From Spirogloea muscicola (lineage: Eukaryota > Streptophyta > Zygnematophyceae > Spirogloeales > Spirogloeaceae), in assembly GCA_009602725.1 (NCBI GenBank), contig WELB01000097.1, forward strand, positions 111,546 to 175,545: 64,000 nucleotides of DNA, in the 5' to 3' direction. This document shows positions 1 through 64,000 of this stretch, in pieces; within the stretch, counting starts at the first letter, position 1, and every line of letters begins with the position of its first letter. Under the pieces are notes generated by a model. It did not search any database, had not been told where the DNA came from, and saw only the letters and a program-made list of their open reading frames with translations. The position numbers and the translations under genes are program-made.

Positions 1-1136
1 CGGGTTGCTTGAGTACGAAGGTCAAATGCATGCGAGGGCTGTACTTCTGGAAGAGGCTCAGTGGAAGTGTGGGACCTATCTAGGAGTGTCATTACTTTTG
101 ATGAGATGGGTAAAGCTTTCATTCGCATATTCGTAGGGGTTTGCTTGCCTATTTGCGCTTTTAGTGAATGTAGACCCCACAATATCAACACTGCCTGGCT
201 CAGGCGCGGGCCTCCTCTGTGTTGTCCTCAGATTTGCCTACACAGATCTGGCCAAGGAGTGGCCGGAGGATGTGTATCCCTTAGTGGTGCGGACAGAGAC
301 GGTGCCCACTGACGCTGCAGGTCCGCTTAGCAGCCCGCCCGGGGCGAAATTGCCCAACTCTGTACAGAGCCAGACCACATACGCGCTTGTAGAGAGGAGG
401 GAGGAAGGACAATGGGCCGTCAAGGTGTTGAAACAGAAAATCTGGGTGGATGGAATGCGCTATGAGCTCCAGGTATGAAGCTTCTAAAGTGGATGGATAG
501 GTCCTCCTTACGTGGTTGAATGTCCTGTCTCAATATGAAAGAGGCATATTGAGACCTCAAGAAATTGCTAGTAATGTCCATGAAAAGCTTGTTTGCGACT
601 TCAGGTCATGAAGCAACTCTCTCTGCAGGAAATCTACGGCATTGAGCAGGGCGGTGCAGCAGTGACTGCTGATGGCAGCGAGCTTGCGGACATTGGGAAG
701 GAATGTGTCATCTGCATGTCCAATCCAAGGGATACTACAGTACTTCCATGCCGGCACATGGTGAGACTGGATTCACTTTGTCATCGTCCAGCCTTGGCTG
801 CCTCACACACTAATGCCCCTGCAGAGCCTGAATGTGCTCTGTCCCTGTTTGCCACCGTGGGCTCCCTTTTTCCTGCACTGTCTACTTGCAACAGTGACAC
901 GCTACTGACTGTGTGAGCTCTATCTTGGTGAGCAGTGCATGTGCAGCGGGTGTGCCAAGGTGCTTCGATTTCAGACAAACAAGTGTCCCATTTGCCGGCA
1001 AGTAGTAGAACGTTTGCTGGAGATCAAGATTGAGAAGCTTGATAATGGGAGGCTGGTGACATCGTCGGCACCTCTGCTCACTGGTGAATTGGACAAAGCT
1101 GCGGCAGTAGCTGAGAGCAGCCTCGCCATCTCTTGA
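1..1136 (+). CDS. RING-finger E3 ubiquitin ligase, LUL/LOG2 (MGRN1) type, 5' end outside window
   Basis: C-terminal part of a plant MGRN1-like RING E3, a family that attaches ubiquitin to membrane-associated targets. Exons read as 165-472, 629-760 and 936-1136; GT/AG sites and phases agree across all junctions. The first holds the beta-rich substrate-binding region upstream of the RING (segment [16 protein letters not shown]). The RING is split by the last intron: [19 protein letters not shown] in exon two and [12 protein letters not shown]...CPICRQ in exon three, giving the C3HC4 ligands. It ends with VERLLEIKI, typical of LUL proteins, plus a short tail. A further exon may lie before 165 but I could not place its edges. 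A TGTAA, the usual algal poly(A) signal, lies at 1315-1319. Family assignment is firm; the individual paralogue is not resolved. Confidence 0.85.
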
Positions 1137-2199
1137 CCTTCATAACAGCAGGGGTCCCCTCCCCCGCACTGCACAAGCAGCACTAGCTGGAAAGACCCGG
1201 CACCACCGTACCCCTTGAAGCTTTGCCTGACAGAGTTCCAAGGTTTGGTCAGCAAGTATACATGCTTTGACCTGCCAGTGACAAGATCAGCTCGTGGAAA
1301 CACAGCTTGTCGCATGTAAAGATATGAGACCACATTCAAGTTCACAGTGCGCGAGAGCCAACAGAGCTCTGAGGATTTCCTATCTCGGTCCTCAACAATT
1401 AATGATGTGACGGTCAATCACCTTGTTCTTCGAATCTAAATACGAAGTTGGGTTCTTACTTGAGTTACGGCACAACTTAATATTCAGCCGCATCCCTGCG
1501 TGCAGCAACTGTAGATAGCACCCTTGGGAGCGCTAATTCGATTGTTAGCCTCGACTACAAGGGTGAAGGAGAGAGTTTCACGGAAGCGGAAGGTGTTGCA
1601 GTGTTGGACTGGATGGCGCACTTTTGCTCCGACCTTAGGGGCCTCAGAGGAGCATAGTGCAGATCAGAAGCATGTAGAGGTGCTGATGTCTTTGACAAGC
1701 TCGTGGCCTGGCAGTCTCATGGCAAATATGGGGGGACAAAGGGAAGAGGCTGAGGCCAAAGATCAGACGATGCTGCCAAGCGTGAGTCTTCGACTGAGAT
1801 CAGATTTGGTGGCAGATCGCGAGAAGTTGGCGAGGATGCCGCAAGGCAGCTATGTGGAGGAGTGAGGGTGTCAAGGGCTGTGGGCAATGAGTGTAACACG
1901 CCATGCGGCCATGTACAGGATTGGAATGTAGTCTGCAGCATGCTGAGGCCACTTACTCGTGCCAAGCAATTTCTAATTTCGCGCAACGGATGAAGATGGA
2001 GGAGTAGGGAAGGGGGGAGGGAAGGGAAAGAGGGGAGGAGTCCTGCTCCAGCAGCTGGGAAGAGCGCGTTCAAAGTGACAGAACGGTCAAGTCAGAAGGG
2101 CAAGCACATCTACCAAGGCCTGCTGCTATACAGGCTTACTTACAGCCTCGGGTCAGCACGTGAAGGTCGCCTATGGATGCAGATATACAAGACGGGAGG
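1137..2199. other. Intergenic, no gene recognised
   Basis: Begins with the presumed 3' UTR of the RING E3 gene. An open frame at 1524-1865 (+) has no recognisable domain and no splice support, so I do not call it a gene. A purine-rich stretch (gggaggg/ggaggag) lies near 2000-2040. Confidence 0.4.
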
Positions 2200-2640
2200 T
2201 TCTAAGCCTGGCTGGGCGCTGGGCGCTGAGCGCTGGGCGCTCGGTGGCTCGAGCTGCTCAACCAGCTCTCTCGTCACGCCATTGCCCGCCGCTTCCATGG
2301 GGAGCCGGTGGACTCCCATGCAGCAGGGTCGCTAGCGCAGGTGTACCGCATGCGCTTGGCCGTCTCGCTGCAGAGGTCTATGGCCCGCACGATGCACCTG
2401 CGTCCAGGCAGAGCCCTCGCTGCTGCCTCTGGCTCTGGCCAGGGGACCCGCTTCCAGGAACCCAGTCTCTCTGACCTGAGGCTGCTTAGCAGGGGTTACT
2501 GAGTGCTTCGTAGCTGCTTCGTTTCTTTTCTGTGCTTGTTGTTCTTTGTACTTCCCCTGGGTCGTCCTTTGTTCATTCTTTTCTGGGCTGGCTTTTTCCA
2601 GCCCCTATTCTCAATGGGCGAGCCCTTTCTCTAAGCCCCT
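2200..2640 (+). mobile_element. LINE-like fragment: C-terminus plus 3' tail
   Basis: A 5'-cut copy of the window's dominant retroelement. The frame ending with the stop at 2500-2502 encodes the shared C-terminus (AQVYRMRLAVSLQRSMAR, then GRALAAASGSG and DLRLLSRGY). The 3' tail follows with the hairpin GGGCTGGCTTTTTCCAGCCC near 2584-2603 and the closing GGGCGAGCCCTTTCTC. The upstream part is in a shifted frame, so the copy is dead. Confidence 0.75.
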
Positions 2641-3103
2641 CTGCCACCAACTAGAGCTCGTCCAGAGCTCGCTGCAGACAGGCTGGTGCGCAGCAGTGCA
2701 AGAATGACAGATATGCTGCCGGCAAGCTTATATTGGCCAGAAGCACATACTTACAACGTGCATTCTCTAGTCTGGCAACTCTCTTCAAGCAAGGTGTCGA
2801 GGACCTACACACAACTTACGCTGTCAACTGCGGCTGGTAGGAGGTCATGATAGCGGTTTGGTCATACTAGTGCTGCAACTTCCCGTGCTCCACCACCGCG
2901 TGGCCAGCACTCTAGGTTGACGCTGGGCACGTCGGAGAGTCACTTCTTTCATAGCACAGGGCTTCTCTTTATGTAGCCCCATGCTATGCACTAGCTCTTG
3001 CCTGAACGGTCGCCTGAACAGTGAATTGGCTTTACTATCTGCCTCCTCCTCTTTCCCATGCGCACCGCGCACCTTCTCCTCTCTTCGCAGTTCACAGTCA
3101 CGG

Positions 3104-3190
3104 CCCCTTCGAACCTTGTCAATTCTTTTCGGGCTGGCTTCTCACAGCCCTTGCACCCATTGGGAGAGCCACTTCTCATCCTTTGGAAGA
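3104..3190 (+). repeat. LINE 3' tail only
   Basis: Contains TTCGAACCTTGTCAATTC, the hairpin GGGCTGGCTTCTCACAGCCC and GGGAGAGCCACTTCT, as in the copies near 28.2, 29.7, 52.4 and 53.1 kb. No coding sequence is attached, as expected of extreme 5' truncation. The flanks at 2640-3100 and 3190-3330 show no gene. Confidence 0.7.
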
Positions 3191-3382
3191 GAGCCCCTTT
3201 GTTCTAAACAGGTTCTTTCACTTCGTTTCTCAGCCCTCACCCCGTTGCTTGATTGGGAAAAGCAGCAGCTTTCCAATCCACGGGCACCAAGGGACGTGAA
3301 ACCAAGGCTGTTCCTCCGGCTAGTCCCTGCCGCGCCGCCGCCGCCGCCGGCGCCGACGACGCCGCCGCCCGGGCCGCCGCCG

Positions 3383-3634
3383 NNNNNNNNNNNNNNNNNN
3401 NNNNNNNNNNNNNNNNNNNNNNNNNNNNNNNNNNNNNNNNNNNNNNNNNNNNNNNNNNNNNNNNNNNNNNNNNNNNNNNNNNNNNNNNNNNNNNNNNNNN
3501 NNNNNNNNNNNNNNNNNNNNNNNNNNNNNNNNNNNNNNNNNNNNNNNNNNNNNNNNNNNNNNNNNNNNNNNNNNNNNNNNNNNNNNNNNNNNNNNNNNNN
3601 NNNNNNNNNNNNNNNNNNNNNNNNNNNNNNNNNN
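3383..3634. other. Assembly gap (252 N)
   Basis: A run of 252 N flanked by GCC repeats on the left and CGG/GGC repeats on the right, probably an unsequenced trinucleotide-rich leader of the following gene. Confidence 0.95.
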
Positions 3635-3642
3635 CGGCAGCA

Positions 3643-3683
<41 letters not shown>

Positions 3684-4754
3684 TCCGCCAGCAGCGGCCT
3701 GTACAACAGCGGCGGCGGCGACTCGTCCAGCGCCGTGCCGTTGGCGGGCTTCGGCGGCGGGCCGGCGCACGGCACGCTGACTGAACCGGTGTGGGAGACG
3801 CTCAAGCGCGACGTGCTGCGGGTGGCCAGCAACCTGCAGTCGGTCGTGTTCCCCAACCCCTACCGCGACGACCCCGGCAAGGCGCTGCGCGACTGGGACC
3901 TCTGGGGCCCCTTCTTCTTCATCATCGCCCTCTCCCTCCTCCTCTCCATCTCCGCCACCAAGCACAAGGCGAGCCTGCCCACCGTGCTGGCCCTGCCTTG
4001 AAGTGGTGGCATGCAGCCCCAGGCCTTGCTCCGCACACTGGAAGCTTGCAAGGCAGCCAATGCTGTGCAGTCTGGCATGTCAACCTACACTGCAAGTGCC
4101 TTTAGCATCCCATCTTGCTGCATAAGGTCAAACCAAACGTCCATTCTGAATGCTTGTCACGTGGAGCACGTTCTCATATACCTTTGTATTTTCTCTGCTG
4201 ATGAAGAACTCCGTGGCATTGTGCATGCAGAGCGAGATCTTTGCGACGGTCTTTGGAGTCCTCTCAATAGGGGCCGTGGTGCTCACGCTCAATGTGCTGC
4301 TCTTGGTAAGCATCAGCAAGAATATGCTTCTGCTGGTCGCAAGCAAGAGAGTTACTTTTGGCACTACCACAGCCTGTGATATATATAAGTGCAGTTTAGG
4401 GAGTTCTTCAAGAGTTATTCCTGATGCCATTCTTTCGCCTGGTGGAGATTGTCACTGACGTGTTGACTTCATTTTCTTGGCTGCACTTGCCAGGGCGGGA
4501 AAATCATCTTCTTCCAAAGCCTTAGCCTGCTGGGATACTGCCTCTTCCCTCTTGACATTGGAGCACTTGTGTGCCTGGTGTACAAGAACAGGATATTCCA
4601 CAGTCTCGTGGTCCTGGTTACCCTGGCATGGAGCGTCTGGTCAACTTACCCTTTCGTGAGCGCAGCCGTCCCAGAGAGCAGGAAGGCGCTTGCAATCTAC
4701 CCGGTGTTGCTGCTATACTTGTCCATTGGCTTCTTCATCCTTGCTACAGACTAG
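3635..4754 (+). CDS. YIPF6-like Yip1-domain Golgi membrane protein (5' end lost in gap)
   Basis: Yip1-domain protein of the YIPF6 subgroup, a multi-pass membrane protein of Golgi/ER vesicle traffic that works with Rab GTPases. Exons read as (gap)-3968, 4231-4305 and 4494-4754, all joined in phase 0. Exon one carries the diagnostic [14 protein letters not shown] and [10 protein letters not shown]; exon two [20 protein letters not shown]; exon three [26 protein letters not shown] and the last membrane spans. About five hydrophobic segments fit Yip1 topology. The N-terminus is glycine/serine-rich, coded by GGC repeats beside the N gap, so the start codon is not visible. The first intron has a GC donor (AAG|GCGAGC) if the family alignment is followed. 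Identity is strong; the N-terminal length is unknown. Confidence 0.88.
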
Positions 4755-4763
4755 GGAGCTGCC

Positions 4764-4880
4764 CGATTGTAGAGCTTCACGCTGTCTTGATCAGATGATC
4801 TTGCACCATAAAGCCCTCAACGGCCAATTGTAGAGCTTCACGCTGTGTCAATCAGATGGTCGTGCACCACGAAGCCCTGC
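4764..4880 (+). repeat. Tandem duplication, period 61 bp, downstream of YIPF6
   Basis: Two adjacent copies of a unit containing TTGTAGAGCTTCACGCTGT, then TCAGATG and TTGCACCA/GTGCACCA before AAGCCCT, offset by 61 bp (4767 and 4828). It begins about 10 bp after the stop codon, so it probably lies in the 3' UTR. The remaining DNA to 5304 shows no gene. Confidence 0.75.
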
Positions 4881-5304
4881 CTCTCCAACAGTGTCTTCTT
4901 GACCACCAAGCATTACATCGCAGCTTTTGCACGCTGGGATCATCATCCACAGTATGTGCGATTTGTTGCCGTAATGTCTTTGCCTGTTTCCTTTGTTGAT
5001 AATAGTACTGTAGAGATGCTCACAGGAAGCGTGGTTGTGGGCAGCATTGCTCGTCGTCACTCAAGGAGCAGCTTCCTGTCGTGTAGCTGGACTGCAGGCA
5101 GCAGAGCTGTTGAGGTTTTGAAGAGCACTTCATCAGCAGTATGGTACTACTGCTATGTGATCCTGAGGATTTATTTCAGAGTAAATTGGAGGGCAGGCAT
5201 CTAGGTGGAGTTGGACATCGGAATTGTCAAAGTTCTACCTGCATACAGTTGGTCAATGAAATCCATTTGATTGAAGGAGAAACTGTGCAGCAATACTTCT
5301 AGGA

Positions 5305-6893
5305 TCATGATGGTGCATCTCCACCTTTAGCAGCAAAGTGCTTCTCAGCACGCTCTGCCCTCCTTGTGGCAAGGGCGCCCATGAACTTCTTCCTGCCGGG
5401 AAGTGTAACAAGCGTGCACCCTGCTTCTTCCAGCTTCTGCTTTGCCGAAGCGCTGAAGGAGGCTGCCTTGATTGTCGCCTTGACGCCCAAGTCACCGGCT
5501 CCCAAAATCTGTTCAGGCAACACACCGCAGTCAGACCTTAAAAATTGTCGACTGGAGCTCATGACATGGACTACGGCCAATGAAAACGACACCATCACCC
5601 TCAATAGCAATCACTGATCAAAACAGGAGCTCAGAGTATGGGGCGATAGGTGTACATTGTCACGTTTAGGAAGCAGAAGCTGACCTTTAAGGGCAATTTG
5701 CGATCGCGACCGCTTGGATTGATGATACGCTTGGCGATCAAGCTTTCCAGCGTGATCTCCTCATCCTCCTCCACACCAAAGGCAGCAATGTCTTCGAGAT
5801 TGACGGACACATACTTGGGCAAGCCGGCACCCATGCCTGCGACACAACATTGTGACTCATTTGCCAGGTCTCGAAGAGGGGTCTTGCAGTGGTCAAATGG
5901 GTGGGGAAGAGAAGCGCAGCACGAAGCATTCAGAAACTCGGGCGTAACATTGCGCCCAGGCATTCTGCTGTGCATGGAGCAAGGGACGGCCATCGCTGGA
6001 GCTCACCTCCAGCAATGCCCTTGAGCTTGGGGAGCCGGCGGTAGAGAGGCATCTGGCCACCCTCAAACCCGGGCCTCACGCCTGAGCCGGAGCGCGACTT
6101 CTGGCCACGCATGCCGAATCCGCAGCTCGCGCCCTGCCCCGCTGCTATACCGCGGCCCTTGCGCTTGTTCTTGCGCCTCGAGCCAGGCTGCGGCGACAAG
6201 TTGCTGAGCCTGAACCGGTCTGCGCAGGGCCAAGGGTGCACGGTCATCAGGACGAGGCGTCCAGGCAGGACACCGTGGTGAAGGCCCAAAGGGAGGGCAG
6301 TATTTCCGACGTCAAGGTATTCCGATGGCTTGCTGGCCAAGATTCGACGCAGCGGCAGCGTTTGGCCGACAAGGCACAGCAAGGATGCGATATGGGGATC
6401 CGCCAACTCCATGGACGTTCCAAGGAGCTTGCTGCTCGCTGGCGACGGGACAGCCAAGCAGGCCAGCAACATCCAAGACGAGCGCGACCGAGGGGGCAAC
6501 ATAGGCTGGTCGGGCCGAGCGGATGTCCTCACCGTCCTCAGCGTCCGGCGTCTCCGCGGCCGCAGCCTGCGCCTTTGCGACGACCACTGCCGCGCCTGGT
6601 CGCTTGCCGAGGGCCCTCCCGGCCTTGGGCGTGGCGGCGGCGGCGCTCGCGAGCGGCCGCGGGCCCCAGAAGGACGACCTGACGACGAGCGACGACGCCA
6701 TCTGCGCCGCCGCCACAGCGAGGTCAGGCCTCAAGCCCGGGGCTGCGAGGAGCGGCCTCGAGACACAGAAAGCCTCCGCGACTGCGAGCTCGCGAGGGCT
6801 CACAGTGCGCGGCACGGCGGAGAAGGCGCGCCGCGAGGGCGCGGCGGCCGCCGCGCGCGTCGCGAGGGCGGCCGTGGCCGCCGCGGCCGCCAT
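5305..6893 (-). CDS. RPL15: Plastid 50S ribosomal protein L15 (uL15), nuclear-encoded
   Basis: Bacterial-type uL15 of the plastid large ribosomal subunit. Exons on the minus strand: 6893-6533, 6219-6007, 5836-5685 and 5508-5305, with consistent phases (309 residues). Exon two holds the L15 core: [47 protein letters not shown]. Exon three reads [14 protein letters not shown]..., exon four [19 protein letters not shown] up to the C-terminus. The long alanine/arginine-rich N-terminus looks like a chloroplast transit peptide. Two starts are possible: ATG at 6893 in a strong GCCGCCATGG context, or ATG at 6701 giving 245 residues and a more usual MASS... transit peptide. It is divergent from the HAD phosphatase, with 140 bp between the upstream ATGs. 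Confidence 0.9.
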
Positions 6894-7033
6894 GGCGGCT
6901 GGCGCGGGGGAGGGGGAAGGGCGGGGCCGGACTCTAGGGTCTCGATTAGAAGACCTAAGCCTTAAACCCTCCAGCTCAGGTTTAGTCCTGACCCCCGGGC
7001 TGCCTACTGCCCGCCGACGTGGGGGCGCTGGCC
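6894..7033. promoter_or_regulatory. Short bidirectional promoter region (L15 / HAD phosphatase)
   Basis: Only 140 bp separate the upstream L15 ATG (-) from the HAD phosphatase ATG (+), so the two genes probably share a divergent promoter. I see no TATA box. The flanks are very GC-rich, while the middle (about 6935-7000) is less so. If L15 starts at 6701 the interval grows to about 330 bp. Confidence 0.5.
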
Positions 7034-8758
7034 ATGGCGGCCCCGCCGCTGGCGGCGGCGGCGGCGGCGGCGGCGGTAAGCGGGGCACCACTTGTGGAAG
7101 CAGAGCTTGCCGGACGCCGGCGGCGTCCTCCCTGCGCTGCGCCGCTGCCAAGCTCGGCTCGTCCACGGGCAGCTGCCGCTGGCAACAGCGCCGGGAGCAG
7201 CATTGGCGGCGGCGGCGGCGCTGGCGGCGGCGGCGGCGGGGAGAGGGCGGCGTTCTTCGACGTGGACGGGACGCTGGCGGCGTCGAACGTGGTGGCGGCG
7301 TACGCGGTGGCGCGGTGGCGCGAGCTGGCGCCAGTGGCGCGCGCCGCCTGGCTGCCCTTCTTCGCCGGCAAGGCGCTGGCGTACCTGGCGCTGGATGCCG
7401 CCGACCGCGCCGCCTTCAACCGCGCCTTCTACCGCAACTACGCCGGCCGCGCCGCCTCCTCCAAGCCCGCCATGGCGGCGCTCGTGCACCAGCAGTACCT
7501 GGCGCCCAGGTACGGGGCGCCAAGCAATGGCGCCCAGTAGCTCCGCCAGCCCCCGCTGCTGCCCGGCCTGCCAGAGCTACGCGGTGCCCAGCACTGATGG
7601 CGACCCTCCGCCGCTTCCTGCAGGTCCTTTGCCGCCGCGCAGGCGCACATCCGGAGCCTCAAGCAGCAGGGCTTCCGCATCGTGCTCGTCACTGGCGGCC
7701 TCGACTTCTTGGTCGCACCGCTGGCCGCGGAGATCGCAGCAGGTGGCGGGCCCCCCTCCGCACACGCCGGCTGCGGGCCCGTTGGGCTGTGCAGCTGCCT
7801 GTGTCACCTCCGTCGTCTTTTCCTTTTGTTTGTCGGCCTGGCCCTCGACAGAGTGCAGAGGCTGGCAGTTCCAGGCCCGCAGCTAGTCGTTTCAGAGCGA
7901 AGGTTGCATGCGTGCACTATCATGGTGCTCCGTGTGCGCCACGGGTGTGTGCACGGTCCTTGACCCTCTGCACTTCTCTTTCTGTGAACCACAGAGGCTC
8001 AGCGTGCCTGACGAAGTGCCGCTTTAGCGAGCCGAGCTGAGAGTGACTGATGCTGGGCGACGGTTGCTAGGAACCCGTGGAGACTGACGCGCTGGCTCGT
8101 GGCTTCGACCCTCCACAGATGCTGTCTTTGCTGCCTCACTTGTAGAGGAGAAAGGCAGGTATAGCAACTGTCATGTACGATTCACTATTGTGATCAAGCT
8201 GAAATAGAAGCACATGCAGTGGTTGTTCAAGGAAGTCCGGCTTGCCCCTTACTCCTGCTTGTGGCTTTGCTCTATGGCAGGCACTAATAGTCGCTTGCAG
8301 TGCGTCTGAGCATGCAGGTTCACTGGCGAGCTGCAAGGCGCTGCACTTGGCAGTGCCGAGAAGGGCGCAATTGTCCGGGCATATGCAGCTGAGAACGATA
8401 TTTCTCTGGCGAGCTGCCACGCGTACGGCGATAGTATCGCTGACTTGGCCATGCTGGAAAGTGTGGGTGTGCCTCCCCCCACTCATGTTGGCAGTATTTG
8501 CTAGCAAGAGGACGGCACTGCAGTTGAAGACAACGAAGCAACTCTTGTCACTTGGTAACCACCCCGTGCAGTTGCAAATTTTCTGTAAGGCCAGACATGT
8601 ACTAGCATTAAAATTATCCTATGTTTATGTTGTCTTGCTGTGTATTGTCCTGACAGGTTGGACATCCTCATGCAGTGAGGCCAGACTCCCGGCTGAAAAA
8701 GTTAGCGGTGCAGCGATCTTGGCCCATCATAGACTGGTCTATACCCACAGCAACATAG
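7034..8758 (+). CDS. HAD-superfamily phosphatase, subfamily IB
   Basis: HAD-IB hydrolase, the class of SerB-like phosphatases; substrate unknown. Confident exons: 7034-7509, 7624-7742, 8318-8462 and 8657-8758. Motif I is FFDVDGTL in exon one, motif II LVTGG in exon two, a lysine-bearing AEKGAIVRAYA and motif IV HAYGDSIADLAMLE in exon three, and VGHPHAVRPDSRL in the last, as in bacterial HAD-IB proteins. The N-terminus is alanine/glycine-rich from GGC/GCC repeats, perhaps a targeting peptide or flexible leader. Exon two ends in phase 1 and the 8318 exon needs phase 2, so at least one small exon between 7743 and 8317 is unplaced; the text around 8070-8115 is a candidate. Superfamily call is secure. 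Confidence 0.82.
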
Positions 8759-9213
8759 GGACCTGGATGACAGCAAGCTCATCTTCTGCCATGCAGACTG
8801 TGCAATGGCATTGCCCCAAGCCGATGCAATACTTCCGTTGTCTATTCGTCGCAAATAGAGCGTACCCTGTTTTATGCATTCCTCGAGGCTTCAAGAAAGA
8901 AAGAAAGAAAGAAGAAAGAAAATGCGAAGCATTGCCACGGCCATTATAGGACAATTTGTACACAAGGCGCGAAAATATGCTGCCTGCAAGGATGAGACCA
9001 TGAGCGTCTGGCTAGTACCCTCTGTTGCCAACAAGCATATACATTACACCGCTGAGGTGATGCTGAGTCAGCTAAGACAATCCCCAGATCAGGTAGTTGA
9101 GAGCGAGCAGCTAAAATACATGAATAAAACAATTGTGGGCCTGCTGAGGCTATCTTTTGGCACTGAGCTGGCGGTAGTGTGGGTAAAAGGATTCAAATTG
9201 ATAAGCAGGGCTG
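8759..9213. other. Tail-to-tail intergenic region with GAAA microsatellite
   Basis: Lies between the converging HAD phosphatase and PI4-kinase genes. Holds a short (GAAA)n tract at about 8893-8920. No coding signal seen. Confidence 0.5.
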
Positions 9214-12200
9214 TCAGAATTGGCAGGACGTGCCAAGGCGCTGAGCGCTTGTGCTGCTGGTCCGACGACGTCGTCTGCACGCTTCATCCACAATATCCTT
9301 GAAGCAGTCTACAAATGCCTCCCATAGCTGCTCGCTCAGATCCGCCAGGGTAAGAGGCTCAGCTTGGCGCAGCTTTCCGCTAGCCAACGATGGCACTTTT
9401 CCTCCAGGCGAGAATGAGAACGCAGCCTGCTGGAAGCTGCTGCCAGCTGCCTTTGGGTGCCAGCGAGGAGTCACTGGGGCCGTCTTGCCATTGGTGTACA
9501 AAGTGTTGTTCAGGCTTGTGCTCCGAAGCCCCTGACCCTTTACGACTGTAGCTGAGGGCCACTTCCTTGTTGCCTGGTGCACTTCTGCGTCCAGTACATT
9601 CGCATGGCCATCTGTTCCCCGCAACAGATCGAAGCCTGACAAGCCTCCTCGCGGCGCAAAATTGGGTGGCGACAGGCCTTCACCTTCTTCCTTCAAGCTC
9701 ATCATTGAAGTGGTGAAGCTCCCTGGCGTTGTGAAAGCATCACAAGACAGCGGCGATGGCGAGAGAGACTTGGCGGAGTAAACAACATAGGGGCTGACTG
9801 GGAGAAGTGAATGCTGGAGAGGGCGGGAGTAGTCAGCTGTCAGACCCAACGAGGCACAGTCCTCGTCTGCGTTATCTTGATCGGCATCCAAACCCATGTC
9901 AAGGTCAAACTGCTCAGAGAGTGTCTCCAAATCTTGATCAGCTCCAGGAGAAGTACAAATCTCACCAGACAATTCACGAGAGCTTGCCTCTTCAACCTGA
10001 TACATTAAGAAGGTACTTGTAAGTGATACGCGTCTTAAAAAAGCCTCACAAAACTGCTGATTGATTGCCAGCATAAGATGACATGCTTCTGCATTTGATA
10101 AGCTTGTCATATGTGAAACATTCAAGCTCAAAAGGAATCTGGCATCTCCATATGCCTATTTGCTGGCTGTGAATACTTGTACACATTCTGGCAAAGGCAA
10201 GGACTGGCACAAGGACGCTGGAGAGAAAAGCCGACCTGGTATTTAGCCAAGAAGCAGGCTGTCTCGAATTCACTAGGCTCCTCATCAAGTCCACAGATCT
10301 CCCGACTCATCATTGCACCAATATCCGCCAGAGTCAAACCAAGAGCAGCAGCGCACTTCAAGAACGTGGTGGCAAGCACCAGCATGCGCAGGCAGCCCTC
10401 TCGAAGCATGGGAAGCTCCGCCCGCAGCATATTCACTTCCTTGTAGACGTCAAGCTTGTCAATGTAGTCCAGCTCCTCAGCTGAAAATGGATGTGCCGCC
10501 TAAGTTTGCCACTTGGCTGACCAGTTAGTATCCCGACTCACTTGTAGCTCTCGGAGCAAAGCTTGAATTGATCCAGTCAGCTGAGGTCAAGCCAACAGGA
10601 CATTCAAGATAATGTCACAAGCCTCCTAAGAATTCTGTGACTTTGGCGATTGCCAACACCTCTGACATTTAAGAGGGCTGGAATCATCTTGCTTGTAATT
10701 CCTTTCAGCAACCCATAACTTGGTCTGAGAATATTGTGCAAGCAAGTACCTGAGGCCAGTGAAGCCACTCAAAGTAAGCTGACTCTAGAGTCTCAGGTAG
10801 ACAAAAGCCATGATCAATGGGTATAAGGTCAACCACATCCTCCACAGTCAAAGCGGACGAGCTCCTGTGCAGTTCCCTGCTCCGGCACCGTCTCACAAGT
10901 ATATTTCCTGTGAACCAACGCCAGCAATATAGCACGTGACTCTGGCAACATCGTCATGTGAGACGTTGTCCTCAGCACTGATTGACCAGAAGAGGGCTAC
11001 TTGAGAAAATTTTGAGCAAGATGACTAGGAAGGCTTACTGACAACCTTGCATCAAAATCATCTCTCGTACTACTGGACAACGAGGGGTGTGCATTTGAGA
11101 AGGACCATAACATACGCTCACCGGCATGCCTATCTGTATTGAAGACACGAAGATCAAGAATTGCAATACGGTGAACAGCAGCAACAGGGAATCTTGAAGT
11201 CCCATGCTCACTGGCATCATAGTCATGCTGGACATATTCCTGGAAAGACCCAATTTTAGACAGCATGCCTCTGGTGCTCTTGAAGTCCTTCGCAGCATGG
11301 AAGATGGGGTGTGTAATTTTGACCATTGCCGTTGCTGGGACGCTGGCAAAATTGTCATGATCTAACAAGTACGCTGCAACCTCCCTGACACCTGCTTCTC
11401 CAACACGTATTGCCCGTTTCAGGCCTGGCTGTCCAAGAAGTCGCCCTGTGTAGCCATTTGGATTGTTAGGGGCAAACGGCTCTTCATCGGTTGGCTTCAC
11501 TATGCTAATGTTGCTGCCGTGCCTGTTCCTGAAGTAATATGCACCTCCAAGACCCCCCGTGGCCTGGGCTGGCTCCACACCATAGTCAAGTGCAGCTGCT
11601 GCCTCTCGCAGCAGGTATTTGATCTTCTTACAGCAATTGATACTTCCCACGATTTCAAAAGGCTTGCTCTTGTCTTTCACGAGTGGTGTTGGAGGAAGTG
11701 GTGACAGGCATGGACTGCTGGAGCTCCTGCTCAAATCCCTCGTCAGAAGTAATGCTGCATCGTTACGTACCTGCCAAGGAACACATAGCATTGTAACGTC
11801 TGGTCAGGAGTTGAACCTGTGCCCATACACAATGTCACCTGCATATATAATGCTCTTGACCGATGCCAGAAATTGAGCAACCTTGTCACTGCAACAGCAA
11901 TGTATTGTGCTAACAACATCATTGTATCCAGGCTGACTCAGATCTGGTGTAGCTGCTTACAAACCTGTGCCTAGTACTCGCTACTGCACGTATTATGCAA
12001 ATACAGGCAGCCATGCAAGGCTTGGAACCACTATCCTCTTCCTCAGCACTTGAAGCTAAGAGAAGCAGTACCTCACTGAGGTCCTCTCCAAGAACATGGT
12101 CGCCAAAGACAAGGTCGCAATGTTCAGTAGGCACTCTCAATGCTGCCTGGACCTTCTTCTTCACCGTCTCTGCTTTGTCGGCTCGATCCACCTCAAGGCC

Positions 12201-12248
12201 TACCACATTGCCATTCTCGGTTTGCACAAAGATCCGTCTTCTGCCAAC
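9214..12248 (-). CDS. Phosphatidylinositol 4-kinase gamma with ubiquitin-like domain
   Basis: Plant-type PI4K gamma (UBDK): a ubiquitin-like domain followed by a PI3/4-kinase-like fold; plant members have been reported to act as protein kinases. Exons: 12248-12072 (RRRIFVQTENGNVVG... to GEDLSE), 11770-11122 (VRNDAALLLTRD; GGLGGAYYFRN; VKPTDEEPFAPNNP; GVREVAAYLLDH; LRVFNTDRHAG), 10907-10750 (NILV...DLIPIDHGFCLPE, the DFG-like region), 10480-10236 (ELDYIDKLDVYKE... to CGLDEEPSEFE) and 9996-9214, a serine-rich tail ending in AFVDCFKDIVDEACRRRRR. The junction between 10750 and 10480 does not close in phase without a small exon or a shifted acceptor. The first coding exon upstream of 12248 was not found. 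Family identity is strong. Confidence 0.86.
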
Positions 12249-13688
12249 CTGATGACACCACCACGAATGTGGTCAGCAACCAGCGAGCATACCTTATGTG
12301 GCTTTCCATGGTGAACATTGAGCATGTTTCCCTCTTTGTGCAAGGGCAATATAGTAAGAGCTGACATTATGCAGACATACAACAATATACACCATGACAT
12401 TGGTGACATTCGAGAAGTGACGATAATGCAAGGTCGAGTAATTACTAAAATGCTGATTATAAATTCTTGTTAATTGCTTTGTGCATCTGAGTTTCTTTTT
12501 GGAAAAAGGGAGAAGTACAGCAACAGAGTGGAGGAGCCGGGGAGCAATTTTCATGGGCAACAACATTGGAGATGCAGTCAGGTACGAGAGAAGAAAAATC
12601 ATACCTGCCTCCCTGGGCTGTAATTTGCGAGGAGGACATCAGGCACCGGGATGGGTGACCGGACCTGAACAGGGCCACCGCTGTGCGGCATGTCCCAGGA
12701 TATTTGCGACCATGCCTCGTCCCTGAGGCGTCAATCTGCGTGGCATTCACATCGTGCCTGCTATGCAAAGGCAGCAGTCCACCATGACTGCAAGCCCCTG
12801 GCTCGAGCTGGTGCTCGTGAGGAACTCCAGAAGCTGTCTTCCACCAGCTAAGCAGGAGCAGGAGTCCACGTTGCGATGCAGCGGCCCAGCACTAAGAGCA
12901 AGTGAGCGATGAACGCTGTCCGGGGTCCTGATCCACCAATGTGCTGCCCGTGAGCGGCAGGAGCAGCTGGTGAGCGGCGACCGCAACAAGCCACCCGGCT
13001 GGAGGCTTGCAGCAGCTGTCTGACGACCGCAGGCTCCCGGCCGTGTTCCTGCCCTTACGAGGCGCAAGGCAGCACTTTGCGCCGTCGCACAAGGCCCCGC
13101 GGGCAGAAGGCGGCGATCAGGCTCCGAGGAAAGAGAAGAGAGAGAGCCTCTCCAGCGGCACCGGCGCGGCAGCACGGCAGGCGATGCGACCGGTGCGAGC
13201 CGAGAGCTGGCGCCACCGCAGCCGGCGGCAGCGGGCGCTCCCCTCGGCCTTCCGCCGCCGCCGCCGCCGCNCCAGCGAGCGCCAGGCGCAAGGAATCTGC
13301 GCCGGCGCGGAGCGAGCATTCCTCTGCGGGGCTCTGAGCCGCGGCCAGCAGGGTCCGGGCGCCTGGCGCCCGTCAGGCGGGCGCTGCGCGCCGTGGCGGC
13401 CGCCCCCGCTGGCCGCCGTTCGATCAGGCCTCGCAGAGGACCGCCGCGCACCGCCCGCTCTGGCCCCCGCAGTGGCGCGCCCGAAGGTTCCGGCGGGCGC
13501 TTACGGCGCACCACCCCCGCGGCGCCGTCCCGTTAGCGCACGCCCCGCCGTCAGCCAGCAAACCCTAGCGCAAGGCCCCCTCCCCAATGCCTCTCCCGCG
13601 CACACTGTCTCACCTCCACGTCTCCTCTTCGCCCCCGCCGCCGCCGCCGCAGCCGCCGCCGCGCCGCCGCCGCCGCACCGTCGACGCC
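12249..13688. other. Region between PI4K gamma and CHCHD2 gene starts
   Basis: Should hold the missing first exon of the PI4K gamma gene (-) and both promoters. From 13,000 on it is GC-rich with long open frames on both strands that I treat as composition artefacts. One N at 13271 interrupts a GCC tract; a second GCC/CCG tract runs at about 13,628-13,678 just before the CHCHD2 ATG. Confidence 0.45.
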
Positions 13689-15303
13689 ATGGCACGCAGC
13701 CGCTCCGGTACGCGGCCCCGCCCGGCCTCCGCAGCGCAGCCAGCGCGCGGGCTTGGCCCGCTGTCCGCTCCGCTTTACTCACCCTGTTCCGCCACGTCCA
13801 ACCATCGATCAAGCTAGCTTCGAGTCCTCGGACGCGCCTACGCAGCGCCACCTCCGTCAAGCGGCGTCCCCCGCGACGTGCCTTTGTGCCGGGCACGCCA
13901 CAGCAGCTCAGACATGTCGTCGACCGAGCCAGCAAATCGCTGACTGACATCCTGTGACGCCATGCTTGCGCGGGTCGTGCAGCTCCTGCCCGCCGGGCCC
14001 CTCCTCCGCGGCCGATGGCCTCGCGTGCTCCGCCTCCGCAGCCAGGCATGTCGCTCAGCGCTCCTTCCTCGGCCTCTTGCGGCAGCAGTAGCTAGAGGGC
14101 TCCTTCTCAGACATGCCGCCAAAGCTGGGACAAGCTTAGCTGCACTTGGTGGGCAAATCTGGACACGCCACCAAGCCTGTCAGCGAGAAGCGGACTATCG
14201 ACGCACTCTCAGCGTGCTGCAGGATTTGCAGACCTGTTTAGAAGGGAGAACTGTGGCCAGGGCTCTTGACACATAGTTGGCCTTAGGCGCTTTGTATAAG
14301 CCGAGCGATGATAGAATCTTAGATCCTTGCTGACCAGCAGCACGGGACAAAGCTGGGTGCACGGCTATCAATCTGATGGGAGAAAAGGAGGCTAGCTGGA
14401 TCTAAAGCCCTGAAGCGTAGGACTTACCATCCTTGTCTTCGGTGCGCTGACTGTCAATTGCATCTGTGGCAGTGCACCGTGCTCCTCCGCCAGCTCCCAT
14501 GCAGCAGCCAAGTGGTGGTGGCGGTGGCATGTTTGCCGGCATTGGGTCTACCATTGCTCAGGGTATGACAGCAGCTATTGCAGCCTCTCCATTTTGTCAA
14601 GCTCTCATATGGCTAAGTTAACCTGTATTTAGAGGAGGAGGAAGCTAGATTTCCAACACATTTGAGGCCCTGCAGTGTTATATGTGCATCCTCCTGATGT
14701 GTTGCCTGTTGCTGCGCCCTGAGATTGGTTCGTTGCTGATTGGTTCGTTGATTGCTTCATGGGTGTATACAGGCTTGGCTTTTGGCACTGGTAGTGCGGT
14801 TGCACACAGGGCCGTGGATTCTGTCATGGGCCCTCGCTCTGTTGTTCACGAGCACAGCGCGGTTCCTGAGGCTGCACGGCCTGCTCCTGATTCCCCTTAT
14901 GCGTACACAGCCGTCTCTGCTGATTCCTGCGTGAACCAGGCCAAGGCCTTCCAAGATGTGCGGCATCCCTCTTGACCTTGCAAAAAGCTCCGAAAATCTC
15001 AGTGCTTGCTCTGATGGTGGATGCCTATGTTGGACATTCTCATACTTGCCTGTCACTTCCTACACTGAGCTCCCTAGCGCTGCACGGCAAGGTATCACTG
15101 ACATCAGTGAAATTAATGTTGTGGCTGCCATGGTTGGTGTACTCGCGTGGTCCAACACTGTTGTGCAGTGCATCTCCTTTAATAATGAGGAGATTGGCAA
15201 ATGTCAGTTCTACCTTGACATGCTCAAGCGGTGCAGGGGTGAGGCTTCAGGTGGGCTTATAGCACCGAGTTTTATCTGTTTAGGGTTTAGGATTTGGGTT
15301 TAG
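13689..15303 (+). CDS. CHCHD2/Mix17-like twin CX9C mitochondrial protein
   Basis: Small coiled-coil-helix-coiled-coil-helix protein of the CHCHD2/CHCHD10/Mix17 family, imported to the mitochondrial intermembrane space by disulfide trapping. Exons 13689-13707, 14473-14562, 14773-14957 and 15169-15303 join in phase (142 residues). Features: basic MARSRS start, proline-rich APPPAPMQQPSGGGG, the family signature MFAGIGSTIAQG + LAFGTGSAVAHRAVDSVMGP, then CVNQAKAFQDC and CQFYLDMLKRC, each a perfect CX9C. The 13708-14472 intron is long; exon one could instead extend through RPRPASAAQP with a GC donor. The last residues and TAG fall inside a telomere-like TTTAGGG tract. A donor-like GTGAGG right after the last cysteine leaves open a further exon. 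Confidence 0.85.
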
Positions 15304-15322
15304 GGTTCAGGGTCTAGGGTCA
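15274..15322 (+). repeat. Interstitial telomere-like TTTAGGG tract
   Basis: Degenerate run of TTTAGGG-type units: GTTTAGGGTTTAGG, then GGGTTTAGGGTTCAGG and TCTAGGGTC. It matches the Arabidopsis-type telomere repeat found in plants and many green algae. It overlaps the end of the last CHCHD2 exon and supplies its stop codon. Confidence 0.8.
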
Positions 15323-16056
15323 AGGAGCGCAGGCTGTGCTCATTCAAGCCCTTGTGAAATAGCAGCAGATGCAACCTGATTAGCTTCGTCAAGAAGTTGT
15401 TGCATATACTGACAGAGCTTCCCCTTTGTCTAATCTTTGCAGCTTCTCCTACGATGGCTTTGTGAGGTGATCTCTGACCCACCTCGCAATTGTCTGAGAG
15501 GCTGTTAGATCATCAATACAGCGAAGACTACGTTTCCAAGTGTTGGATTGGTTGGGTTGGGCCATCTGCCTGAATATGCGACATCAGTACATTCTTGACT
15601 TGAAAAAGCCATACTGTTTCAAACAATGAACAATCAATGACATTGGACCATTGGTCAGAGACTGCAATGTGCTGCCCTTCAAGTTATCGCCTTCACGCAA
15701 AGGCTGGATGTTTCATTGTCTTTGGAATGTGTGCTGCATGTGTCTGTGGAGCATAAATCCGAAGGACTCAGAGACTGAAAGAGAAAAAGGTTCTCATTCC
15801 TTTCACAGGACGATATACATGTGCATGCCGTGCAGATTGCATGTGCGTAGTATAAATCAGTGCACCACACTCTTGCTAGGGGGTTCCAACTTGAAATGTT
15901 GGGCAAACGCATAGCAAGCAGCCAGGTACTTATAAACTGATATTGCGACTGGGAGCTGTATCTAGTGCTTGCTGACATCAAATCTAGTACCATTGACAGA
16001 TTCGTCACTTGAATACCAAGCAAGATTGTGGGCGATCCTGCTTGCTCTGTGCGACT
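15323..16056. other. Intergenic region, convergent genes
   Basis: Between the 3' ends of the CHCHD2-like (+) and EGY3-like (-) genes. AT-richer than the genes; no domain or RNA gene recognised. Confidence 0.5.
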
Positions 16057-18952
16057 CTAGAAATTATCACTCCTCCAGAAGGGTGGGGTGTACAGCACAC
16101 TTGGGAAGGTGCCTGCACTGTTGGGAAAGAGTGCAAGGAGGCAGAAAACTGCAAGGGCCACACCCAAGATCATTCTGCCCTGTCCCAGCTCCGAGATCTC
16201 GTCCTGGGCAGGCAGCTCCTCGCCATTCCGGAAAAAGGCTGCCACAAAGGCCCAGATGAAGCTGAGTGTGCTGCCAGTGAGGCCGCCCACACCCAGAATG
16301 CCTGTTGTGACCAGGGACAGGACTGCTGCAGTCCTTCGGCCCAGTAGGGCCTGCGCAATCCTGCCGCCCTCCAGCCTCCCAGCAGGCAGCAGATTCAACG
16401 ATGTAACCACAATACCTGCGCAACAAGCAGCCCCGAGCAGTGAGCTACAGATAAAGCACCCCGAGGACGAGACACTCGGCAAATATGGTCAAATTTACAG
16501 ATGTTACAAAAAGCGACCGCAGTGCAGAGACTGTAGCTGCTCAGAAGCAGCTAATCTGTGATTGCCGAACAACACGCACCAAGCAGCCCCGCTAAGGCAA
16601 GCGGATCCACTGGAACGCCCAATCCTTCCTTAGCTTGTGGAAGAACATTGCCAAGCTCATCGCTGTACGGTCCAATAACATACTGAACGAAGGAAAGCAG
16701 TGGATTGTTGAAGAAGAACTGTGGTTGGATGTATCTGCAGGTAAAGAGACAGTCGTCCTGAGTGACAGTGATCCACCAACACGGGCCAACAGTCTCTGGT
16801 ATTCCTGTAAAGATCAAAGTGCGACCATGCTGCACATCGGCCAACCTTTTGAACACAGCAGTTTGGATTGCAGTTTGGATTGGGTGAGAGACGACAGTCA
16901 TGAAAGCAAGGTGTTCGTTCTTACAGTGCATTGTCGCCGCCAGCAAGGTCGCCGTCCAGGTAGAATGCAGTCGCAGCCAGGAGGAAAGAGGTCACGAGTG
17001 CTGAAGTCACTCTTGCAGCTGGGATATCAAAGAGGGCCTTCTTGTTTGGGAGGAGGGATTCAAAATTGTTCTGTGCTCCCAAGCAGCCAGTCCAATTGGA
17101 CGGGATGAGGAAGGTCGGACTGAGCGTCACACCATACTTGGCTGCTGTCAACCTTGTTGCAATCTGAAAGGCAAGTACAAAGTAGACAATCTGTCAAATC
17201 TTTGGCGCAATGCCAGCTGTGGCAACTTGAGAGTAGCAGCATGAGGATCTATGCTCATATATCTCACGATGGGCAAGCGTCAGATTTGCAGAGGCTGTGT
17301 GGCTCTTTCCGGCCACTGATGAGTGCATGGCCAATGAGCCACAGCTGCTGGTAGATAATTGTCTGAATGATGTGCCTACCCATCACTTACCCACGAACAA
17401 AACAGTAAGTCAAGACAATGTGCAAGCTGCCTCTCACCTCGGATGTCCCAAGGATGGTGAGGAACCCTCCAAATAGAGGCAGTGACCGTGCCACAAAGTC
17501 ATCAAAGGTGGCATCTGGCGTGAGGAAGAAGCCGCTCATGAGGGCCACCGTCCCAAGCGTGGTAACCCCGAGCAGGGTCGCAACGGTGTAGCCCAGGGGA
17601 TTGTTCAATTTCAGCGCACTAAATTGGAGATCAATCTCTGCCTTGGGTTGCACGACGCAGACCTGATGATGTGAAGAGCATTGGCAACGGTGTTAAAATG
17701 GGGATTTCCCACAGGCCAGCAATCAAAGAGCTGGAGTGGAGCACGCAGCTGCAGTTTGCAGGTGACTTAGGGCTGAGATCAGGCAGGCTCGACCTGCTTC
17801 ACTTCCTCCCCAGCCTTCTCCTGCATGAACCAGAGGTCCACTTCGCGGCCTGCATTAGCACATACATCCAAGACCACATTATTAGCTGGATCTGGCACTT
17901 ATGATAGCACTCACATGTCTACACCACCAGCTTTTAGCAGGTCAAGGAAAGAGGTATCAGGCGGGGGTAGCAGGTCAATCCCTGAGGTTTGTTTTGGAGA
18001 CTTGTCAAGCGGACGTCAAGGCAGCTGCAATGCGGTAGTGGGCAATATATAAGTACCTGCTGCTTCCTGAAGACGGTTCTCAAGGACGGGCTTGACTTCA
18101 GCAATAGGTTTCCGCATGTTGCCAATGAAGATACCTCCATCACCAAAGCGGCGCACGTCCGTGGCAAAGAATGTGTCAGACTTGAAGCACTCCTTCAGCT
18201 GCTCCACCACACATCCACAGACGTGAAGTCAGCAGCTGGGTCATCAATTCAGCCTCGCGCAAGTCAACCCGCTCCTACCTCGAAGCCAACCAGCACACTG
18301 AGTCAGGAGCCAAGCTCTTGAGTCTCAGACTACTTGCAGCGGTCGTTGGTCGTCTCAGCCGCTGTGCTACAGACCTTCTGGAGGTCAAGGGCTTTGTAGG
18401 TGCCTTCGGCCTTCTCGAGCCGCTCCTTCTCCTTGACAACGGCGTTCCTGACAGCCTTGGACAGGAGGCCGCGGATGAAGCCCGGGTGGTCCTCGTTGTC
18501 CAGCTCCTTCAGCCGCTCCTCCGCCCGCTGCTTCTCCAGCTTGAGCGCCGCTTCTGCGGGCCCCACCGTCCGGTGAGGCAGATCCAACAGGAGGCACAGC
18601 CGCGTGCACACCGACTGATGGCTCATCGGGAGCACCCTAACACGTAGACGCGGGAACATGGGGCGACACAGCTGCACGCTGTTAGCGGCCAGGACGCCGT
18701 CAGCCCCGACGTGGGCTGCCGGCGGTCCATACCAATGGAGGGGTTGGCGACGAACTGCCGGAACTCGGCCTCCTTCTTGGGGTCCCGCTTCGGCTCCTCC
18801 TTCTTCTCCCGCTCCTTCTCGGCGGTCGACCCCGCGCCCTTCTTGTCGTCCTGGCCCTCGGCTGCGCGCGCCACGCCCGGATGCGGCCGCGCCGCGCGCG
18901 AGCGCTGGCGCCTGGCTTTCGCGAAGCTCGCCGTCAGCCGCTCGCAGCGCAC
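16057..18952 (-). CDS. EGY3-like plastid site-2-protease homologue, apparently lacking HExxH
   Basis: Multi-pass S2P-family (M50) protein of the plant EGY group, expected in plastid membranes. Exons: 18952-18733, 18553-18375, 18198-18057, 17849-17794, 17662-17438, 17163-16925, 16734-16580 and 16415-16057; all phases agree. In order: a lysine/glutamate-rich stromal segment; TFFATDVRRFGDGGIFIGN; VDLWFMQEK; VVQPKAEIDLQF with MSGFFLTPDATFDD; KYGVTLSPTFLIPSNWTG and ESLLPNKKALFDIPAAR; PQFFFNNPLLSFVQYVIGPY; and SLNLLPAGRLEGGRIAQALL with two to three terminal spans. Where active S2Ps carry HExxH, the spliced text reads SEIATRLTAAKYG, so the zinc-binding helix is missing, as described for EGY3. The start and transit peptide lie upstream of 18952 and were not placed. 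Confidence 0.86.
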
Positions 18953-19379
18953 CTGCACCAGGAACGGCCATCCATCAGGCCGTCCGATCGGCGGCCGCGG
19001 CCCGGCTTGACAGAGCCGCGGAGCCGTGCGCCGAAGGCGGAGCGCGCAGCAGCTCGGCCGCAGCGCGTTGCGGGCAAGGCCGTCCCTGCAGGCCGACGGG
19101 GGCGTGCCTGAGAGCCGGTGGGGCGGGCCAGCGNCGGCGGCGGCGGCGGCGGTGGCGGCGGGTCTGCTGGGCCTAGTTGGGGGCCAGGTGGCGCCCGCTC
19201 AGGGAACCTGGGAACTCGCACTGCCGCAGGCACTTGCCCCGCGGCCACGTGGCGTCGCCCGTCGCCCCCCCGTCCGCCGGCTTCTCTGGAGGAGCTACGG
19301 TCGTCATCTAGTTCTCATTCTTCCCCGCTTCGTGTCTTGAGGACTCTCATCCAGCCTTCCGCGCCATCCGGCCATGTCT
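18953..19379. promoter_or_regulatory. GC-rich 5' region of the EGY3-like gene
   Basis: Probable first exon, leader and promoter of the minus-strand EGY3-like gene. A GGC tract (GCC in the gene's sense) at about 19,131-19,158 is broken by a single N at 19134. No start codon could be assigned. Confidence 0.45.
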
Positions 19380-20056
19380 TTGTTCATCCTTTTTGGGCTG
19401 GCTTCTCCAGCCCCCTATCCTCAACGGGCGAGCCCTTTCTCTTTCTTCTGAATGCGACGTCTTTCCGCCTGCTAGCGATTCAGACTTGCATCTGCTGACT
19501 AGATGCAAGCCGTCGTTGCATGCTATAGAATGCGGCTATCATTTAGTCTACAGCACTCCCAGGCACTCGCGATACACCAGCGTGCTGGTCGTGCATTAGC
19601 CCAGGCTAATGGCTTCCATGGTGATGGTTTGGCGCCTCAGTTTAGCATGTCAGATATGCATGTGCTCACTCGGGGATATTAGTGTCCCCCTTAGCCAGCT
19701 CATTACCCGGTTAACAGCACATTTGTAAGGCCAGAATTGGCCTCCCTTTCAATTTCATGCGCACCGCGCACCGTCTTACTAGAGGTTACTGAGAGTCCGC
19801 TTGCTGCTGTCTGAGTTCTTAGCACTCCGGCTCCTTCAGACCTTGTCCATTCCTTTGGGCTGGCCTCTCCCAGCCACCAGTTAATCTGGCCGCGCTTGCT
19901 TCTTTTCTTCTACGCTTGTTCCATCCTCCTCCCCGTTCTGACATAGCGCTTTGGGCCCCTCCGGCATTTTGCCTTCGTCAATTCTTTTCGGGCTGGCTTT
20001 TCACAGCCCTTTCAAACGTTGTCCACACCTTTTGGGCTGGCCTCTCACAAACATCG
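19380..20056 (+). mobile_element. Cluster of LINE 3' tails and one C-terminal remnant
   Basis: Hairpin-bearing tails at about 19,393-19,440 (GGGCTGGCTTCTCCAGCCC), 19,857, 19,987 and 20,033. A short C-terminal piece of a divergent family lies at about 19,560-19,681, ending MHVLTRGY then a stop. All are in + orientation and nested or tandem. The stretch at 19,985-20,056 runs straight into the coding fragment that follows. Confidence 0.65.
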
Positions 20057-20350
20057 TCCACCAGCTCCTCGCTGTGCCGGCGCCATGTCTCCAGGGTGTG
20101 CGTCAATGTGGCGAGCGAGGGGCCGAGCCTGGGGAGCTCGCCGCTCATGTTCTGCGCTGTTCCCACGGCGGAGAGCGGACAGCGGCCCATGACCATCTCC
20201 GGGATGCGATGTATGGCATCCTGGTGGAGGCTGGCTTCTCGGTGGCAGCGGAGAGAAGGGCTCGCCCATGCGGAAGCGGCTGCTGATATTAAAAGAGCGG
20301 CTGTGAAAGCCAGCCGGATGCATACAGGTGTTCATGACGGAGCCACAGGC
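20057..20350 (+). mobile_element. LINE fragment with zinc motif and start of endonuclease-like domain
   Basis: Encodes HVLRCSHGGERTAAHDHLRD and ILVEAGFSVAAE in the frame open from about 19,951, preceded by a decayed CxC region (CLQGVRQCGERG). The same block lies in the longer minus-strand copy near 21.4 kb. It breaks off after SVAAE. Confidence 0.65.
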
Positions 20351-20368
20351 TAGACAGCCAGGGCGCTC

Positions 20369-20640
20369 TTAGTAACCCCGTGTCAGCAGTAGGAAGTCAG
20401 ATGAGCTGAGGGGAGGAAGAGCAACCCCGCTGCGCCAGCCAGAGGCTGCTGCAAGGGCACGACCAGCGCGGCGATGCAAAGCAAGCGCTTGGGAACGCTG
20501 TAGCGACATAGACAAACGCATACGGTAGCAGGACACAAGACCCAAAGGCACCGAGCCACCGGGAAGGGCTGCACCCTGTTCCCGGCGCCGCTGGTCAGCT
20601 TGAGATGCCAGCAGCGAAAGTAACGAAATCCCCCATTGAG
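20369..20640 (-). mobile_element. LINE C-terminal fragment, minus strand
   Basis: Minus-strand frame encodes YRMRLSMSLQRSQALALHRR, GRALAAASGW and FLLLTRGY with the stop near 20,369. It is a diverged subfamily relative to the neighbouring copy and joins directly to that copy's 3' tail, suggesting insertion of one into the other. Confidence 0.6.
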
Positions 20641-22195
20641 GATAGGGGCTGGAAAAAGCCAGCCCAGAAAAGAATGAACAAAGGACGAGAAGGGGCCAGG
20701 GGAAGTACGAAGAACAACCAAGCACAGAAAGGAAACGAAGCAGCTACGAAGCACTCAGTAACCCCTGCTAAGCAGCCTCAGGTCAGAGAGACTGGGTTCC
20801 TGGAAGCGGGTCCCCTGACCAGAGCCAGAGGCAGCAGCGAGGGCTCTGCCTGCACGCAGGTGCAGCGCGCGGGCCATAGACCTCTGCAGCGAGACGGCCA
20901 AGCGCATGCGGTACACCTGCGCTAGCGACCCTGCTGCATGGGAGTCCACCGGCTCTCCATGGAAGCGGCGGTCAATGGCGTGACGAGAGAGCTGGGTGAG
21001 CAGCTCGAGCCACCCAGCGCCCAGCGTCCCGTGCGTATCGACGGCGAGCGGGAAGAACTCGTCTTCCCGCGGGTGATCTGCGTATTTAGCTCCTTGGCCC
21101 GAGCTGCGCAGGCTACCGCATACCCAGCTTTGGTGGCACACTGGGTTGGATGTGAGCGATCATAGGAGTCTGTGGTCACCGCGTCCAGGAGAAGACGTGG
21201 CCCGCCTGCCGGTGGGGTGGGCACAAGGTCCACGCGACGAGCGTGGAGACCGTCAGCCCGTTGCTGGAGCGGCATGACGGCAGAGTTCTCGGCTGCCACC
21301 GAGAAGCCAGCTTCCACAAGGATGCCATGCATCGCATCCCGGAGATGGTCATGGGCCGCTGTCCGCTCTCCGCCGTGGGAACAGCGCAGAACATGAGCGG
21401 CCAGCTCCCCATGCTCGGCCCCTCGCTCACCACATTCACACTGTTGCACACCCTGGAGACATGGCGGCGGCAAGCCCAGGAGCCGGTGGACGGTACTGCG
21501 GAACGTCTCGTCCGGGAGTGTGAGGGCTTCATTGAGGGGGAGGGCCTGGAGCCACGCCGCGGCCCCCGGGGAGGAGGCCGAGTGGAATCGCGCGCGCCCG
21601 CGCAGGTCGGTCTCCGGGAGCTGGAGCAAGGCGGTGGTGAAGGCTGCCTTGTCTATTGCGGCTGCGAAGCGCGCTTGGACGCGCTGGTCGGCGGTGTGCG
21701 CGAGGTGTGCAAAGGAGACCGCCTGGCCCGCCAGGTCCGGGTGCACCGCGAGCAGCTCCTGGTGGGCGGAGCGTAGCGACGCCTGGAAGGGCAGCACACC
21801 CGTGTCGACCTCCACCACCGCCTGCTCCAGCGCACGCTGGCCGTGGACCAAGAAACGCTGGGCCACGGAGGCGGCTGTCTGCGCCCAGCTGCCGAGGTAC
21901 GCTGCCCGGCAGGAACGGACAAGCGGGCGCAAGCCGAGACCGCCGTATCTGAGGGGAAGCGTGGCCTGGTGAAGGGCGGCAGGCGACTGGGGGAAGCCCT
22001 GGTGGCGGACCAGGGCCGACAGGCTCGTCACCATGCCTGCGTCAAAACCCGCGTACGCCGCCTGCGCCCCTGGGGACGGCGGGGTGGCCCGCGTCAGGTA
22101 CTGGGGTCGCTCCGCAATAGCCTTGGTCAACATGGCCAAGGCCAGCTGCATGTCCTGCAGCTCGGGGAGCCGGGCCGCAGGCTGGAGAACTCCCC
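20625..22195 (-). mobile_element. Longest LINE fragment: post-RT region, zinc motif, endonuclease-like domain, C-terminus, 3' tail
   Basis: Reads right to left. It starts after the RT catalytic part (LPELQDMQLALAMLTKAI), then LPLRYGGLGLRPLVRSCRAA, typical of the region following LINE reverse transcriptases. Next come CECGERGAEHGELAAHVLRC (CxC...H...C) near 21,395-21,445 and a segment resembling a restriction-like endonuclease (RRVDLVPTPPAGG, LLLDAVTTDSYD, AKEL). A one-base loss in the codons after AKEL shifts the frame compared with the + copy near 22,380. The C-terminus resumes in another frame (RLAVSLQRSMARALHLRAGR) and stops at 20,755. The tail hairpin (minus strand) is near 20,640-20,660. 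RT motifs proper are absent. The RLE assignment rests on motif order only. Confidence 0.7.
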
Positions 22196-22845
22196 CGGCA
22201 TGCCGCTCCAGCAACGGGCCGACGGTCTCCACGATCGTCGCATCGACCTTGTGGCCATTTCACAAGCTGGCGGGCCACGTCTTATCCTTGGCGTGGTGAC
22301 CACCGACGCATACGACCGCTCACACCCAGCCCAATGTGCTGGGTGTGCGGTCGCCTGCGCCGCTGGGGCCAAGGAGCTCAAGTATGCCGATCATCCGCGG
22401 AAAGACGAGTTCTTCCCACTGGCTATCGACACGCATGGGGCGTTGGCGTTGGGTGGCTCGAGCTGCTCAACCAGCTCGCTCGCCACGCCATCGTCCGCCG
22501 CTTCCATGGGGAGCCGGTGGACTTTCCTGCAGCCGGGTCGCTAGCGCAGGTGTACCGTATGCGCTTGGCCGTCTCACTGCAGCGGTCTATGGCCCGCGCG
22601 CTGCACCTGCGTGCCGGCAGAGCCCTCGCTGCTGCCTCTGGCTCTGGCCACGGGACCCGCTTCCAGGAGCCCAGCTTCTCTGACCTGAGGCTGCTTAGCA
22701 GGGGTTACTGAGTGCTTCGTAGCTGCTTTGTTTCTATTTGTGCTTGTTTTTCTTAGTGCTTCCCCTGGGCCGCCTTCTCGTACTTTGTTCATCCTTTTTG
22801 GGGCTGGCTTTTCCAGCCCCTATCCTCGATGGGCGAGCACTTTCT
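22190..22845 (+). mobile_element. LINE fragment, plus strand, head-to-head with the minus copy
   Basis: Begins around MPLQQRADGLHDRRIDLVAI, continues through GGPRLILGVVTTDAYDRSHP and AKELKYADHPRKDEFFPLAI, then after a frameshift into the C-terminus, with a stop at 22,709-22,711. The 3' tail carries GGGGCTGGCTTTTCCAGCCCC near 22,804. Its 5' end abuts the 5' end of the minus-strand copy, so the two form an outward-facing pair. Confidence 0.7.
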
Positions 22846-24300
22846 CACAAAAGGAGTGGCGCGCCCTTAGAGAAAAGGGGCTGGCCAAGCCAGCCCAAAG
22901 AGAATGGACAATATCTCACAGCCATTGCCGTAGGTTTGGAAGAGCCGTTTCTTTGTGTAGCCCCAACAGTTTGGCACCACCATGGCTGCCTCTGACTCGC
23001 GGCTGCGGACATGGGCTACTGAGCACCCGTTCGTATTAGCCACTTGAGTAGAAATGTGTCTCTGCGCTTTCCGGCCTCTGTGGTGCTTGTCCAATCCTCT
23101 AGGGCTGGCATTCAGCTGCCATCGCCCCCTTTTGGAAGATCTTTCAGTTCTGTGCACTAGCTGTTGCCTAAACAGTATACAAATTTGAGCTGGCTAGCTG
23201 GCCTCCATTTCGTTGATGCGCATCGCGCACTCTCCCTCTGTTGGGAAATAATTGCGAGCTGCAGTTGCCCTTGACTCCCAGGCGGGATCTCTCTGCTCTT
23301 TCAGAACCCGGCGGCCTCAGGTTCTTGGCGTGGCAACTCCTCTCGTGCTGCTACTTGTGCGGACTTGCTGCTGATGACCAGGGGTCACTGAGCAGGCATC
23401 CTTTGGACCTTGTCCGTTCAGTCAGTTACTTGTGGCTCTTGGCCCTCGCCCCATTTGACAGCGCTGCTTCTCTTCCAGTTGAACCTTGTCCAATCTTCCG
23501 GGCTGGCCTTGGACTCTTGAGCACCCAGCACCCTAGGCTTTGGCTTCGCATCTGCATACTCGCCGTGCCTTGGCTGCCATCACGAAGTCGACGGGGCGAC
23601 TGCTTTCCTGGTTCTTGTCATGTCGACTTGAGGCCGTTGACCAACTTGAGGCCGTTGACTAGGGAAAATTGAGTGATTGGTTATGTAAGCCATGTTGCTT
23701 GTGCTCTCGTGCCGTGAACTGCTTCCCCATAGACCTTGTACACTCCTTTGGGCTGGCCTGGCACAGCCTCTGCGTCCTTTTGGAAGATCGCTTTTCTCCC
23801 AATGTGCTGATTATTTGATGGGCTGCAGAGCTTCGCCTGAGACTTCAGTGCTGTAATGTGAAAGCACCTGAAGTGCATATTGGTTCGCCTGCCCACACGA
23901 TTAAGCCTGTGCGTATAACCAGGCCATTCTCTCACTGCCCTGCTAAGGAGCTCATGCTCTTCTTGCTTCCAATTGTACGCAGTTGGCTGGCATTCAACTG
24001 CTTCTTCCTTGAGTGCCAGCTTTCCTTTGATTGCTGACACCTTGTACCAATACCTGCTGAACTTCCGTGTGTTGGCCATGCCACACATTCACCGCTGTGT
24101 TTGCAGGAGCCAGTCAGCACAGGAGCCCACCCCAGGACCTCCTCGGGACTCACAGGTGCAGATTGGGTTGCCAGCTTCAGCAAGCCTTAGCCACTCGTTG
24201 GGCCAATGCTCCGAGGGAGCAGAGTAAGTGAGATTCACGATGCAGCCATCAAGCTTGCTGCTTGCCAAACACTAGTGCACTGCTCATCCAAAGTAGAACA
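22846..24300. repeat. Degenerate LINE tails, no gene
   Basis: Tail remnants: minus-strand hairpin GGGGCTGGCCAAGCCAGCCC at about 22,877-22,896, and plus-strand traces near 23,103, 23,500 and 23,750. A worn C-terminus ends DLLLMTRGH at about 23,391. Nothing resembling a host gene was found. Confidence 0.5.
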
Positions 24301-24415
24301 AATAAACTGATAAAAGGCATTCAGTGTGCTGCGCAAAGACTTTAGGGTGGCCCAACCCCGACTACACAGCAATGACCCGTCTGCGACGAGGAGCATCAGT
24401 GCATCCACGCTGCGG

Positions 24416-26751
24416 TCACAGTGAGAAGCCTTTTCCAAAGCTGGCAGTGAAGCGGGATGGTAGAGGATTCCGCTTCCAAGGCAAGTCCAGGCCCTGCTTG
24501 TTTGGCTCGTCCAGTGTCAAGCGAGACGTTCTAGGGTCTAGCAAGGTCTTCTGGAATGTCTGTGAAAAGCCCGTGGCGATGATGGTCACGTGCACCTCAC
24601 CCTCATACTTCTCGTCAATCACTGCGCCAAAGATGATGTTCGCCCCAGGATCTGCCAGCTCCGTAACTACCTGCAGGATGCACTCGGACAAGCTCAAATC
24701 GAGCGGGCAAGCCATGACTGCTTAGGAATCTCGTCTTTGAGATCTGCAAGCTCACAAGGAAGGTAATTGCAAGAGTTAGTGGTCCACAGAGCACAAATAC
24801 CTGAGACACTCTGTTGACTTCCTGTAATGTCAGGTCCTTGCCTCCAGTAATATTGTAGACCACTCCCGTGGCGCTCTGAATATTGGCTTCCACCAGAGGA
24901 GCCGATGTGGCTGCCAGCGCCGCCTCCTCGGCACGATTTTTGCCTGTTGAGCTCCCGACGCCAAGCCATGCCGTGCCCGAGTTGCTCATGACGGCCTTGA
25001 CATCAGCAAAGTCCACATTCACCAGTCCAGGGATCTGCGAGGACACTTCAAAATTGGGGTCACGCACGCCAGCTTTGTCGTAGTGTTGCCTTCATTTTCA
25101 CGGCTTCTGTACTGCCAAGTCAGCTACTCCAGATAACGCTTGTCAGCCATCCGAGTCACTTTCTATGCTTACGGTGATGATGTCTGAGATGCCCTGGACG
25201 CCCTGGCGGAGAACGTCATCAGCCAGGAGGAATGCATCCTGGAGGGGTGTCTGCTCCTGGACGACCGACAAGAGCTTGTCGTTGGGGATGACAATGAGCG
25301 TGTCCACATTCTTCCGTAGCTGCTCAATGGCTGCAACCGCCTGCAGCGCAACGCCATTGCAAGCCTTTACAATTTGATGCATGAGTTGAATGTATGACTT
25401 GCAGAGACCTTGAGGTTGTCCTTTCTTTGTGAGTCAAGCGTACTCTTTGATTTGTACTGGCATCGGACCTGCTGAGCTCGTCGCCTGCCCTCGAAGCTGA
25501 AGGGGTAGGTGACAACGCCAACGGTGAGGCGGCCAGCCTCTCGGGACAGGCGAGCCACCACGGGAGCAGCGCCACTGCCGGTGCCTCCGCCCATGCCGGC
25601 GGTGATGAATACGAGGTCGGCATCCTCGACAGCCTCGGCAATTGCATCGCGAGACTCTTCGGCTGCTCGCTCCCCCAGCTCAGGGTTCCCGCCTGTGCCT
25701 GCATCAGCGCCCAAGACTATGTAAGCTCATCCCGCCTGCGACCAGCACGCTCGATCGGTCTCGCTTGGTCTCATCATGAAGAGATCCGCATAGGACTCCT
25801 TCTAACGCTTACTGCAATGAGCAACACCATGTCAAGCTACAGTACTCTCGCCTGTGAGGGCCTGACTCGCAGTTGCGTGGCCCCAGCCTCTCACCCAAGC
25901 CGCGTGTGAGGGCCTCTCCTACTTGTAGCTTGTGAGACGCGTTCGATTGCAGGAGCGCCTGCGCATCCGTGTTCACGGCCCAGAACTCGATGCCCTGTGG
26001 AGGCACACACTGGTCCTCAGTTTCGGGTGTCCGTGTCATGTGGACAGGGTACAGTGTAATGGTGGAGTGAGCTCCACATTCTGGCTGGCGAACTGGGCGC
26101 CTGGGCTCCTGGCCCAAGGTTTACAACCAGTCAAGTCTGGGCCGGGGCTTTGCGACTGGCTCGTCAACGACCAGAATGACCACAGAGGACCGTAATTCAT
26201 ACGGGCGGGGCGGGCGACATTGAACAATGAGGAGTGAGAGCTATCCTGGTCAAGATAGTGCACGTGATACTTGTCGCATATATGATCTGGCACTTCTAAC
26301 GAGCCAGAGGAGGCAATCAGAAGCGCCGTGTGCGCCCATTCTAGCCCCCACAATCTCTTTGACAGTACGTACATGTCCACTGTGCCAGGAGGCACCTCGC
26401 CACGGCGCGCACCTGCAGGTTGCTGCTGACCATGCGGTTGACGGCATTCCCACCGCCCCCTCCGACGCCGATGACCTTGATCCTCGCCGTGTCGATGGGC
26501 GCGACGGCGGCACGGACGCCCACGCCGGGCCTTCCAGCTCCGACGAGGGGACGCACTCTGCTGCCGCGGGCTCGGAGCAGCCGGAGGGGCCGGCCGCTGC
26601 GGGCAGTGCCGGGGCGCCGGCAGTGGAAGCGCAGCGCGAGGGCCAGCCTGCGCGGCAGTGCGAGCGAGCTGCAGCAGGCCGCCTGCCGGGCCTCCGCGGG
26701 CGGCTGGAGAGAAGCCCCAGCCGGGAGGCTCTGCCGAGCGACGGCCGCCAT
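24416..26751 (-). CDS. FTSZ1: Plastid division protein FtsZ, FtsZ1 type
   Basis: Tubulin-like GTPase forming the stromal Z ring that divides the chloroplast. Exons: 26751-26413, 25994-25895, 25698-25469, 25340-25173, 25034-24801 and 24670-24416; every phase closes, giving 441 residues. Exon one is an arginine/alanine-rich transit peptide followed by [17 protein letters not shown]. The tubulin signature [13 protein letters not shown] is in exon three, [13 protein letters not shown] in exon four, and [25 protein letters not shown] and [15 protein letters not shown] in the last two. These last strings and [14 protein letters not shown] match FtsZ1 rather than FtsZ2, which has IVWNITGG...LTLFEVN. 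The ATG at 26751 is the first after an upstream GCC-rich leader (an N at 26800). A LINE fragment begins about 190 bp upstream. Confidence 0.93.
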
Positions 26752-26934
26752 TGCCGTCTCTACGGCCGCGCCAGGAGCATAGGGCCGCTCCGCCGCGCCN
26801 CGGCAGGACAAGACGCGGCGGGCCCACGGCGGCGGCGGCGGCGGAAGGAGGCGCGGCCTTGCGGTTCCCCAGTTTTGGCGGGAAGGGATTTGGCGGGGAG
26901 GCTTGGGGATGTGGCGGGGTGCTGGGCGGGCTCC
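26752..26934. promoter_or_regulatory. FtsZ1 5' leader/promoter, cut short by a LINE fragment
   Basis: GC-rich leader with one N at 26800 and a GGC tract (GCC in gene sense) at about 26,828-26,846. The recognisable retroelement starts at about 26,940, so the unique upstream region is at most some 190 bp. Confidence 0.45.
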
Positions 26935-26939
26935 CGGTG

Positions 26940-27470
26940 CCCGCTGGGCCATCGATACGCACGGGGCGCTGGGCGCTCGGTGGCTCGAGCTGCTCAACCA
27001 GCTCTCACGCCACGCCATTGTCCGCCGCTTCCATGGGGAGCCGGTGGACTCCCATGCAGCAGGGTCGCTAGCGCAGGTGTACCGCATGCGCTTGGCCGTC
27101 TCGCTGCAGAGGTCCATGGCCCGCGCGCTGCACCTGCGTGCAGGCAGAGCCCTCGCTGCTGCCTCTGGCTCTGGCTAGGGGACCCGCTTCCAGGAACCCA
27201 GTCTCTCTGACCTGAGGCTGCTTATAGCAGGGGTTACTGAGTGCTTCGTAGCTGCTTCGTTTCTTTGCTGGAACTGGTTCAGCTCGCTAGGCCCAGACCT
27301 CCGGCTCCTGATCCGGACGTTCCCTCTACATCGTCTATATGTTTTGCAGTGTTTTCTAGTGGAGTCCTTTTTCCGGCTCCTCTTTCTTCGGCTTTGGACA
27401 TTGTCCATTCTGTTTTGGGCTGGCTTTGCCAGCTCCTCTTCTCTATGGGCGACCACTTTGTTCTGATCCC
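26940..27470 (+). mobile_element. LINE C-terminus and tail upstream of FtsZ1
   Basis: Encodes the ARWLELLNQLSRHAIVRRF block and RMRLAVSLQRSMARALHLRA, with a premature TAG after ASGSG and an extra TA in the codons for the final LLSRGY. The tail follows with GGGCTGGCTTTGCCAGCTCC near 27,417. Confidence 0.7.
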
Positions 27471-27775
27471 AGCCCCCACGACGTCACGGGCATCTCACCC
27501 CGATCACTGGGTTGGTGATGAGTTCGCGGCCCTGGCGATGGATGTACACGGGGCTTTCGGCAGCCGCTGGCTGGATCTCCTTCAGCGGCTTGCCCGCCAG
27601 GCCATTGACCGGCGGCCGGGTCTGCCAGGGGCGATGCCCAGCTTCAACGCCGCCGGTTCGCTCGCCCAAGTCTTCCGCATGCGCCTGGCTGTATCGTTTC
27701 AACGCTCCCTTGCCCACGCCGTCCACACGCGAGCAGGCCGTGCTATAGCCGCCGCCTCTCGGTTTCGACGAAGTG

Positions 27776-28433
27776 TGTAAGGAACCTCGCCCTACACACG
27801 CAGTTAGGGTGAGCAGTCCTTCTTGTAGTTCGGCTGTAGCGGGTTTAGGGACCAACCCACTACACAGGCGAAGCACTAGCGCATAAGCGCAGCGGAAGAC
27901 AGGCCCCGTGGCGCCGCCGTCCGGCGGCGACTCCACCTCCTGGGCGCAGGCCGGCGCAGCAGGCCCCGCAGCAAGGTGCGGCGGCGGCTGCGGCGGCGAG
28001 CAGCGGCAAGGCTGCTCCTGGGCTTCACCGGCTCGAACTCCCTCGAGCCTCCGCCCCCAAGGCTCTTCGTGCTTCCCCGTGCCACCCCCCCTCCAGGAGT
28101 GTGAGCGGGTCGCCCCAAGGCCTGCCCTTGCGGCGGTCCCCCCTTGGTCCATCCTCCCCCGTTCTGCCATAGCCTCTTCAGGCCCCGCAGTCGCTGCTTA
28201 GCTCGTAGTTTGGCCCCTTCGAACCTTGTCAATTCTTTTCGGGCTGGCTTCTCACAGCCCTTGCCCCCATTGGGAGAGCCACTTCTTCTTGGCAGGGTGG
28301 AACCTGGCGAGGGTTAGTCCAGGACGGGCGGGACTTGCCCGCACCTGGGCGGGCCCACTTGTCCATCAAGCGGCTAGCGGTCATGTAACGCTAACAGCAC
28401 CGTGTGGCATAACCAAACGGCTGGATCGTTACA
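27776..28433 (-). mobile_element. Solo LTR (Ty3-gag element family) with 5-bp TSD
   Basis: Minus-strand LTR with ends TGTAACGATCC...GGTTCCTTACA (TGTAA/TTACA inverted ends). Flanked by AAGTG at 27,771-27,775 and AAGTG at 28,434-28,438. It matches the LTRs of the gag element at 35.2-38.4 kb over its length (CAGCCGTTTGGTTA at one end; GCGTGTGTAGGGCGAGGTTCC at the other), apart from an internal insertion of a LINE tail at about 28,142-28,290. No internal retroelement sequence remains, as after LTR-LTR recombination. Confidence 0.88.
28142..28290 (+). mobile_element. LINE 3' tail inserted inside the solo LTR
   Basis: About 150 bp starting TTGGTCCATCCTCCCCCGTT and running through TTCGAACCTTGTCAATTC, the hairpin GGGCTGGCTTCTCACAGCCC and GGGAGAGCCACTTCTTC. 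It is nearly identical to the 3' region after the LINE stop at 52,348. The matching LTR near 35.4 kb lacks this block. Confidence 0.8.
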
Positions 28434-28599
28434 AAGTGCCTCTTTTCCTGCAGCGAGCTACTCAGACCTGATGTTGCTCACTCGTGGGTACTGAGCTTTC
28501 CTTTGAGCTTCCCCTTTGGCCTATGAAGGTCCAGCATCGACACACATCGCTGGCCGCGCAGTGGGCAGTGCTGAACAAAGAAAGTTGCAGCACTACTCC

Positions 28600-29170
28600 G
28601 ATTACCCCCGATGTGATCAGCTCTAGCCAGCGGCAATCGACATCTTTGGCTGCTTAGGTCCTCGTTTCCTCACTCTCCTTCAAAACATAGCCAATCTAGG
28701 CTTCACACGACATGCAGATGTGTTCCCGGCTGAGATGGGCTTGCCAGCTGCTTATCTGTCGTTGTTGCGACGACGAGTTTCGGCCTGTTTGCAGCATGCT
28801 CAGGCTAATGCTTTGCACCAGAAAGCTGGGCGAGCTCTAGTTGGTGGCAGAAGGGCTTCGTATCTGCCATCTAGTATCCAGGCATCGGTTAGCGACCTTT
28901 ATGTTTTGACCCGTGGTTACTGAGCGGGTCTATCTACTGTAGCTTATGTAGGTCTTAGGATGTGCTTGCCTTTGTACTTGGCCATTTGGCCTTCGTTTGT
29001 TTCAAATACACGATATTGTCCTCTGCATCGTCTAAGTGTTTTGCAGTGTTTTGTAGTGTGGTCCTTTTTCCGGCTCCTCTTTCTTTGGCTTTGGACATCG
29101 TCCATTCTTTTTAGGGCTGGCTTTGCTTGCTAGTCCCTCTTTTCCCATGGGCGAGCCCTTTCTTCCCAAC
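28600..29170 (+). mobile_element. LINE C-terminus of a third subfamily plus tail
   Basis: Encodes AEMGLPAAYLSLLRRRVSAC, HQKAGRALVGG and SDLYVLTRGY with a stop at 28,921-28,923. The tail includes GTCCATTCTTTTTAGGGCTGG near 29,100-29,120 and GGGCGAGCCCTTTC. Confidence 0.65.
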
Positions 29171-29289
29171 ATGGCCTGTTTGCAGAAGTTGTTCAATTGG
29201 GCGAGCTTCCTCTGCTACAGTGGTCAGGTCTTGAGTTGCTTCCGCGCTCCGGTCAACTCCTTATGTTCTTCTCTTTGGCACCTTTCTTG

Positions 29290-29888
29290 GCTTTGGATAT
29301 TGTCCATTCTTTTGAGCTGGCTTGGCCAGCCCCTCTTCTCTAAGGGCGCGCCATTCCCTCTCTACTTTTGGGCGTCGTTCAGTCATTCGTCTTAGAGTCC
29401 ACTTGCTGCAGCCTCTGGCCCTGGCCAGGGGACCCGTTACCAGGAGCCCAATTTCTCGTCCTTTCCTTTGTTTTTGGGCTGGCTTTTTTGGGCTGGCCAG
29501 CCCCTATCCTCAAGAGGGGCTTTGCCAGCCCCTCTTCTCTATGGGCGAGCACGTTCATATCCTCAATGGGCGAGCCCTTCTTTAGTTTCTCCGACCTGCG
29601 GCTGCTTAGCAGGGGTTACTGAGTGGTTCGTAGCTGCTTGATATTATGTATGCTAGCTTTAGCTCATTAGCTTTGTTTGGCCCCTTCGAATCTTGTCGAT
29701 TCTTTTCGGGCTGGCTTCTCACAGCCCTTGCCCCCATTGGGAGAGCCACTTCCTTTAGCTCTCTCTTTAGCGCTTTCCCTTGGCCCCTTTGACCTTGTTC
29801 ATTCCTTTTCTGGGCTGGTATCTCTCCGGAGCCAACGTCCTCTTATGGAAGCGTCTTTCTCTCACTTGCTGACGACTTACGGAGTAGT
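29290..29888 (+). mobile_element. Nested LINE tails and a split C-terminus, target of the copia insertion
   Basis: A C-terminal frame (LAAASGPGQG equivalent) at about 29,400-29,450 is split by extra tail sequence (29,455-29,580), then ends FSDLRLLSRGY near 29,622. Further tails sit at about 29,315, 29,475-29,560, 29,707-29,750 and 29,815. The copia element interrupts the DNA at 29,888. Confidence 0.6.
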
Positions 29889-30313
29889 TGTTGAAGATAG
29901 AAATATGGTGAATCGGCGGGTCGGGGTGGGTGACCATCCCGACCGTCTAATTGGGCCGTGAGAGTCTCCCCTGGATAAGGGAGGCCTCGGCCACCCATCG
30001 GAACACCCCATATATATCTGAGGCCACGCGGTGCGCCCGTGCGCCCTAGCCATGGCTGCCACCCACCTTGGGTGAGGGCGGAGCCTGTGCTGTCAGACTG
30101 ACTGACTGTCTGAGATCTGAATCTGTCTGGCGCCATGAGCGCATCTGCTTCTGTGCCGCCGCGTCGAGGGCGGTCTGCTGGGCCCATAGACAAGGGCAAA
30201 CGTCCGATGGAGGACTTCAACTGGCGGAAGGAACAATCTGAGAACACTGACTACAACAGACAGGAACAGGTACAGGAGCAGATACAGGAGCGGCCAGCCC
30301 AGGAATTTCAACA
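29889..30313 (+). repeat. 5' LTR of the copia element
   Basis: Contains a TATA-like TATATAT at 30,011-30,017, a seven-codon upstream ORF (30,052-30,075), a short inverted repeat GGTCGGG...CCCGACC near 29,917-29,942, and the start codon of the main ORF at 30,135. The transcription start is inferred to lie between the TATA box and 30,135. Confidence 0.93.
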
Positions 30314-33300
30314 GGTTATGGGCCCACCCCTTGGGGGTTCCCTAGGTTCGCTCCCTGTTCTGACTCCCAAGCTAGCCAGAGATACCAACTGGTTAGTCTG
30401 GAAGTATAAAATGAAGAAGCTGCTTCAGTTTCAAAATGTCTGGGATGCTGTAGAGCCTCCAGCTGATCGAGGGCTTTGTCGGCCCTTCTCTCGTGAGAAT
30501 GTTGTAGCCTCAGCAATTCTTGCAGCAAATCTGGCTGATGAAGAGGTGATAGGCGTTGTCAACCTGTCTCTGGCCAGTGGCATCTGGGAGTATCTCAAGA
30601 ACAAGTTTGAGAACCGAGGAACTGACAGGGCTTACTACCTCAGCATGCGCTTGCGCGAGTGCAGAAAGGAGGAGGATGAGCCCATCCAAGCATTTGTAAG
30701 CAGGGTAGAATCATTGGCCCTTCAGCTGCAAGACATTGGAGAGGAGGTTCCGGTCCGATTCTTAGTTCTTGCCATACTTATGGGGCTCCCGCCTGCATAT
30801 GATACTGTCAGAGATACATTGCAGATGGTCAGCACCGACGAACTGACTGTAGAATATGTGCTGGCTCGCCTCCTTCATAAGGAGCGAGCATTGGAGGAGC
30901 AACATCGACTTCTGACAGGTTCTCTGACAGGATATCAGATAGGACCTCCAACAGGCTCTCTGAACACAGGTTCGCTGACAGGTTCTCTGATAGGCTCTCT
31001 GACAGGTGCACAAGCAGCGCTGCTGGCTAGACGCCAATCTGAGCAAGACCTTCGACACCACTTGAATCAATCGAGGCTTCATCAGCACAATGTTGCTCGC
31101 AGTCTTCGGAGCGGGACTGGTGATAGTAGTCGTCTGAGTGAAGATCAGTTTGCAGGATGGAATAAGAATCCTCTGTACCCTAGAACTTGCTTCTACTGCC
31201 GTGAACCTGGTCATGTGATCAACGACTGTCCCAAGAAGAAGGCTCTGGGATCTGGTAACAATAGTAGAAGAGGTAGAGGCAGCTATGCTGAGGGAGAAGC
31301 TCACTTGTCTAGACAATCTGACAGGTCGAATTGTGATAGCTGGCTGATCGATAGTGGAGCGTCTCACCATCTCACTTACAGGCGGGATTGGCTCCACAAT
31401 TACCAATCTGTTCCGGATTTCAAGATTTATCTGGGTGATGATAGTGTGCAGCCTGCTGTGGGAAAAGGAGAAGTGCAGCTGCAAGTGCCTACCCTCCATG
31501 GCACTGAGACACAACATCTGACAAACGTATATCATGCTCCTGGTTTGGCGTCAAATCTTCTGTCTGTTTCCCAGCTCTTAGACCAGGGCTATCAAGTTGT
31601 TTTTGACAGAGATATCTGTACTATCACGCGATCTGGTGTTCCCACTCTGACAGGACGCAGGTCAGGAGATCTGTTTACTCTGAACGGACAGGTGCAAGTA
31701 CAGGCTGTGGAAATACAGAATCAGGTGCAGAAACAGATGCAGGTGCAGAAACAGATGCAGGTTCAGGGCAGGGTAAATGTTTCTGAGTCTGACAAAAAGA
31801 CGTTTGAGCAATGGCATGCTCGACTGGGACATCCCAATGTTCAGCGGATGAAGAAGCTGAAGAGTATGGTGCATGGAGTAGATACCCTTACACAAGATGT
31901 TGAGTCTGAATTTTGTCGGAGCTGTGCTCAAGGGAAACTCCATCTTCAACAACCGCTTGCTGGTGAGCACTATAGAGCTTCTACACTTCTGGAGCTGGTG
32001 CATTCGGATGTCTGTGGTCCTATGCAAATACCTTCTTTAGGGGGCAGCAGATATATTTTGTCCTTCATTGATGATGCCAGCCGATGGAGCAAGGTATATT
32101 TTCTGAAAAACAAGAGTGAGGTGCTGGAGAAGTTCGTGCGTTTCAAAGCTGCAGTGGAGTTGCAGACAGGGAAGAAGCTCAAGGCTCTTAGATCTGATAA
32201 TGGTGGAGAGTATACTTCTCAAGAGTTTGAACGGTTCTGTAAACAACAGGGTATACACAGGCAATTGACAGCAACCTATCGTCCTCAACAGAATGGTGTG
32301 GCGGAAAGGTGGAATAGATCCGTCATGGAGATTGCAAGGTGCTTACTATTTCATTCTTATACACCATCAGAATTTTGGGCTGAAGCAGTCGCAACGGCTG
32401 TTTATCTGAAGAATAGAATGCCTACTAGTGCAGTAAAAGACATGACGCCACAGGAGTTCTGGACTGGAAAGAGACCTACGGTTGCCCACCTTAGGGTATT
32501 TGGTTGTACTGCGTGGATGCATGTTCCTACTGAGATGAGACACAAGTTGCAATCAAAGGCTCGTCAGTGTGTCATGGTAGGATATGGTGAACACGTGAAA
32601 GCGTGGAAGTTGTTTGATCTTGAGAACAGGAGGATGGTGTTCAGCAGAGATGTAATGTTTGATGAACAGAGAAGTCCAGACTATTCTGCTTTCCCGTTAC
32701 GGCCATCTGAGACAGTGGGAGAAGTGCAGTGGTGGCCTGTATCTCAAGAGCCTGACATTGTGGCTACTGTGGAGGCAGGGTCTGAATCTGGCGATGGAGT
32801 GGAAGCAAGGACAGGAGGTGACGATCTGGAAGAGACTACTGCTACATTGGGAGTATCCAGGACAGATGTTCGTGCTTTTGCTGCTGTAGTGTTACATGAG
32901 CCTCTCACAATGCAAGAGGCCATGAGTAGCGATGCAGCACTCAAGTGGAAAGCAGCAGCAGAAGCAGAACTAGATTCTATCAAGGAGAACAAAACTTGGG
33001 ATTTGGTAGAGTTACCTGCTGGCAGGAAAGCGATCCCCAGCAAATGGGTGTTCAAGATCAAACTGAAGGGCGATGGGTCTGTAGATCGATATAAAGCACG
33101 CCTTGTGGCCAAAGGTTGTGCTCAGAAGGAAGGGATTGATTACAACGAGACATTTGCTCCAGTGGTTAAAAATAGTGCTGTCAGAAGTTTGCTGGCTATG
33201 GCAGCTATTCATGATTTAGAAGTAGAACAGATGGACGTCACCACAGCGTTCTTGAATGGCGATCTTGAGGAAGAGATCTACATGCAACAGCCTGCAGGTT

Positions 33301-34472
33301 TTGAGGTCAAAGGCAAGGAGAGTAAAGTGTGCAAGCTGAAGAAAGCACTATATGGACTTAAACAGGCGCCCAGGGCCTGGTATGCACAGATTGATACTTT
33401 TCTAGTGAACCAAGGTTTCAAGAGATCTGAGGCTGACCACAGCGTGTATGTGAGGAAGAAACCTGCTAAAGTGGTTCTGGCACTGTATGTTGATGATCTG
33501 ATTTTACTGGGAGACTCAGCTACTGAAGTGAAAAGAGTAAAGCAAGAGCTGAGTAGTAGATTCAAGATGAAGGATCTTGGGCCCTTGGAGTACTTTTTGG
33601 GTATCCAGGTCAAGAGAGATAGAAGCAGGAAGATATTGACCTTGAGTTCATCAAAGTACATATCTGAAGTCTTGGACAGATTTGGTATGCAAGACTGCAA
33701 TCCTATCTCTACTCCACAGGATACAAAACAGACTTTGAGCAAAAATCAGGGACCCAAGACAAATCAAGACAGACAAAAGATGGCACAGGTGCCTTATAGG
33801 GAGGCAGTGGGATGTTTAATGTACATAGCTGTGGCAGCACGTCCAGACATAGCAGCAGCAGTGGGAGTGGTTGCTCAGTTTGTGCAAGATCCTGGTTGTG
33901 AACATTGGCAAGCTGTCAAGAGGATCATGCGATATCTGCAGGGAAGCAAGAATCTGTGCTTGACGTTTAGAAATTCAGGAGATAAATCTGATGAACTGGT
34001 AGGATTCTGTGATGCCGACTGGGCAGGCAGTCTGGATGATAGAAGGTCAGTAACAGGTTATGCCTTTGAGTTGGGAGCAGGAGCAGTCAGTTGGAGTAGT
34101 AGGAAACAGCAGACTGTGGCGACTTCAACTGTAGAAGCGGAGTACATGGCAACGACTGCAGCAGCAAAAGAAGCAACCTGGCTGAGGAGACTACTACAAG
34201 AATGTGGATTCCTTTCTTCATCGAGTGCAACCACTTTGTTCAGTGATAGTCAAGGTAGCATTGCTTTGATTAAGAATCCTGTCTATCATGCTCGTACTAA
34301 GCATATAGAGATACAACATCATTTCATCCGAGAGAAGGTAGACGAGGGAGTCATCAAGATGCAGTACTGTAGTACAGCAGATATGACTGCAGATATTCTG
34401 ACCAAGGGCTTGCCTAAGCCCAAGTATGATAGATGTAGAAGTTTGCTAGGTCTGGCTGATTCACATAATTAG
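30135..34472 (+). CDS. Copia Gag-Pol polyprotein (1445 codons, intact)
   Basis: Single frame without stops. Approximate residue positions: Gag domain with LVWKYKMKKLLQFQNVWDAV (90-110); a repeat-rich GSLTGSL stretch (265-295); CCHC knuckle CFYCREPGHVINDC (351-364); aspartic protease WLIDSGASHH (~405); integrase HARLGHPNV zinc region (~560), then the DDE core with HSDVCGP, DNGGEY (~688) and QQNGVAERWNR; RT with KWVFKIKLKGDG, ARLVAKGCAQKEG and YVDDLILLG (~1117); RNase H with DADWAG (~1293) and EAEYMA. The first ATG at 30,135 is inside the LTR, giving about 59 codons before the LTR boundary; the next ATG (30,319) lies within the primer site, so the real start is uncertain. All catalytic motifs look intact. 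Confidence 0.95.
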   Translation: MSASASVPPRRGRSAGPIDKGKRPMEDFNWRKEQSENTDYNRQEQVQEQIQERPAQEFQQVMGPPLGGSLGSLPVLTPKLARDTNWLVWKYKMKKLLQFQNVWDAVEPPADRGLCRPFSRENVVASAILAANLADEEVIGVVNLSLASGIWEYLKNKFENRGTDRAYYLSMRLRECRKEEDEPIQAFVSRVESLALQLQDIGEEVPVRFLVLAILMGLPPAYDTVRDTLQMVSTDELTVEYVLARLLHKERALEEQHRLLTGSLTGYQIGPPTGSLNTGSLTGSLIGSLTGAQAALLARRQSEQDLRHHLNQSRLHQHNVARSLRSGTGDSSRLSEDQFAGWNKNPLYPRTCFYCREPGHVINDCPKKKALGSGNNSRRGRGSYAEGEAHLSRQSDRSNCDSWLIDSGASHHLTYRRDWLHNYQSVPDFKIYLGDDSVQPAVGKGEVQLQVPTLHGTETQHLTNVYHAPGLASNLLSVSQLLDQGYQVVFDRDICTITRSGVPTLTGRRSGDLFTLNGQVQVQAVEIQNQVQKQMQVQKQMQVQGRVNVSESDKKTFEQWHARLGHPNVQRMKKLKSMVHGVDTLTQDVESEFCRSCAQGKLHLQQPLAGEHYRASTLLELVHSDVCGPMQIPSLGGSRYILSFIDDASRWSKVYFLKNKSEVLEKFVRFKAAVELQTGKKLKALRSDNGGEYTSQEFERFCKQQGIHRQLTATYRPQQNGVAERWNRSVMEIARCLLFHSYTPSEFWAEAVATAVYLKNRMPTSAVKDMTPQEFWTGKRPTVAHLRVFGCTAWMHVPTEMRHKLQSKARQCVMVGYGEHVKAWKLFDLENRRMVFSRDVMFDEQRSPDYSAFPLRPSETVGEVQWWPVSQEPDIVATVEAGSESGDGVEARTGGDDLEETTATLGVSRTDVRAFAAVVLHEPLTMQEAMSSDAALKWKAAAEAELDSIKENKTWDLVELPAGRKAIPSKWVFKIKLKGDGSVDRYKARLVAKGCAQKEGIDYNETFAPVVKNSAVRSLLAMAAIHDLEVEQMDVTTAFLNGDLEEEIYMQQPAGFEVKGKESKVCKLKKALYGLKQAPRAWYAQIDTFLVNQGFKRSEADHSVYVRKKPAKVVLALYVDDLILLGDSATEVKRVKQELSSRFKMKDLGPLEYFLGIQVKRDRSRKILTLSSSKYISEVLDRFGMQDCNPISTPQDTKQTLSKNQGPKTNQDRQKMAQVPYREAVGCLMYIAVAARPDIAAAVGVVAQFVQDPGCEHWQAVKRIMRYLQGSKNLCLTFRNSGDKSDELVGFCDADWAGSLDDRRSVTGYAFELGAGAVSWSSRKQQTVATSTVEAEYMATTAAAKEATWLRRLLQECGFLSSSSATTLFSDSQGSIALIKNPVYHARTKHIEIQHHFIREKVDEGVIKMQYCSTADMTADILTKGLPKPKYDRCRSLLGLADSHN
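30314..30326 (+). promoter_or_regulatory. Primer binding site matching the anticodon region of initiator tRNA-Met
   Basis: Directly after the 5' LTR the sequence is GGTTATGGGCCCA. This is the complement of the conserved TGGGCCCAUAACC around the anticodon of eukaryotic initiator tRNA-Met, not of its 3' end. Drosophila copia is known to prime from such a cleaved half-tRNA. The site lies inside the open reading frame. Confidence 0.75.
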
Positions 34473-34478
34473 TGGGAG

Positions 34479-34903
34479 TGTTGAAGATAGAAATATGGTG
34501 AATCGGCGGGTCGGGGTGGGTGACCATCCCGACCGTCTAATTGGGCCGTGAGAGTCTCCCCTGGATAAGGGAGGCCTCGGCCACCCATCCGAACACCCCA
34601 TATATATCTGAGGCCACGCGGTGCGCCCGTGCGCCCTAGCCATGGCTGCCACCCACCTTGGGTGAGGGCGGAGCCTGTGCTGTCAGACTGACTGACTGTC
34701 TGAGATCTGAATCTGTCTGGCGCCATGAGCGCATCTGCTTCTGTGCCGCCGCGTCGAGGGCGGTCTGCTGGGCCCATAGACAAGGGCAAACGTCCGATGG
34801 AGGACTTCAACTGGCGGAAGGAACAATCTGAGAACACTGACTACAACAGACAGGAACAGGTACAGGAGCAGATACAGGAGCGGCCAGCCCAGGAATTTCA
34901 ACA
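34479..34903 (+). repeat. 3' LTR of the copia element
   Basis: Copy of 29,889-30,313 with one visible difference (C at 34,590). It repeats the start codon and first 59 codons of the polyprotein, here followed by a stop in the flanking DNA. Confidence 0.95.
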
Positions 34904-34908
34904 GTAGT

Positions 34909-35227
34909 ATCCTGCTTTCTGCGCCATCCGGCCCTTTCAGACCTTGGTCATTCCTTTGAGCTGGCCGCCACTGCTGTCAATATGGTAAAGCTGCTTCTTT
35001 CTATTCTGTGTGCTGGTCCACCCCTGTCCGTCTGCAGAGGTCCATGGCTCGCACGCAGCATCTGCGTGCCGGTCGTGCCCTCGCTGCTGCCTCTGGCCCT
35101 GGCCAGGGGACCCGCTACCAGGAAACCAGTTTCTCTGACCTGCGGCTGCTTAGCAGGGGTTAGTGAGTGTTTTGTAGCTGCTTGGTTCCATTTGTGCTGG
35201 CTTCAGCGCTTCTCTCAGCAGCCTCTG
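34909..35227 (+). mobile_element. LINE C-terminus and tail remnants
   Basis: Tail-like CAGACCTTGGTCATTCCTTT then GAGCTGGCC at about 34,938-34,965. A C-terminal frame at about 35,030-35,162 gives ARTQHLRAGRALAAASG and FSDLRLLSRG before a stop. Confidence 0.55.
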
Positions 35228-35773
35228 TGGAATGAACCAGCCGTTTGGTTAAGCCACATGGCTCTGTTGGCATGTCATACCCGGCTATTTGGGACAAGTA
35301 GGCCGCCAGGTGGCGGGCTGGCTTGCCGGGCAAGTGGCCCGCCCAGAGGCGGGCCCCGCCAGAAATACCCCTCGCTAGGATCCGCCAGTTTCAGGGAGGA
35401 TCTTTGGCCCGCCGCAAGGGCAGGCCATGGGGCGACCCGCTCACACCCCTGGAGGGGGGGGGGGGCACTGGGAAGCACGAAGAGCCTTGGGGCGGAGGCT
35501 CGACAGGGGAAGCCCGAAACGGTGAAGCCAAGGAGCAGCCTTGCCGCTGCTCGCCGCCGCAGCCGCAGCCGCACCTTGCTGCGGGGCCTGCTGCGCCGGC
35601 CTGCGCCCAGGAGGTGGAGTCGCCGCTGGACGGCGGCGCCACAGGGCCTGTCTTCCGCTGCGCCTATGCGCTAATGCTTTGCCTGTCTAGTGGGTTGGTC
35701 CCTAAAGCCCCTACAGCCGAACTCAAGAAGGACCGCTCACCCTGACTGCGTGTGTAGGGCGAGGTTCCTTACA
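35228..35773 (+). repeat. 5' LTR of the gag element
   Basis: 546 bp. Shares the GC-rich middle and the end CTGACTGCGTGTGTAGGGCG...TTACA with the solo LTR and the 3' LTR remnant. The outermost 5' bases (TGGAATGAACC) have drifted from the TGTAACGATCC of the solo LTR. Confidence 0.82.
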
Positions 35774-35777
35774 ATTT

Positions 35778-35789
35778 GGTATCAGAGGT
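35778..35789 (+). promoter_or_regulatory. Primer binding site, initiator tRNA-Met 3' end
   Basis: TGGTATCAGAGG begins four bases after the LTR end and differs in one base from the common plant LTR-element site TGGTATCAGAGC. The element therefore used standard 3'-end tRNA priming, unlike the copia element next door. Confidence 0.85.
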
Positions 35790-36293
35790 AGTCTTGCATC
35801 CATCGCGCTTGTGACTTATTGTGCTCGTCGCTGATGATGCAAGGATCACCCTGATGTGCTGGTCTGACCTTTTTCTGTCAAAGATAAAGCGCTTGCCAGA
35901 CGTTGGTCCGTGAGGCGGCTCAGCCGAAGCGCCGGGTGCGGAGCCATCTTCGCGCAGTGAGCCAGCAACGACCAACGCCAGATTGACCGACTGATCCTTG
36001 TGGACCACTTGCTGCGTTCGCTTCTTTTGAGGTGTGGCTTGAGCCTGCAGCCTTTGTGTGGTAAGGTCAGTCGTGTGGCCAGCAGTGATCGTGTGCATCG
36101 GTCCTGGTCATATCTGCGGCTGTCTGCCTGCCTGCTGATTGAGGTGTGGAGTTGCGCGCTGTCTTGCTTGCTCGCTCGCTGGTGCATCAGTCTTGCGATG
36201 TCCTGTATTGCGGTATGGAGTGTGTGGTTTGCTGACTGTTGGAGCCTGAATTGATCACTCAGTGTCCTTCAGACAGCATGATATCGCACACCT

Positions 36294-37580
36294 CCAGTGC
36301 GCGGCCGAGCCCTCCTCGGGAGGCAGAGCGGTCGGCTGCTGAGGCAGCGGCTGCTGCAGGGCCAGCTGCTGCGGCAGTGGCTACTGCGGAGCACGCCCAG
36401 TGAGGGGCACGCCCACGAGGGGCACGCCCACAAGGGACACGCCCAAGCGGGGCACGCCCACGAGGGGCACGCCCAAGCGGGGCACGCCCAAGAGGGGCAC
36501 GCCCAAGAGAGGCACGTCGAGCTGGGAGCCGGAGGCCAGGAGGGCTTGTCGGCTGGGGACCTGCAACGAGTTGCACTCCTCACGCAGGATCTGGCAGCAG
36601 TCCAGCCTACGACAGACCCAGCTCAACACCGGCTTTTTGCAAGGATCTGCGCGGAGCAGCGCGCCCTCCTCGTCCGGCAGCGCGCCGAAGAGCGGCATAT
36701 GCAAGAGGTGGGTGCCTCGTTGCATCTGATGCTCAAGAGCAGCGGCAACCCTGAGTATGGACTTGCCAGGGCCCATGCACCCAGACAGTTCTCCGGTCAC
36801 GACGATCGGGGAGGGTTGCAGCCATGGCTCGATGAGATGGATGAATGGTTCGTGTGCTCCAACACGGACGCGGGGGCACGCGTGCGCCTCGCTGCTACCT
36901 ATCTCACAGGGGAGCCCCGGGAGTGGTGGAACACTCTGAAGAAGGGTGATGCCCGAGGAGTACAATGGCTGGGACTTCTTTTGCAGCTCGCTCACGTCAG
37001 CCTATGCTGACCCACATGCAGAGCTGCGCGCCCGCAATGAGCTTGACGCTCTCCGCATGAAGGGCGAGGGAAGTGAGGCCTTTGAGCCCTACGTGTGGCA
37101 ATTCCGTCTGGTGCTGTCCAAGCTACGCAGCGAGCCAATGAAGCCTATTGACCAAGGCCAGCGTTCCAAGGCTGGACTGCCTACTCTACTCGCTTCCGCA
37201 AATGGGTCGCGGTGGATTCCGCGATGGCGCAACTTGTCACGGACTTCACCAAGATGGTGGAGCACGCCCGCAAGGTGCTTAGCATGCATGACATTGCCGG
37301 TGCGAGCAAGCGTTCCCTGCTGGAGGCAGGCGGCTCTGATGCAGAGCGAGGCAAGAAGTGGTTCAACCCAAGGCAAGGCTTTAACGCTCATCCTCAAGGC
37401 GGCTTCCCCAAGCATCTGGTGGAAGGCGCTGGCTGCTTCAAGTGCGGTGACAAGAGCCACCAGCTCAGGGACTGCCCGGCGGCAGCTCCCTCTTCCGAGA
37501 GGAGTGGCGCAGCGAAAGCGTGGTGGGCCCATAACCCACAGGTCAAGGGGAAGAGGGAGCTGCCGCCGGGCAGTTCCTGA
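36294..37580 (+). pseudogene. Ty3-type gag, frameshifted
   Basis: Retrotransposon gag in three pieces of different frame: an N-terminal part with tandem HAHEGHAHKG-like repeats and LQPWLDEMDEWFVCSNTD...LTGEPREWWNTL (to about 36,945); EEYNGWDFFCSSLTSAYADP...LRSEPMKPIDQG (to about 37,185); and DFTKMVEHARKVL...CFKCGDKSHQLRDC (37,212-37,580), the CCHC knuckle. The order fits retrotrans_gag plus zinc knuckle of Ty3 elements. At least two frameshifts make it non-functional as one protein. No pol follows. Confidence 0.8.
36400..36512 (+). repeat. 15-bp minisatellite within gag, about eight units
   Basis: Head-to-tail units of the type GAGGGGCACGCCCAC with A/G variation at the first bases, coding for five-residue steps (GHAHE/GHAQA). 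Length fits continued expansion without frameshift. Confidence 0.8.
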
Positions 37581-38131
37581 GCTGGTGGCTCTTGTCACCG
37601 CACTTGAAGCAGCCAGCGCCTTCCACCCGCGGCTTGGGGAAGCCGCCTTGAGGACGAGCGTTCAGCCTTGCCTTGGGTTGGACCGCTTCTTGCCTTGCTC
37701 TGCATCAGAGCCGCCTGCCTCCAGCAGGGGACGCTTGCTCGGACCGGCAATGTCCAGCGTGCTAAGCACCTTGCGGGCGTGCTCCACCATCTTGGTGAAG
37801 TCCGAGACAGGTTGCGCCGTCGCAGAATCCACCGCGACCCAATTGCGGAAGCGAGTAGGCAGTCCAGCCTTGGAACGCTGGCCTTGGTCAATAGGCTTCA
37901 TCGGCTCGCTGCGTAGCTTGGACAGCACCAGACGGAATTGCCGCACGTAGGGCTCAAAGCTCTCGCTTCCCTCGCCCTTCATGCGGAGAGCGTCCAGCTC
38001 ATCGCGGGCGCACAGCTCTGCGTCTGGGTCGCCATAGGCTGACGTGAGCGAGCTGCAAAAGAAGTCCCAGCCATTGTACTCCTTGGGCGTCGAGCCCTTC
38101 TTCAGAGTGTTCCACCACTCCCGAGGCTCGA
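36912..38131. repeat. Long inverted repeat of gag, arms about 580 bp, spacer about 56 bp
   Basis: Left arm 36,912-37,494 and right arm 37,551-38,131 are reverse complements with scattered mismatches. The minus strand of the right arm encodes EPREWWNTLKKG, EYNGWDFFCSSLTSAYGDP, KLRSEPMKPIDQGQRSKAG and DFTKMVEHARKVLSTLDIAG, matching the plus-strand left arm. The arm ends where the 3' LTR remnant begins. Confidence 0.88.
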
Positions 38132-38401
38132 CAGAGGGAGTTCGAACCGGTGGAGCCCAGGAGCAGCCTTGCCGCTGCTCGCTGCCGCAGCCGCCGCTGC
38201 ACCTTGCTGGGGGGCCTGCAGCGCCGGCCTGCGCCCAGGAGGTGGAGTCGCCGCCGGATGGCGGCGCCACAGGGCCTGTCTTCCGCTGTGCCTTTGCGCT
38301 AGTGCTTTGCCTGTGTAGTGGGTTGGTCCTTGAATCCCCTATAGCCGAACTCAAGAAGGACTGCTCACCCTAACTGCGTGTGTAGGGCGAGGTTCCTTAC
38401 A
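38129..38401 (+). repeat. Truncated 3' LTR of the gag element
   Basis: Matches the 3' half of the 5' LTR from GAGGCTCGACA to GGTTCCTTACA and is followed by the TSD CTCTG. The missing 5' half was replaced by the inverted gag arm. Confidence 0.8.
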
Positions 38402-39163
38402 CTCTGGCTTGCGCAGCGGGCTTGCTCTTCCCTGGCCCCTTCGAACTTTGTTCATCTTCTTTATGGGCTGGCCTCTCCCAGCCACCGCCCTCTCCTGGAA
38501 GCGTCTTTCTCCCCGCCCTTGCCCACTTAGGAAGAGCTGTTCTTTTAAATTGGCCTCTCACATTACTAGGAAAATGGGGACTATAAGCAAGTAACTTGTG
38601 AGGTAACACTTCGTAACCTCTAATCCGCAGCCGCAGCCACAGCGATTGCTCTATCTTCTCCTCTGTCTACCTTGGACATGCCTTTGGGCTGGCTATCACA
38701 GCCATTGGTGTGAATTGAAGAGCTGTTTCTTCTGGTTTGGACATTGTTCATTTGACAGCAAAGACGGATTGCTGAAGTGATCGGTTGGCAAGAGCTTTAC
38801 AAGCACAGCTCAGGCAGTGCTGCGCTGGTATGTAGATCCAGTCATGATTGTGCAAAGCGTAGCCAAAGACAGCAGATCTGTTGAGACATCCACGAAAAGG
38901 CATCAACATATGGTGCCAGAAGAATGAGATGATTGAGTCACTCTGACAAATTAGTGCTACTTCAATATACACCATAGCCAATTTGGGCCTCAGCAAACTT
39001 AGGTTTTTGATCACCTTCCCGTGGTAGTGCAAAGCATTACGGCGGCTTAGCCGGCGGGCCGGGTGCGCTGGACCCTTGTTGAGCGTAGCCATACTCAGAC
39101 GGGATAGCATGGGTTGCAAATGACACTGACTTGAGATGCGGCATAATATAAGACAGGAGAAGC

Positions 39164-39189
39164 GTTATGAGGCACTTATGCCTCATAAC
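39164..39189. repeat. Perfect inverted repeat
   Basis: GTTATGAGGC and GCCTCATAAC separated by ACTTAT: a 10-bp stem with 6-nt loop. The same words recur loosely nearby (GCGGCATAA, GCATAACTGCTATGCCGCGG, GTTATGAGG), suggesting a decayed palindromic element. Confidence 0.75.
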
Positions 39190-39374
39190 TGCGGCATAAC
39201 TGCTATGCCGCGGTTATGAGGGGTGGCTCTGTGCAAATGGTGCTGGTTGTTTCGGCCAGGCCATATCATGGGAGAGCGGTTGCCACTACTAAAGCTCTGT
39301 GTCTATGAGGTATGGTTCCTCTGCAGCGGCCTGCCTGACTCACATGCGCCTCCTCCTCAGGCGCCCACCTCCTA

Positions 39375-39380
39375 CTGCTG

Positions 39381-39423
<43 letters not shown>
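39375..39423 (+). repeat. CTG trinucleotide microsatellite
   Basis: About 15 CTG units with one CTC interruption near the start. No associated gene established. Confidence 0.85.
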
Positions 39424-40540
39424 GTGCACCTCTCCAGGCGCTTCAATTGGGTACAAGCAACCGCTGACGGCAGACTTGGACATTAAGGCCAAGGCGGGTG
39501 GCTGCAAAGGGGGCAGAAGGGCCACCACAAGAGGGGCGGCAGGGCAATTGGAACATGGACTTAGGGAAAAGGTGATGCACCAAGGGTGCTCCCCAAAGGT
39601 GGCATTGTGGACGTTACAGTGGCTCTTCCAAGAGGCAGAGCTGTGAAGAGCCGCAAAAGTGGAGAACACTGTGTTGGTATGGGGCAAGAACCTCCTCCAA
39701 CAAGCCAACGTGTGCGGATAGGCATCCTTGGAGAAAGCCACGAAGATGCCAGCAAGCGGATGGCGTCTGCTGCTCAGCTGCTCGAGCAGCACAAGCGACC
39801 ATTGGCTCTATACTCGGGCATACCCGGTAGAAGCCCCACGTCAACAGCCTGAGCTTCGACAGACGGGCAGGCTGGTCGAGGCAGAAGGGGCAGAGGGCCA
39901 ACCAGCATGCTGCAGGCCGGGCAGCTCCAGACCCCCTTGGTGAGTAAGTAAGGGGAGAAGGGGGATGGGGTTGCGGAGACACGACGACGACGACGACGGT
40001 GAAGAGCCTCTGCGGTCTCCGCGGCACGGCTGGGCGCCGGCAGTCTTGCGAGAGCCGGCCGCCTGGCCGAGGGACTGGAAAGCGAGTGCGGCGTCCCAGG
40101 CTTGGGCTCCTGCCTCGGCGGAGCGTCACGCTGCCGTGGGCCGGCTGGCCGCTGCCGCCGTCGTCGGAGCGACGGCGAGCGTGGCGGCCGCCGTCGCGCA
40201 GCTCCGGCCTGGCCCTTGACGCCGCGCCGTGCCGAGCCGAGCCGGCGGCGGGGCGCCGGCGGCGTGGGCGAGGCCCCGCATGTCGATGACTCGATTCCGG
40301 CGGCCGCGTCCAGTGAGGGTTTAAGCCGGGGTTGATCGGGGGCCCTGCAGTGCCTTTTCGGCCATTTTGGCCTTCGTTTGTTCCAATACATTCCGGCCCA
40401 ATGAACTTTGTTTTCAATTCTGGGCTGGCTTTTCACGGGCCCCGCCCGCTAATGCCCCCACCGGTCCATTTATTTATTACATTCCTTTGGGCTGGCCTCT
40501 CACCGCCACTGCCTTAAATTGGAAGGGCTGTTTAATCCCT

Positions 40541-41040
40541 TTGGACGAGCTCGCTGCTTGCAGTGCTCCAGTGGGGCGGGCCAGCCCCGCGCCTGGCTCC
40601 TCCGCAGCACGCCGCCGCACCGCCGCCGAAGCCAGCTGCGGCGGTGGCCGCGCCCCGCCGAGGCGACCTCTCGACGCGCCAGTCCGGGCACGAGGTCCTG
40701 GCGGCCGCCTCGTGGAGAGGCCGCGCTGCCGCGCCTGCGGCTGGCCGTCACGCGGAGCCGGGCCGGCCAGACGGCGGCCGCGCGAGGACACTGCGAGGGA
40801 GCGCTCGCGGCAGCAGCCGCGCCGCGAGCTCCGGACGCCCGAAGGAGGCGGAGGCCCGCGGAGCTGCAGGCAGCTGACGGTCGTGTCGAGCTCCCGGGAG
40901 CCGCTGCGGCCGGCGTACGGCTGTGCAGCCCGGCGCAGGATCTGCGGCGGCACTGCCAGGGCCTCGCGGCAGGCCCGTCCTCCCCCCCGCGGCAGCTGAG
41001 CTGAGCGGGGGGCGTGCGAGGACTGGATGACGGCGGCGCG
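40541..41040. promoter_or_regulatory. GC-rich 5' region of the importin gene
   Basis: About 500 bp of very GC-rich DNA leading to the importin ATG at 41,041. Long open frames on both strands (for example 40,477-41,325 minus) follow from composition and overlap a real exon, so they are not called. Confidence 0.45.
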
Positions 41041-44000
41041 ATGGACCTGGCCACGCTCGGCGGCGTGCTGCAGCTGGCCCTCAGCCCGAGCCCGCAGGAG
41101 CGCAAGGCCGCCGAGGACAAGCTTATCGAGGTGAGGCTGAGGGGCCCCTCGAGGAGTCGCCGGCGACGCCAGCTGCATCGACTGCCCGTCTTCGCAGGCC
41201 TGACCCGGTCCCACCTCGGCCTGGCCGCTTGCGCAGTTCCAGCATGCACCGGGGCACCTGGTGCGCCTCATGCAGGTCATCGTGAGCACCAGCGCGGACC
41301 TGGCCATCCGCCAGATTGCCAGCATCTACTTCAAGAACCTGGTCGCTAAGGACTGGGTCGCCAAGGACTCAGGCAGGGCTTCCAAAGACGGCACTTGGTT
41401 GTCCTTCCTCCAAGCCGCATTTTGGCTCGCGGGCTGGCGCCCTTGTGGCTGGCCTTGGTGCAAACAACAACCCTCACTCTTGAGGCTCCTTGTGGTTACC
41501 AGGCGACGTCTTCTCTGAGAGCGACAAGGCGACGGTGCGTGACAACCTGCTGGAGGCCATCATCTGCGCGCCTGCACTTCTCAGGTGGGCCTTCCTGCCG
41601 CACCCTCGAGTATCTCAGGTCATGGCAAATCAACCTGTGATATAGCCATTGACAAGCTGCGCAGGCAAGCTTCTCTGGCGTCTTGCCCTTGGCGTTGTCT
41701 ATTAGACCTCAGCGCCAGCAGCAGACCAGATCTTACAGTTGGCAACCCGTCCCTTCTATAACTGTCATATTATTAGACATGACCCTCGACCGCTCTATCA
41801 CCAATTGTATGAGATGCTGCACTGCTTCTTTAGCTCGCTCCAGCTGCCAAGTAGCCAGTGACGTTGTGCCAAGCCAGAGAGGTCGCTTGACCAGTAGCAT
41901 ATTGGACGACCCTCTGGACAGCTGGTTTGAGCTTGGCCCTCTGCTGGCTGCCCTGCTTCGAGCGGGAAGTGGCTGACCAGGTAAACGGTTGGACGGGTTT
42001 GAGGATATGAGGTCCAGGATACGCAGGAAACAAGGAAACTGAGGGTCAGGATCAGGATGCAAAGGGTCAGATGCCAGGACTACGCCTCTCATCGCCTCCG
42101 TCCTCTGGTCCTGGGCAACTGATAACAGGCGGCGCCGGCGTGTCGCAGGTCGCAGCTTGGCGAGTGCCTCAAAACGATTGTGCAGTCGGATTACCCGGAG
42201 CAATGGCAGGCGCTCCTTCCCCTCGTCGATGGCAACCTGCATTCAATGGACCAGCCACGTGTCACCGGCGCTCTCTTTGCGCTCCGCGTCCTCGCTCGGA
42301 AGTATGAGTGAGTCCCCTCCCCAATCTTGGTCGGACAAGCACGCAATGGACACTGAGTGCTCCGAGCTAAGGGTGTCTGACGGCGCATGAGTTCCGTGAT
42401 TATCCAGGTTCAAGCACGAGGATGAAGAGCGCGCACCAAGCCACGTGCTGGTGTCGACCACCTTTCCCGTCCTCATCAACATCTTCAAGTACCTGCTCTC
42501 CTTGCCGGAACCCGATGCTGAGATTGCCATCCTCATCAAGCTCATCTGCAAAATTTTCTGGTCCTCGTGCTATGTACGCACCTCGGCGCCAATACCCCAT
42601 CAACTCAGGTCAATGTGTCCAGCAGCAGCAGATTAATGAATGCAAAGAAGAGCTCTAGATGTAGTGACATATTGCTGGTCAATATGCTGAGCTTCAAGTC
42701 CGCAGCTGATGGCTCGTGATGTACTTTGGTGGCGCAGCTGGAGGTGCCAAAGCTTGTGCAGGAGGAGAATGTTTGCATTGCCTGGATGGGTTGCTTCCTC
42801 AATCTCATTGAGCGACCTGTCTCAGCGGCAGGCGGCAGTGATGGGCAGCTTGCTTGGTGGAAGGTCAAGAAGTGGACGCTGCACATCATCAACCGCCTCT
42901 ACAAACGGCAAGCAACCTGAACTCTCGTTCTGTGACAACACAAATCTAAGCTTGCCCCCGTACACTCTGCTGCTGCTGGTGCCCACTGTGGAAGTTGCCT
43001 GGTCTGTGGACGTCAAGGACACTGACAGCAAGTCTTGGGCTTGCTCCTGCAGCTTTGGGGACCCCAAGGTTGTTAAGGGCGAGCCACGGGCATTTGCGGT
43101 CATGTTCCAGAAACGCTTCGCCGGCAAGTTCCTGCAGGCGTACCTTGCGCTGCTACTTCGCATCCGGCAAGAGGGTGGCCACCAGCCGGAGCGCGTGATC
43201 AACCTCGCCCTGCAGTACCTGACCACCAGGTCCTGCAGCTTGCCAGCTGCTCTTTCTCAGCGCTGCGCCTCATCTCTTGCTCCCCATCTCTTGGTGCGCA
43301 AATTGGGGTCAAGCATATCTCGTACTTAGTTGTCTGACTTGACTTGACCTGACTATCTGACAAACTTGACCAGACTATTCCTCGCCTCAGTGCATTGGTA
43401 AGGTGCTCCTCCATGTCGAACCTCAGGCCAAGCCGAAAGGGCTGCTTGCAATAGCAGTGGCAGCCTTCTCTTCAGCAGCATACTTGGCTTACCCTCTGTA
43501 TCTTGACTGTCTCTCGTCATTCACAGTATCTCCAAGACGCCTCAATACCAGCTGCTGAAGCCGCAGCTCAATGTGGTACTCTTCGAGATCTGCTTCCCAC
43601 TCATGTGCTTCAATGACTCGGATGCGGCACTGTGGAGGGACGACCCGCACGAGTATGTTCGGAAAGGCTATGGTGAAGCTCCTTCACTCTTCTGACATGG
43701 TCTGCACAGGGATATAGCGATGCGAACCTGGTCAATTGGATTCAGCATTGTTGAGTACAGGCAGCTCATTGCAGATTGTTTTGTGCCTCAAGATGGAGGA
43801 CTTTCGTCTCTCTTGTGAATATTGGGCTTCTGCAGACATCATTGAGGATATGTATAGCCCACGCACTGGAGCCATCAACTTGATCGTTGAACTTGTGCGG
43901 AAGCGTGGAAAGGAGAATCTTCAACCCTTGCTCACATCCATTGTTGACGTCTTCAACAAGTAAGAAGCAGCAAGCGACACATCTCGTGCTAGCTGCCCTT

Positions 44001-47000
44001 TGGGGACACTAACCAGAAGTATCCTCATCATTGTTGCTGACTCTGCCCTACTTTTGGCCAGCTTCAAGAACTCCCCTCCTGAGGCGCGGCAATATCAGCA
44101 GAAAGATGGGGCTTTGCTGGTTGTGGGAGCACTGAGTGACAAGCTGAAGGCGACAGAGCCATACAAGAACCAGCTGGAGACTATGCTTGTGCACCACGTC
44201 TTTCCAGAGTTCCAGTCGCCCATGGGACACCTCCGTGCCAAAGTTGGTCATTCTACATCCCTGCCTCTTTCTATCTGCTTCTTGGGAGCAAATTTCAGCG
44301 GCTTAGGCTTCCCTGAAGCCTGCTACTTTCATTCTTTTATTTCTCACAGTGCCTGCATGCATCTTGCACAATGAGGTCTTGAGAAAAAGCTGATGTCATT
44401 CTTTTTGAAGGTTAAAGCTCATCTGTGGTCCCTTACTATTTTGAGCTGCTTGGTGATGGTGTGTTACTCACAAAGCTTTCCAATGATTTGCTTACCTCCG
44501 AAGGCAATACACTGTGCTCTTCAGGCTGCTTGGGTGGCTGGTCAGTATGCCGACATCCCATATGCTGAAACAAGCCATTTCACACACGCCTTCCACTCCG
44601 TCGTAGCTGCGCTGCGCGACTCTGAGCTCCCTGTCAGAGTGGACTCTGTGGTTGCCTTACGCTCGTTTGTGGAGTGCATCCAAGGTCAGTTCAATTGCTG
44701 GCGCTGGCAGATCTCCTTTGCAAGACGAAACTTCTTATTGTGTAGTTTGTGCGCAAACCACAACAATGGTAACTCGAGCAAACTGTAGGAATTGTAATCG
44801 GCCTTCTGTGCTGAGCTTTCTAGGGAGACTTGGCAGCCAGTCACAAGATTGACAATCGTGCAGAATTGGACGAGATGAGGGCAATGCTGCCACAACTACT
44901 GGACGGTAGGTTCGTAGATGTATCCTTGGCAACGTCTACAGGCAATGTAAGCAAGCAAGCAATTGTCATGCAAAGTGATGATTACCCATTCAAGTGGTAT
45001 TCTCCTGTACGTAGCCTGGTCACTTCGTACATCCCATAATACAAATTTAGTGATCAGTAGGGAATCATCAAGAACACCTGCATATTAGCAACCAGTGTAC
45101 TGCATTATGTCAGCAACCGTATTACTTGATCTTATATTTTGCTGCATGCCGCAGAGCTCTTTAAGTTGATGAACGAGGTAGAAAATGACGACCTCGTATT
45201 CACGCTTGAGACGATCGTGGACAAATTCGGAGAGGAGATGGCACCGTATGCCCTAGGGCTTGTGCAGAATCTGGTATACATCCATGACACTACTGGACAA
45301 TAGCAGGGTTGTTTTTTATTGCAATAGCAGTTGTACATTAATGCGGCTGCAAGTCATGAACTTGTGAGCTTGACGACAAGCTTAGATTGGGGCTCTGGTG
45401 CACCTTTCTGCAGGTTGTGCCCTTTGTTATTGCTAAACATATCATGCAGCCGTATGCAACTGATGTATGTCAGACAATGCACGAGTGTTGCACCTTTGTC
45501 TGGCAATGTCAAGCCTCATCAAGCTGTGGTAGATTCAGCTACACTTGACTGCCATGGAGATGCTTGACGCCAAGCTCCCGTGTCGCCAAGCAGGCTGCAG
45601 CCTTCTGGAAGTGCGTCAAGAGCTCGGATGCGGACGAGGACGACGATGATGGCCTTCTAGCTGCAGTGGGATGCTTGCGGGCCATTGGCACCATCCTGGA
45701 GTCAATAAGTGCTTTACCACACCTCTTTCCGCAGCTTGAGCCCACTCTGCTGCCCATCATGCAGCAGATGCTCTCTGAGGACGGCCAGGGTAAGTTACAA
45801 GGCCTCCTTAGAGCTTGCAAACAGACCCTGGCGCAGCACAGTAGCAACATCACAGTGAAGCGCAAAAGGCGAAGCATTGTGCTTGCCTGCATTTGCAATT
45901 AAAGACAAGCATCTTATGATTAGCTTTCCAAAATAAGTATTAGTCAGCACGTTTTTGAAGGCTGGGCAAAACCAAGGTCGCTTAAGACAGCCTGCGTGCC
46001 ATGAGCTTGAGACAACAGGGGTTTATTTCTGACTGCAGATGTGTTTGAGGAGGTCCTTGAGATTGCGTCTTACATGACTTACTTCACCCCAACAATCACC
46101 CTTGACATGTGGTCCATATGGCCATTGATGGTCAAGGCTGTGAACAGCTGGGCCGTCGACTTCTTTGATAGTAAGGCTGCCAACTTTGCCAAAGAGCAGC
46201 TGTATTCGCCGTAATTCGCACCTTGCAAACGGCTGTGAGCAATCACAGGACGCATGTACAGGGGCAAGTCTTTCAGCTTGGACTGATGTCATCTAGGTCT
46301 TCAATCGGCCAGACAAGCTCTATGTTGATACTAGCACCCTACTCTGGCATTCGATGTTTGTCATGTGGGTTGGTCGACTGCACTTCTTGAGATCAAGCAC
46401 AAAAACTGTCCTTGTGTTGTGCATATCATCTCCTGAGTATAATGAGGGCACGTATTAATACATGATCACTGGCTGAAAAGGGCAAGTTGTGCTCTGCTTG
46501 CACTTTGCAGACGTACTTGGACCTATGGACAATCTCATCTCACGAAGTACCGAGCATTTTCTGACCTGCCAGGAGCCCAACTACCAGCAAGACCTTTACA
46601 ATATGGTAGCCACGGTGAGTGGTATTATATCTCTGCAGGCATTATGTCAGAGTCCAATATGTTGGTTGCATTCCAAAGCTAGAAGTGCTAAGAAGAGGAT
46701 CTGGTCGCATGTTGTGGAAAGGTGACACCGCTGGTGTTTTTTGTGCAGTCCAGGAAGGTGTGTTTGGCATCCCAGTAATTATGTCGATGTTGATGTTGGT
46801 AATATCTCTGAAACAGCTCCTAGGTGATGAGAAGCTGGAAGATGAGGACGTGGAGGCGGCACCTAAGCTTATGGAGTCGGTCCTTCAGAATTGCCAAGGC
46901 AGGGTGGATCATTGGGTTGAGCCCTACTTGACAATTGCCATCAAGAGGCTGCGGGTTGCCAAGAAGCTCCACGTCAAGGACCTTCTCACAGAGACGGTAT

Positions 47001-48600
47001 TTGCCCATGCCATTAGCAGGATAAAAGATGACTCAGGTGGTGAAGGTGGCATAGCAAAGATCAGCATGTGTGCATAGATGCTTCAGGGAGCACACTTTGA
47101 GTCTTGCCACGATGCGGTGACACCTTGGGTTTTGTCATAGAGAGTTTCAATCATAGTTGTTATCACAGAGAGAGGTGTCACAGGAGGTAGCATATGTCAG
47201 ATCTGTGTGTTTGAACAGTACAAGTTGTAGTGACTTTGGTGAGGTTGTGTTCATGCAGCTTGCAAATGCATTATACTATAATGCGCCTCTTTGCATCAGT
47301 ATCTTGCAAAAGATGGGAGTCACTGGCGAGGTGTTCCAGACATGGTTCCAGATGCTATATGCAAGACATAAGAATGGGCGGCCCATGCACTTTCGGAGGT
47401 GAGGCTGCCGCGAGGCCATCTGGTTGGATGTAGCAGGTTTCATAGAGCTACTCTCTACAGTGAAGAGCCGTGTTCAACATATCATTGCCTATTTGATTGC
47501 AGATGGAAGTCAGTAAGTTGGAAGGTGCACATTGTAATCGAATCCTTTGTCAAGAGATTTCTAGAGTGTTCACTTCCCTTTGAATCTGCAGAGAGCACGA
47601 TAAGAAGGTGTGCATCCTTGGCTTGGCAAGATTACTGCTGGTCCCTGTGGCAGTACTGCCTGAAGAATTACAATCAGGACTTGATCAGGTCTTCAAGGGA
47701 CTCCTGAAGCTTCTGGTGGAGTACAAGGAGCAGCAAGCTGGTGTGACTCGTGCTTTGTCCGTCTCCTCTCTACAGCAAACCAAATTGTTGATGTAGGAGT
47801 GTTTTGCATAGGTGCACACCACCAAGCAGTTGCTGAGCATGGCTTTTGGGTTTAGGGTGTATAACAACTCTCTGCTTACCTTACTGCAACAGAGGCTGCT
47901 AAAGCGGAAGAAGAAGAAGAGGAGGACGAGGAGGCCGAGGACCTCGAGGAGGGCTGGGAGGACGAGGAGATTGAGGATGGGGATGAGGATGATGAGAACG
48001 AGGATGCAAACGGAGACAATGAGAGGGTGCAAAGAGTGGCACAGAAGGTCCTAACAACGTTCATCCACTGCAGTTCCTGTGAGGTGTTCTACTGACGAGA
48101 CGTGCAATTGATGTGAAGTGAAGTGCTCCTGTTTGTGTTCTGTAGGCTGGAGCATCCTTTCAATGGGCGTCAGAAAATGACGAGGATGATTCAGATGACG
48201 AGGATTGGATTGACGAAGAAGAATTTCAGTCACCAATTGACGCCATCGATCCATTCGTGTACTTCGCTGACACCATGAAAAGTGGGTCTCCTGCACTGGC
48301 ACTTGTTTTTTCAGCAGTTCCGTTTTCTGCTAAGTTTGTACTCAGCAGCGCGTGGCATATACTTGAAGGACAACATTGCTCGCAATCTGTGCTTGATCAG
48401 TGTCGCTCGGTCTGACTGCCTTCTGGTGCTTCATTGCAGCCATGTCTGCTACCGATCCGCAGCGGTTCCAGATGCTTACAGGAGGTCTAGACTTCCAGCA
48501 CCAAGCCATGGCGCACGGGCTAGCCCAGCATGCTGAGGACAGACGGCAGGAAATCGAGAAGGAGAAGGCAGAGGAGCTGCTTAAAGCTCAAAAACAATAA
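41041..48600 (+). CDS. Importin-7/8-like nuclear transport receptor (SAD2 type)
   Basis: Importin-beta family receptor carrying cargo into the nucleus with Ran. 22 exons: 41041-41130, 41237-41372, 41503-41584, 42149-42307, 42408-42573, 42738-42907, 43053-43229, 43527-43672, 43836-43959, 44062-44242, 44525-44684, 44864-44905, 45155-45273, 45594-45789, 46039-46170, 46511-46621, 46824-46996, 47259-47398, 47592-47740, 47893-48047, 48146-48281 and 48440-48600. All phases close to 1034 residues, the usual importin-7/8 length. Landmarks: [18 protein letters not shown] (importin N-terminal domain), [81 protein letters not shown], an acidic loop rich in E/D before EEGWEDEE, and [21 protein letters not shown]. 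Two introns use GC donors (after 41372 and 42907). Exon 12 is only 42 bp. Confidence 0.93.
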
Positions 48601-49630
48601 CCCTTGCTGGGCATACGGGTTGATTATGAGTAGATGGGTTGTTTATAGCACATAGCATCATTCTTTCCCCTTGGATGTAGCAACACATAGAGGATTACTC
48701 ATGCCTTCTTTCGCTTCCATTGCCACATTTTTTAAGAATCCCTCTCCACATTCTATGAGAATCCCTCTTCAGCTGGTTTCCGTTCTTTCATGATCCGCAC
48801 TCGTGATCCGCACTCATGATCTGCACTTGTGAAGTGTTGCCCTGCAAAGCCTCGGCTGAAGCGCAGATGCTGTCTTTGACTTTGAATAACAGAGGCCTAG
48901 TCTGTCAAGTTCCTACAGAGCAATGACATTCTGACCCCATTGTCGATAACCCACCAATTTTAACAGCAGCATTCACTCTGCAGGTGATGGGATTATGTGG
49001 TATGATAAGAGATATCTTGAACTGACCTGTGCCACATACAAAAACTGGTCACTGCACAGAAGATGGACTTTTCAGATCTGGAGTCAGCCATGCACCTTTC
49101 ACAATTGCTGCTTCTTCGGAGCAATATCCTACTCCTAAAGCCTGTCTTCATCCCTCTTCGAAAGCAGAACCAGACTGTCAAGTGCACTCTCTCTATGCGA
49201 GCAGTGAGTGGGAAGAAGGTGCCTGGATTCATAAATGCTTAGATGATGTAGCAGGCTTCACGTACATGTAATTGCTCGCATGCATAAGGAATGCTCTCAC
49301 ATTTCTTTAAGATGCAAAAAAGAGAGGAAGCTATATTTGACAGGCTGCACTGCCATGGGCGTGCCACATCCATTGATAGAAGGCTGTCTTGCCAATTGCC
49401 AAATGAAGTTGCTAGAACCTTCCCGGGGGAAAGTCGAATGTCTCACGGGCCTTCAAGACATTCCCCATCTAGTGCAATGACCATCATTCAAGTAGCGTGG
49501 TAAACAGTGCCTCTACACACTGGCTCTCCTGGTGTTGGCCGTGGTCAAGCACGCAGCCTACTCCTGACCTATCTTAGCAAACACCCCACCATCACATAGC
49601 CTAGCGATAATAACCCTTGAATGGTGCCAT
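48601..49630. other. Convergent intergenic region with small tandem repeat
   Basis: Between the importin (+) and VDAC (-) 3' ends. About three imperfect units of TGATCCGCACTCG/A lie at 48,790-48,832. No gene or structured RNA recognised. Confidence 0.5.
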
Positions 49631-51786
49631 TCAGGGTTTCAGAGCAATGGCAAGTCCAACCTTGGCACTCTTGTCCAACGCCTTGGTGTCAACCTCGCCA
49701 GAGATGGTGATTGTGGATTTGGGTCTCCACTCATGCTGCACGAGCCCAGCAACACTGCCATGGTTGTTGACGCGACCCTTCAGGGTGGTCAGAGCGTCCA
49801 GGGTGTATGCAGTGCCCAGGGTGAATGTATTCTCGTTCTTGGTGAAGCTGTGGGCAATCTCGCCTCCAACTGTGGCGTATGGGTTCACCGCATGAAGGAA
49901 AGAGCCCTTCAATGTTTCTCCCTTGTCAGCACTGTCAGAACACGATGTATGGCAGTGCAAAATGTCAAATGAAAGAATCAGTGCCATCATCACTACAAAG
50001 GTCTAACTTCTTAGAAACCTTGAGCATAGTGACAAATGTTACTAAGAGATAGACTGAAGATTCTGTTATCCAGAGTTGTGTTCACTAGGGACATTCCAAC
50101 ATTTCACAATGACGTAGAATGGTGTGACACTTCCCCTTCTCAGTATAACATAAGAATGGCATCACACTACAAAGACACTCACAGGGTACAACTGATAGCA
50201 TTGGGAAGGGCGTATGAGACGAAGAAATTGAAATGAAACATTCCAAAGCTCACTGCACGCAGGAAGTAAATACTCACAGGATGGCGGCTACTGTGAAGTC
50301 CTGCTTGTACAAAGCCACTCCGAAGTTGTACTTAGTAAGAGCACTGCTTTGAGTCGAGTAGGTGAACTCCCCACCCAATGCAGCCTGAGGTGATCCCAGG
50401 GCAGCGGTAAAGTCGATGATAGGGGACTGAGTCATCCCTATCCCACCAGTAAAGGCAGAGTATTCATTGAGGTACTGAAGCTCCAGCTGCATCATGACCA
50501 CCAACAGCCCGTCCGTCAGTCCTCAGAAGCCTTTAGGGCTTGCTGGTTCTAAGGCAAGTACACATGAGCACAGGGCCAAAAGAATCCACGACTGAATCTA
50601 TATTGATTGATCACTCATAGCATGCATCAGCTCAATACCTTAGCTGTCTTCTGGTCAGGGATGGTGCCACTGATAATGCCCTTAAGCCCGGGTGCAATGT
50701 CATCCACAGTAATAGTAGCGTGGATCTGAGACAAGAGCACACGCAGCGTTCGTCAATGACCTGGACATGGCACGGTGACAGCGTGGTGAGTCAGCTCCAC
50801 TTCAGTCATCGCTGCCTTTCGATGTCAGCAAAAGAGAGCCAGTGAAAGCGGTACCTTGGAAGCTGTGTCCACTTTCAGCTCTGTCCTTATCCGCCCGTGC
50901 CTGATCTCCCCCTTGACATCTCCGGCAAAAGCCTCCCCCTTCAGGGAGCCAGCGGTGGTGAATGCCTGCACTTCAAGGGTGACGCAAATGTCAGCAAGGG
51001 CACAGACGAGCGAGGTCGTACCACACGTCTCCTACGGAGGGCCCATGGTTATATAACAATAGACACTTGTTCATGCTCGACAATCTGTACAGAACCCTGC
51101 GGGTGGCTGCAAGCGGACTCACCAAGCCGGAGAGGGTGACAGTGGAGACGGTAATCTTCTGATCATATGTGTACTCCTTCGTCAGGAGGTCTGCAAAAGA
51201 TCAACAACAGAGGGCTCCTGGCATCAGCTAGCCGCCAATGTGCCTAAGAAGCACTAACCCCTGCGTCTGAGCCCACTGTACAGAGTGGCACTTCAAAGGT
51301 ACTACTCAGTGGAGTACTTAAGGGTATTACTCAGTGCGCAGGGTCAACAGCTGCCATCAGGTGTCAGTGCCTAACAGTGGTGACCAGGCAGGGAAGATAG
51401 CACAGTCAAGAGCAATGGAAGCCGCAGATTCAAGGTAGCAGCAGCGCGCAGCACGAAACAGCTGAATCGCATAACTGCACTGTTTTGTGTGATACGACAG
51501 AGGCCGCCAAACTGCTAGCTGGGTGACTCGTTCGCAAGTAGCAAGCTGACGGCATGCTAGTGAGCTGCTGCGGGCACTGCGCGGGTCGATCTACGCGCCA
51601 GAACGAGCTCTGGCTCAACATCGACATACAGACCGCAAGCAGGCTCTAAGGGACGAGGTTCGCCAGAACGGCGGGCTGATCGGGGCCGCGGCCGAGCCCA
51701 GCTGCCGCGCCGGCCTACGACGAACGGGCTCCAGCACCTTTGGTCAGCTTGCCGATGTCGGAGTAGAAGCCCGGGCCCTTGCCCAT
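49631..51786 (-). CDS. VDAC: Mitochondrial outer-membrane porin VDAC
   Basis: Voltage-dependent anion channel, the 19-strand barrel passing metabolites across the outer mitochondrial membrane. Exons: 51786-51738, 51190-51123, 50965-50855, 50725-50639, 50486-50278 and 49931-49631; phases close to 274 residues, the normal VDAC size. Landmarks: MGKGPGFYSDIGKLTKG (the N-terminal helix region), DLLTKEYTYDQKITVST, TELKVDTASK, IAPGLKGIISGTIPDQK, LELQYLNEYSAFTGGIGM, ADKGETLKGSFLHAVNP, GTAYTLDALTTLKGRVNNHG and GLVQHEWRPKSTITISGEVD. A long GCC tract (sense strand) sits 20-65 bp upstream of the ATG, with a single N at 51862. Confidence 0.94.
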
Positions 51787-51811
51787 CTCGGCGGGCGCAG
51801 ATCGCGCGAGG

Positions 51812-51849
<38 letters not shown>

Positions 51850-51880
51850 GCGTGGGGCTGGNGGGGGGCCAGAGCCCTAA
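51787..51880. promoter_or_regulatory. GCC-repeat leader of VDAC
   Basis: GGC repeat (GCC in the gene sense) at about 51,812-51,849, then an N at 51,862. Probably 5' UTR or core promoter. Confidence 0.5.
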
Positions 51881-51886
51881 CGAGGT

Positions 51887-52510
51887 CTGCCCGTGGGCGA
51901 CATTAGTTCACGAACTCGATCACGCGGCCCTGCGACCCTTCGCCCTCTGACCCGCCCTGCATTATTCCAGGCCCCCTCGGCCCCCCGTGACCTCGTTGTC
52001 GCTGACGAAGAGCGGCGCGCTGCGTGTTTCGTCCCGTCCGTCCCACTCTGTCGTCCGAACATGCCCCGCACCGTTGCTTCCCACGCTCGTCTCGTCGCCC
52101 CCTTCTGGCCAGGCTTGCACGGCGCGCTGTGTCCCGCAGGCGCGGTGAGCCGGCTGACTTCAACGCCGCTGGCTCGTGGGCTCAGGTGTATCGTATGCGC
52201 TTGTCCGTTTCCCTCCAGCGGTCCATGGCCCACGCCTTTGCATCTGCGTGCTGGCCGTGCTCTCGCTGCGGCCTCCGGCTTTCGTAAGGGGGATAGTTTA
52301 CCGGCAGCTAGTCTGTCGGATGTGAGGCTCCTCACTCGTAACTACTAAGTGGTCCATCCTCCCCCGTTCTGCCATAGCCTCTTCAGGCCCCGCAGTCGCT
52401 GCTTAGCTCGTAGCTTGGCCCCTTCGAACCTTGTCAATTCTTTTCGGGCTGGCTTCTCACAGCCCTTGCCCCCATTGGGAGAGCCACTTCTTCTGAACAA
52501 GAAGTAAACA
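51887..52510 (+). mobile_element. LINE C-terminus and full 3' tail
   Basis: Frames at 51,893-52,348 hold AQVYRMRLSVSLQRSMAHA and, after a frameshift, GRALAAASGFRKGDSLPAAS and LSDVRLLTRNY with a stop at 52,346-52,348. The 160-bp tail (GTGGTCCATCCTCCCCCGTT ... hairpin ... GAGCCACTTCTTCTG) is almost identical to the block inserted in the solo LTR at 28,142-28,290. Confidence 0.72.
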
Positions 52511-52739
52511 TTTGCAAGAGAGAAGGCGCGCAGTACGCACGAATGAAAGCGTGGCCAAATCATTGTTCAGGCGGAAAACTACTGCAAAGGAGTAAGGCTT
52601 AATAAAACCCTTAGCTAAGGTGGCTTAAAAAACAGTGTGACGTTATGATGTTAGCACCCACATTTTCCTTGTAGCTATATGCCAGTAAGTAGGGGCTACT
52701 TAGTGACGACCTGTAGCAGCCTTTGATGTTGGGGCTCTC

Positions 52740-53180
52740 CCTGGCTCTTAACCATCATTTTGGGCTGGCCTTGCACAGCCACTGTCCCTCTTTGGAAAAG
52801 CCGTTTCTCGTTAACAAGCTGTTAGTGCCTCTCAGCCCACCATTCCGTGGAGAGGTGCGCTGTTGTGTGAGAGAGAAGCTGGGCAGGGGCAAGCATCAGC
52901 ATAAGTTAGAGAATACGTCCATTTAGAACTGCCTCTCCTCGGGGTTCTGAGCCCCTTTTCCAGCAGCTAGTTTGTCGGATTTTATGCTCCTCACTCGTAA
53001 CTACTGAGTGGTCCATCCTTCCCCGTTCTGACATAGCATCCTCAGGCCCCTTCGTAGCTGCTTAGCGCTTTTTAGGCCCCTTCGTCATTGGCCCCTTCGA
53101 ACCTTTGTCAATCCTTTTCGGGCTGGCTTTTCACAGCCCTCGCCACCATTGGGAGTGCCACTTCTTTCCTTTTAGCCCCT
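52740..53180 (+). mobile_element. Further LINE tails and a short C-terminus
   Basis: Tail GGGCTGGCCTTGCACAGCC near 52,760; C-terminal end LSDFMLLTRNY with a stop at about 53,007, followed by GTGGTCCATCCTTCCCCGTT and the hairpin GGGCTGGCTTTTCACAGCCC near 53,120. The remainder to 53,891 shows no gene. Confidence 0.62.
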
Positions 53181-53891
53181 CCTTTGCTGAGGTCGTCCCC
53201 ATGTCTGTTACATGATTGGCCTAGGCCTACATGATTGAGATCACTGGCATATTAACAAGAAGATTTGCTGTCAGCAAGCTGCTGAAGGAAGCAATGGCTT
53301 AGGAATTTGTAATGGTAAAATTTCTACAGTGTGCTCGCACCTCCTCAGAGATGCCACCTAACAATACAAGTACCACAATACCCGCCACAACAGTGGCACT
53401 GCCATTGTTGCTGTGTGTTTAGCTGCACTTGCAGTGCCACAAGCAAAAAAATGCCAAGCCGCTCTTCAGTCAGTACACATGGCCAGCTGCAGGTGACCAG
53501 CTATGACCAGCCATGACTGGCTGTGAGAGAGAACGTGGTAATTAGGACCTGAAGAGTAGCAGGAGTAGGTGTCAGAGAAATTGCGAGGGTATAGCGGCAG
53601 GGTCCAATTCCCAAGCACCAGTGGTCATGCCAGGCATCTCATCGCCAACGTATTTATGAGCCAGTACTTGATGAGAAAAGGCAGCCAGGACAGCTGACAA
53701 GGAAGAGATGGTCATTGTTGAGCTGGTTGAGTCCAACTGCAAGGTGAGTGAAAAGAGATGAGAATGAGAACAAAGCCACAGATGCAGCATAGCCTGTTGT
53801 TGACGCAGAGGTAAGATGCGGTCCTAGTCAATCACTCATGTCCACCACGAAAGTGCATACAGTTTTTCACGAAAGCACAACAACTTGGTGG

Positions 53892-56800
53892 TCACACCAG
53901 CCAGTGATAGGTTGCGGAGTTGACCTCGAAAGAGACTCGGTACCCGGGCAATTTTCTGAGAGGGGCGACCTCAAAGACCGCCTCGGCGGGATGGCTTCTG
54001 AGGACCTCTACAAGCACGTATGTGAGTGAGGCTCTTCCTTTGGGGGCTTTGCTGTGGGCAGGTCTCCGCCAGGGAAGGAACTCGGCAAAACAAGCCCAGA
54101 TCTGGCTTGGTTTTGGGTACACCATCAGGAAATCGACTGGCCGGGGTCCAGACACACTTTTGCATACCTGCTTCTTGCTTTCAACCTCCACCCTGTGCGA
54201 AAAGACGCTGAGGTTGTCCTGCATGTCCACGCTTCCCAGCACGAAGCTGCCGCAAGCAAGGCAGGCCTTTTCTCGCCAAGCCATTGTCTCTTTGTTCTCT
54301 GCTTCAGCCTTGCCATTCTGCTTCACTAGCCTACTCACCGACTCCAACCATTGGCCATGCACTTTGAGTGTGCCTCTATATGGAGCCACTTTCACGATCT
54401 TGTAGTAGAAGCGAGGCATGCCATCAAAATCATCGTAAAGAGCCCAAGTGTCGCCTTCTTTCAGGTGCCTGCCTTGCCGGTCTGCATCAAAATTGTGGTA
54501 ATCTGGATCCACGACCTAAAGAGAAACAGAACCCACAATGAGTATGACAGAACAGGCCAGGAAAGATTTGATTGGATCGAAAACGAGCACATCAGTGTTG
54601 TGGCCCACACCTACACCAACTCCAACTCCAAGAGCAAGGAAGGAGCTGTGAAAAGGTGTACGCAGGTTAGGACGCCGTACCTCCACAACACTGATGGTAG
54701 CCTGGTCGCTCTGACTTCTCAAGGATTGCTCGTGAACATGCTTGTGAGGAGGTTCTCTCCATTCCTCATCCCCTGATAATGCATCAGGCTGTAGCTCGGG
54801 TCTTGCTTCTGCCAGTGCCGCCGTGTTGTTGGCTGTGAACACAGTCTGAGGTTTGCCATCATCGTCACTTCCTCCATCACTATCGTCAAGCTTGTGGCTT
54901 ATACTTCGTCTGAGGCGCGATGACCTTCGCAGCGGCTCGGGAACAGTGCTGATTTGTTGATTTGCATCTTCTCGCCCTTCGTCACTAGGTGCTGGGCTGC
55001 GTCCTTCGCCATCTTTGTCCCCAACCTTTGTCAGTCGCCGCCTCTTGCCTGGCCTTCCTGCTCCACTATTACTGGCCTTCTCCACAACTGCTTCACTATT
55101 TGAGCCTGCCCTTTCCTCTGCTTCTCGTCTTGGCTGCTCCTCTCTCTCCAGCCTCTCTTGCTGCTTTTGCTTGCGCGCCTCCTGCTTCTCTTCCTTTGCT
55201 TTCCTCTTCTCCTCCCTTTCTCGCCGCTTCTGCACCAATTTGTCGTGCTTCTGCTTCTTGACGGACTCCCAAACTGCCTTCACAAAAGTTTCCGAGCGTG
55301 CCTCGGAATTGCTTGCTGGGCCGTCATCCGAAGTTGCTGCGGCACGCCACTGTGTCCCAAAGGGGTGTCTCTGTGCAGGTGAGGGCGCTGCTCGCTGCGC
55401 GCCTGCCGACGGAGGGCTCGACACGTGTGCATTTGGAGCAGCTCCACATTCAGTCCCCTGCCATTTCAGATTAGCAGTTGAGCGTGAGTCCGTGACACAG
55501 TCCAGTAGGCTTCTTGGATGTGAGGAATCACAAAGCAAATGAGCATGAGTCTTTGATATAGTCCAGTAGGCCTCTTGGATGCAAGGGACCATAAGGAATT
55601 GACAGAAAAGCCATGGAAGGCAGGTCTAGATGAGCTTATGTGCGGCGTCAGACAATGACCTCGTGTGAGGCTGGAAACCCGTTGGCCTTCGCAATGTTGA
55701 GGTTGGAGAAGACCTGGCCAAAGTGCGACTGAAATGACGAGTTGGCACCATTCGCTCCCGGGCTCAGTGGTGGTTTTGGCTTGGCAGTGAAATGTCTTCG
55801 ACAATTTGAACAAGGGAGCCTGGTGTGCAGCATATCCATATCCATCTGATGGAAGGACATGCACGCTGGGCATTGCGTCAAGAACTTGCCCCCAATACTT
55901 CCCGCTGCACTCCCGCTCCCAAAGGCGGCAAACTGTGCACTCTGTCAAGCAGGACCGGATGGCCAACGGGCCCACTTGAGTCAGCAAAGGTGCGCTGCCT
56001 GAAGATCTCAGAAACCAAGCCAGCAGGGTGCTTTTAAAGCACCAAGTATGTCTCCTAGATGAGGACTTCTTCATCCTGGCAAAGCATGACGAGCAAAGTA
56101 AATGTGGCCTGGCCTCCGAAAGGGCCCTGCTGACCTGGCGCTTCCCTGACCAACGGGCTAGATTCATCTTCATGTCATACGCTGCTCTCTTGCTTTTGTC
56201 TGAGAGCACTCCGAAAGCTTCATCTGCGCCCACAGCATGACAAAAGGCGTTAAACACAGGTGAGGCTGGCAGGAATCTTTGTGTCATTGACATTCCGATC
56301 CACATGACTTAAGAAGCCATGCCAGGTACGCATGGCCAGCACTTTCTGTTGATTGTTCGTAGCTTGCCAGTGAAGCTCCTTGAAAAGGCCACCGACAATG
56401 TAGCCAGCAGCTTGACAACTCTTGAAGAGCGGACTTGCAGCTATGCTGTCAGTCACATGCTTACTTATGTACTGGAAGGCCGTGTTGGCGCCGTGTGCAT
56501 TGTTCTTGTCAGGGTGAAGCAGCAGAGCAAACTTCCTGAATTGCTTCTTGATGGCTCCATCGTCGGCTGAATGGGACACCTGAAGGATACCATACCAGTC
56601 CATCTCGCCTCCGTTGACCTGCAAGCACACCATGTGCTGCCGGTGCTCACTCTGAAGTGCAAAGCTCGTAGCCTGCATTGTGTGCAAATTATCGACTGCC
56701 TGACTCTCCAGGTCCCATGATGCTCTCGACAGACGTGACATCGCCATTCCTTGAACCACTGTGGTGACCGATCCATGCTCGGCTGCCCAGCATGGCAGCC

Positions 56801-56987
56801 TCCTCACCTTGGAGGCAGCCACAACATGCACGTCGACGACTGCGGAGAGCTGTGGCAGGCCGTCGAGATCGGCCGCGAGCTTCTTGGCGCGGGCGACGAG
56901 CTTCTTGGCGGCCTCGAAGTCCTTACTCCGGAGCTTCAGCTCCGCCAGCTCCGTGGCACGCTGCGCCTCGTCCTTGTTGCACTCCAT
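53892..56987 (-). CDS. DnaJ (Hsp40) protein with C-terminal DUF3444
   Basis: Plant/algal DnaJ-DUF3444 protein; the J domain recruits Hsp70, the role of DUF3444 is unknown. Exons: 56987-56808, 56618-56465, 56223-56135, 55932-55660, 55457-54681 and 54515-53892; phases close to 698 residues. Order: MECNKDEAQRATELAELKLR (the family N-terminal helix), J domain MDWYGILQV...LLLHPDKNNAHGANTAF with the HPD triad, then VLSDKSKRAAYD; a four-cysteine zinc motif CPACMSF...CSNCRRHF; a long charged central part, K/E/R-rich and probably coiled coil, with KRRR and SRLRRS stretches that may be nuclear localisation signals; DUF3444 with DYHNFDADRQGRHLKEGDTW, ALYDDFDGMPRFYYKI, PKPSQIWACF and YVLVEVL. The start is set by the family's MECNK. 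Confidence 0.92.
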
Positions 56988-57300
56988 GCCCGAGCCCCGC
57001 CTGGGCCCAGCCGCGCCTCCAGAGCGCCAAGCGGATCCGCCAGCGCGTGAGCCGCCGTTGAAAGCCCCGAGCCGGCAATCGCGCCGGCGCTGCAGGCGGC
57101 GACCAGGCCGGCGCAGCGCGTCACCGGAGCCGCATCGAGAGGGCTCTCCGGCAACGTGCACGATAGCCCGACTGCGGGCACGCTGGCGAGTGCGAGGCTG
57201 ATGGCGCGGCGGTCCTCAGAGGCGGCGGCGGCGGCGGCGGCGGCGGCGGAGGCGGCGGCGGNGGCGCTGGCGGCGTCGAGGCGCAGGCGCGTCAAATGGA
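56988..57300. promoter_or_regulatory. GCC-repeat leader of the DnaJ gene
   Basis: GC-rich 5' region with a GGC tract (GCC in gene sense) at about 57,222-57,261 and one N at 57262. The tract lies about 240 bp upstream of the ATG. Confidence 0.45.
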
Positions 57301-58935
57301 GAGGGCGCCCTTAAGTGCCTCGAACGGGGGCTACCTTTCACTAGGGCAGCCGCGCCCTAGTGAACTGAAGGCTAAAGCGCCCAAACGACGTCCACGCCCA
57401 ATGGGCAGTGGGGCCCACCCACCACCGAGCATTCAGCGCCGCCACCGCACGTCAAGCAGCACCACCAAGCGTGGCGCAACGTGTGCCCGAGCACCCAACC
57501 TCTCCCCCCCCGCCACGGGGTTCAGGGCTTAGGCCCTCCTCACTGCCTTTGGCACTGTCGATGTACTCCCACCTTCCCCCTCCACTAATGTCACCCTGTT
57601 ACCTGAGGCACCTTAGCATAGGGCTCCGATTTTTGTAGCCTTGTTTAATTTGCACTAGATTCTGCCTGAAGAATGTATTGGCTTCAATTGACCTCCCTTT
57701 TCATTTCATGCGCTCCGTGCGCCTTCCCCTCTAAGCATTTTGCTGGCTTTCACTGCTGCCGCGTCCAGCTAGCGAGTTCTTCTTTCCAGCTGCAAATGCT
57801 TCCGAATTGCGGCTGCTGACTCGGGGTCACCAAGCTCCCATTAAAGAACATCAGCTGTAGCCACTCGCATTGCTGTTTGCTTTTGGCGCCTTTTGGCCCT
57901 TTGGACCTTAATCATAATTTGGGCTGGCTTTTGGTATCCCGCTTTTTGCGCCATTCGGCCCTTTCTCCTTTTTCTTTCCCGACCCTGTACATTCCTTTGG
58001 GCCGGCCTTCACAGCCACTGCCATATAATGTCTTGATGTGACACTGGATGTGTCGTCGAAGCCCGAGCATTCTCTTAGAAGTCGTGCTCCTATTAACCTC
58101 TGTCTAGTGACAGGCCTGTCACTTCCAGGGAGGAAAGGGCTCGGAATTGAGTCTCAGCTCAAGGTTACACATTTGCCTTCGTTTGCCTGGCTGGTTCTTC
58201 ACAGACAACGCTTATGGGCGTCCCATTGCGCTTTATGTCAACAGGCTGGCCCGCGGCCTCCATTGAAAAGTCCTCCTCAAAGACATCCGTCTCTACCTAC
58301 GGAGAACTTCCTCCTTTCTGACAGCCTGTGGCTCCTCATGGACAACTTGTAGCAGCAACATGTGTTGTCCAACTTTAAAATGGTTTGACGGCCATTGTTG
58401 AGAGCGTTGCTTCAATCTGACAAATCCCCGTGTTTGAGGAGTCAGCAGAGAGCTCGCCCAACCAGAGGCCAGCCCGACTGCTGAGCTGGCCTCTTCTCAG
58501 TCACCATCCCACCAATGCCCTGCTTTTAACACTCAGGGCTGATTGTCACCTGCAGGTATGTTAGCTTTGCCAAAGCAGCTGACTACCAGCTGCCTCCTCC
58601 TGTGTTGCAGCAACTTTGAGCAGACTTCCCCACGATTGTCTTGGCTGCTACATCTTCATTGTTCACTTTGACGTCTTGCGCACCTGCTTGTCATGACATG
58701 ACTTGGGGACAACGCCGTGGGCATGTAGGCATAAGAGGCTACAAGCAGGGCTAGACCCCTCCTTTTGACCAGTCTTGTCATTACCCTTGTCCTGTGTCCC
58801 TGTCGAGTGTCAACATACATATTCATGGCAAGTTGGAAGTAATTGGTTTAACATATTCATGGCAGAGAGGTTGATGGCAGGCCGATCTCACCTGGCTTAA
58901 GTCATTTGAGGGTGACTGATCACCATGCTCCAATT
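57301..58935. repeat. Degenerate LINE debris, no host gene
   Basis: Worn C-terminal end (SELRLLTRGH equivalent) at about 57,800-57,832, tails near 57,918 and 57,995 (GGGCCGGCCTTCACAGCC). The stretch 58,030-58,930 has broken frames that I cannot assign. Confidence 0.45.
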
Positions 58936-59259
58936 TTAAAGCGCTTCATTGCTGATAACAGCGTCCAGAGACCTATACAGTCTGGGAAGAGAAAGTATAA
59001 TGCAAGTCAGGTGCATTTGCATCAAACATACCTTGCATTCTGAGATGAGGTATTCATACGCACTTACAAATTTGGAACAAACATTCCCTATTTGAATATC
59101 TGTTGTGGAGTATGTGTGAGAGTGACCTCGAAGACAAATAGCTTCCTGTAGGAGACAGGGACTCTGGATCACCGAGCCGAGCCCAAGAGCTTGACAAGTA
59201 TGCCTGGCACAACCTTGAGTCATTTGGATAGCTAAGAGGGGACTAGTTGTGCAAGCCAT

Positions 59260-62200
59260 TCAGCGTGGTAGGATGGTCATCTGGAATCTGGTGAGGTCCT
59301 CATCCTCCCCACCATCTGTTTCGTAATCACTGGGCTCCAAGTCCTCATCATAACAGCAACTGGGTGGGGACGATCTGATGTGTTTGCGACCCTTCCTTGA
59401 GAAGGCTAAATCCCTCTCATCTGCAAGAGCATGTTCAATCTTGGTAGGAACAATCTGCTCTGCACGCTTGTCTTGCTGTTGGTTGACTTCATCAAAGAGG
59501 AGGATTAACAATGTTGGCAATACTGGACCATGTTGTGGCCTCAAGTGCGCGCCTGCTTGAGCCAGTCGCTTCAAGCCAGCAGTAATGTCTTGTGGAGCCA
59601 CTTTCTGCTCTGACAAGCCCAGACTGCCTGTTTCATGTGAAAGCTGTTTTTCCAACTCTGCCAAACGGGTCCTAATCACAGCCAACACCTGCAAGGTGCC
59701 TCTTGATTCATCACACTGCAAAAGGGGCACATGGATTTTTATCAAGCAAAGCAATTGAACAAGTTGCAGCAGCAATGTCAATACTAGGCAACAATGTCCT
59801 TCCCAGAAGGCATGGATAACTACAACTACAATCCTGGGTCGATAATTAGATGTCAGAGCAACCTAAGCTGCAGAAAAAGACTGTCACAAAAGCACCTTCA
59901 TATACACAGCTGCTGTCTCTTTGTTCAAGGCGGCCTCAAGCAAGGATGCACAATCTCTGTATCCAGCAAACTCTGCTACAAACTTGGCAAGAAGCGCTTG
60001 ACGTGTGGCTGCAACATCCTGAGCTTGCCAAGGCAACTTCTTCTTATGCAAGAGCCGGTACGTTAAGTATGCATGGAGCAGCCGTGCAATATGCCCTAAT
60101 AGAATGGGGGCTGCCAAGCAGCAGAAGTCCAGCACAGTCCTGAAATACAGAAAACCTCAGCTGGCGTCAGCATGCTCACTTGCCAAGAAAGAGGATGGCA
60201 TCTTATCATGCCCCACGACTTGGAAAGCAGAAGCTGACCCTGAGCTGACGTGTGAACAGAGGAGACTGGAAGCACCTCGAATCTTGCAGTGACTTGTCTT
60301 TCTGGTGCAACTCAAGGAGTCCACAGAACACCAGCAATGCCTCCTGAGGCAGCCGCTCGGGATTGCTTTTGGCTTCAGCGTGAATGAAGCAAGACCCCAT
60401 CTCGGCTTTAGTGCTATCTAGCACTATTAATGGTGCTGTTCTGCCATTGTATGTTCTCATGATGCCCCAAAATGACACAACAAGAGCCTCAAAGAACTGC
60501 AGCAACACCCACATTTTCTCAGTGTGTGCAGAAGTTTGCTGAAGTTGCAACAGTGTGATTGTGCACACTCCCTATGCGGGAACTCAGCTGGGAGAAGCTT
60601 TACATCACAAGGTGCTACACAACATGACTGCCACTTAGAGATCTAAAGCAAGTTGCTCTCAATATAATGCAGAGAATAGGCATCACCGCTTGCCATCCAG
60701 CTCCTGCCAGGCTGGGCCACAGGTTCAGCTGTTGATCACAGATGAGTGTAGCTTGTAAAGCTAAAATGAGCACAGCTGCGCCGGCTAGGCACTGCTGCCC
60801 TGTCAGCAACTCCATGGCTTTGCTCAGAGCTTGCTGCATGAAGTCATCCATTGCAAGACCTTGTCAATGTAGTCAATGGCTGGAAGGTGCTGAAGGCGGG
60901 ACCCGCTTACAACACCTCTGCAGTCCTGAGCATCATTGCGGTGCTAGCATGTCATCCAGCATCAAGAATGACGTCTATGTTCATGCAGAATATCCATCTC
61001 CACCAAGGACCAGGCTTTGCAGGCTGCCAAAATTACACAAGTCATGTCAAGAAGAACCATTGGACATATACCTGCTGGTACTCAAGTGAAGGCAAAGTCA
61101 GCTTCTGCTTAAAAAGTGTAGGGGATCCCCTTGTGTCCATGTGCCTCGTTTGGAAAAGTAAGAGTCCTTGCTTTTGTGCAACAATTCCCCGAGAATGTGG
61201 AGGAAGTTGACCTGGAAAACTGTTGAAAGCAAAGGCCAGTAGAAGTGCCAAAACCTGCCCAACATAATCAAAGAGCCTCAAGCCAAATCAGGTCACTGGA
61301 GAAGAAAGACGTAGTCCTCAAGCAACAACCCGGCAGAGTGAGAGATGGGTAACGAGTCAAATAGACCTCATCCTCAAAGGATGACGCGGTCATTTGAGCA
61401 ACTAAGCTCTGCAACGAGACTCTGCAACGTAATCTGCCCATGACATTGCAGATGCTTCCTTGCATGCCAGTTGACGTTAGTTCGACCGAGCTCAGCTTGC
61501 TCATACTGCTTGCAGACCACAGACTCTGTTTGTTACCTCTCGCTGCTTTCTCGGATAACCCCTTACTAGCACGCCCATTGTTTCGAGCAGCAGAGCTGCT
61601 GCGCAGGCATCATTGGTATCCAGCAGTCGTGCTTTCAGCTCGTTATACAGCTGAAGTGGGTGCAGGTTCCGGGCAACATCAAGGCCCTGTCCAGAAAACA
61701 CAGAGTCTTTGTCAGTCTTTTGACCTGCTCTCTGTCAGACTGTCCAATGTCCTGTCAGATAAACTATCAGGCACAGCCGCATATAGAGGAAGTAACTGCA
61801 GGGCACGGTCAAGCCTTATATCCGGCAGCAAAGGTGCCTTACTATGTCACTGCGTCCATTTAGCTCCTCGTTGCAATGGAGCAACAAGCTGCGGGAGCAG
61901 TAGCACTGGTGGCATATTGCCCGCATTGCTTGGTAGGCTTGTCTGCCAGGAGATCAAGTGTGGAGAATCAGCCTGGAGCAGCTCTCACTCAGCTCGCAAG
62001 CTGCCTGCTTTCTCTACGCTTCCGGGCAATAAAGGTGACGCATAAAGCTAGAATGAGGAGTCTACTCTTGAAGCTTGAGCCATTGTCAGACCATACCTGA
62101 TGGCCTCCTCCTTTCTGGGCTCCGCCTGCAGGACAAGCACCACAGGCGAGGCTGAGCTGCCTTGGGCAACAATGAAAGGTAGGTTGCTCGGCGACTGCGA

Positions 62201-64000
62201 AAAATGCGATGCTCGCAAGAAAATCCTCCTGAAAGGATCTTGCTGCATTCAATTTGCACATGTAGCCCCCCCAGGGCGAGTCACCTGGAGGCCATGACCC
62301 TTGCTGATTCGAAGCAGCGCCTTTAGGAGCCTTGGGCCGAATATCTCAGCAATGCACTCGAGCTCTCCTGACTCCCCATTGTCGCAATGACCATCTTGGC
62401 GAGGACAACCAGCCTCCAGAGCCTGCCTACTAAGGAGGCTTGCCAGCCTTTGGAGCAGGGCCGGCAGGAGTCTATTGGGAAGATAGCCGGCGCAGGCGAT
62501 CGTCGTAGCAGAGCCCATAGTGCAGGACGAGTCGCTAGGAAGTCCCCCCCCTGCTGCTTGGTCGCAGAGGATGATGGCATTGGCGACGAGATTGGTTGGC
62601 AGCTGGAAGCTGTGCTCTTCCGCATGCTCAGCCCCCAAGCCCTCCTCTATGAACACGTGGCCCTCCTCCAGCCCTTTCGCCTGGTCCTCCAGCAGGAACA
62701 GCAGCTGCAGCTGGACGAGCAACGAGCGCACAATCTCACCGCCCCTTTTGGCCAGGGTGTCACCGGCTGCCACAGAGCCGGTCTCTGCTCGCCCGGCCCC
62801 TCTGTGCCTTGTGCTGGTAAGGTATGGCGCCAATGATGGGCAGCCGGCGAGCATGAGGTGCAGGGACCGTGCATATGCCGTGCACACTGCCGCCGCCATC
62901 ACGCACCCTTCTGCCGGCCCGTCTGCAAAGATTGCTCTGTCAGGGTTAAGATTCTCAGAGTACATGGAATTCAGGTTGGAGCACTTGGGGCTTCATTGTG
63001 GCCATGAGAGCTGCTTTGTGCCAGCCTTAATCCCCAGATTGGGTACTCTTCTTCTGCCAGCTTGCACGTGGGGAGCTGATCGATTGCAGCAGTAGCCAAG
63101 TATACTGCAGAGATGCTAAAGAGCAGGAACATCACAACTTATGCTATCTCGTTGTGTACATTGAGGTGACTTTGTTGTCGGGATGGCAAGGTATGGCACC
63201 TGTTGCCGGCCTCCGTCGCTTCCTACGAATGACCTGCCAGCCTTGTGAGGACCACCCGCCAACATCTGCATGCTCTACTTCGTCTCGCTCTGCAGCCAAT
63301 CCCGCCTCCGCGTCAGCAATGCCATTCCTGCCCTCCCTCTCTGAAGCCACCTCCATGGCAGTCGAGATGACGTCCTGGCAGCTGTGCAGCAAGCTTGACA
63401 TCGCCTCCTCCTGCGACGCAATAGAGATTTGGGGTTGAGCTTTGAGATTTGAGATTTGAGATTTGAGAGCTGAGATCAAAGAAAGTTTGAAAGTTGAGAT
63501 TCGAGATTGTTACTTTGAGTGCGTAAAAGCCTGGCACACCAGCACATGCCCGAGCGCCAGGCGGGCTGCATCGGCAAGCGGCAAATGCCCTGCATTGCGC
63601 GTCACTGAAAGGCTGACCGGGTGCGAACGGAAGGCCGACTGCAGGCGGTGGTGCAGCGCCGACGCCAGGCAGCTCGCGCGAGCCCGGGCTTGAGCCAGCG
63701 GTGGCACAGGAGGAGGAGTAGGCGGCAGCCTGCCTGCCACCCTCCTCCGCTTGGCGCTGGGCAACGGGCCTCCATCGCCACTGCAGTCGCTGGCATGGCC
63801 GCCTCCGCAGCCTGCTGCATTAGCCGACGACTGGCCAGCAAAGCAAGTGTGCTCGAGGCAGGCCTCGATGGCCTCGGCTGCCGCAGCGTCGGCCGCGGCA
63901 GCCGCCTCCGCCGGCTCGTTGCGCGTCCCACCGCCGCAGCCGGCGGCGGCCGCCAGCTCCTCCAGGAGCTCACAGGCCGCGCCGGCGAGCTGGGCGCCCC
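59260..64000 (-). CDS. Unidentified multi-exon protein, 5' end beyond window
   Basis: Not recognised. The 3' exons are consistent: 60538-60276, 60139-59896 and 59715-59260 join in phase with GT/AG sites; another probably ends at 60687. They encode leucine/alanine-rich helical sequence (LLQFFEALVVSFWGIM, IARLLHAYLTYRLL, ALLAKFVAEFAGYRDC, TLQVLAVIRTRLAELEKQL) and an acidic tail (DEDLEPSDYETDGGEDEDL) close to the C-terminus. Upstream frames at 62,249-62,965, 61,501-61,701 and 63,510-64,000 look coding (PNRLLPALLQRLASLL, IFGPRLLKALLRI, ACELLEELAAAAGGG), and KRRR near 63,755 could be a nuclear signal. The overall impression is a helical-repeat (ARM/HEAT-like) protein, which is inference. It may be one gene or two; I did not resolve exons between 60,700 and 64,000. 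Confidence 0.5.
63439..63468 (+). repeat. Short TTTGAGA tandem repeat
   Basis: About four units of GATTTGA/TTTGAGA in a row, then looser AAGTTTGAAAGTTGAGATTC. On the minus strand it would read as a Q/I/S/N/L-rich string if translated; more likely intronic. Confidence 0.6.

Follow-up and report, generated by a model that had tools for sequence, protein, structure and literature searches.

The 64,000-nucleotide stretch of Spirogloea muscicola DNA analysed here (the window, which lies on a 557-kb contig of a 153-Mb genome in 471 contigs) contains a copy of an LTR retrotransposon that is decayed and non-autonomous. In it, a part of gag is followed by an inverted copy of the same part, and the two arms are separated by a piece of the initiator methionine tRNA (tRNA-iMet). 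The inverted repeat of this copy probably arose as a hairpin during reverse transcription that was closed through the tRNA-iMet primer. The tRNA spacer, which was overlooked in the initial annotation of this DNA, bears most on the origin of the element.

Organization of the element

The element extends from position 35228 to 38401 and is flanked by perfect 5-bp repeats (Table 1). As proposed in the initial annotation, it is bounded by CTCTG, carries a 5' LTR and a primer-binding site (PBS), and has lost the 5' part of its 3' LTR; the 5' LTR is complete, the PBS is of iMet type and the 5' CTCTG begins at 35223. In other copies, the position corresponding to 35228 is likewise the start, with the sequence TGTAATGAACC, and several of them have 5-bp repeats of their own, e.g. 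L011, L013 and L016. A further CTCTG at position 35262 was rejected as the target-site duplication, being internal to the LTR and recurring in most of the copies listed.

The window copy lacks pol. Its gag-like 5' frame gave no Pfam match at an E-value of 0.01, and a weak zinc-knuckle match (PF00098) of arm 1, at 37212-37577, scored 17.7 bits, below the cut-off of 20.8. Within the short overlap at the second junction, one letter is rare among gag copies (2 of 18). No Rfam family matched the window at gathering thresholds, and ARAGORN detected no intact tRNA in it. The 15-bp array of the gag-like frame was also found at C170 (L012), there with many more copies. Elsewhere in the window, another LTR copy of the same family lies on the minus strand at 27772-28136, and a 426-bp direct repeat of 99.8% identity occupies 29889-30314 and 34479-34904, about 4.6 kb apart.

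Table 1. Features of the palindromic element (window coordinates)
Feature	Position	Strand	Remark
5' target-site duplication, CTCTG	35223..35227	.	LTR start at 35228 set by comparison with other copies
5' LTR, complete, TG...CA, 546 bp	35228..35773	+	
PBS, TGGTATCAGAGG	35777..35788	+	Complementary to the 3' end of tRNA-iMet including CCA
Leader	Between PBS and gag		
gag-like 5' frame	36297..37007	+	
15-bp tandem array	~36387-36516		Inside the gag-like 5' frame
Arm 1, gag, sense	36912..37496	+	
Spacer (hairpin loop), 52 nt	37497..37548	+	
tRNA-iMet nt 5-52, sense	37502..37548	+	96% identity
Arm 2, gag, antisense	37549..38129	-	
GAGGCTC, overlap of 5-7 nt at the second junction	38123..38129	.	Covered by both the inverted-gag and the LTR alignment
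3' LTR remnant, last 272-279 bp, intact ...TTACA end	38130..38401	+	
3' target-site duplication, CTCTG	38402..38406	.	

Relatives and other inverted copies in the genome

Relatives with pol, for which the initial annotation had suggested a search, are represented by a full-length relative (L061, on C119) with protease-, reverse transcriptase-, RNase H- and integrase-type matches. Its domains follow the order of Ty3/gypsy elements (RVP_2, RVT_1, RT_RNaseH, Integrase_H2C2 and rve), with scores below the curated cut-off for rve, RVP_2 and one of the two pieces of RVT_1. Matches to the internal region of at least 100 bp and at least 85% identity were present in 33 of the 39 fetched stretches (yardstick included); these correspond to about 30 distinct places, as C29a and C29b overlap and C233/C233b and C209/C209b each look like one element.

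Both orientations of the internal region were found at five places (C175, C143, C62, C22 and C126), four of which have an inverted duplication of the same region, a frequency that is rough, the stretches having been chosen by similarity and mostly with flanks of about 1.5 kb. The turns at the inverted loci mostly consist of abutting copies or overlaps of at most 9 bp, and gaps of 14 and 40 bp occur as well. On C22 (L056, C22:986500-996400), copies of the same family form a head-to-head fold-back at 2714-6021 and 6594-9901 of the fetched stretch, with arms of 3.3 kb and 96.5% identity that extend beyond it. By length and identity, this locus is the better hairpin candidate.

The palindrome and the question of silencing

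The initial annotation had described an inverted gag of about 580 bp. As far as an assembly can show, this palindromic structure was confirmed as real, with arms that align in four ungapped pieces of 93-97% complementarity. The spacer, given there as about 56 bp, is indeed present, but measures 52 nt and is mostly tRNA-iMet sequence. Across the whole palindrome including the spacer, BLAST reported 90.4% identity; in the alignment of the arms, 35 of 579 compared sites differ, with eight additional gap columns, and the longest stretches of perfect duplex measure 52, 51, 45, 43 and 40 bp. The match is far beyond chance, and a chance origin of the inverted repeat was rejected. So was a repeated palindromic family, as no second locus was found for the centre of the palindrome (40 of 1042 candidates scored) or for the junction of inverted gag and LTR (40 of 117).

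Transcription from the 5' LTR would yield a long hairpin RNA, and the fold predicted for the RNA of 36912-38131 is indeed the near-continuous duplex that had been expected (-1255 kcal/mol). A silencing role of the element is possible: tentatively, and with considerable doubt, it may be a natural source of hairpin RNA from which siRNAs silence the gag family in the manner of Mu killer, which would be compatible with the origin proposed here. Besides the predicted fold, this would be favoured by Piwi domains (four loci) and paired RNase III domains (three loci), which suggest that Argonaute- and Dicer-type small-RNA machinery is encoded in the genome; in-frame TAGs in the Piwi matches, viewed at one locus (L085), were taken to be intronic. 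Furthermore, between 74 and 128 of the 949 21-mers of the arms occur exactly in each of L003-L008. Against this stands the divergence of the arms from the gag copies found, the closest of which match arm 2 at 93% and arm 1 at 90%.

The base changes in the arms bear on the same question and were analysed in exploratory, uncorrected tests. CpG transitions account for 9 of the 24 private changes of the arms and, among other copies, for 16 of 189 (p 0.0004); with a different yardstick, the counts are 8 of 24 and 17 of 185 (p 0.003). This excess fits past methylation of the arms. Within the element the difference depends on the definition used and to that extent weakens the case for silencing: the arms (8 of 24) and the rest of the same element (6 of 39) differ with p 0.12, whereas p was 0.013 when changes with up to two sharers were included (19 of 48 and 8 of 49), both comparisons being exploratory. 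No significant CpG excess over other copies was seen in the LTRs (3 of 27), the leader (2 of 10) or the single-copy part of gag (1 of 6) of the element. The excess is also mostly missing from the arm region of the other inverted copies (0 of 14, 0 of 3, 0 of 0, 0 of 3 and 1 of 9), a further point against silencing; in one row of C126, 4 of 7 changes in another region of gag are CpG transitions.

A piece of the primer tRNA between the arms

The spacer matches nt 5-52 of the genome's tRNA-iMet with an E-value of 2.6e-13, the differences being an altered G18 and the loss of one base near nt 48. In place of nt 1-4 stands filler of about 5 nt, a point against closure through the primer. It lies in sense orientation between sense gag and antisense gag, and corresponds to the very tRNA that is matched by the element's own PBS. 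Both arms lose homology to the family at the identical gag nucleotide. The spacer is absent from all other copies that were compared past this gag break, and their continuations differ there.

Throughout the 153-Mb genome, 13 tRNA-iMet-like sites were found (all 13 candidates scored), namely three genes and ten fragments including the spacer. ARAGORN identified the genes in L049, L050 and L052 as tRNA-Met with the anticodon CAT, and from their sequence and the match to the primer site we take them to be of the initiator type. A 24-base core had seven occurrences in the genome with at most two mismatches, and its reversed control had none.

Another of the fragments lies on C241 (L070), where positions 1249-1660 consist of an LTR-like end, TGGT, an exact copy of tRNA-iMet nt 1-39 and an inverted LTR-like end. 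By its similar layout, this appears to be a second tRNA-looped palindrome, from another LTR-like family with a half-tRNA-type primer site. The tRNA pieces of C31 and C77 end at nt 39 as well, beside the same LTR-like end, and this end followed by GGTTATGGGCC was detected at 20 places with at most two mismatches. The remaining fragments (two each on C94 and C40, and one each on C35 and C204) have similar but less clear settings. In L057 (C94), L059 (C40), L071 (C35) and L072 (C204), the tRNA-iMet bodies lie near TGGTATCAGAG-like and CTCTGATACCA sequences; some of these loci share flanks, perhaps as copies of a single element derived from a tRNA. The pattern of a primer-site hairpin matched two places, on C40 and C199. 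At the latter (L063), TGGTATCAGAG and CTCTGATACCA are 58 bases apart with no tRNA body between them, and inverted repeats (81%) lie further out. In L083 (C3) and L084 (C36), LTR-like ends with GGTTATGGGCCC primer-type sites are inverted tail to tail at a distance of about 760-930 bp, and the inverted arms are 92.7% and 96.6% identical, respectively.

These loci also bear on a different origin, in which break repair or microhomology-mediated template switching inverted the element after its insertion and captured a fragment of a tRNA gene. Such a rearrangement would account for the short overlap at the second junction and for the recurrence of inverted rearrangements in the family. It is nevertheless unlikely, as the captured filler comes from the tRNA that primes the element itself, the genome holds another nine fragments of tRNA-iMet, several of which are joined to LTR-like ends, and both outer LTR ends of the window copy are intact and flanked by the target-site duplication. 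Counting against closure by the primer, on the other hand, no tRNA piece was found in the five other inverted gag loci.

Probable common source of the arms

In the initial annotation, the differences between the arms were taken to suggest that they had come from different elements, joined for example by template switching. The analysis lent no support to this claim. A gag tree was built from 26 rows, comprising both arms and 24 further sequences. It places the arms as sisters (support 98/93), as does a tree restricted to the first 420 alignment columns, which lie away from the centre (98/91). Relative to the majority of seven close copies, the arms have 14 differences in common, four of which (arm positions 200, 245, 255 and 575) occur in no other row. 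The arms (35 of 579) have not diverged more than the two LTRs of the element (24 of 279; Fisher p 0.19), the corresponding K2P distances being 0.063 and 0.092. One source thus explains the arms better than two elements do, since they are sisters and no more diverged than the LTRs. The rows of the tree were taken from the candidates with the best scores (40 were scored in each search), and a part of the matches was cut out as loci, so that a closer relative of one arm may be missed. Gene conversion between the arms might produce the same grouping, although this grouping persists outside the centre. As a point against a hairpin closed by the primer, the LTR tree does not pair the two LTRs of the element, its branching being weakly supported.

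It is accordingly quite unlikely that the palindrome is a recombinant cDNA in which template switching between co-packaged RNAs joined two gag copies, with the tRNA as incidental filler. The 35 differences between the arms and the longer branch of arm 1 (0.046, compared with 0.021 for arm 2) would agree with such an origin; the sister relationship (in a tree of a subset of gag copies), the four private changes and a divergence within that of the LTRs speak against it. Palindromes are known long-read artefacts, but a fold-back during assembly or library preparation is highly improbable here in view of arms that differ at about 6% of sites, a spacer that is a tRNA fragment, and target-site duplications and outer LTR ends that are in place.

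Proposed route of formation

The preferred reading, a reverse-transcription hairpin closed through the primer, accounts for the shared end point of the arms, for the sense orientation of the tRNA and for the sister relationship of the arms. In such a route, the minus strand would start within gag, at 37496, and be attached to a piece of tRNA-iMet that ends near nt 52, and the plus strand would copy back to the same gag point. The 3' end of the plus strand would then be joined to the other end of the tRNA, through either ligation or template jumping at the tRNA 5' end, giving sense gag, tRNA and antisense gag. A second switch at GAGGCTC, a junction that is present in the sequence and whose place in the order is conjectural, would have added the 3' part of the LTR. 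The intact LTR ends and the matching 5-bp repeats suggest that the molecule integrated as one unit and point to an integrase-mediated insertion of the finished molecule. As the last step, arms and LTRs have accumulated a similar degree of divergence. Successive end-to-end jumps between templates (from gag to tRNA and on to gag) could lead to the same product; ligation and jumping both fit it, and we cannot tell them apart. The reverse-transcription origin suggested in the initial annotation is probably right, and the tRNA-iMet loop, the intact LTR ends and the target-site duplication support it, as do the similar layout of C241 and the inverted rearrangements at other places of the family.

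As a further point against closure by the primer, the tRNA piece ends near nt 52, neither at the 3' end of the tRNA nor at nt 39 as in C241, so that the route requires either a template jump or cleavage of the tRNA at an unusual position. Seven of the nine positions of tRNA nt 44-52 could pair with the gag break, a value matched by 2.4% of 2,390 positions in one relative, and by duplex energy the break, again in one relative, ranks only within the top 7-25%. Pairing of the tRNA at the gag break as a means of priming is suggestive at most.

Discussion

Inverted transposon copies are possible seeds of small-RNA silencing and, to our knowledge, sequence rarely records how they arise. Here, a piece of the priming tRNA forms the loop and points to a particular kind of copying error during reverse transcription. 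If this were general, errors in the copying of retroelements would be directly linked to a source of hairpin RNAs, and a primer tRNA between inverted arms would be the signature to seek in other genomes. A much wider reading, that in this genome the primer tRNA repeatedly closes retroelement cDNA into tRNA-looped hairpins that integrate as built-in silencing triggers, the CpG decay of the arms being a fossil of methylation directed by hairpin RNA, is speculative and rather unlikely. In the open-licence literature, judged by title and the start of the abstract, no tRNA-looped palindromic retrotransposon copies were found.

With Ty3/gypsy-type elements such as L061 (C119), the window copy shares LTRs, an iMet-type PBS, gag and a target-site duplication of 5 bp, the latter seen here and in other copies; unlike them, it has no pol, its 3' LTR is truncated, and it carries an inverted gag whose loop is tRNA. 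The initial annotation had cited Mu killer of maize as an established precedent for silencing by an inverted copy. In the excerpted text of Skibbe et al. (2012; PMC3440606), the proposal of an inverted copy does exist, but the long-hairpin model is debated: two short antisense transcripts are described in silencing plants, and a long hairpin only as a possible contributor, which makes Mu killer a weaker precedent than the initial annotation implied. Going by the same excerpts, both Mu killer and the window element carry a partially inverted copy of a transposon gene with a proposed fold-back RNA; Mu killer, however, derives from a DNA transposon and has genetic evidence for silencing, whereas the window element is known from sequence alone (PMC3440606).

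Half-tRNA priming, as described for Drosophila copia, and internal tRNA cleavage in Ty5 (excerpts of PMC5371799) resemble the situation in C241, C31 and C77, whose fragments end at nt 39 by an LTR-like end. The window spacer is likewise a truncated tRNA-iMet but, in contrast to the priming described in these excerpts, its fragment ends near nt 52 and lies inside gag, not at an LTR end (PMC5371799). Complex LTR elements of the Triticeae have similarly been attributed to abnormal template switching (PMC1950507, main text), but differ in that the words inverted, inversion and tRNA are absent from that main text. The 2-LTR junctions of HIV-1 with inserted primer or PBS sequence concern circular viral cDNA, and the excerpted part of that report does not describe any palindrome of inverted gag looped by a tRNA; what they have in common with the window element is primer-derived sequence that is kept at abnormal cDNA junctions (PMC5618025).
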